Source of the DNA: Bacillota bacterium
Lineage (GTDB): Bacteria; Bacillota; Limnochordia; Darwinibacteriales; Darwinibacteriaceae
Reading direction: 5' to 3'
NCBI GenBank assembly: GCA_012521295.1
Contig: JAAYMS010000064.1
Location: 1 to 37,190, forward strand
Length of the DNA: 37,190 nucleotides
Shown here: positions 1 to 37,190 of the stretch, in pieces
How the letters are laid out: each line of letters opens with the position of its first letter
How positions within the stretch are numbered: position 1 is the first letter of the stretch
Program-made: the position numbers and the translations under genes
Notes under the pieces: model-generated
Seen by the model: only the letters and a program-made list of their open reading frames with translations
Told to the model about the DNA's origin: nothing
Databases searched by the model: none

Positions 1-2
1 CC

Positions 3-3064
<3,062 letters not shown>

Positions 3065-3068
<4 letters not shown>

Positions 3069-4498
3069 AAGAGTTGGCGCACAAGCTGCGTACGAGCCAA
3101 GTCTCCAGCGTCGAGCTCGTCCAGCATTATCTAGATCGGATTCGGGCGGTTGATTCTGATATTCGGGCTTTTCTATATGTGGACGAGGATGGAGCTATAG
3201 CCGAAGCAAAGGCATCTGATGAGCGCCGCCGCCGAGGAGAGCCCCTTTCGCCATGGGATGGAATTCCCATTGCGATTAAGGACAACATCTGTACTGTTGG
3301 GACACCTACAACTTGTGCATCCCGCATGCTGGAAAACTACTATTCACCGTTTGAAGCAGAGGTGATCACGCGCATCAAGCAGGCTGGGATGCCTATTCTG
3401 GGAAAGACGAATATGGATGAATTCGCCATGGGTTCTTCGACGGAGTTCTCTGCATTCTACATAACCCGAAATCCTCACGATCTTACCCGTGTCCCAGGTG
3501 GTTCGAGTGGTGGTTCAGCTGCGGCAGTGGCTGCAGGGGAAGCCCCTTGGGCCTTAGGTACCGATACTGGCGGCTCGATTCGCCAACCAGGGGCCTTTTG
3601 TGGAGTTGTCGGTTTGAAACCTACATATGGGCGTGTCTCACGGTGGGGCTTGGTGGCTCTAGCATCTTCACTCGACCAGATTGGCCCTATGGCCCGTACT
3701 GTTGCTGACGCAGAGATCCTCTTTTCGATTATTGCTGGGCACGACAACCGTGATTCTACATCTTGGCCTAATGCGGCTTATCGAGTAATGGACGCAGTGC
3801 CTGATAATCTGAAAGGGATCAGCGTTGGTGTCCCAGAGGAGTTTTTTGCGGAAGGCCTTGATCCCGAGGTTGCCTGCAGTGTAAGACAGGCAATTAAGAT
3901 GCTGGAGAACCTAGGTGCAGAGGTAAAGCCAATTTCTCTGCCTCATAATATCTACTCGATTGATACTTACCTCACACTCGTGACAGCAGAAGCAAGTTCA
4001 AATTTGGCTCGCTATGACGGGGTGCGGTACGGGCTCCGTGTTGAAGCGCCCGACTGTACTACCATGTTCAAGAAGACGCGCACTAAGGGCTTTGGCCCAG
4101 AGGTGAAGCGCCGGATCATGCTCGGTACTTATGTCTTGACCGCCAGTCATCACGAGGCCTTCTACGAGCAGGCGCGACGGGTCCGCACCTTGATAGCTCA
4201 AGACCTCGAACAAGCCTTTTCTAGCGTAGATGTAGTAGTGACACCGACCACGCCGACTACTGCATTTAGGATCGGTGAGAAGCAGGATCCACTTCAGATG
4301 TATTTGTCTGATTCGTACACAGCCATTGCGAATTTAGCCGGCAATCCTGCCCTCACTATGCCCTGCGGGATTGATCGGAAAGGGCTTCCAATTGGCCTGC
4401 AGCTGATTGCTGATCATTTCCGGGAAGACCTGATCTTTACTGTTGGGCGAGTATTGGAGCAGTCACTTAGGGAGGTGGAGGCCGGTGGGGAATTATGA
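3065..4498 (+). CDS. gatA: Asp/Glu-tRNA amidotransferase subunit A
   Basis: Amidase signature 'GGSSGGSAAAVAAGEAPWALGTDTGGSIRQPG', catalytic Lys in 'PIAIKDNI'; overlaps gatC by 4 nt. Confidence 0.98.
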
Positions 4499-5936
4499 GT
4501 TGACGATCGGGCTTGAAATTCATGTGGAACTGGCGACTAAGAGTAAGATGTTCTGTGGCTGTGCCACTACTTTTGGGGCGCCTCCCAATACTCAGTGCTG
4601 CCCAATTTGCCTTGGGTTGCCGGGCACTCTGCCTCTGCTGAATCGAACCGCAGTGGAGTATGGTATTCGGGCAGGGTTGGCACTTAACTGCCGGATTAAT
4701 CCAGTCAGCGAGTTTGCTCGCAAGAACTACTATTATCCTGATCTTCCCAAAGCCTACCAGATCACACAGCATGATAAACCGTTGGCTGAGAATGGGTTCC
4801 TCGAATACTTTCTTGATGGTCAGCTGACGAAAACAACCATAACCCGCCTTCATCTAGAGGAGGAAGTGGGTAAGTCAATCCACAGTGGTGACAGCATCAT
4901 CGGATCAGAGTATTCCTCGATTGACTATAACCGGGCAGGTATTCCCTTAATCGAGATTGTCACTGCACCTGAGATTGCCTCCCCGAAGCAGGCCCGCGTT
5001 TTCTTGGAGCAGCTGCGGCTTACCCTGCAGTACCTGGGAGTTTCGGATTGCAAGATGGAGAATGGTTCCCTGCGCTGTGACGCCAATGTTTCAGTCCGTG
5101 ATATAGAGGGGAACCCAGGCGAAAAGGTTGAAATTAAGAACCTTAACTCGTTCCGGGCTCTCGAGCGTGCTTTGGCATACGAAGGAGAGCGTCAGGCCGT
5201 TCTGTTGTCGCAGGGAAAACAGGTGCTCCGCGAAACCCGGACCTGGGATGAAAAAGCTCAAAAAACGGTGCGTATGCGCCTTAAGGCTGAAGCTCCAGAC
5301 TACCGGTACTTCCCAGAACCAGATCTGCCTCCCCTTGAGCTCGAGCAGGTGTGGATTCACGAAATAGCCTCCAGCCTTCCTGAGCTTCCGCTGGCGAGAG
5401 AAGAGCGCTTCCAGAAAGCGTATGGCTTGTCTGAGTATGACGCTGGAGTACTCGTCCGGGCGCCGCATCTGGCTGATGTCTTTGAAGAGACCGTTGCCCT
5501 TGGCCATTCCCCAAAACTAACAGCTAACTGGGTGCTGGGTGATTTTGCCCGACTAGCACGTCAAGGTGAAGTAGTTTCGGCGCAGCACTTTGGAGAGCTT
5601 CTCGAACTTGTCAGTTCGGGTCAGATCAATAATAACCAGGGCAAAGCTGTGCTAGAGGAGATGTTTGCCACTGGTGCATCTCCGAGGGAAATTGTGCAGA
5701 AAAAAGGGTTAACCATAATCCAAGACTTAGGTTTCCTAAAGACAGTGATTCAAGAAGCATTGAATGAACACAGCGAGCTGGTGGAAAGGTACAGATCGGG
5801 CGAAGATCGGCTTCTGGGATTTTTCGTCGGACAGGTGATGCGGAGGACCGGCGGCCGAGCAGAACCCGTTCTTGTAAACAAGTTGTTAGCAGAAGCCCTG
5901 CAGCCCGGAAGGAATTGGGAACCTCACAAGGAATAA
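4485..5936 (+). CDS. gatB: Asp/Glu-tRNA amidotransferase subunit B
   Basis: 'YELTIGLEIHVELATKSKMFCGC...CPICLGLPGTLP'; the track starts at TTG 4443, but GTG 4485 follows 'ggaggtgga' and gives the canonical N-terminus. Confidence 0.95.
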   Translation: MGNYELTIGLEIHVELATKSKMFCGCATTFGAPPNTQCCPICLGLPGTLPLLNRTAVEYGIRAGLALNCRINPVSEFARKNYYYPDLPKAYQITQHDKPLAENGFLEYFLDGQLTKTTITRLHLEEEVGKSIHSGDSIIGSEYSSIDYNRAGIPLIEIVTAPEIASPKQARVFLEQLRLTLQYLGVSDCKMENGSLRCDANVSVRDIEGNPGEKVEIKNLNSFRALERALAYEGERQAVLLSQGKQVLRETRTWDEKAQKTVRMRLKAEAPDYRYFPEPDLPPLELEQVWIHEIASSLPELPLAREERFQKAYGLSEYDAGVLVRAPHLADVFEETVALGHSPKLTANWVLGDFARLARQGEVVSAQHFGELLELVSSGQINNNQGKAVLEEMFATGASPREIVQKKGLTIIQDLGFLKTVIQEALNEHSELVERYRSGEDRLLGFFVGQVMRRTGGRAEPVLVNKLLAEALQPGRNWEPHKE

Positions 5937-5960
5937 ATAAGGGAAAGGCAGGCGAGGTTC

Positions 5961-6770
5961 ATGGAGAATGTGCTCTTCATTTTTGCCGGTATTCCTGTTT
6001 ATTCCTATGGTTTTATGATTGGATTGGGTCTGATCTGTGGTTCTCTATTGACCTGCCGAGAGGGGCGCCGTCGTGGCCTTGATCACGATACCATCTTCTC
6101 TTGGTTTGTGTGGACGACTGCGGTTTTCTTGATTTCAGGCCGAATTGCATTTGTGTTTTCTCTGCACCGCTGGCGAATGTTTATCTATCCTTGGGTTCTC
6201 TTTACTGGATTTCAGGTAGATGAGACGGCAGGGTTAATTGCCGCAGCGGTGGCAGGCCTTTTCCTAGTTTTCAGGTTCTTTCCTACCCCACTGGTGTTTC
6301 TGGATGCGATGGCGCCCGCCCTCGCTATAATGCAATCATTCGCTAATCTGGGTTCCAATGTCTTTGGGCGCCAGACCACGGTTCCATGGGCGGTACAGCT
6401 GGGGTACTTCAAACTTCACCCGATGCCTTTATACGGTGCCATTGCTTACTACCTGATCTTCTCTATTCTCTGGCGTGCTCGACGCTATACCAGGTTTGAC
6501 GGTCAGCTGGTCATTGGGTTTTTTGCTCTCAGTTCGTGGACTCAGTGGTTCTTGCTGAGGTTTCGTGAGCAGAGCGCAGTTTCTTGGAGCCCGTGGGTAT
6601 TCTTAGTGCCGGCAGTTGCTTTGAGCGCTGCGTGGGTCTATTTATATGTCAACGCACCTTTGCTTCCCCTTAGCAAGAGGCGCGTCCGGAGCCCTGTTGT
6701 TGGTTGGATCTTGTCTGTATTAGCAGTGTCGCTTACCATGACCCTCGTCTTTTTCTGGCGGTTCGGCTGA
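5961..6770 (+). CDS. Prolipoprotein diacylglyceryl transferase (Lgt)-like membrane protein, divergent
   Basis: 269 aa polytopic; Lgt-like 'GIPVYSYGFMIGLGLICG', 'SGRIAFV', 'PWAVQ..', 'HPMPLYGAIAYYLIFSILW' and a 'WFLLRFRE' C-terminal motif; the HGG and GRxGNFxNxE motifs are not recognisable. Confidence 0.7.
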   Translation: MENVLFIFAGIPVYSYGFMIGLGLICGSLLTCREGRRRGLDHDTIFSWFVWTTAVFLISGRIAFVFSLHRWRMFIYPWVLFTGFQVDETAGLIAAAVAGLFLVFRFFPTPLVFLDAMAPALAIMQSFANLGSNVFGRQTTVPWAVQLGYFKLHPMPLYGAIAYYLIFSILWRARRYTRFDGQLVIGFFALSSWTQWFLLRFREQSAVSWSPWVFLVPAVALSAAWVYLYVNAPLLPLSKRRVRSPVVGWILSVLAVSLTMTLVFFWRFG

Positions 6771-6795
6771 GACGGCACAAAAAGAGGTGAATGTT

Positions 6796-7269
6796 ATGCT
6801 GCCGAAAAATGAACTGCGCGAGCGCATTTTCTCAATTCTCCGCGAGCATGACCATCGTCTGACACCACAGCGCGAAGCCGTGGTAGAGGTGTTGATCGAG
6901 AATTCAGATGCGCATTTGTCTGCGGAGAATATCTTCATGCAGACGAAGCACAACTACCCCGATATTGGTTTGGCGACGGTGTACCGCACGCTGGAGCTAT
7001 TGGAGAGCCTGGGTTTGGTGCACAAGTTCGAGTACGGTGACGGTCAAAGCCGCTATGAAGTAAACCAATCGGCAGACGATCACTATCATCATCATTTGAT
7101 CTGCGTGAAATGTGGCGGAATCGGCGAATTCAAAGACGACCTCTTGGACGAGATTGAACACGCAATAGCCAAAGAAACAGGTTTTCGGGTGACTGATCAC
7201 TGCCTGCGGTTTTTTGGTATCTGCAGCGAATGCCAAGCTGAGCCCGGGGAAAACAGCGACGACGATTGA
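6796..7269 (+). CDS. Fur/PerR family transcriptional regulator
   Basis: 'LTPQREAVVEVLIENSDAHLSAENIFMQ', 'IGLATVYRTLELLESLGLVHKFEYGDGQSRYE', 'DHYHHHLICVKCG', Cys pairs CVKC/CSEC. ATG 6796 preferred over GTG 6787. Confidence 0.92.
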   Translation: MLPKNELRERIFSILREHDHRLTPQREAVVEVLIENSDAHLSAENIFMQTKHNYPDIGLATVYRTLELLESLGLVHKFEYGDGQSRYEVNQSADDHYHHHLICVKCGGIGEFKDDLLDEIEHAIAKETGFRVTDHCLRFFGICSECQAEPGENSDDD

Positions 7270-7294
7270 CAAATCGGGTCGGACTGTATATCAT
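7266..7294 (+). promoter_or_regulatory. Sigma-A type promoter for T-box/valS: TTGACA-N17-TATCAT
   Basis: TTGACA 7266-7271, 17-nt spacer, TATCAT 7289-7294; placed just upstream of the T-box leader. Confidence 0.7.
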
Positions 7295-7299
7295 TAAAG

Positions 7300-7550
7300 A
7301 AAACACATGACGTAAAGGCTGTGAATGGGAGTAGTACCAGCGAGAGCGCCATCAGAGAGGGGAACCATATGGTGCGAGGTTTCCTTGGAAAGCAGGCTGG
7401 GAAGTCGCCCAGGAGCTGCTGAGGTGAATGAGTTTAGCCTCAGCCGGTGGTTCCGTTATCGCTATTGAGTGCCTGGCAGGCTTTTTCTGCTGGGAATTAA
7501 GGTGGTACCGCGAAATAAGCTTTTCGTCCTTAGGACGGAGGGCTTTTTTA
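7300..7550 (+). promoter_or_regulatory. T-box riboswitch leader of valS (tRNA-Val sensing)
   Basis: Stem I landmarks 'GGGAGTAGTA', 'CAGAGAG...GGTGCGAG'; candidate specifier in 'GAAGTCGCCC' (GTC = Val, 7404-7406); T-box core 'AATTAAGGTGGTACCGCG' at 7495-7512; followed by terminator and valS. Confidence 0.94.
7517..7549 (+). terminator. T-box regulated intrinsic terminator
   Basis: Stem AAGCTTTTCGTCC/GGACGGAGGGCTT (with GU pairs) around TTA loop, followed by T-tract. Confidence 0.88.
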
Positions 7551-7574
7551 TTTTGAAAATAGGAGGTTTTGAGC

Positions 7575-10205
7575 ATGGATAAGGTCTACAATCCTAGGGA
7601 AGTAGAAGACCGGATCTACGCTTTTTGGGAAGACAACGGCTACTTCCGTACTGAAGTAGAACCAGATAAAGAACCGTTCTGCATCGTGATCCCGCCGCCA
7701 AACGTCACTGGGCAGCTGCATATGGGCCATGCCCTTGATGAGACTTACCAAGATATCTTGGTGCGCTGGCGGCGCATGCAGGGATACAATGCGGTTTGGA
7801 TTCCTGGTACTGACCACGCCGGAATTGCTACTCAAGCTCGAGTCGAAGAACATATTCGGGCAACAGAAGGGAAAACCCGGCACGACTTGGGCCGCGAGGA
7901 GTTCTTGAAGCGTACTTGGGCTTGGAAGGAAGAATATGGCGGCCGCATCCTGAAGCAGCTGAGGAAACTCGGGGCTTCGGTTGACTGGAGCCGAGAGCGT
8001 TTTACGATGGATGAGGGCTGTTCGCGCGCAGTTCGGGAAGTCTTTGTACGATTATATGAAAAGGGCCTTATTTACCAAGGCAATTACAGTGTGAACTGGT
8101 GTCCGCAGTGCAGTACGACTCTTTCCGACATCGAGGTTGAACACGAAGAGCGCGAGGGCAGACTCTGGCACATCAGGTACCCTCTTGCCGATGGTTCGGG
8201 GTACATCCAAGTAGCTACCACCCGTCCAGAAACCATGCTGGGCGACACCGCTATCGCAGTCAATCCCGATGATGAACGCTATAAGGAGCTGGTGGGTAAG
8301 ACCGTCATTCTGCCGTTGATGAACCGGGAGATCCCCATCGTTGCCGACAGCTATGTTGATATGGAGTTCGGAACCGGAATGGTCAAAGTGACACCAGCCC
8401 ATGACCCCAATGACTTTGAGATTGGCCGGCGTCACAATCTGCCATCAATCGAGGTTATCGGGCGCGATGCACATATGACCGAAGCTGCTGGGCCATATCA
8501 AGGCTTGGAACGATACGAGTGCCGCAAGAAGGTTGTCGAAGACCTGAAGAAAGAGGGCTTCCTTGTCAAAGAAGAAGAGCATCATCACGCAGTCGGTGAG
8601 TGCTACCGCTGTGGAACTGTCGTTGAACCGCTCGTCTCCAAACAGTGGTTTGTGAAGATGGATAAGCTGGCAGAGCGGGCCCGCAAGGTAGTAGAAGAAG
8701 GACAGATCCGTTTTGTCCCTGAACGGTTTACAAAACAGTATCTGCACTGGATGGAGAATATTCGCGATTGGTGTATCTCCAGACAGCTGTGGTGGGGTCA
8801 CCGTATTCCAGTCTGGTACTGCCAGGACTGCGGTGCATCCTTTGCTTCACGCCAGGATCCGACAGAATGCGCTGAATGTGGTTCTACTCACATTGAACAG
8901 GATCCAGACGTTTTGGATACTTGGTTCTCGTCGGCTCTGTGGCCTTTCTCGACCCTGGGATGGCCTGACGAGACTCCTGATCTAGAGCATTTTTATCCGA
9001 CATCTGTATTAGTAACTGGGTTCGACATTATCTTCTTCTGGGTAGCCCGCATGATTGTGATGGGCCTGGAGTTTATGAATGATGTACCTTTCCGTGATGT
9101 ACTCATTCATGGGTTGGTGCGAGATGCTCAAGGGCGGAAGATGAGTAAGTCTTTGGGGAACGGAATTGACCCTCTGGAGGTCATTGCAGAGTATGGTGCA
9201 GACGCTCTCCGGTTCAACTTGGTGATCGGTGTAGCCCCTGGAAACGATATGCGGTTCATCCCTGAAAAGGTCGAAGCATACAGAAACTTCGCCAATAAGA
9301 TCTGGAACGCATCCAGGTTTGCGCTGATGAATCTGGAAGGGTTCACCCCCGCCGAATCCTTTGAAGGACTAGAGCTGACTCTGCCCGACAAATGGATCCT
9401 CAGCCGATTTGAGTATACCGCTTCAGAGTTGACAAGGCTCCTCGAACGCTATGATATTGGTGAGGGTGCTCGGGTGCTCTACGACTTCATCTGGAGCGAG
9501 CTTTGCGACTGGTATATCGAATTGGCAAAACCGCGGCTGTATGGCAGATATGGTGATGCTGCCCGGCTGGCTGCTCAGCAGACCTTGTGGTATGTCTTGA
9601 AGAATACACTGCAGCTTCTCCATCCATACATGCCATTTATCACAGAAGAAATTTGGCAGAACCTGCCGCATGAAGGCGAGACCATTGTTCGTGCCCCCTG
9701 GCCAACGCCAGGCGGTTTCAGATCTGAAAAGATCGAAGCGGCTATGTCCATCGTCATGGATGTTGTCACGGAGATCAGAACCGTCCGCAGTGAGAAGAAC
9801 GTGCCGCCTGGCCGGAAGATCACTGCTATCTGCCAGGCTGATCCCGCTGAACAGGCAATTCTCGAGGAAAACCGCGACAACATCATGACCCTTGCCGGCC
9901 TCGAGACATTAGAAATTACTGGCCTGGGCGAAAAACCAGCTAAGTCCATCGGAGCTATCGTACGTGGAATTGGTGTCTTCCTACCTCTTGCGGGGATGGT
10001 AGATTTGGAGGAGGAACGCAACAGGATCGCAAGGGACTTAGCACAGGCGGAGAAGGAGCTGCAGCGGGCACAAAGCAAGCTTGCCAATGAAGGATTTGTG
10101 AGCAAGGCTCCCGAAGAGGTCGTTGCTAAGGAGCGAGAGAAGGAAGCCAACCTGCGAGCAACAGTGGAGCGTTTGCAGAAACTCTTAGCAGAGATGCAGG
10201 AGTAA
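7575..10205 (+). CDS. valS: Valyl-tRNA synthetase
   Basis: HIGH motif '[15 protein letters not shown]', KMSKS '[14 protein letters not shown]', Val-type editing domain '[17 protein letters not shown]', C-terminal coiled coil. ATG 7575 after 'aggaggttttgagc'. Confidence 0.98.
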
Positions 10206-10211
10206 TAACAG

Positions 10212-11498
10212 ATGGATCCGATTACTTCGCGAGCTCGGTTTGGCAGCCATTTGGGATTGGAACGGGTCACTCTTTTGTGCCAAGCACTGGGACACCCACA
10301 GGACAGCCTCCGCTTTGTTCATGTAGCTGGTACAAACGGTAAGGGATCTGTCTGCACCTTTTTGGCGAGTTCTCTAAAAGCAGCAGGATTTAAGGTGGGG
10401 AGGTTTACCTCCCCTCACCTTGTTGCTTATAATGAACGAATTGTTATTAATGACACGCCCATCTCCGATGAGGATTTGTCCAAGCTCGCCAAAGAGGCGG
10501 ACGAGGCATGCGCCGTTTTAGAGGCCAGCAACCCAGGTTTGGGGCCTGTCACTGAGTTTGAGTATTGCACTGCGCTCGCCTTTCAGTATTTCCGTGAGCA
10601 GGACGTCGATATTGTCGTCTTAGAGACGGGCTTAGGCGGCCGCTTAGACGCCACTAATATCGTAGAACCCGATTTGTGTGTCATTACTCCGATCGGACAT
10701 GATCACATGGATCGCCTGGGCAGCACGCTGAGCGAAATCGCAGCAGAAAAAGCAGGTATTATCAAGAAGGGAATACCTGTGGTAGTAGGGTTTCAAGAAC
10801 GTGAAGCTTACGATGTGCTTCGGGAGACGGCTCAAGCCCGCAGTGCACCGCTTCTGGCACTTCAGGAGTCTGGTTATCAGCCTTTGAACTGGGGGCGCTT
10901 TGGCGGCGAGTTTATGCTGCGTGAGTTCTCAGGAGAACCGTTTCGCATCAAGATGCTCGGTGGGCATCAGCTGGATAACGCAGCTACGGCGGTGATCGCC
11001 CTCTTTGAGCTAAAGAAGCTCGGGTGGCATATCAGCGAACAGCATATCCGCACAGGATTGATGCACGCTGAGTGGCCCGGTAGACTCGAGATCGTATCAT
11101 CTGATCCTCTACTGGTTCTGGATGGGGGACATAACCGCGAAGGCTTGCAGAGGCTTATGGCCGGCCTAGAACGTCTTGAAGAAAACCTCGGAGAAGGCTG
11201 GACCTTTGTCGTTGGTATGCTGGCAAATAAGGAGTTGGAGCTGCTGGACATTCTGTTGCCCAGGGCCGGACGTTTTATCTTTACCCAAGCAGACAGCGGG
11301 CGCCTGCCCCCCATGGATACGGGCATTATGGCTGCTCACGTGCGTTTACGAGGGGCAGAGGCTGAAGAGATTGTGCCGGCTCGAGACGCTCTTCGGAGGG
11401 CGCTTTCTATCGGACATCCCGTCTGCATATGCGGTTCACTGTACTTAATTGGGACCGTAAAGAGGGATTTGGCCGAGTTAGGAATAGTAACGCAGTAG
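10212..11498 (+). CDS. folC: Bifunctional folylpolyglutamate synthase/dihydrofolate synthase
   Basis: Mur ligase-type P-loop 'HVAGTNGKGSVCTFLASSL', 'RFTSPHLVAYNERI', 'VLETGLGGRLDATN'. Confidence 0.96.
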   Translation: MDPITSRARFGSHLGLERVTLLCQALGHPQDSLRFVHVAGTNGKGSVCTFLASSLKAAGFKVGRFTSPHLVAYNERIVINDTPISDEDLSKLAKEADEACAVLEASNPGLGPVTEFEYCTALAFQYFREQDVDIVVLETGLGGRLDATNIVEPDLCVITPIGHDHMDRLGSTLSEIAAEKAGIIKKGIPVVVGFQEREAYDVLRETAQARSAPLLALQESGYQPLNWGRFGGEFMLREFSGEPFRIKMLGGHQLDNAATAVIALFELKKLGWHISEQHIRTGLMHAEWPGRLEIVSSDPLLVLDGGHNREGLQRLMAGLERLEENLGEGWTFVVGMLANKELELLDILLPRAGRFIFTQADSGRLPPMDTGIMAAHVRLRGAEAEEIVPARDALRRALSIGHPVCICGSLYLIGTVKRDLAELGIVTQ

Positions 11499-11514
11499 GT
11501 GAGTTCAAGGAGGG

Positions 11515-12072
11515 ATGTGTGTGCGTTCCCAGCAAAGGAAGAAGAGTAAGCAGAAACGAACTGCCGGTGGAGAGGGCTTGAACTTTGCCATTAGCCTCAT
11601 TACACTTACGGTAGTATTCGTGTTTGTAGGTTATTTGCTGGGGCAGTATGCTGTCAAATTCTTGAAAGCACAGCATGACGCCCAGGTGCGAACGGTGCAG
11701 ACTACCCCTGTAATATCACAACCTGCGCCAAACACTCAGCCGGTCAGCCAACCTCAGAGAGAGCCTGAGCTACCCAGCCGTCCGCAGCAGGTTACAGTAC
11801 AGTCCAGTCAGCAACAGGCTAGCAGTGGGCAAACGAATAGTGGGCAGGCCAATAGTGGGCAGACGCTCTATAGGGTTCAGGTTGGCGCTTTTTCGCAGAA
11901 GGACAATGCAGATCGGCTCGCGGCCCAACTGCGGGATTTGGGTTATGAAGTTATCGTAAGCAGCGGCCCGCCATACCGGGTGCAGACAGGAGCGTTTTCT
12001 AACAGGCAGAATGCGGTTCGCCTCAGTGAAGAGCTTCAGGCCAAAGGATTTGAAGCGGCAGTGGTCAATTAG
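11515..12072 (+). CDS. SPOR-domain membrane protein
   Basis: N-terminal TM 'LNFAISLITLTVVFVFVGYLLGQYAV', low-complexity linker, C-terminal SPOR domain 'LYRVQVGAFSQKDNADRLAAQLRDLGYEVIV..PYRVQTGAFSNRQNAVRLSEELQAKGFEAAVV'. GTG 11521 may be the true start (better RBS spacing). Confidence 0.88.
   Translation: MCVRSQQRKKSKQKRTAGGEGLNFAISLITLTVVFVFVGYLLGQYAVKFLKAQHDAQVRTVQTTPVISQPAPNTQPVSQPQREPELPSRPQQVTVQSSQQQASSGQTNSGQANSGQTLYRVQVGAFSQKDNADRLAAQLRDLGYEVIVSSGPPYRVQTGAFSNRQNAVRLSEELQAKGFEAAVVN
11824..11868 (+). repeat. 15-nt tandem repeat, 3 copies, in SPOR-protein linker
   Basis: agtgggcaaacgaat / agtgggcaggccaat / agtgggcagacgctc, encoding (N)SGQ[TA] units. Confidence 0.85.
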
Positions 12073-12101
12073 TTGACATGCTTCGCCAATTTTGTTATCC
12101 T
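12073..12101 (+). promoter_or_regulatory. Sigma-A type promoter for ferredoxin: TTGACA-N17-TATCCT
   Basis: TTGACA 12073-12078 immediately after the SPOR gene stop codon; TATCCT 12096-12101; 17-nt spacer. Confidence 0.68.
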
Positions 12102-12138
12102 TGACCAGTAAGATTGTGAAAAAGGGGGCGAAGTAATA

Positions 12139-12309
12139 ATGGCACACGTTATCAGCGCAGACTGCATCAGCTGCGGCGCTTGCTCCGAAGAATGCCCAGT
12201 TGAGTGCATCAGCCAGGGTGACGAGCATTACATCATTAATGCTGATGAATGTATCGATTGCGCAAGCTGCGCAGGAGTTTGTCCAGTAGATGCTATCAGC
12301 CAGGCTTAA
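12139..12309 (+). CDS. Small 2[4Fe-4S] clostridial-type ferredoxin (56 aa)
   Basis: Translated by hand: MAHVISADCISCGACSEECPVECISQGDEHYIINADECIDCASCAGVCPVDAISQA; two CxxCxxCxxxCP motifs; RBS 'aagggggcg'. Shorter than every entry in the supplied ORF track. Confidence 0.96.
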   Translation: MAHVISADCISCGACSEECPVECISQGDEHYIINADECIDCASCAGVCPVDAISQA

Positions 12310-12320
12310 TTAGGTATAAT

Positions 12321-12368
12321 CTCCCTCTCACTCATCATAGGATTGTATGGGTGGGAGGGAGCTTTTTT
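12321..12368 (+). terminator. Intrinsic terminator after ferredoxin, overlapping the spoIID start region
   Basis: CTCCCTCTCAC (12321-12331) pairs with GTGGGAGGGAG (12351-12361, one GU), followed by CTTTTTT. Confidence 0.82.
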
Positions 12369-13326
12369 GAGACGAAGAAGACGGCGGCGTAGATCAAACA
12401 AGGGTTGTTCACTAACTCTTATTCTTATCTTAGCACTATTAATAGGGGTGCCCATACTGCTGGTCAGAAGCTGCACCACTTCTTTTTTTTCGCCCAGTAA
12501 AGCACCTCTCGTGTCTTTGTGGGACGCCAAGACTCAAACCCTGCTGAGCCTCACTCTAGAAGAGTATGTTGAGGGAGTGGTTGCAGCCGAAATGCCGGCC
12601 AGTTTTCATATTGAAGCCCTCAAAGCGCAGGCGGTGGCTGCTCGAACATACGCGTATCGCCGTATAATTAGAGGCGATACCATTCCTGAACATCCGGAGG
12701 CCAATCTTTCGACCGATTACAGCTCCGGCCAGGCCTGGATCAGCTGGACAGACTTTCTTCAGCGTTATGGTCTTTTTGAAGGGCGCCGGCTGCAGAGAAA
12801 AATCCAAAACGCGGTTCGAAAGACAGCGGGTTTAATCGCAACTTATGACGCCGAACCAATTCTAGCTGTTTACCATTCGACCAGCGGGGGTAGAACCGAA
12901 AACTCTGAGCATTACTGGAACGAAGCTCTACCTTACTTACGATCGGTCGCTGACCCCTTTGGCACAAACTCACCGCATCATTACTCTACCGCTAGTTTTT
13001 CGCCGGCCGAGCTGGCTCGCCTCCTGGAAGTGACAGACGCACGCGATATCCGTATCGTCGAACGCTATCCTTCCGGGCGTGTTAAGACCGTTGAAGCGGG
13101 TGGCCAATGGTTTAGCGGACGCACGGTACGGCAGAAGTTGGGGTTAAAGTCGACGTGGTTTTCGGTAGAGAGTGTTGGCGGCCAGGTGGTATTCTCGGTT
13201 TGGGGATACGGCCATGGGGTGGGTATGAGTCAGTATGGAGCCCACGGTATGGCTGAACAAGGGTATGGATACGAGGAGATTCTCAAATACTACTACCAGG
13301 ACATTGAACTAGTCACGGCTTACTAA
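12367..13326 (+). CDS. spoIID: SpoIID/LytB-family protein (lytic transglycosylase, stage II sporulation protein D-like)
   Basis: 'SLTLEEYVEGVVAAEMPASFHIEALKAQAVAARTYAYRRI', 'AVYHSTSGGRTENSEHYW..ALPYLRSV', 'GYGHGVGMSQYGAHGMAEQGYGYEEILKYYY'. TTG 12367 after 'gggaggg' is preferred over track start 12343. Confidence 0.92.
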   Translation: MRRRRRRRRSNKGCSLTLILILALLIGVPILLVRSCTTSFFSPSKAPLVSLWDAKTQTLLSLTLEEYVEGVVAAEMPASFHIEALKAQAVAARTYAYRRIIRGDTIPEHPEANLSTDYSSGQAWISWTDFLQRYGLFEGRRLQRKIQNAVRKTAGLIATYDAEPILAVYHSTSGGRTENSEHYWNEALPYLRSVADPFGTNSPHHYSTASFSPAELARLLEVTDARDIRIVERYPSGRVKTVEAGGQWFSGRTVRQKLGLKSTWFSVESVGGQVVFSVWGYGHGVGMSQYGAHGMAEQGYGYEEILKYYYQDIELVTAY

Positions 13327-13347
13327 GGTAGGTAAGGAGGAATCACC

Positions 13348-13575
13348 TTGAAGCGCCGCATCCCATCGGCCGAGTACGATTGGGAAGAGCAGCTGAATGA
13401 CCCTTGGACGTTCCAGAATGCTCGCGAACATCTCGATGGTTGGAAGGTTAACCATAACCCGATCCTGTCTTCGAAGTTCTTGCTAGAGCTCGACCGGGAG
13501 CTCGGGCCGATCACAATTCCTCATAAATATAGGCGGTTGGACGAGGTAACCGTTCTTGACAATGACTCCCATTAG
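13348..13575 (+). CDS. Small hypothetical protein (75 aa)
   Basis: TTG start with strong RBS 'aaggaggaatcacc'; MKRRIPSAEYDWEEQLNDPWTFQNAREHLDGWKVNHNPILSSKFLLELDRELGPITIPHKYRRLDEVTVLDNDSH; no family recognised. Confidence 0.7.
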   Translation: MKRRIPSAEYDWEEQLNDPWTFQNAREHLDGWKVNHNPILSSKFLLELDRELGPITIPHKYRRLDEVTVLDNDSH

Positions 13576-13584
13576 GATTACGAT
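13556..13584 (+). promoter_or_regulatory. Sigma-A type promoter for cysK: TTGACA-N17-TACGAT
   Basis: TTGACA 13556-13561 inside the 3' end of the small upstream ORF; TACGAT 13579-13584. Confidence 0.65.
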
Positions 13585-13604
13585 GATCTCAAAGGAGGGA
13601 GTAT

Positions 13605-14534
13605 ATGTCAACCTTTGAGAATATCCTGGACTTAGTTGGCAATACGCCATTGGTGCGCATCAACCGTCTGACAAACTCGGGGTCAGCCGAGGTTTGGGCT
13701 AAGCTTGAAAGCTACAATCCTGGTGGAAGCGTAAAAGACCGTATCGCGTTAGCAATGGTCCGAGCTGCAGAACGAGAAGGTTTGCTCAAACCCGGGGGTA
13801 CCATTGTCGAGCCTACTAGCGGCAATACTGGTGTGGGCTTAGCTATGGTGGCAGCTGCGCTGGGTTATAAACTGATAATCTGCATGCCCGAATCTGCCAG
13901 CTTAGAGCGGCGGCAGCTGATTAAGACGTATGGAGGCGAGTTAATTCTCACCCCTGCTGATCAAGGTATGAAGGGAGCCATTGCTAAGGCACAGGAAATC
14001 CTGAAGGAAAACCCTGACTTTTTTATGCCCCAGCAGTTTGAGAACTTGGCCAATCCGGAGATTCATCGGCAGACAACAGCCTTGGAGATCTTGGAGCAAA
14101 CCGATGGCAAATTCGATGCTTTTGTGGCCGGTATCGGCACAGGCGGGACAATAACCGGCTGCGGAGAAGTATTTCGCCAGCGAGGCTTAGATATAAAGAT
14201 TTATGCTGTGGAGCCGGAGAAATCGCCTGTTCTCTCAGGAGGGCGGCCCGGTTCCCATAAGATTCAAGGTATTGGGGCAGGATTTGTTCCTAAAGTCCTC
14301 AATACGGAAGTATACGATGAGATAATTCAGGTTTCTGATGAAGAAGCCTTGAATATGGTCGCTCAGCTTGCCCGCCAGGAAGGGATCTTAGCAGGTATAT
14401 CGTCCGGTGCGGCAATGACAGCAGCGCTTAAGGTAGCTGAGAAGCTGGGCACTGGTAAACGTGTAGTGGTCATTCTGCCTGACACTGGCGAACGCTATCT
14501 GAGTATGAGCAACCTGTTTGCCGACAATTTATAG
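13605..14534 (+). CDS. cysK: Cysteine synthase (O-acetylserine sulfhydrylase)
   Basis: '[14 protein letters not shown]', '[21 protein letters not shown]', '[10 protein letters not shown]', '[14 protein letters not shown]'. Confidence 0.97.
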
Positions 14535-14544
14535 GGCAGTAACT

Positions 14545-14579
14545 CGAGAGGGTTTCCAGCGGGAAACTCTCTCGTTTTT
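14545..14579 (+). terminator. Intrinsic terminator of cysK
   Basis: CGAGAGGGTTTCC / GGAAACTCTCTCG stem followed by TTTTT. Confidence 0.88.
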
Positions 14580-14644
14580 CTTGGAGGACTATGCGGCAAA
14601 GACGGTGAATATTTTAGTCTTATAAACATTGGGGGAAATGGACT

Positions 14645-15208
14645 ATGGAAATAATCTTAGCATCTCAATCACCACGAAGAGCCGCCTTGCTGCGCCAATA
14701 CGGCCTTGATTTCACAATCGAATCTAGTCCTGCCGAAGAATCCTCTGAGGGTAACCGTGCTGAACTTGCCGTTCAGAACGCTCTTCGGAAAGCAGAGGCG
14801 ATTGCTCAGAAGTACCCCCAAGCTTTGACGATTGGTGCCGACACTATTGTAGTATTGGGTGAGCGCGTGTTAGGCAAACCCTCAGGCCAGCACGAAGCCT
14901 ATGCAATGCTGCGCTCACTGAGTGGACAAGTACACCAAGTCATAACTGGTGTTGCTTTGGTTGGCCCAGACAAGACTCGGACTTTCGCTGAAACAACTTC
15001 AGTCAAGTTTCGTGATCTGTCTGATGATGAGATTGGCGCTTACGTACGTTCTGGCGAGCCACTGGATAAAGCAGGGGCTTACGGAATTCAAGGATTCGGC
15101 GGATTGTTTGTCGAAGCAATTCATGGGTGCTACTTTAATGTCGTAGGTCTGCCCACGCCTCGGCTTATGTTGGCACTGCGTGAGTTTGGGATTGATGTGT
15201 TCAGGTAA
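14645..15208 (+). CDS. maf: Maf/YhdE family nucleotide pyrophosphatase
   Basis: 'IILASQSPRRAALLRQYG', 'IGADTIVVLGERVLGKP', 'DKAGAYGIQGFGGLFVEAIHGCYFNVVGLP'. Confidence 0.97.
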   Translation: MEIILASQSPRRAALLRQYGLDFTIESSPAEESSEGNRAELAVQNALRKAEAIAQKYPQALTIGADTIVVLGERVLGKPSGQHEAYAMLRSLSGQVHQVITGVALVGPDKTRTFAETTSVKFRDLSDDEIGAYVRSGEPLDKAGAYGIQGFGGLFVEAIHGCYFNVVGLPTPRLMLALREFGIDVFR

Positions 15209-15241
15209 CGCCGCCCAAGGGAGATAGAAGGGAGCGCGTTA

Positions 15242-15928
15242 TTGGCATATCAAGTAAGAATGAAAGACCTCCCCAGTGAAGAACGTCCTCGGGAAAAAAT
15301 GCTTCGCTATGGGCCGCAGCGTCTCAACAACAGCGAGCTTCTGGCCATCCTGCTTGGTTCAGGGACCAAGTCACTGTCAGCGGTCCGCTTAGCAGAACAC
15401 CTTCTAGCTGAGTTTTCTTCTCTGCGTTCATTGGCAGGTGCAAGTTGCGAAGAACTGATGAATGTCAAAGGAGTAGGGATCGCCAAGGCTAGTGTTATCA
15501 CCGCTGCTTTTGAGTTAGCTAAGCGCCTTGCTGATTCGGAGATGGAAGTGCGCGAAGTTATTCATACTCCACAGGATGCGGCCGATTTGGTGCTGCATGA
15601 TCTGAGTCTCGCAGATAAAGAACATTTCATGGTCATCATGTTGAATACGAAGCACCGAGTAATCGGCAAGAAAGTGATTTCTATCGGGCATCTCAATGGT
15701 TCACTTGTTCATCCCCGGGAGATGTTCAAAGAAGTAATCCGCCGCAGTAGTGCCGCGGTCATCTTGGTCCACAATCATCCGAGCGGAGATCCTACACCTA
15801 GCAGAGATGATATCTCTGTGACCAAGCGTCTTGTAGAAGCTGGTCAGCTGTTAGGAATCCAGGTTGTAGACCATATTATTGTGGGACACAATTGTTATCT
15901 CAGTTTTAGAGAACAGGGTTTGTTATAG
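15242..15928 (+). CDS. radC: RadC family (JAB/MPN) DNA repair-associated protein
   Basis: 'HNHPSGDPTPSRDDISVTKRL', 'HIIVGHNCYLSFREQGLL'; HhH N-terminus; typical maf-radC-mreB order. Confidence 0.96.
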   Translation: MAYQVRMKDLPSEERPREKMLRYGPQRLNNSELLAILLGSGTKSLSAVRLAEHLLAEFSSLRSLAGASCEELMNVKGVGIAKASVITAAFELAKRLADSEMEVREVIHTPQDAADLVLHDLSLADKEHFMVIMLNTKHRVIGKKVISIGHLNGSLVHPREMFKEVIRRSSAAVILVHNHPSGDPTPSRDDISVTKRLVEAGQLLGIQVVDHIIVGHNCYLSFREQGLL

Positions 15929-15947
15929 TTGAGAAAGGGGTAACCGC

Positions 15948-16976
15948 ATGTTGGGTCGCTTGGGACGAGATATTGGTATAGACTTAGGAACCGCAAATAC
16001 ACTGGTTTATGTAAGAGGGCGGGGTATCGTGATCAATGAGCCGTCGGTAGTAGCCATTGATCGTGATACTAAGCAGATTTTTGCTGTTGGTAATAAGGCA
16101 AAAGAAATGGTGGGCCGGACACCAGGTAACATCATTGCCATTCGGCCTCTAAAGGATGGCGTCATTGCCGATTTTGATATGACAGAGCGTCTTCTGAAGG
16201 ACTTCATCTCCAAAGCGACCCGGCGTTCCGGTTGGCTGCGCCCGCGGGTAGTAGTGGCCGTACCGTCGGGTGTCACTGAGGTGGAGAAGCGGGCCGTTAT
16301 TGACGCTACGCTTTCTGCTGGAGCAAAAGACGCGCGTGTGATTGAAGAACCTATGGCTGCTGCCATTGGTTCTGGGCTGCCAGTTCAGGAGCCTACGGGA
16401 AACATGATTGTGGATATCGGTGGCGGTACTACTGAGGTTGCCGTGATCTCGTTGGGTGGAATTGTATCGCACCGGTCGATTAGGGTCGCAGGCGACGAAA
16501 TGGATGAAGCCATTATCCAGCACATTCGGCGCAATTACAATCTGCTCATCGGCGAACGCACGGCTGAGCAAATCAAGGCAGAGATTGGCAGTGCCATGGC
16601 TACCGATGATCCCGAGCTGACAATGGAAGTGCGGGGCCGTGACCTGGTTACAGGCCTGCCGAAGACTGTCACTGTGACTTCTTCAGAAGTCCGGGAAGCG
16701 CTTGAAGAGCCAGTTCATGCCATTCTCGAAGCCGTCAAGGTAACGCTGGAAAAAACACCTCCCGAGCTCGCTGCTGACATTATGGATCGAGGAATTGTAC
16801 TGGCTGGTGGCGGTTCTCTCTTGCGCGGTCTGGATCGCTTGTTGGTAGAAGAAACGGGCATGCCAGTGCATATTGCTGAACAGCCACTTACTGCCGTCGT
16901 TATGGGTACTGGTATTGCTCTTGAGCATTTTGATCTACTTCAGCGCATTATGTTAGGGCCAAAACGCTACAGCTGA
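15948..16976 (+). CDS. mreB: Rod shape-determining protein MreB
   Basis: '[31 protein letters not shown]', '[21 protein letters not shown]', '[16 protein letters not shown]'. Confidence 0.98.
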
Positions 16977-17006
16977 TAATTCGATTGCGGAGGGGATGTG
17001 AGATAG

Positions 17007-17834
17007 GTGATGGGACAGTTGTGGCGCTGGCGCAAAGTGTTAGCTCTGGTTGCAGTCTTGCTGCTGGCAGGCCTGATTTACAACACATCCCAGCCGAGGA
17101 GCAAGCTGTCCTTTATTGAAGAGGCTCTCCGTGATATCCTTTCACCCGTGCAGCTTGGCTTGACTCGTGTTACATCCGCTGTCGATAGTGTGATCACAGG
17201 AATCAAGGAGATACGTACTCTGAGGGAACGCAATGCGTACTTGGAAAACCGAGTGGTAGAGCTGCAGAATCAGGTTTATCACTTGACCGAATACCAGCGT
17301 GAAAACGAGTATCTGCGCGAAGCTCTAGACTTTAAGAACACTACTGCCCATCAGCTCCTGGCAGCTGAGGTCATAGGGCGCAGCCCCACGGACTGGTTGA
17401 GCAGCCTGATCATCAACAAGGGGCGTCAACATGGCGTGGAGCCTGGTATGGCAGTAATATCTCGCGAAGGCGTGGTCGGTATCATCGAAGATGTGACCCG
17501 CTTTACCAGCCGTGTACTTTTAGCTATTGACCCACGTAGTGCGATTGGGGGTACAGTCCTCGAGTCTGGTGGGCCAGTTCTCGTTGAGGGCGATGCTGTT
17601 AATGTTGGGTTCTTGGTTTTGACGCCTCTGGATCGTGATACCACGGTTGAACCTGGAGATGTTATCTTGACGTCTGGCTTGTCGAGGTTGTTTCCCAAGA
17701 GGATTCCTATTGGGGAAGTAGTGTCTGTAGAACCGGCGAACTATAACCTGTCGTTTACCGCTCAGGTACGCCCGTTCGTCGACTTTTCCCGCCTGTCGCT
17801 AGTGTTTGTGGTACTGCAGGAAGAAATATTGTGA
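17007..17834 (+). CDS. mreC: Rod shape-determining protein MreC
   Basis: TM + coiled coil + 'AEVIGRSPTDWLSSLIINKGRQHGVEPGMAVISREGVVGII'; position after mreB. Confidence 0.95.
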   Translation: MMGQLWRWRKVLALVAVLLLAGLIYNTSQPRSKLSFIEEALRDILSPVQLGLTRVTSAVDSVITGIKEIRTLRERNAYLENRVVELQNQVYHLTEYQRENEYLREALDFKNTTAHQLLAAEVIGRSPTDWLSSLIINKGRQHGVEPGMAVISREGVVGIIEDVTRFTSRVLLAIDPRSAIGGTVLESGGPVLVEGDAVNVGFLVLTPLDRDTTVEPGDVILTSGLSRLFPKRIPIGEVVSVEPANYNLSFTAQVRPFVDFSRLSLVFVVLQEEIL

Positions 17835-17852
17835 TGGTTTGGAGGGAGAAAG

Positions 17853-18365
17853 ATGAAAGTCGCCGCCATAATTATGCTTTTTCTTCTGGCGATGCTCCTC
17901 CAAACCACTGTTTTTTCAGTGCTGCCTGTTTGGGGTGCCTATCCAGATCTACTTACCATCTTGGTGGTAAACCTTGGTATGCTCAATGGCCGCACTGAAG
18001 GAGCGTGGCTGGGTTTCTTAGCTGGCCTGATTCGTGATTTACTGGTAGGGCGCTATATCGGGTTAAATGCGTTGGCCACGTGTTTAGTAGGCTTTTTGGC
18101 CGGTGCGGCGGTGCAGCGGCTTTATAGAGACAACTTCTTTGTACCATGTTTTTTTACTATGGTTGGTACGTGGGTGGGCCGTTCATTGGTGTTACTGGGG
18201 ATGGCCCTCTTTGGCGCTGCAGTGCAGTGGAATCTCCAGATGCTGTTCAGCATTGTCTTGAGCGGTCTTTACAGCGCAGTGATTACCCTGTTCATCTACC
18301 GGCGCTTTGCTAGATTGAATGAGCTCATTATCTACTGGGATGAACTTGTGCGGCGATCGGGGTGA
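17853..18365 (+). CDS. mreD: Rod shape-determining protein MreD
   Basis: Polytopic 170 aa 'AYPDLLTILVVNLGMLNGRTEGAWLGFLAGLIRDLLVGRYIGLNAL'; between mreC and PBP2. Confidence 0.93.
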   Translation: MKVAAIIMLFLLAMLLQTTVFSVLPVWGAYPDLLTILVVNLGMLNGRTEGAWLGFLAGLIRDLLVGRYIGLNALATCLVGFLAGAAVQRLYRDNFFVPCFFTMVGTWVGRSLVLLGMALFGAAVQWNLQMLFSIVLSGLYSAVITLFIYRRFARLNELIIYWDELVRRSG

Positions 18366-20206
18366 AGTCGGGCTTGAGTGATAATAGCGTGGAAAGACGG
18401 CTGAGAGTTTTTTTTGGAATTGTCATATTATGTGTGGCGGTCATCCTGGCACGTCTGTGGTACCTCCAGATTGTGAAAGGTGATGAGTATGCCCGTCTTG
18501 CAGATGGAAATCGCATGCGCCAACTGCGAGTTCTGCCGCCCCGGGGCAATATTCTTGATCGTAATGGGGTTACCCTAGTACGGAGCAAGTCATCCTTTAC
18601 AGTGGCTCTGGTCCCAGGCGGGCTCCCAAAAGACTCTGCTGAGACATTTTCGTTACTGTGTGAAATCCTCGGTATTTCACAAGAAGAGCTGGCTGAGGCA
18701 GTAGAGAAGGGGCGCGGCTATCCGTATGAGCCTGTGCGGATCATGCGCGGTGTTGATGCGGCTACTGTGATTGCCATCGAGGAAAACCGGAATCGTCTGC
18801 CTGGTGTCTTTATCGAAGAAGAACCGGTGCGCGAGTACCTGTTTGGCGAGTTGGCAAGCCATCTCATTGGGTACCTCGGCAGTATTACCGCAGAAGAACT
18901 GCGTGAGCTCGATGGAAGCTATCGGGGGAGTGATCTCGTCGGCAAGACGGGTATTGAACGCGTCTATGAGCAAGAACTCCGAGGTCAGGTTGGAACAATT
19001 ACCGTAGAAGTTAACGCCTTAAGTAGGCCGATTCAGACGGTGAGCTATCTCGAACCCATTCCTGGCCACAACATAGTCCTTACAATCGACCATAGGCTGC
19101 AGGCTGTTGCTGAACAAGCTTTTGAAGAACATATTCTCACCCTCACAGAAGACCCGGGTACGCAGGCCGGTGGGGTAGTTGTACTCAACCCGAAGACAGG
19201 CGAGATCCTGGCTATGGCGAGTGTCCCTGGCTTTAGCCCCGAACTCCTCCTAGATACCTCAACGCGCAATCAATATTACAACGAACTTATCAAGAATCCC
19301 CGCAGGCCTTTGTTCAATCGTATTACACAGGCTCTGTACGGGCCAGGTTCAACCTTCAAACCCGTGACCGCACTGGCGATTCTTGAAGAAGGCGTTTATC
19401 GTGCGGATCAAGTCTTCAATGCTACTGGTGTCAGTGAATACGGAGTCCGAGACTGGGTGATAACTAACCGCTTAGCCCCACTCGGAAATATCACCCTCAA
19501 AGAAGCGATGGGTATATCTAGTAACCACTATTTTGCTGACCTGGGCACCAAAGTGGGGATAGACCGCTTAAGCGAATGGATGCGCGCTTTTGGTATGGGT
19601 GAACCAACTGGCCTCAACCTTTATCCCGCGGAGCGTGCGGGATTGGTTCCAGATCGGGAATGGAAAAAAGCAGCCTTTGCTGGGCGGCCGGTTTGGGACC
19701 AAAACTGGTATCCCTCTGATACTGAGCAGATTTCTATCGGACAAGGTTTTCACCAGATGACCATTCTGCAGATAGCTCAGATATACGCTGCTATTGCTAA
19801 CCGAGGCCCAATTTATGTTCCTCAGGTAGTTAGAGAAATTCGATCTCCCGAAGGACACGTAGTGCAGTCTTTCGAGCCACAGTTGGCTCGGGTCGTCGAG
19901 GCTTCTAAGTCTTCTTGGAATGCAGTAATTGAGGGCCTCCGGGCGGCTGTAGAACATCCACGAGGGACTGCTCGCAATGCATTTGCTGGTTTTCCTACTT
20001 CTGTGGCTGCTAAGACCGGTACGTGGGAAGTCTCGGGCAGTACATCAAACGGGGTATTTGCTGCTTTTGCTCCCGTTGAAGACCCCGAAATCGTGGTTGT
20101 TGTTGTAGTCGAACGGGGGATTGGTGGTGCCTCTGGGGCCGCTCCCATTGCACGACGGGTTATGGACGCTTATTTTTCGCTCAACGATGAACCAATTGAG
20201 CCCTAA
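18362..20206 (+). CDS. mrdA: Penicillin-binding protein 2 (elongation-type class B transpeptidase)
   Basis: Dimer domain 'LPPRGNILDRNG', SxxK 'GPGSTFKPVTAL', SxN 'GISSNHYFADLG', 'KTGTWE'; GTG start overlapping mreD. Confidence 0.95.
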   Translation: MKSGLSDNSVERRLRVFFGIVILCVAVILARLWYLQIVKGDEYARLADGNRMRQLRVLPPRGNILDRNGVTLVRSKSSFTVALVPGGLPKDSAETFSLLCEILGISQEELAEAVEKGRGYPYEPVRIMRGVDAATVIAIEENRNRLPGVFIEEEPVREYLFGELASHLIGYLGSITAEELRELDGSYRGSDLVGKTGIERVYEQELRGQVGTITVEVNALSRPIQTVSYLEPIPGHNIVLTIDHRLQAVAEQAFEEHILTLTEDPGTQAGGVVVLNPKTGEILAMASVPGFSPELLLDTSTRNQYYNELIKNPRRPLFNRITQALYGPGSTFKPVTALAILEEGVYRADQVFNATGVSEYGVRDWVITNRLAPLGNITLKEAMGISSNHYFADLGTKVGIDRLSEWMRAFGMGEPTGLNLYPAERAGLVPDREWKKAAFAGRPVWDQNWYPSDTEQISIGQGFHQMTILQIAQIYAAIANRGPIYVPQVVREIRSPEGHVVQSFEPQLARVVEASKSSWNAVIEGLRAAVEHPRGTARNAFAGFPTSVAAKTGTWEVSGSTSNGVFAAFAPVEDPEIVVVVVVERGIGGASGAAPIARRVMDAYFSLNDEPIEP

Positions 20207-20272
20207 GGGCAGGAATTGCCAATCAGACTAGCGAACTGATGACCTTAAGTGGTGGTATGGGGAGTGGCTCGT

Positions 20273-20899
20273 ATGAACAAGAATGTATGCCGAATCAAGG
20301 GGAGCAGGCACGGCTTAGTGATCACTATTGGAGAAAACGCGGCGCTGACTGATGTCTTAGAATACCTAGAGTCGAAGATTTCCTCAGCTGAGAGTTTTTT
20401 TGCTGGAGCAGACGTCAGGCTGTCTTTCTTGGGTGAAAGATTCTCCGATGATGAGATCGCTAAGATTGCTGAGCTGATGAAAAAGTATGATGTGAGGCTT
20501 GATTCTCGGCCAATACCTACTGTTGAAGAGGTCGACAAGGAGAAGGAGCAAGTGCCAGGAGAAGATACTCTACTTGTCCGCCGCACGCTGCGTTCCGGAC
20601 AGAAGATTTACTATGACGGCAATGTTGTTGTGATGGGAGATGTCAATCCAGGGGCAGAGGTGGCCTGTACCGGTGACATTATCGTGTTGGGCGCACTGAG
20701 AGGAGTAGCCCATGCCGGTGTTGGCGATGGGGTTGATGCTACCGTTTTTGCGTTCCGCTTGGAGCCGACCCAGCTCCGGATAGCCCACTACATATCGCGT
20801 TCGCCTGATGAAAAACTGCCACAGCCGTTGGGCCCTGAAATTGCCCAGGTCGTGGATAACATGATTCAGATTTCTGCATATACCCATTGGGATAATTGA
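20273..20899 (+). CDS. minC: Septum site-determining protein MinC
   Basis: C-terminal beta-helix 'RRTLRSGQKIYYDGNVVVMGDVNPGAEVACTGDIIVLGALRGVAHAG'; followed by minD, minE. ATG 20273 (RBS 'ggggag') preferred over GTG 20249. Confidence 0.95.
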   Translation: MNKNVCRIKGSRHGLVITIGENAALTDVLEYLESKISSAESFFAGADVRLSFLGERFSDDEIAKIAELMKKYDVRLDSRPIPTVEEVDKEKEQVPGEDTLLVRRTLRSGQKIYYDGNVVVMGDVNPGAEVACTGDIIVLGALRGVAHAGVGDGVDATVFAFRLEPTQLRIAHYISRSPDEKLPQPLGPEIAQVVDNMIQISAYTHWDN

Positions 20900-20911
20900 G
20901 GAGGAGTCTGT

Positions 20912-21718
20912 GTGGGTACGGTCATTGTCATTACAAGCGGTAAAGGTGGGGTAGGAAAGACAACCACGACTGCTAATCTTGGTCATGGTTTGGCTGCACT
21001 GGGAAAAAAGGTCTGTCTGGTAGATGCGGACATCGGGCTGAGGAATTTGGATGTCGTTCTAGGCCTCGAAAACCGGATTGTTTATCACCTTCTAGACGTG
21101 CTCGAAGGGCATACCACTATTTCCAAGGCTTTGATCCGCGATAAACAGTATGGGGAGAATCTTGTTCTTCTAGCTGCAGCTCAAACAAGGGAGAAAGATG
21201 CGGTCAACCCTACTCAGATGCGTGAGCTTATGCTCGAGCTCAAGCAAGAATATGACTATGTCTTGGTCGACTGCCCTGCAGGAATTGAACAAGGTTTTCG
21301 GAACGCGATTGCTGGGGCCGATAAAGCCATTGTAGTTACCACCCCAGAAGTATCTGCTGTAAGAGATGCCGACCGCATCATCGGCCTGTTAGAGGCCGCA
21401 GAGCTCTACGAACCCCAATTGATCGTGAATAGGGTAAGGCCAGACATGGTTCGCAGAGGCGATATGATGGACATTGATGATATCGACGATATCCTCAACA
21501 TTAAGATTTTAGGTGTTGTCCCTGATGATGAAAGCATCATCGTTTCGACTAACCGGGGTGAGCCAGCTGTCAATGATCCCAAGTCAAGGTCTGGACAAGC
21601 TTACCGCAACATATGCAGGCGGATGGAAGGCGAAGACGTGCCGCTGATGGACCTGCAGAGCGAAGGGTTTGTACAGAAGTTCCTCAGAAAAATTGGCGTT
21701 GGCACAGCAAACCGGTAA
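20912..21718 (+). CDS. minD: Septum site-determining ATPase MinD
   Basis: Deviant Walker A 'VITSGKGGVGKTTTTANLG', 'VDADIGLRNLDVVLGLENRIVY', C-terminal membrane-targeting helix. Confidence 0.98.
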   Translation: MGTVIVITSGKGGVGKTTTTANLGHGLAALGKKVCLVDADIGLRNLDVVLGLENRIVYHLLDVLEGHTTISKALIRDKQYGENLVLLAAAQTREKDAVNPTQMRELMLELKQEYDYVLVDCPAGIEQGFRNAIAGADKAIVVTTPEVSAVRDADRIIGLLEAAELYEPQLIVNRVRPDMVRRGDMMDIDDIDDILNIKILGVVPDDESIIVSTNRGEPAVNDPKSRSGQAYRNICRRMEGEDVPLMDLQSEGFVQKFLRKIGVGTANR

Positions 21719-21733
21719 GAAGGGGGGATCAGC

Positions 21734-22006
21734 ATGTTAGAGTTCTTAGCGCGGCTTTTGGGTACACAAGACGGCAGCAAGACCAAAGCTAAGGAACGGC
21801 TCAGATTAGTATTGGTCCATGATCGGTCCAGTTTGTCCCCTGGCCTTTTAGATTCCCTTAAAGAAGAGCTGATCCAAGTGATCACGAAGTATATGGAAAT
21901 CGATGAGTCGGGTCTGGAAGTCAATCTAGATCAGAGCGATGAGTCAGTAGCTCTGGTAGCAAATATTCCGGTCAAGAATGTCAAGCGTTCGGTGCCGCGT
22001 GACTAA
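21734..22006 (+). CDS. minE: Cell division topological specificity factor MinE
   Basis: 90 aa; 'AKERLRLVLVHDRSSLSPGLLDSLKEELIQVITKYMEID'. Confidence 0.95.
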   Translation: MLEFLARLLGTQDGSKTKAKERLRLVLVHDRSSLSPGLLDSLKEELIQVITKYMEIDESGLEVNLDQSDESVALVANIPVKNVKRSVPRD

Positions 22007-22024
22007 GTTATCATGAATACCTCT

Positions 22025-22063
22025 TCTCCTTAATATACTTCTGTAGGGAGTATAGGAAGGAGA
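22025..22063 (+). promoter_or_regulatory. Inverted repeat covering the RBS of the next gene (or an alternative-sigma promoter region)
   Basis: TCTCCTT (22025-22031)/AAGGAGA (22057-22063) and TATACT (22034-22039)/AGTATA (22049-22054); the 3' arm contains the RBS of ORF 22072. Confidence 0.5.
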
Positions 22064-22071
22064 GATGCGGA

Positions 22072-22314
22072 ATGGCATGGCAGTTTATCCGGAATATGTT
22101 TTTCGCACTGATTATCTTCCTCGTGATCGGTCTCATAAGCCGGATTGATCTGCCTGTCACTCAGCCTGTGGAAGAGTATATTGCATTTGTAATCAGTACC
22201 GACATGAGTCTCGATCCCGTGGCCGAGAAGTTAGGCAGAGTTGGAGAGCTTATGGGTCAGTGGGACCTAAGTACGTTGGTGCAGGGTCTGCCAAGGATAG
22301 AGATCAGGCGGTGA
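22072..22314 (+). CDS. 80-aa single-pass membrane protein at the spoIVFA position
   Basis: MAWQFIRNMFFALIIFLVIGLISRIDLPVTQPVEEYIAFVISTDMSLDPVAEKLGRVGEL...; RBS aaggagag; lies between minE and the M50 protease, where spoIVFA sits in many Firmicutes. Confidence 0.75.
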   Translation: MAWQFIRNMFFALIIFLVIGLISRIDLPVTQPVEEYIAFVISTDMSLDPVAEKLGRVGELMGQWDLSTLVQGLPRIEIRR

Positions 22315-22318
22315 CCCA

Positions 22319-23203
22319 ATGCGCGTCGGAACATATCTGGGGATTCCTCTTAAGGTCAATCCCCTTTTCTTTATGCTCTTGTTAGGTGCAGCAGCCTTTG
22401 GGCTCCTTCTTGAGGTGCTGCTCCTGTTTGCAATAGTCTTCTGGCATGAGACTGCTCACATTTTGACTGCCAAAGCTCTCGGCCTCGATGTAACCGAAGT
22501 GGAACTCCTACCCTTCGGCGGTGTAGCGCGCCTTGAAGCCCTGCTCCAGACTAACCCTGGCTTAGAATGGAAAGTTGCCATTGTTGGGCCGTTGAGCAAT
22601 CTACTGCTCATTGGGCTAGTCTATGGCGCTAATCTATATTACTCTCTTCCGTCTGAATGGTATGAATTCATAGTGCTCACGAGTGGTGGTATGTGTCTCT
22701 TCAATCTCCTGCCTGCTCTTCCACTAGATGGAGGAAGGGTACTGCGCAGTATATTGGTAAAGCGCCGCGGTTTTCGTGAAGCGACTGAATTAGCTGCACT
22801 AGTTGGGCAGGGACTGGCAGCCCTGATGATTTTGTGGGGCGTTTACACGCTCTATCTTGGCTATACGGGTGGAGCGGTTTTCATCGCTCTAGGAGTATTC
22901 GTGTTTACTGCGGCTCGCAGTGAACGGAAGAATGCCATTTATATCCTCATGCGCTATCTGACACACAAAAAAACCGAAATTCGGCTGAAGCGGGTAATGC
23001 CACTTCATCAGCTGGTTGCCACTACCGAAAGCAGCGTAGGTGAGGTTGTGGGCAGGTTTCAGCCTCCAGCATACCACATTGTTTGGATAATGGATCTTGA
23101 CGGAGCTATCTTAGGATTCGTGAGCGAATTGGAACTGATTAATGCATTATTTGCAGGCGGGACTCAAATCAAAGTTGGGACACTGGTGCGAAATAAGATA
23201 TAA
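22319..23203 (+). CDS. spoIVFB: SpoIVFB-like M50 (S2P) intramembrane metalloprotease
   Basis: HExxH 'FWHETAHILTAKALG', second metal motif 'NLLPALPLDGGRVLRSI', C-terminal CBS-like segment. Confidence 0.88.
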   Translation: MRVGTYLGIPLKVNPLFFMLLLGAAAFGLLLEVLLLFAIVFWHETAHILTAKALGLDVTEVELLPFGGVARLEALLQTNPGLEWKVAIVGPLSNLLLIGLVYGANLYYSLPSEWYEFIVLTSGGMCLFNLLPALPLDGGRVLRSILVKRRGFREATELAALVGQGLAALMILWGVYTLYLGYTGGAVFIALGVFVFTAARSERKNAIYILMRYLTHKKTEIRLKRVMPLHQLVATTESSVGEVVGRFQPPAYHIVWIMDLDGAILGFVSELELINALFAGGTQIKVGTLVRNKI

Positions 23204-23228
23204 TACTGTCGAAAGGATGTGCTGAATA

Positions 23229-25085
23229 GTGGAACGTCAAGACTATAGGATTCTGTCCAGTGTCAGCAAGCCCGCACGTTATACGAACAACGAAGTGAAC
23301 GCGGTGCATAAGAACTGGTCAGAAGTGGATATAAAGATCGCCCTTGCTTTCCCAGACGTATACGAGGTTGGGATGGGACATTTAGGATTTAAGATCTTAT
23401 ATTCGATTATCAATAATCGCGAGGATGCCCTAGCCGAGCGAGTCTATGCGCCTTGGGTTGATATGGAAGCTGAACTTCGCCGGGCAGATCTGCCGTTGAC
23501 AGCCCTTGAATCGGGACAGGCCATAGGCAAGTTCGATCTAGTAGGTTTCACACTGCAGTATGAACTGAGCTATTCTAATATCTTGAACATGTTGGACCTA
23601 AGCCGCATACCGCGGCGGTCAGCGAACCGGGGCGAGGATGATCCGTTGATCATGGCAGGTGGCCCATGTGCGTACAACGTTGAGCCGATTGCTGATTTTC
23701 TCGACTTCGTTGTGCTTGGCGAAGGTGAAGAAGTCATTCACGAGATCATCGATACCGTGAAAGATGCTAAGCAACAAGGCCTGTCGCGCCGCCAGACTTT
23801 GGTTCGCCTGAGTAAGCTGGACGGAGTGTATGTACCTAGTTTCTACGAAGCGCAATACGATTCCGAGGGGAACTTCACTGGCATACGTACCCTGGAACCC
23901 GGCGTTCCTTCTGTGATCACCAAACGGGTGTTGAAGGACCTTTCTAAAGCTGAATACCCCGACAAGTTCGTGGTTCCTTACGTTGACGTGGTACATGACA
24001 GAGTTATGGTAGAAGTGCTGCGCGGCTGTACACGTGGCTGCCGCTTCTGCCAAGCTGGGATGATCTATAGGCCTGTCCGTGAGCGGGATCCGGAACAGTT
24101 GAAGCAGCAGATCCGGGCTCTTGTGGAATCAACTGGGTACGATGAGATTTCTCTGACATCGCTCTCTAGTGGTGACTATACCTGCATTGAACCATTAGTA
24201 ATGGAGCTCGTTGACGAGTACAAGGATCAGGGGATTGCCGTTTCTCTGCCATCGCTGCGTGTTGATTCGTTCGCCATTGAGCTGGCGCAGGAGATGGAGA
24301 AGGCTCGCAAGACTGGTCTGACCTTCGCTCCCGAGGCTGGTACACAGCGGCTTCGGGATGTGATAAACAAGAACGTGACTGAAGAAAACCTCTACGACGT
24401 AGTACGCGGTGCCTTCGCAGCAGGTTGGTACAGTATAAAGCTGTACTTTATGATTGGCCTTCCTACCGAAACTTTCGAAGACCTAGATGGTATTGCCCAA
24501 CTAGCCCACGAGGTGCTGCGCATTGGTAGGGAATACGGCACCAGCGCTCGGCGCCCGGAAGTAACGATCAGTGTGTCCTCATTCGTACCTAAAGCTCATA
24601 CACCTTTCCAGTGGGAGCCGCAGGACAGTAAGGAAACATTAAAGGAAAAGCAAGCTTACCTCCGTCAGAAACTGCGCCGTCCGGGAATCAGGTTCAACTA
24701 CCATGATGTTGAAACTAGCTTTTTAGAGGCTGTTTTTGCAAGAGGCGACAGGCGCCTTGCCCGGGTTCTCGAGCGGGCTGTAGACATGGGATGCCGCTTC
24801 GACGGTTGGGACGAACATTTCCGGCCCGATGTTTGGGAAAAGGCCTTCATTGAATGCGGCATTGATCCACATTCATACGCAAATGCCGAGCTGGACGTTG
24901 ACGCTCCCCTGCCCTGGGATCATCTCAGCCCTGGGGTGAAAAAGCGCTTTCTCGTTAACGAACGAAAGGCTGCCTATGGCGAAAGAACAACAGATGACTG
25001 CCGTTTTAGTCACTGCTCTGGATGTGCTGTTTGCTTTGATTTGAAGGTGGACAATGATTTGGTGAGGGTGGGTTCAAATGGCTGA
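23229..25085 (+). CDS. TIGR03960 family radical SAM protein (B12-binding-like N-terminus)
   Basis: Radical SAM motif 'RGCTRGCRFCQAGMIYRPVRER'; 'DVYEVGMGHLGFKILYSIIN'; C-terminal Cys motif 'CRFSHCSGCAVC'. Confidence 0.93.
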   Translation: MERQDYRILSSVSKPARYTNNEVNAVHKNWSEVDIKIALAFPDVYEVGMGHLGFKILYSIINNREDALAERVYAPWVDMEAELRRADLPLTALESGQAIGKFDLVGFTLQYELSYSNILNMLDLSRIPRRSANRGEDDPLIMAGGPCAYNVEPIADFLDFVVLGEGEEVIHEIIDTVKDAKQQGLSRRQTLVRLSKLDGVYVPSFYEAQYDSEGNFTGIRTLEPGVPSVITKRVLKDLSKAEYPDKFVVPYVDVVHDRVMVEVLRGCTRGCRFCQAGMIYRPVRERDPEQLKQQIRALVESTGYDEISLTSLSSGDYTCIEPLVMELVDEYKDQGIAVSLPSLRVDSFAIELAQEMEKARKTGLTFAPEAGTQRLRDVINKNVTEENLYDVVRGAFAAGWYSIKLYFMIGLPTETFEDLDGIAQLAHEVLRIGREYGTSARRPEVTISVSSFVPKAHTPFQWEPQDSKETLKEKQAYLRQKLRRPGIRFNYHDVETSFLEAVFARGDRRLARVLERAVDMGCRFDGWDEHFRPDVWEKAFIECGIDPHSYANAELDVDAPLPWDHLSPGVKKRFLVNERKAAYGERTTDDCRFSHCSGCAVCFDLKVDNDLVRVGSNG

Positions 25086-25752
25086 TCTGATGCGTTTTCA
25101 GTTTACCAAGGGTGAAGAACTGCGTTTCCTATCCCATTTGGATCTCCTTCGCACCTTTGAGAGGGCATTGCGGCGTGCCCAGATACCGATGGCTCTGACA
25201 GAGGGTTTTCATCCCAAACCAAAGCTGAGCTTTGCGTCTGCTTTAGCCGTCGGAATCACCAGCCAAGCCGAGTACGGCGATCTGGTGTTGGCAGACGAAA
25301 TGACTCCCACTGAGTTCGCTACACGTATGAATGCGGTGCTGCCTCCCGGCTTAAAGATCTTGCGCGCGGGTATAACGACTGAGAAGGTGCCGGCCTTGAT
25401 GTCCATGGTCAATGCCGCTGCATACCGGGCAGAACTGGAAGGAGATAATATATCGGGAGAAACCGTTGAAGAGGTGCTTTCGGCGGAAGAGTTGCTCGTT
25501 GAGCGTACCACTAAGAAGGGGGCACGTACGGTCAATATCCGTCCGCTGCTTTATTCTTTAGACATCAATGGCGGAGAACTCAAGTTCAGCTGTGCGATTG
25601 GCAGTGTGGGAAACCTCCGGCCTGAAGAGCTGCTCAATCTGCTTGGCCTGCAGTTCAATGATGTCATGTTGGAACGCACTGGACTGTACATCAAGACAGA
25701 TAACGGATTGTGCGACCCCTTTACAGGGATTGAGGTCTCCTATGGAAACTAG
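25078..25752 (+). CDS. TIGR03936/DUF2344 family protein
   Basis: 'LMRFQFTKGEELRFLSHLDLLRTFERALRRAQIPMALTEGFHPKPKLSFASALAVGI'; overlaps TIGR03960 gene. Confidence 0.93.
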   Translation: MADLMRFQFTKGEELRFLSHLDLLRTFERALRRAQIPMALTEGFHPKPKLSFASALAVGITSQAEYGDLVLADEMTPTEFATRMNAVLPPGLKILRAGITTEKVPALMSMVNAAAYRAELEGDNISGETVEEVLSAEELLVERTTKKGARTVNIRPLLYSLDINGGELKFSCAIGSVGNLRPEELLNLLGLQFNDVMLERTGLYIKTDNGLCDPFTGIEVSYGN

Positions 25753-27217
25753 AATTGCCATTTCGGCGCTTCTTGACCAGATCCAAGTTGGTCTGCTCGA
25801 AGATGGCCGTCTAGCAGAATTCTATATTCAGCGAAGCGATCAGCAGCGCGCTGTGGGAAATATTTACAAAGGGAAGGTCGAGAACGTTCTGCCAGGTATG
25901 GATGCAGCGTTTATCGACATCGGCGGCGGCAAGAACGGCTTTTTGCACGTCAGTGCTCTGCCGGTCCCTCCTGAAAAACAGGATCTACCGATTGAGCGCC
26001 TGCTCCGCAAAGGGCAGTCCATCGTAGTACAGGTGGAAAAGGAACAGGTGGGAAGTAAGGGCCCTAAACTCACAGCGAAGATCACCTTACCTGGACGGTT
26101 CGTGGTTTTGCTTCCTAATGAAAATCATCTAGGCGTTTCTCGTCAGATTAATGAACCAGGCGAAAGGGAGCGTCTGCGGGAGTTAGGGCAAGCGATGAAA
26201 CCCGCAGATATGGGGCTGATCATCCGTACCGTGGCTGAAGGCTGCGATGCAGAACTGCTCGAAGAGGACTTAGCGTTTCTATTAAATGAGTGGAAACAGC
26301 TCGAGGAACGGGCCAGCCGGATGCCGGCGCCTGCACTTCTTTACCAAGATTCTTTGGTGTATCGTGTCCTGCGCGACTTAGTAACGGACAATGTTACCGA
26401 AATCATTGTTGACCGCCAAGACTTGTATGATACAGTCGTCGAGGGATTAGGAAGCCTTTCGAAGCAGCCATCGGTGAAAGTAACCCTGTATGAGGGGAAG
26501 ATACCTCTCTTCAGCCACCTTGGTCTGGCCAAACAGCTAGAAATGGCCCAGAAGAAGCGTGTTTGGTTGGACTGTGGTGGATACTTGGTCATCGATGAGA
26601 CAGAGGCACTGGTGAGTATTGACGTCAACACGGGCAAGTATGTCGGTACCGGTGACCTGAACGAGACCTTTCTCAAGACAAATCTGCAGGCGGCTGAAGA
26701 AATCGCTTGGCAGCTTCGGCTGCGCAATATCGGCGGTATTATTATCATTGATTTTATCGATATGGATGATTACGAAGCACGGCAGCAGGTTCTTGCCCGT
26801 TTGGAAGAAGCACTAGCGCGCGACAAAACCAAGACACATGTCCTGGGCTTTACTCGTTTGGGATTTGTAGAGATGACTCGCAAGAAAACCAAGCGCATTC
26901 TTTCGGAAGTGCTTCAATCGCCCTGCCCGCACTGTGATGGGACAGGCAAAGTACAGTCTGCCGAGACGCTAGCGGCTGGAATTGTCCGGGAGATTCATTC
27001 AGCAGCATTGGAGCCTGAAGTAGAAGCGATATTGGTCAAGTCCAATCCAGAGATTGCGGGTTATCTGATTGGACCCTCCGGTACGAACCTGGCTGTTCTG
27101 CAGGCTGCTATTGGAAAGAAGATCTATGTGCGTGGTATTGAATCTCTCGCGCGCACTGAATATGAGGTTATTTCTGGTACCGCAGAGCATATTGCGAACC
27201 TTACACAAATAGTTTGA
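25742..27217 (+). CDS. rng: Ribonuclease E/G family (RNase G-like)
   Basis: 'RAVGNIYKGKVENVLPGMDAAFIDIGGGKNGFLHVSAL', 'VSIDVNTGKYVG', 'GGIIIIDFIDMDD', Zn-link 'CPHCDGTG'. ATG 25742 gives METRIAIS...; the track's 58-aa N-terminal extension overlaps the previous CDS out of frame. Confidence 0.94.
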   Translation: METRIAISALLDQIQVGLLEDGRLAEFYIQRSDQQRAVGNIYKGKVENVLPGMDAAFIDIGGGKNGFLHVSALPVPPEKQDLPIERLLRKGQSIVVQVEKEQVGSKGPKLTAKITLPGRFVVLLPNENHLGVSRQINEPGERERLRELGQAMKPADMGLIIRTVAEGCDAELLEEDLAFLLNEWKQLEERASRMPAPALLYQDSLVYRVLRDLVTDNVTEIIVDRQDLYDTVVEGLGSLSKQPSVKVTLYEGKIPLFSHLGLAKQLEMAQKKRVWLDCGGYLVIDETEALVSIDVNTGKYVGTGDLNETFLKTNLQAAEEIAWQLRLRNIGGIIIIDFIDMDDYEARQQVLARLEEALARDKTKTHVLGFTRLGFVEMTRKKTKRILSEVLQSPCPHCDGTGKVQSAETLAAGIVREIHSAALEPEVEAILVKSNPEIAGYLIGPSGTNLAVLQAAIGKKIYVRGIESLARTEYEVISGTAEHIANLTQIV

Positions 27218-27242
27218 CAGGGTCGCGGCAGGATGCTAAAAT
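27214..27242 (+). promoter_or_regulatory. Sigma-A type promoter for rplU operon: TTGACA-N17-TAAAAT
   Basis: TTGACA 27214-27219 overlaps the rng stop codon; TAAAAT 27237-27242. Confidence 0.75.
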
Positions 27243-27249
27243 TATGGAT

Positions 27250-27382
27250 GTAGGTTTGTGCCCTTATGGGCCTGCCGAAACCGCTCAGGCCGGGTTTCCT
27301 AAATGGACAGGTAGTGGGTTCACGCCTGAAACATTCTTCGGAATGTACCTTGGGTTGGCGAGTCTGTGGCTAAGGAGGTGGA
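27250..27382 (+). ncRNA. L21 ribosomal protein leader (structured 5' UTR)
   Basis: Location between sigma-A promoter and rplU; GCCC-TTAT-GGGC, GGCCTG/CAGGCC, CAGG..CCTG and ACATTC-TTCG-GAATGT hairpins; matches the position of the known Firmicutes L21 leader (family assignment by position and look, not covariance search). Confidence 0.65.
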
Positions 27383-27385
27383 CCA

Positions 27386-27697
27386 ATGTACGCTGTTGTC
27401 GAAACAGGTGGCAAGCAGTATCGTGTAACCGAAGGCGATACCCTGTTTGTTGAAAAGCTTGATGTAACCGAAGGTGACCAGGTTGTTCTCGACCGTGTTC
27501 TGCTCGTCAGCAAGGACGGTGAGGTCAAGGTCGGTACTCCTTACGTTGAAGGAGCAAAGGTTGTAGCTCAGGCTGTGAAACAGGGCAAGGGCAAGAAGAT
27601 TATTGTCTTCAAATACCGTGCCAAGAAGAACTACCGCAAAAAGCGGGGTCATCGTCAGCCTTACACCAAGCTTGAGATCAAAGCTATTCAGGCCTAG
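27386..27697 (+). CDS. rplU: Ribosomal protein bL21
   Basis: '[25 protein letters not shown]', '[22 protein letters not shown]'. Confidence 0.98.
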
Positions 27698-27702
27698 TTC
27701 AA

Positions 27703-28035
27703 ATGACTAATGCCGTTTTGTTTGTGTCGAATGATGAGATTAAGGGTTTCGAGATAAAAGACCACGCTGGATACGCAGATTATGGGCAGGACATTGTCTG
27801 TGCGGCTATTTCAGCACTGAGTCAGACAGCAGTAATGGGACTGACGGAAGTCGTGGGAGTAGAATGTCAGGTAGAGATTCGCGAAGCTTATCTTGCTTGC
27901 CGCTTGCCACGAGACATTTCTGCAGAGGTCTGGCAGCAGAGCCAGGTTGTTTTACGCACCCTGGCCAAGGGGCTGAAGGCCATTGCGGCTGAGTATCCAG
28001 ATTATCTTAGCGTTAGGGAGGTGCAGTCGCTGTGA
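27703..28035 (+). CDS. prp: Ribosomal-processing cysteine protease Prp (YsxB)
   Basis: Between L21 and L27; '[28 protein letters not shown]' with conserved His/Cys. Confidence 0.93.
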
Positions 28036-28316
28036 GAATAAATCTGCAGTTGTTTGCTTCCAAAAAGGGCGTGGGCAGCACTAAGAACGGCCGGGATTCG
28101 ATTGCCAAGCGCCTTGGTGTTAAGCGCCACGACGGACAGTATGTTACCGCCGGCAGCATTTTGGTTCGGCAGCGTGGTACCAAGATTAAGCCTGGTGTTA
28201 ACGTAGGAATCGGTAAAGACGACACTCTATTTGCCCTGACTGATGGTTACGTTGCATTCCAGCGGAAGGGCAAGAATGGTAAACAGGTAAGTATTCTAAA
28301 AGAGGTAACTGCTTAG
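28032..28316 (+). CDS. rpmA: Ribosomal protein bL27 with N-terminal extension
   Basis: '[55 protein letters not shown]'. Confidence 0.98.
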
Positions 28317-28328
28317 TTTACAGATGAG

Positions 28329-28364
28329 AATCCCTTTTGTGCGTTCGTGCAAAAGGGATTTTTG
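28329..28364 (+). terminator. Intrinsic terminator/attenuator after rpmA
   Basis: AATCCCTTTTG ... CAAAAGGGATT stem followed by TTT. Confidence 0.82.
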
Positions 28365-28407
28365 TCCATTATGCAATCGCATAAGTGCGTGGAAGAAGGG
28401 ATGTACC

Positions 28408-29700
28408 TTGTTTGTAGATCGGGCTCGAATATATCTTAAATCAGGTGATGGTGGAGACGGCGTCGTGCGGTTCCGTCGGGAGAAGTATATACCCGCGGGC
28501 GGGCCGGCAGGCGGCGATGGCGGCCGGGGCGGCAGCATCTATTTTGTTGTTGATGAAGGAATGTCCACTCTAATGGATTTCCGCTATCGCCGCAAGTTTG
28601 TTGCCGAGAACGGACAGCCGGGACAGAGCAAGAACATGTACGGCAAAGATGCTCCGGATATTGAGATCAAAGTTCCTCTAGGAACCCAGATCAAAGATGC
28701 GGAGACGGGCCGCGTTTTAGTGGATATGGTCCATCCTCGCCAGCGAGTGCTGTTCCTAGAAGGTGGAAGAGGAGGACGAGGTAACACTCACTTTGCAACA
28801 CCGACTCGTCAGGCACCGGCCTTCGCAGAGCGGGGAGAGCCGGGTACCGAGATGTGGGTTGACCTGGAACTGAAGCTTCTTGCTGACGTAGGGTTGGTGG
28901 GTTACCCCAATGTCGGAAAATCCACCCTTTTGTCTGTGATTTCCGCTGCTAAGCCCAAGATCGCCAACTACCCCTTTACCACATTGACACCGAACCTTGG
29001 TGTGGTGTTTATTGAAGAGGGCAGCTCTTTCGTTGTGGCTGACATTCCTGGGCTGATCGAAGGAGCTCATCAGGGAGTCGGGTTAGGTACAGACTTTCTG
29101 CGGCACATTGAGCGGACACGCCTAATTGTGCACGTCATTGATGCCGCAGGGACAGATGGCCGCGATCCTGTCGAAGATTATCGCGTGATCAATGAAGAAC
29201 TGCGGAAGTACAGCGCTGAGTTGGCCGATCTCCCCCAAATTGTCGTTGCCAACAAGTGTGATCTTCCTGAAGCCACAGCTAATATTCCGAGGCTTGCTGA
29301 GCTTGCTGAGCAAGAAGGGCGGGAGTTTCTGCAGATTTCTGCTGCAACTCAGCAAGGCGTACGAGAACTAGTTCAGCGTATGTGGGATATGGTACGTCAG
29401 CTAAAACAGGCAGATCCGGTTTCGGAAGAAACTGAAGTGGAAACCGTTGTTCTACGGCCGAAAGCCTCCAACGCACCGCTGGAGGAGTTCCGTATTGTGC
29501 AGGAAGACGATGTCTATGTAGTTGAGGGCGAAGGCCTGATGCGTCTGCTGCGCCGTTTGGATCTGAACAATGAGGAAGCCATTGTTTACCTACAGAACCT
29601 GTTTGGTAAGATTGGCCTCTATGAGGCTTTGGCTGACCTAAATGTTCCAGAAGGTGCTACCGTCAGAGTTGGTGAATTAGAATTCGAATATATGGAATGA
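28408..29700 (+). CDS. obgE: GTPase Obg/CgtA
   Basis: Gly-rich Obg fold 'LFVDRARIYLKSGDGGDGVVRFRREKYIPAGGPAGGDGGRGG', G1 'GYPNVGKST', OCT domain. TTG 28408 preferred; the track start 28324 runs through the terminator. Confidence 0.96.
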   Translation: MFVDRARIYLKSGDGGDGVVRFRREKYIPAGGPAGGDGGRGGSIYFVVDEGMSTLMDFRYRRKFVAENGQPGQSKNMYGKDAPDIEIKVPLGTQIKDAETGRVLVDMVHPRQRVLFLEGGRGGRGNTHFATPTRQAPAFAERGEPGTEMWVDLELKLLADVGLVGYPNVGKSTLLSVISAAKPKIANYPFTTLTPNLGVVFIEEGSSFVVADIPGLIEGAHQGVGLGTDFLRHIERTRLIVHVIDAAGTDGRDPVEDYRVINEELRKYSAELADLPQIVVANKCDLPEATANIPRLAELAEQEGREFLQISAATQQGVRELVQRMWDMVRQLKQADPVSEETEVETVVLRPKASNAPLEEFRIVQEDDVYVVEGEGLMRLLRRLDLNNEEAIVYLQNLFGKIGLYEALADLNVPEGATVRVGELEFEYME

Positions 29701-29710
29701 GGTACTGACT

Positions 29711-30001
29711 ATGCTGAACAGCAAGCAGAGAGCTTATTTGCGTTCACTTGGAAATGAATTGGAGCCCATTTTTCAAATAGGGAAAGGCGGACTGAGTGAC
29801 GAACTCTTAGATCAATTAGATGCAGCACTGGAAGCCCGAGAGCTTATCAAAGTGCGGGTCCTTAAAAACTGTCTTGACGATGAAGGCGATATCGCCGACG
29901 AGATCAGCGAGGCGCTGGACTGCGATGTTGTGCAGCGTATCGGTAGAGTTATCCTGCTGTACAGGCCATCCATCGAAGATCCACGAATTGTACTGCCTTA
30001 A
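29711..30001 (+). CDS. yhbY: YhbY family (CRM-domain) RNA-binding protein
   Basis: 'LNSKQRAYLRSLGNELEPIFQIGKGGLSDELLDQLDAALEARELIKVRVLKN'. Confidence 0.95.
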   Translation: MLNSKQRAYLRSLGNELEPIFQIGKGGLSDELLDQLDAALEARELIKVRVLKNCLDDEGDIADEISEALDCDVVQRIGRVILLYRPSIEDPRIVLP

Positions 30002-30013
30002 GGAGGGCCTACA

Positions 30014-30631
30014 GTGACGGAAGCAGTGCGTAAGCTTGGCATCATGGGCGGGACATTCGATCCAATTCACTTTGGCCATCTTGTTACGGCCGAAGCAGCC
30101 CGGAAAGAGTTCGGTTTGGAAAGGGTTCTGTTCCTACCATCGGGGACTCCGCCTCACAAGAACCCACAGGGCGTTAGCGATGCGGAGCACCGTTATATGA
30201 TGACAGTGCTTGCAACTCTGAGCAACCCATATTTTGATGTTTCCCGCGTAGACATCGATCGTGAGGGCATCAGCTACACAGTAGATACGCTGCGGATTCT
30301 GCGTGAGCAATATGGCGATGATACGGAACTGTATTTCATCACTGGAGCAGATGCTATCTTAGAGATCATGCGCTGGAAGAGTTCGGATGAGCTCCTGCAG
30401 TTAGCTCAGTTTATTGGGGCTACTCGCCCAGGATTTGAACTAGACAGTATTCCGCCGGAGACGAAGGCATGGTTGGATCAGTATCCAGATCGAGTTCATA
30501 TGATTAAGGTACCTGCTCTAGCTATCTCCTCGACTGATATCCGAGAAAGGGTGCGGAGTGGGAATTCTATTCGCTATCTGGTTCCTGAACCTGTAGAACA
30601 CTATATTCGCCGGAATGGATTGTATAAATAG
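30014..30631 (+). CDS. nadD: Nicotinate-nucleotide adenylyltransferase
   Basis: 'LGIMGGTFDPIHFGHLVTAEAARKEFGLERVLFLPSGTPPHK', 'AISSTDIRERVRSG'. Confidence 0.97.
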   Translation: MTEAVRKLGIMGGTFDPIHFGHLVTAEAARKEFGLERVLFLPSGTPPHKNPQGVSDAEHRYMMTVLATLSNPYFDVSRVDIDREGISYTVDTLRILREQYGDDTELYFITGADAILEIMRWKSSDELLQLAQFIGATRPGFELDSIPPETKAWLDQYPDRVHMIKVPALAISSTDIRERVRSGNSIRYLVPEPVEHYIRRNGLYK

Positions 30632-30661
30632 TCATGACTTAACACCAGACGCTGGAGGGGG

Positions 30662-31939
30662 GTGCGGGCAGTGCTTTCACCTGAAGAAGTTGCACGTCGC
30701 AAAGCAGAACTAGAGGAGAGGCGAGCTCTAAAGCGTAAGTATCGCCGGAGGCAGGTTGTCTTCTATACTATCACGATTTTATTAGGGCTGATCCTAATGT
30801 TTGTGGTAGCGCGCTACAGCTACAATAGATCGGCACAGGTTAGTGGTTTAGCGGCTCAGCCTACAGTGGAGGGCCGCAGGCTTAATATCCTCTTTCTAGG
30901 TACAGATAAACTGTCAGCCTCTGGTTCAAGAGCCGATACGATTCTCCTTGTTTCCCTTGATACCAAATCTGGTGAAGCCGGAGTTATCTCCATTCCCAGA
31001 GATACGCGTGTTTGGATTCCCAGCCACAACCGCTGGGATCGGGTGAATGCCGCCTATGCCCGCGGTGGGCCTGAGTTAGTAATGGAGGCTGTCTCGAATC
31101 TACTGCAGGTACCGATTAAGTACTACGTACAGACAGATTTTGAGGGATTCGAAAAAATCGTAGACATTCTCGGCGGTGTTGAAATTACCGTAGAGCGAGA
31201 AATGGTATACCAAGATAAGGCTCAGGATCTATATATCAACCTCAAGCCGGGCAGACAAGTGCTGGATGGTCAGAAGGCACTGCAGTATGTCAGGTATCGT
31301 GATCGCTTAGGGGATATAGCGCTTGTTGATCCTTTTAAGGGAGAGTACGACGGCCGGGTGGAACGCCAACGCAAGTTCTTGGCTGCTCTCGCAGAGAAAG
31401 TGCTCAGCCCATCTGTGGTCACTAAGCTTCCACAGCTGATCAGCCAGGCGCTGCAGATGGTGCGCACCAATTTGCCTTGGGATGAAGTACTGAGTTTAGC
31501 TCTGGCCAGCCCTCGCTTTTCACCCGAACGCATTTCGTCGTCAGTACTGCCCGGAAACAGTCAGGTACTGAACGGTGCCTGGTATTGGATCGTTAACGAG
31601 CAAAAAGCTGCTCAGGTCGTTGATTCCCTTGTTTGGGGAATACCAGAACCCTTGAAGCTGACAGTATTGAACGGCAATGGACGGAGCGGTATCGCCCAGC
31701 AGGTTGCGAATATGCTTCGCGAGAAGGGTTATGATGTGGTATCATTAGGTAATGCCCAGCACTTCGATTTTGCCGAAACGCAGATCGTTGTCTCGGAAAA
31801 GGACAAGAACCGTGTAGGTGACCTTGCCGTTCTGTTAGATGCCGCAGTATTGGTTCAAGCTGGAGATGGGCAAGAACCTGGTACAGCAACTATCATCATT
31901 GGCGGCAACTTCAACTTGCAGAGGAGCGTGGGAATTTGA
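30662..31939 (+). CDS. LytR-CpsA-Psr (LCP) family protein with LytR_C domain
   Basis: TM N-terminus, 'RADTILLVSLDTKSGEAGVISIPRDTRVWIP', 'DRVNAAYARGG', 'YVRYRDR', C-terminal 'LTVLNGNGRSGIAQQVANMLREKGYDVV'. Confidence 0.94.
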   Translation: MRAVLSPEEVARRKAELEERRALKRKYRRRQVVFYTITILLGLILMFVVARYSYNRSAQVSGLAAQPTVEGRRLNILFLGTDKLSASGSRADTILLVSLDTKSGEAGVISIPRDTRVWIPSHNRWDRVNAAYARGGPELVMEAVSNLLQVPIKYYVQTDFEGFEKIVDILGGVEITVEREMVYQDKAQDLYINLKPGRQVLDGQKALQYVRYRDRLGDIALVDPFKGEYDGRVERQRKFLAALAEKVLSPSVVTKLPQLISQALQMVRTNLPWDEVLSLALASPRFSPERISSSVLPGNSQVLNGAWYWIVNEQKAAQVVDSLVWGIPEPLKLTVLNGNGRSGIAQQVANMLREKGYDVVSLGNAQHFDFAETQIVVSEKDKNRVGDLAVLLDAAVLVQAGDGQEPGTATIIIGGNFNLQRSVGI

Positions 31940-32286
31940 CCATAACTAGTCCGCAGGAAATTGCCTTGGCGGCTGCACGTGCAGCGGCGGATAAGAAGGC
32001 CAATGACGTACAGGTCCTAAACGTCTCGGCTCTAACTTCTGAAACAGATTTCTTTGTTATCTGTAGTGCTGAAACTCAGATTCAGATTGCTACAATTGTA
32101 CGAGAGATAATTGACCAATTGGCCGAAGCAGGGATTGAGCTTCTCCGGCAGGAAGGCCGAGGTGGTAACAGCTGGATACTGCTTGACTACGGTGGTGTCG
32201 TTGTGCACGTCTTCGAAGAGGAAGCACGCAGGTATTACAGTCTGGAGAAACTCTGGGCTGATGCGGAACGTATTGCAACGCCATGA
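31936..32286 (+). CDS. rsfS: Ribosomal silencing factor RsfS
   Basis: 'KANDVQVLNVSALTSETDFFVICSAETQIQIATIV', 'RQEGRGGNSWILLDYGGVVVHVFEEEARRYYSLEKLW'. Confidence 0.96.
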   Translation: MTITSPQEIALAAARAAADKKANDVQVLNVSALTSETDFFVICSAETQIQIATIVREIIDQLAEAGIELLRQEGRGGNSWILLDYGGVVVHVFEEEARRYYSLEKLWADAERIATP

Positions 32287-33038
32287 AAGAAGCATATACC
32301 CATTTAGCTCAGTTTTATGATCTGCTGATGGACGAAGATTATCAGGCATGGGCCTCTTATCTTCTAGACCTTGCAGAAGAAGCAGGGATTAGCCCGAAGC
32401 GGATCCTTGAACTCGGATGTGGTACCGGGAACCTCTCCTTGGCGTTAGCGGCTTGTGGCATGGAGGTTGTGGGCGTCGATATTTCTCCAGAAATGATCCG
32501 CGGTGCCCAGGAAAAGGCCGGCATCCAAGGATTAGCCCTCGATTTTCGGGTGCAGGATATGCGGGAACTGCACTTTCCTGATCAGCGGTGGGAGATCGCC
32601 ATTGCAGCGTGCGATGCGATGAACTATCTTACCACTGCTCATGACTTCTGCCTTGCGCTTCAGGCCGTTCACCGCCACTTAGAAGATGGCGGTGTGTTCT
32701 TCTTTGATCTCAACTCTGAAGCGAAGTTGAGAGAGTTGTATGGCAACAACTCATTTGCCGATCTACATGATGACTTCGCCTACTTCTGGGATAACAGCTT
32801 CGATGAGCAAGAAGAAACATGTATCATGGAGCTGACGTTTTTTGTGCAGGGAGGTTCTGGGGCATATCATCGTGTACAGGAGCGTCATGTTCAGAAACTG
32901 TGGCGGCCTGAGACGGTCGCAGAGTTCTTAGAACAAACGGGTTTCGAGTTGATTGGATGCTACGGGTTTATGACGATGGAACAGCCAAGTGACGATTGTG
33001 AGCGCTGGCAATTTGCCGCAAAGAAAGCACTTCGGTGA
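32283..33038 (+). CDS. Class I SAM-dependent methyltransferase
   Basis: SAM motif 'ILELGCGTGNLSLALAACGMEVVGVDIS'; overlaps rsfS by 4 nt. Confidence 0.92.
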   Translation: MKEAYTHLAQFYDLLMDEDYQAWASYLLDLAEEAGISPKRILELGCGTGNLSLALAACGMEVVGVDISPEMIRGAQEKAGIQGLALDFRVQDMRELHFPDQRWEIAIAACDAMNYLTTAHDFCLALQAVHRHLEDGGVFFFDLNSEAKLRELYGNNSFADLHDDFAYFWDNSFDEQEETCIMELTFFVQGGSGAYHRVQERHVQKLWRPETVAEFLEQTGFELIGCYGFMTMEQPSDDCERWQFAAKKALR

Positions 33039-33056
33039 GCCGAAGTGCTTCTTTTT
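33025..33056 (+). terminator. Intrinsic terminator overlapping the methyltransferase 3' end
   Basis: AAGCACTTCGG/CCGAAGTGCTT perfect stem with TGAG loop containing the stop codon, then CTTTTT. Confidence 0.9.
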
Positions 33057-33058
33057 GA

Positions 33059-33301
33059 TCACATCTGAGTTTTGAAGGCCCCTTGTTGACGGAGGAGTTC
33101 TTGTTCGGCCAAGGCAATCATTCTTCTGACCATATGTCCGCCAACTGCACCGCACTCTCTTGAGGAGATGTTTCCCCAGTAGCCAGTTTTATACTCGGGA
33201 TTGATTCCCAATTCAGCAGCTACTTCGTATTTGAACTGATTCAGTGCTTGATATGCTTGAGGGACCAGTTTTTGCTTGCTGGTGTTTGAGCCTAGTGCCA
33301 T
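33059..33301 (-). CDS. Alpha/beta-type small acid-soluble spore protein
   Basis: 'LVPQAYQALNQFKYEVAAELGI...WGNISSRECGAVGGHMVRRMIALAEQEL'; - strand RBS 'gggaggg' 6 nt before the second ATG (33301). Confidence 0.94.
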   Translation of the reverse strand: MALGSNTSKQKLVPQAYQALNQFKYEVAAELGINPEYKTGYWGNISSRECGAVGGHMVRRMIALAEQELLRQQGAFKTQM

Positions 33302-33497
33302 GTTCATCCCTCCCGAAGAAGTTGTTTGTGTGCTTTAGTGTCTCCTTTCAAACATGTTTTACGCAGGTAACTGTCACCAGGTCTCGATTTATTTAAAAAA
33401 ATGAGTGCAGGAATTATCTTAAGGTCGTTGAATAGGATCAAGTGGTGTTCGTGATAATTTTCTCGATCGCATACACTTAGCGAAAGGGTGAGTCTTT

Positions 33498-34823
33498 TTG
33501 ATAGCTAAGACATTTCCGCGGGGTGGTTCTGAGATTCCACACCGGAAAGAGGCTACTGAGCATAAACCTATTGTGACTTTGGCTCCACCGCAGTTTGTGG
33601 TTATCCCATTGCGGCAGCATATTGGGGCACCCTGCAAGCCTTTAGTAGCAGTAGGTGATTATGTCAAAATGGGACAGAAGATTGGTGACACTGATCAGTT
33701 TGTCAGTGCACCTGTCCATGCTAGTGTCTCTGGTACAGTAACAGCTATTGAGGAGCGGGTCCTCCTGAATGGCAGCAAGTGTTTGGCTGTTGTGATTGAA
33801 AATGACGGCAAGGATGAAAGACACGTCTATCCAACTAAGCCAGTTGATAAGATGTCTGCAGAGTCTATCCGGCAGGCTGTTCGTGAGGCTGGTATCGTTG
33901 GTATGGGCGGGGCTGGGTTCCCCACACATATTAAGCTCAATCCCCCTAAGCCTGTTGATACAGTGATCATCAACGGCGCAGAGTGTGAGCCGTACCTCAC
34001 CTGCGATCACCGCCTTATGGTGGAGCAGGCAGAAGCTTTGGTTGAAGGAACAAAGGCAATCATGAAGGCCGTTGGGGCTGAACGTGGCATTTTGGGTATT
34101 GAAGCGAACAAGCCCGACGCTATTGAAGCAGTGCGGGACATGATTGGCGACGCTCCTTCTTTGTCTGTAACCGTTCTGCAGGTACGTTATCCACAGGGAG
34201 CAGAGAAGCAGCTGATAAAGGCAGCTGTCAATCGTGAAGTCCCATCTGGTAAACTGCCGGCCGAAGTAGGCTGTGTGGTCAGCAATGTGCATACAGCAAT
34301 CAGCATTTATGAGGCCCTGACTAAAGGAATTGCCTCGTATGAACGCGTTGTGACAGTCAGCGGTGGTGCTGTAGTAGACCCGCGTAACGTTCGTGTGCGG
34401 ATTGGTACACCTCTGCAGGCTCTGCTGGACTTCTGTGGCGGGACCTTGGGCGAGCCTGCAGTAATTGTAGGCGGCGGCCCTATGACAGGCCCACCAGTAG
34501 CATCTTTAGAAGCACCAGTAGTCAAGAATCTGTCTGGGATTCTCGCCTTAACCGCTGAGGAAGTAGGCTTTGATGAAAACCGTCCATGTATTCGCTGCGC
34601 ACGATGCGTGAATGTATGTCCTATGGGCCTTACTCCAAATATGCTTGGAGCCTTGTCGCACCACGGCAGGTTTTCGCAGGCGGCATCCATAGGCTTGATG
34701 GATTGCATTGAATGTGGACTGTGTTCTTTTGCATGTCCATCGAAACGCGCTTTGGTGACGTGGATTAAGGAAGGCAAAGCTGGATGGCAGGCGGAAAGGG
34801 CGGCCGCACAGGCGGCGAAGTAG
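33498..34823 (+). CDS. rnfC: Rnf electron transport complex subunit C
   Basis: 'FVVIPLRQHIGAPCKPLVAVGDYVKMGQKIG', 'GMGGAGFPTHIKLN', 'NGAECEPYLTCDHRLM', two [4Fe-4S] motifs 'CIRCARCVNVCP' and 'CIECGLCSFACP'. Confidence 0.97.
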   Translation: MIAKTFPRGGSEIPHRKEATEHKPIVTLAPPQFVVIPLRQHIGAPCKPLVAVGDYVKMGQKIGDTDQFVSAPVHASVSGTVTAIEERVLLNGSKCLAVVIENDGKDERHVYPTKPVDKMSAESIRQAVREAGIVGMGGAGFPTHIKLNPPKPVDTVIINGAECEPYLTCDHRLMVEQAEALVEGTKAIMKAVGAERGILGIEANKPDAIEAVRDMIGDAPSLSVTVLQVRYPQGAEKQLIKAAVNREVPSGKLPAEVGCVVSNVHTAISIYEALTKGIASYERVVTVSGGAVVDPRNVRVRIGTPLQALLDFCGGTLGEPAVIVGGGPMTGPPVASLEAPVVKNLSGILALTAEEVGFDENRPCIRCARCVNVCPMGLTPNMLGALSHHGRFSQAASIGLMDCIECGLCSFACPSKRALVTWIKEGKAGWQAERAAAQAAK

Positions 34824-34847
34824 AAAGCGGTTGAGGGAGTGGAGAGC

Positions 34848-37190
34848 ATGGAAAGACGAACGGGTCCTTATTTACGTAGTCCGGTAACTATAGAGAGTAC
34901 GATGCGCGATGTGTTGATTTCACTGCTACCTGCGCTCGCAGCTGGAGTTGTCTTCTTTGGCCTTCGGGCTTTGTGGCTAGTGATCCTCAGCACTGCAGCA
35001 GCGATGGTTACAGAAATGCTGCTCTTGAGGCGGCCCTTTACACGAGAGGGTTTGTTTGGAGACGGAAGTGCTGCCGTTACAGGTGTGTTGGTGGGATTAA
35101 TTCTGCCGTCAACAGCGTCCTGGTGGGTTCCAGTAGTGGGCAGCATCATAGCCATTGCTGTTGTTAAGCTGCCTTTTGGTGGATTGGGTTATAACATCTT
35201 TAACCCCGCTTTGGGAGCAAGGGCAATTCTTCTGTTAGCCTTTACGTCTCAAATGGTGCGCTTTGCGCTGCCTTTTGATACGGTTACTGGTGCCACACCC
35301 CTACTTACCATGACTAGTTTCGATTGGTCACTCATATGGGGTAATGTGGGCGGCAGTATTGGCGAAACCTCTGTTATTGCCATCCTTTTGGGAGCAGCCT
35401 ACCTGTTCTATAAAGGGCATATTGATTGGCGGATTCCGGTAGGTTACGTTGGCGCAGCCTTTGTCATGGCTCTTTTGTGGGGATTGAACCCCTGGATTAC
35501 AGTTTTTGCAGGCGGCCTTTTGTTTGGTGCGGTCTTCATGGCCACCGACATGGTTACCTCGCCGGTTACTCCCATGGGGCAGCTTTTGTTCGGAATTGGC
35601 TGTGGTGTGCTCACGGTTTTCATCCGTAAGTTCACATCGCTACCTGAAGGCGTTACCTTTGCAATTCTAGGCATGAACGCGTTAGTGCCTATTTTAGACA
35701 AACTTACTATGCCTCAGCGCTTTGGTGTTGGTATCCCTCGTGAACAGCGGTTCCAGGGTACCGCAGTGGGTGTAGTTGTGACTGCTGCTGTTGTTCTGCT
35801 AGCAGTAATCATCGCCACCCCAGGTCAAGAAATACAGCCTGTGTTCAGCGGCCCTCATTATCTGCCCATTGTTGAGATGTTAGGTACAAGCGATTATTCG
35901 GTTGAGGAGATCAATGGTACCCGCTACTATACCGTGCGAGATGGCGAAGGAACCCTCAAGGCTGCGGTATTTGCAGCTGAGCAGCGGGGCTTCCATGGGC
36001 CGATCCAATTCTTAGTTGCCCTTGACGATCAGTTTGCTATCACTGATCTGCGGGTCTTGGAACATAAGGAAGACCCCGGTTTGGGTGCCTTGGTTGCCAA
36101 GCCTGATTTCTTATCCCAATTTGTCGGGCTTAATGTAGACAGTGCTTTCAGTTTGGGCACAGACGTTGATGGGATTTCTGGCGCAACTATTTCTTCGAGA
36201 GCAATGGCCACAGGTGTGCGCCGCGCTCTAGAAGGATTTATGGATGCCTTCTTCCCGACGACAGAAGCAGCAGCTGGATGGTCCGACGGGGTTTATACCG
36301 GAGTTGCTGACTCCTTCGGTGGTCCGCTTACTGTAGAAGTAGTCGTTACGAACGGTCAAATTGCAGATGTCCGAGTCCTTTCTAGTTCTGATACACCTGG
36401 TATTTCTGACGGTGCAATTGCCAATGTTCCTGGCCGGATAGTGGCTGCTAATAGTCCAAAGGTTGATGCATATTCTGGCGCCACTGTAACTAGTGAAGCG
36501 ATTATGAGCGCTGTCGAAAAAGCATTGTCGCAGGCAGCGGCTGATGTGATGGCAGGTTGGCCTGATGGCACCTATACAGGCAGTGCAGCTGGTTTCAGCG
36601 GTCAGGTTGAGGTAGAAGTAACCGTAAGCGGCGGCCAAATCATTGATGTAAGAGTTGTCTCTCATTCTGATACGCCTGGCATCTCTGACTCGGCAATCAA
36701 CGCCATCCCAGGGCGCATTGTAGAGGCAAACAGCCCCGACGTTGATGTTGTCAGCGGTGCAACTTATACAAGTGAAGGTATTATCGCAGCCGTGCGTAAT
36801 GCGCTTGATTCACAAGCTTCAGCTGGGGAGGCTCCAGCAGAGCAACCAAGCTCAGCTGTAGGATTTGACATCAAAGTTTCTGATGGTACCTACCGTGCTG
36901 TGGGTAAGGGCTTTGGCGGTGACTTGGTTGTTGATGTAACAGTGGCAGGTGGCAAGATCAATGCTATCTCGGTTGTTGAGCATGCAGACACACCATTCTT
37001 AGCCGATCCAGCGATCGAGGCTCTTGTACCGGCAATCCTTGATGCTCAGGGTGTTGTGGACGTATACAGCGGTGCTACCATGACCAGTAAAGGCCTGTTT
37101 GAAGCTGTAGAGAAGGCTGTCAGCGGCGCAGGTGAAGCTGAAGTTGCTGCGAAGGTCGAGCCTTTCGATATTAAGGTCTCTGACGGTACC
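34848..37190 (+). CDS. RnfD-RnfG fusion with additional tandem FMN-binding domains (3' truncated by window edge; 781 codons without a stop)
   Basis: Translated by hand from ATG 34848 to 37190. RnfD part 'MERRTGPYLRSPVTIESTMRDVLISLLPALAAGVVFFGLRAL...FDTVTGATPLLTM...ILGMNALVPILDKLTMPQRFG'; RnfG part 'FQGTAVGVVVTAAVVLLAVIIA...EHKEDPGLGALVAKPDFLSQFVGL...DVDGISGATISSRAMATGVRRAL'; then repeats such as 'DGVYTGVADSFGGPLTVEVVVTNGQIADVRVLSSSDTPGISDGAIANVPGRIVAANSPKVDAYSGATVTSEAIMSAVEKAL'. Absent from the ORF track, apparently because no stop occurs in the window. Confidence 0.93.
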   Translation, partial: MERRTGPYLRSPVTIESTMRDVLISLLPALAAGVVFFGLRALWLVILSTAAAMVTEMLLLRRPFTREGLFGDGSAAVTGVLVGLILPSTASWWVPVVGSIIAIAVVKLPFGGLGYNIFNPALGARAILLLAFTSQMVRFALPFDTVTGATPLLTMTSFDWSLIWGNVGGSIGETSVIAILLGAAYLFYKGHIDWRIPVGYVGAAFVMALLWGLNPWITVFAGGLLFGAVFMATDMVTSPVTPMGQLLFGIGCGVLTVFIRKFTSLPEGVTFAILGMNALVPILDKLTMPQRFGVGIPREQRFQGTAVGVVVTAAVVLLAVIIATPGQEIQPVFSGPHYLPIVEMLGTSDYSVEEINGTRYYTVRDGEGTLKAAVFAAEQRGFHGPIQFLVALDDQFAITDLRVLEHKEDPGLGALVAKPDFLSQFVGLNVDSAFSLGTDVDGISGATISSRAMATGVRRALEGFMDAFFPTTEAAAGWSDGVYTGVADSFGGPLTVEVVVTNGQIADVRVLSSSDTPGISDGAIANVPGRIVAANSPKVDAYSGATVTSEAIMSAVEKALSQAAADVMAGWPDGTYTGSAAGFSGQVEVEVTVSGGQIIDVRVVSHSDTPGISDSAINAIPGRIVEANSPDVDVVSGATYTSEGIIAAVRNALDSQASAGEAPAEQPSSAVGFDIKVSDGTYRAVGKGFGGDLVVDVTVAGGKINAISVVEHADTPFLADPAIEALVPAILDAQGVVDVYSGATMTSKGLFEAVEKAVSGAGEAEVAAKVEPFDIKVSDGT
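36277..37190 (+). repeat. Tandem FMN-binding domain repeats (3 complete, 4th starting at window edge)
   Basis: Protein-level repeats with [YV]SGATxTS at 36474, 36753 and 37068 and 'FDIKVSDGT' recurring exactly 300 nt apart (36864 and 37164). Confidence 0.88.

Follow-up and report, generated by a model that had tools for sequence, protein, structure and literature searches.

The fused RnfD–RnfG gene and its surroundings

The window analysed here is a stretch of 37,190 nucleotides that makes up the whole of one contig (G000:C57) in a 2.3 Mb, 186-contig assembly, and its right-hand end carries the beginning of an rnf-type operon on the forward strand. The operon opens with rnfC (33498..34823), which encodes an NADH/FMN module and two [4Fe-4S] sites and matches TIGR01945 at 521 bits (cut-off 246) and 9eri_C with an E-value of 3e-126. 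A single frame follows (34848..37190), starting at an ATG at 34848—or possibly at a GTG at 34839—and staying free of stops for 781 codons, up to the window edge; re-reading of the frame gave the same result as the preliminary description. That description had also placed RnfD, RnfG and a series of FMN_bind repeats in one polypeptide, and profile searches agreed: Pfam returned NQR2_RnfD_RnfE (PF03116) at aa 5–293 (E 1e-98) and four FMN_bind stretches on the same chain, which passed both NCBIfam cut-offs, with 249.7 bits for TIGR01946 (rnfD; cut-off 207) and 156.4 bits for TIGR01947 (rnfG; cut-off 102).

The RnfD domain (34860..35726) aligns with 7zc6_D (E 5e-75) and contains a predicted FMN-carrying threonine, Thr150, in the motif DTVTGATP (codon 35295..35297). 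Directly after its C-terminus, the sequence and the junction alignment place the one transmembrane anchor of the RnfG domain (35760..35819), followed by an FMN domain (35919..36239; aa 358–464) with a flavinylation motif in which the codon for the flavin Thr447 occupies 36186–36188. Three further FMN_bind repeats were recognised by Pfam and by motif, with predicted flavin threonines at positions 546 (36267..36530), 639 (36561..36809) and 744 (36861..37121), making four complete FMN_bind domains within the window when that of RnfG is included; only the start of another (37167..37190) precedes the contig end. In an AlphaFold model of the fusion the FMN domains were good (pLDDT about 80) and one resembled domain 1 of CbFMN4 (TM 0.87); the membrane part was mostly below pLDDT 50, so no distances were taken from the model. 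A separate RnfG initiated at the in-frame ATG at 35709, which had been put forward as an option, is unlikely and was rejected because this methionine is not conserved and lies inside the conserved C-terminus of RnfD.

The window ends at 37,190 because the assembly broke within the FMN repeat array. The frame continues on contig C41 (L011 3–350), which begins within an FMN repeat and holds the end of that repeat and one last complete FMN_bind repeat before the stop codon at base 350; an rnfE-like gene (L011 352–939) and an rnfA-like gene (L011 932–1462) come next. Whether rnfB lies downstream of the fusion had been raised as a point to check; none follows the rnfA-like gene on C41, where we found comEA, comEC, holA-like, rpsT-like and gpr-like genes (these non-rnf names were read from the sequences). 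We regard the two contigs as neighbours because several relatives carry the genes to the left of rnfC and to the right of rnfA on one contig and in the same order (L089, L097, L099, L103, L106, L112, L113, L115). The facing ends of C57 and C41 agree at 87 of 98 bases and most likely represent different copies of the repeat, unless strain variation caused the mismatches, so the array would comprise at least six FMN domains (that of RnfG and at least five more), a figure to be read as a minimum for this genome. Gap-free relatives have two to six FMN_bind domains per fusion, a count that leaves out the 1288-aa frame of G011, which has an assembly gap of N inside it.

A survey of homologues found the junction fused and uninterrupted by stops in the genomes of 28 relatives belonging to four families (f1, f3, f4, f5), so that, with the window included, every one of the 29 frames across the RnfD/RnfG junction is fused; nearly all of the records compared are draft genomes. 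In a phylogenetic tree, the RnfD domains of the fusion type form a single clade (support 98/98) apart from canonical RnfD. A lost stop codon or a chimeric contig, as might be suspected in a fragmented metagenome-assembled genome whose window ends in a repeat, is refuted as the source of the fusion and has a negligible chance of being correct, because the comparison confirms the same stop-free junction, gene order and flanks in independently assembled genomes.

RnfE and RnfA without cluster ligands

The products of the rnfE-like and rnfA-like genes match Rnf-Nqr (PF02508) and the RnfE and RnfA chains of known structure, and alignment to these PDB chains allowed us to follow the four cysteine ligands of the intramembrane [2Fe-2S] cluster. 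C25 of RnfE is replaced by Val or Ala and C108 by Gly, Ala, Asp, Ser or Glu in all 17 variant sequences, while C25 of RnfA is replaced by Tyr and C113 by Ser, Thr or Gly in 16/16. All four are kept in every one of ten canonical RnfA/RnfE pairs from the same class, a reference set that includes the pair on contig C115 of the window genome. Residues that line the ion path in RnfA and RnfE of A. woodii are likewise invariant or nearly so in the ten canonical pairs, and most are scattered or lost in the variant, with Q85 and T110 of RnfA retained in 0/16 sequences. No rnfB occurs in any complete variant cluster read; it is present in all nine canonical clusters readable throughout. As judged from these replacements, the [2Fe-2S] cluster, which connects ferredoxin with RnfG and powers the pump in Rnf, can no longer be bound by the variant RnfA and RnfE.

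The tyrosine that occupies a cluster-cysteine position in RnfA is itself invariant, within the motif GLGxYAL, in all 16 sequences (L011 932–1462 and relatives). Both variant proteins are under purifying selection (dN/dS about 0.04–0.17), so they must still do something, and their retention without the cluster could mean that they have taken on another role.

On the NADH side, RnfC has all eight Fe-S cysteines in 28/28 orthologues and retains the GxGGAGFP motif, and the flavin threonine of RnfD is conserved in 29/29 sequences, as are the equivalents of Asn124, Glu185 and Asp248. The NADH branch is thus intact, whereas the ferredoxin branch has gone. The preliminary description had pictured a multi-flavin arm extending from an Rnf pump: the arm and the fusion are real, but, because rnfB and the cluster ligands of RnfA and RnfE have been lost, the arm extends from a derived NADH branch and not from a working ferredoxin:NAD+ pump.

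The window genome also encodes a canonical rnfCDGEA set, on C115, and one rnfB; C115 ends just past rnfA, and RnfB adjoins apbE on C49. An RnfB above the family cut-off occurs as a single copy per genome in 15 of 16 genomes, mostly on the contig with canonical rnf genes. The fusion contains flavinylation motifs, and a search for an apbE gene beside it had been suggested; the genome does have a single apbE, but next to canonical rnf genes and not next to the fusion operon. One relative, G013 (1.7 Mb, 95% complete), has the variant operon with neither an over-cut-off RnfB nor ApbE, which reflects a gap in the bin or a real loss. We set it aside as a natural case of life without canonical Rnf because, with apbE missing too, a bin that is 95% complete may simply have missed the canonical rnf–apbE locus.

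We detected cluster-less RnfA in 31 of the order's 37 genomes (the remaining six may be without it or may be fragmented) and in no genome among 36 others of the class; when 300 genomes were drawn from the phylum, every match belonged to the order. A scan of approximately 85,000 species, based on peptide patterns that limit its sensitivity, returned 27 loci, all of them metagenome-assembled or uncultured records by title and one of them Limnochordia. Within these searches, the variant Rnf appears to be confined to one order.

Comparison with known Rnf and Nqr systems

Canonical Rnf (rnfCDGEAB; A. woodii 9eri, C. tetanomorphum 7zc6) has homologous RnfC, RnfD, RnfG, RnfE and RnfA encoded in the same order and shares the NADH-side cofactor residues with the variant, which differs in the absence of RnfB and of the four RnfA/RnfE cysteines, in the joining of RnfD to RnfG and in the extra FMN domains. 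Neither of the last two features is as foreign to Rnf as first supposed, when separate RnfD and RnfG proteins and a single FMN_bind domain on RnfG were taken as the norm. Multi-flavinylated RnfG, with more than one FMN_bind domain and a proposed side path to extracytosolic acceptors similar to that envisaged for the variant, is already published (Meheust et al. 2021, PMC8238504). RnfD–RnfG fusions also occur in otherwise canonical Rnf operons of f9 and f15, two further families in the class (L077–L080); these share the single RnfD–RnfG chain with the variant but, unlike it, retain RnfB and all the RnfA/RnfE cysteines. The fusion by itself is therefore not what is new. The survey in PMC8238504 took an RnfB in the cluster as its criterion for RNF, whereas the variant cluster has none, and in the text of that paper searched we found neither an RnfD–RnfG fusion nor a loss of the ferredoxin branch.

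The Nqr/Rnf-like two-subunit systems (PMC8238504, PMC10979944) resemble the variant in having a single path from NAD(P)H to an extracytosolic flavin and in a proposed direct interaction between RnfD-like and RnfG-like parts. In those systems RnfD carries a fused NAD domain of the NqrF type (PF00175) and has no flavin threonine, while the variant would use RnfC for NADH oxidation, retains the threonine, has its own RnfE and RnfA, and gave no PF00175 match in a Pfam search of the fusion chains.

Na+-NQR is proposed to have arisen from a duplicated rnf operon that lost rnfB (PMC4014512), and in that respect—an Rnf-type operon without rnfB—it parallels the variant. However, Na+-NQR gained NqrF, kept the cluster of its D and E subunits and lost the cofactors of RnfC, and the variant has kept the opposite half: its clusters gave no NqrF-like match and its RnfC, far from cofactor-less, has all its Fe-S cysteines. 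Searches of open-licence papers found no description of an RnfB-less Rnf or of an RnfD–RnfG fusion, nor of an Rnf that lacks RnfB and the RnfA/RnfE cluster while keeping RnfC.

Elsewhere in the window genome, an nqrB-C-D-E-F-like cluster (L014 1737–5589; G000:C170:55736–59588) lies beside an arabinofuranosidase-like gene; the 8 kb read there contains no nqrA/rnfC-like gene, making this a possible NqrA-less Nqr, and similar NqrB-like matches occur in several relatives.

A proposed path from NADH to the outside

In Rnf, electrons pass from ferredoxin through RnfB, the [2Fe-2S] cluster of RnfA and RnfE, RnfG, RnfD and RnfC to NAD+ (PMC9588780, PMC12174285), and A. woodii mutants without the cysteines of that cluster showed neither autotrophic growth nor ferredoxin:NAD+ activity (PMC11889175). 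With RnfB and the cluster missing, RnfC, RnfD and RnfG would be able only to link NAD(H) with the outside, and the fusion complex is probably neither a ferredoxin:NAD+ oxidoreductase nor the kind of sodium pump known from Rnf. We infer, with a probability of roughly two in three, that it is an Rnf paralogue stripped of its ferredoxin and pump half that now serves as a conduit from NADH through RnfC, RnfD and RnfG to the flavin arm.

On this reading the operon would have the form rnfC-rnfD.G.(FMN_bind)n-rnfE-rnfA, with the last two genes of the cluster-less type. NADH would reduce the FMN of RnfC, and electrons would travel by way of its two [4Fe-4S] clusters to the riboflavin and covalent FMN of RnfD and from there to the FMN carried by the tethered RnfG domain; the RnfG and RnfD flavins are less than 5 Å apart in the 7zc6 state (PMC9588780). 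RnfG would pass them along the arm, with its one to five or more additional covalent FMN domains, to an extracytoplasmic acceptor. The cluster-less RnfA and RnfE would form a membrane scaffold, and the tether would suit an RnfG that no longer needs to swing towards them. A three-FMN protein has a potential of −184 mV (PMC10339131), above that of NADH, so outward flow from NADH to the arm would be downhill. Outward electron transfer remains the best guess, but the electron source would differ from the normal Rnf pump assumed at first.

The operon itself contains no acceptor gene, its neighbours being comEA/comEC and housekeeping genes. Two other contigs of the window genome, C94 (L016 382–2783) and C31 (L017 487–2704), each encode an FAD_binding_2 fumarate-reductase-like flavoprotein with a signal-like N-terminus together with a small protein bearing two FMN_bind domains, and these pairs are candidate extracytoplasmic reductases; a lone protein with two FMN_bind domains is encoded on C18 of this genome. 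A conserved secreted fumarate-reductase-like acceptor was dropped from consideration, as close relatives of the C31 protein occur in few genomes of the order.

The same complex might run inwards, with an extracellular reductant or syntrophic partner feeding electrons through the arm, RnfG, RnfD and RnfC to NAD+. Each step in the NADH branch of Rnf can in principle be reversed (PMC9588780), and the titles of several related records point to anaerobic digesters and soda-lake sediment, settings in which electrons could plausibly pass between species. Nevertheless, NAD+ reduction from a multi-FMN protein at about −184 mV (PMC10339131) would be uphill, and the ion-motive part able to drive it appears to have been lost, so we consider this direction unlikely.

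Slightly less probable still is a hybrid Rnf pump in which the fusion borrows canonical RnfB, RnfA and RnfE from elsewhere and the flavin arm forms a side branch. Nearly all of these genomes do encode canonical rnf with RnfB, RnfC and RnfD of the variant are still Rnf-like in sequence, and such a branch would resemble the proposal for multi-flavinylated RnfG in PMC8238504. However, every complete variant cluster has its own linked and selected RnfE and RnfA, so replacement by the canonical pair is improbable.

We give a similarly low weight to the idea that the variant RnfA and RnfE still transport ions, or act as a channel, despite having no [2Fe-2S] cluster, with electron flow through RnfD coupled in a new way. 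It would account for the purifying selection on both proteins and draws on the invariant equivalents of RnfD Asp248, Asn124 and Glu185, proposed Na+ sites in C. tetanomorphum (PMC9588780), but the ion-path residues of A. woodii are not retained, and the A. woodii study concludes, in a section heading, that RnfD serves electron transfer only (PMC11889175).

Returning to the outward conduit, it is an even call whether a single conversion in the order's ancestor turned the redox-driven ion pump into a transmembrane NADH dehydrogenase that no longer pumps and bears a covalent flavin wire, RnfA and RnfE persisting under selection as a cluster-less pseudo-pump.

Rnf and Nqr are models for the coupling of electron flow to ion pumping, and RnfA and RnfE without cluster ligands or ferredoxin input offer a clean comparison for the residues involved in pumping and for other roles of these subunits. 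The fusion also links a defined electron source directly to a multi-flavin protein, one of a class whose roles are said to be largely unclear. If our reading is true, the variant would stand beside Na+-NQR as a second product of an rnf duplication with loss of rnfB, with the opposite half kept, and the loss of the ferredoxin side, together with the joining of a lengthened outer flavin subunit to the membrane subunit, suggests that, in this uncultivated order, a pump has been turned into a wire from NADH to the outside.

Follow-up and report, generated by a model that had tools for sequence, protein, structure and literature searches.

In the Rnf complex of A. woodii, electrons pass from ferredoxin to RnfB, the [2Fe-2S] cluster of RnfA and RnfE, the FMN of RnfG, the FMN and riboflavin of RnfD, RnfC and finally NAD+, with Na+ movement linked to the step that reduces the [2Fe-2S] cluster (PMC11889175). 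In the solved Rnf structures, four cysteines are the ligands of an iron or [2Fe-2S] centre lying between the RnfA and RnfE subunits; they are residues 25 and 113 of RnfA and 25 and 108 of RnfE in A. woodii, and residues 26 and 109 of RnfE in C. tetanomorphum (PMC9588780, PMC11889175). Multi-flavinylated proteins with up to 13 sites, as well as multi-flavinylated RnfG encoded in RNF clusters, have been published (PMC8238504, PMC11334425). The survey that described them counted a system as RNF if it had RnfB, and envisaged a second branch on a full Rnf (PMC8238504). In NQR/RNF-like systems, the NqrB/RnfD membrane domain (PF03116) is fused to an NqrF-type PF00175 domain, and the system consists of two subunits (PMC8238504, PMC11334425).

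Here we describe a variant operon, rnfC-rnfDG*-rnfE-rnfA, that lacks rnfB and in which RnfD is fused to RnfG and additional FMN_bind domains. The window, that is, the whole stretch of DNA analysed (37,190 nt), is the entire contig C57 of the draft genome of an uncultured bacterium, G000 (2.3 Mb, 95% complete). Like canonical Rnf (A. woodii, 9eri; C. tetanomorphum, 7zc6), the module has homologues of RnfC, RnfD, RnfG, RnfE and RnfA in the same order, and the RnfC motifs, the flavin residues of RnfD and the FMN motif of RnfG are kept. It departs from canonical Rnf in that rnfB is missing from the operon, all four [2Fe-2S] ligand cysteines are absent, and RnfD is joined to RnfG and extra FMN_bind domains. 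The module resembles multi-flavinylated RnfG (Meheust et al. 2021, PMC8238504) in combining an RnfG-type domain with further FMN_bind domains in an Rnf-type operon, and a path to outside acceptors is an idea common to both; it differs in the absence of RnfB and of the [2Fe-2S] ligands and in having RnfD fused in. With the NQR/RNF-like one-way systems (PMC8238504, PMC11334425) it shares a single transmembrane leg and NAD(P)H as the proposed donor to an extracytosolic FMN domain. Unlike those systems, its cytosolic subunit is RnfC, RnfE and RnfA are kept, and the fusion partner is RnfG/FMN_bind; a Pfam search found no PF00175 domain in the fusion protein. The repeats are homologous to the tandem FMN_bind domains of SaFMN3 and CbFMN4, for which covalent FMN has been shown (PMC10339131; 8p2a, 8p2b), but those are free-standing soluble proteins, whereas the repeats of the module are fused to a membrane electron-transfer subunit.

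Taken alone, the motif array is a further case of the published multi-flavinylated proteins (PMC8238504). The combination of an RnfD-RnfG fusion, no rnfB, no cluster ligands and a retained RnfC lies outside both the RNF and the NQR/RNF-like definitions of that survey. We found no description of the RnfD-RnfG fusion of the module or of cluster-less RnfA/E in the open-access literature, subscription papers being mostly outside the search.

Operon, fusion gene and flavinylation motifs

The best PDB match of the RnfC encoded in the window is A. woodii RnfC (9eri_C, E 3e-126). Both CxxCxxCxxxCP motifs and GIVGMGGAGFPT are present, and the eight cluster cysteines and the FMN/NADH motifs are intact. 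Similarly, both [4Fe-4S] motifs occur in all module loci with a readable RnfC, and the nucleotide-site motifs in nearly all of them. The riboflavin and FMN residues of RnfD are also kept: N122, D237 and T153 of the fusion correspond to A. woodii N123, D249 and T156, whose equivalents are invariant in a 19-sequence alignment. Downstream of the fusion gene lie rnfE and rnfA, both PF02508, and the four genes are contiguous in 17-kb stretches of two relatives, G001 and G007, in neither of which rnfB was found within roughly 5 kb on either side of the module. Scanning for promoters and terminators returned chance-level numbers only; the single terminator-like site is a strong stem-loop upstream of rnfC (33025-33050).

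Table 1 Features of the rnfC-rnfDG* region (window coordinates unless a contig is named)
Feature	Position	Strand	Remarks
rnfC, NADH/FMN-binding subunit with two [4Fe-4S] clusters	33498..34823	+	TIGR01945, E 2e-156
rnfDG* fusion (RnfD + RnfG-type TM + FMN_bind + tandem FMN_bind)	34839..37190	+	5' part; truncated by contig end
TGAT, RnfD-type	35286-35297	+	predicted covalent FMN on T153 of fusion
Single TM helix, aa 308-326	35760..35816	+	hydropathy peak 2.8; helix 301-326 in AlphaFold2 model
FMN_bind 1, RnfG-type	35988..36233	+	SGAT 36177-36188; Pfam
FMN_bind 2	36315..36530	+	SGAT 36474-36485
FMN_bind 3	36591..36809	+	SGAT 36753-36764; best match to solved CbFMN4 domain 1 (8p2b)
FMN_bind 4	36909..37121	+	SGAT 37068-37079; 86% protein and 83% DNA identity to last repeat on contig C41
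3' continuation of rnfDG*	G000:C41:3-350		C-terminal FMN_bind repeat and stop codon

The visible part of rnfDG* encodes 784 residues, with no stop before the end of the contig. Pfam places an NQR2_RnfD_RnfE domain at residues 8-296 (E 1e-98), and TIGR01947 (rnfG) matches the fusion protein as a whole (E 9e-46). The transmembrane helix that follows the RnfD part is the predicted equivalent of the RnfG membrane anchor and would place the FMN_bind domains outside. The five [ST]GAT motifs that the earlier note had assigned to one protein are all present, in a common frame (Table 1). Its wording, "at least five", holds as a minimum, and the true count is higher, the reading frame being open at the contig end. 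Four FMN_bind domains score above the Pfam cut-off, each with an SGAT (the Dxx[ST]GA[ST] attachment-site motif is present). The last four motifs are 297, 279 and 315 nt apart because domain and linker repeat at that length, which bears out the reading of these spacings as about one small domain each. When the 784 residues were shuffled 5000 times with composition unchanged, the mean number of motifs was 0.10 and the maximum 2, versus the five observed.

The 3' end of the gene lies on another contig of the same genome. Contig C41 opens with the C-terminal 115 residues of such a protein, comprising one FMN_bind domain with YSGATMTS and a stop codon; rnfE and rnfA come next, and after them genes reading as comEA and comEC. 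The contiguous loci of G001 and G007 show the same gene order, and this synteny, together with the reading frame, links C57 to C41 in our reconstruction of the operon. The window ends and C41 begins in repeats of one kind, but the two sequences do not match, and therefore at least one further repeat copy is missing between them. This implies at least six FMN_bind domains and at least seven predicted covalent FMN sites, the RnfD site included, in the fusion of this genome; these are lower bounds, since the assembly breaks within near-identical repeats. Contigs of relatives also often end inside the fusion gene, and the G001 assembly fills the repeat region with Ns, whose number is no measure of its length. 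Complete fusion genes of relatives carry about two to six FMN_bind motifs (two or three in some, five or six in others); every one of them keeps at least one extra motif-bearing domain, and most keep two or more. The repeat number varies widely, so no fixed wire length is conserved.

Homology gives good support to covalent attachment of FMN at the motifs by ApbE, as previously proposed. CbFMN4 domain 1 (PDB 8p2b), which the repeats match at E 4e-13, carries covalent FMN in crystals (PMC10339131). In the alignment with A. woodii RnfD (9eri_D, DTVTTATPL), T153 of the fusion corresponds to T156, the residue that bears covalent FMN (PMC11889175), and this threonine is conserved in 30/30 fusion RnfD sequences. 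A genome without ApbE, which the earlier note had named as a refutation, is not what we found: there is exactly one ApbE (E 6e-95), encoded on contig C49 adjoining rnfB. Every motif threonine of the fusion is predicted by homology to carry FMN. We also considered whether relatives without TGAT have lost RnfD flavinylation, and rejected this: A. woodii has TTAT, with FMN on the last threonine.

A "flavin wire" built from these domains is plausible, but a rigid wire of fixed distances finds no support in the structural model. AlphaFold2 (19 sequences; mean pLDDT 69.6, pTM 0.39) returned four well-formed FMN_bind domains with good local confidence, in blocks mostly near 80, joined by low-confidence linkers; overall placement is poor, and the relative positions of the domains are unreliable. 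The model suggests tethered beads on a string.

Cluster ligands, canonical Rnf and origin

Both ligand cysteines are replaced in module RnfA in 21/21 sequences of the family. In module RnfE both are replaced in 20/21, the remaining sequence beginning too late for the first site and being readable, and replaced, at the second only. Canonical copies sampled from the same family (9 RnfE, 9 RnfA) keep all ligand cysteines. Order-level relatives of the module with a readable RnfE or RnfA likewise lack them. Outside the order, RnfA has both cysteines in 55/55 loci and RnfE in 49/57, the other eight lacking one. Since the module genes share their ancestry, the replacement counts as one ancestral loss and not as 21 independent ones. 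Separately, alanine replaces the second RnfE cluster cysteine (e.g., VVVFAIILARAE) in L032, L055, L057, L080, L089, L093, L094 and L095, loci from Clostridium, Sporomusa, Dichloromethanomonas, Syntrophomonas and others, where the first RnfE cysteine and both RnfA cysteines remain.

In pairs with estimable dS, dN/dS is well below 1 for module RnfE and RnfA (G015-G016: RnfE 0.07/0.67, RnfA 0.08/0.59), several of the dS values being near saturation. Judged by these ratios, the cluster-less genes are not decaying and are under purifying selection.

In almost all genomes of the family a single rnfB scores above cut-off, and it sits beside a second, canonical rnf set. The canonical operon of G001 is contiguous (rnfC-D-G-E-A-B-apbE). 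In G000, contig C115 carries rnfC-D-G-E-A and then ends, and C49 carries rnfB at its end, then apbE; the two are apparently parts of one canonical operon, which fits the order in G001, and this rnfB encodes a full-type RnfB. The idea that G000 lacks rnfB was rejected on finding the gene on C49, in the apparent continuation of the C115 operon. In G004 the assembly holds the module only, with neither rnfB nor apbE. We did not accept this genome as proof that the module functions without rnfB: with apbE absent too, the assembly may just have missed the canonical locus.

In the RnfD tree, the fusion RnfD sequences form a single clade (support 100/100) from 30 genomes in five families of one order. 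This clade adjoins canonical RnfD of Syntrophomonadaceae-like Bacillota; the canonical RnfD that these genomes also encode falls at a clear distance from it. Near full-length matches occur in 20/23 genomes of the family, and the three below this threshold contain fragments resembling fusion RnfD. Four other families of that order also have the fusion; no near full-length match was found in any other family of the class. Its named relatives are Bacillota/Limnochordia MAGs.

Three side observations bear on these lineages. A Poribacteria genome encodes an RnfD-RnfG fusion of 530 residues with one motif (L026, 5619-7208) that falls outside the fusion clade; its RnfE and RnfA are ordinary and cysteine-bearing, so fusion and cluster loss are separable. 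The sister-clade locus L024 has a complete canonical rnfCDGEAB with a two-motif RnfG (6927-7730) and, upstream, a separate small FMN_bind-like protein (4078-4518), a state that is a possible intermediate. Finally, putative genes for a small acid-soluble spore protein near the module (window 33059-33307, - strand) and for a germination protease and a SpoIIP-like protein on L101 (5745-6854 and 7531-8637) suggest a spore former.

Proposed electron path and its alternatives

The earlier reading was sound on the motif array and on flavinylation by homology; it overlooked the operon without rnfB and the ligand loss in RnfE and RnfA, which together change what the complex can do. Judged from gene content and ligand sites, the operon no longer has the ferredoxin-side leg (RnfB and the [2Fe-2S] ligand cysteines are absent), and the NADH-side leg, comprising RnfC and the cofactor residues of RnfD, is intact. 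With a probability of roughly 0.6, we take the module to be a derived, "one-legged" Rnf (RnfC, RnfD::RnfG::FMN_bind(n), RnfE, RnfA) that passes NADH electrons outward, probably without pumping of the known type.

Without RnfB and the cluster, electrons would have to be carried by the RnfG-RnfD-RnfC part alone, and this part together with the extra outer flavin domains points to NADH-driven export. Electrons would pass from NADH to RnfC (FMN, [4Fe-4S]), the riboflavin and then the FMN of RnfD, and the FMN of RnfG, and from there, by way of the FMN domains on their flexible tethers, to an acceptor outside the cytosol. The redox-driven Na+ stroke described for Rnf depends on the [2Fe-2S] cluster, and the complex would therefore probably not pump in the known way. 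Purifying selection would be keeping RnfA and RnfE for a role that does not involve the [2Fe-2S] cofactor. In the same genome, the canonical Rnf would be the ferredoxin:NAD+ pump, and the ApbE linked to it would supply both complexes with covalent flavin. We infer the loading of each site, the electron direction, the coupling and the acceptor.

Candidate acceptors encoded elsewhere in the genome are putatively secreted double-FMN_bind proteins and FAD_binding_2 flavoproteins. Contigs C31 and C94 each carry an FAD_binding_2 flavoprotein near a protein with two FMN_bind domains (L103, 2487-4701; L104, 2387-4779), and all of these have signal-like N-termini as judged by eye. The flavoproteins are candidates for the terminal reductase and the double-FMN_bind proteins for the next carrier; no linkage of these genes to the module operon was found. 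A further observation concerns contig C170 (L107, 1787-6589, - strand), where an nqrBCDEF-like operon, its NqrF having the typical domains (Fer2, FAD_binding_6, NAD_binding_1), is followed by a 155-residue protein without a Pfam match and then by rubrerythrin. No nqrA scored above cut-off anywhere in the G000 genome, the matches being the two RnfC only. This operon may connect Nqr-type electron transfer to defence against peroxide or oxygen.

The one-legged complex might instead run inward, from outside donors through the flavin chain and RnfD/RnfC to NAD+, which we consider unlikely. The potential of the NADH/NAD+ couple is -320 mV. Covalent FMN in the multi-FMN protein SaFMN3 lies near -184 mV (PMC10339131), above that value, so export would be downhill; this, and the presence of candidate extracytosolic reductases in the genome, must be set against the chemical reversibility of the carriers and the ability of Rnf to run both ways (PMC11889175). 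We are equally doubtful that the flavin domains are a redox buffer or an NADH-fed oxygen scavenger with no specific acceptor. Reduced SaFMN3 readily reacts with O2 (PMC10339131) and a variable repeat number suits a buffer, but fusion to RnfD puts the chain on the electron exit, and double-FMN and FAD_binding_2 proteins with signal-like N-termini are available as partners.

An ordinary ferredoxin:NAD+ Rnf, with the flavin domains as a side branch, is a poor prospect as well. Such a branch to outside acceptors has been proposed for multi-flavinylated RnfG (PMC8238504); here, RnfB would come from the canonical operon and the cluster would be held by other residues. The full-type RnfB of the genome, the RnfA/E homologues of the module, and the complete rnfCDGEAB with its two-motif RnfG in L024 are compatible with this explanation. 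However, module RnfA/E lack all four cluster cysteines, the RnfB gene adjoins the canonical copies, and direct transfer from RnfB to RnfC, over more than 30 Å, is judged unlikely in solved Rnf (PMC11889175). In principle the canonical RnfB might serve the module in trans, although it has no known route to RnfG once the cluster is gone. It is highly improbable that the tail is a by-product of repeat recombination, with the RnfD and RnfG sites alone mattering and the extra domains neutral, for although the last repeats are near-identical and variable in copy number, extra motif-bearing domains persist in all complete genes of relatives.

Meaning for Rnf-type pumps

Returning to outward transfer from NADH, we see about even odds that a respiratory ion pump of the Rnf type has become a one-way NADH-to-outside conduit across this order, having lost the ferredoxin subunit and the cluster, with RnfA and RnfE as cofactor-free scaffolds and a flavin chain of variable length, and that it has long been kept beside a normal Rnf. 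If true, this would be a natural experiment on the Rnf/Nqr pump, in which the proposed coupling element, the [2Fe-2S] cluster of RnfA/E, has been removed and the rest kept. Set side by side with the canonical Rnf from one and the same cell, the module would then offer a direct test of whether it is the cluster that links redox chemistry to Na+ movement. For multi-flavinylated proteins, with their uncertain electron source and role, there would be a defined entry point, since they would form a covalent part of the membrane complex that feeds them.
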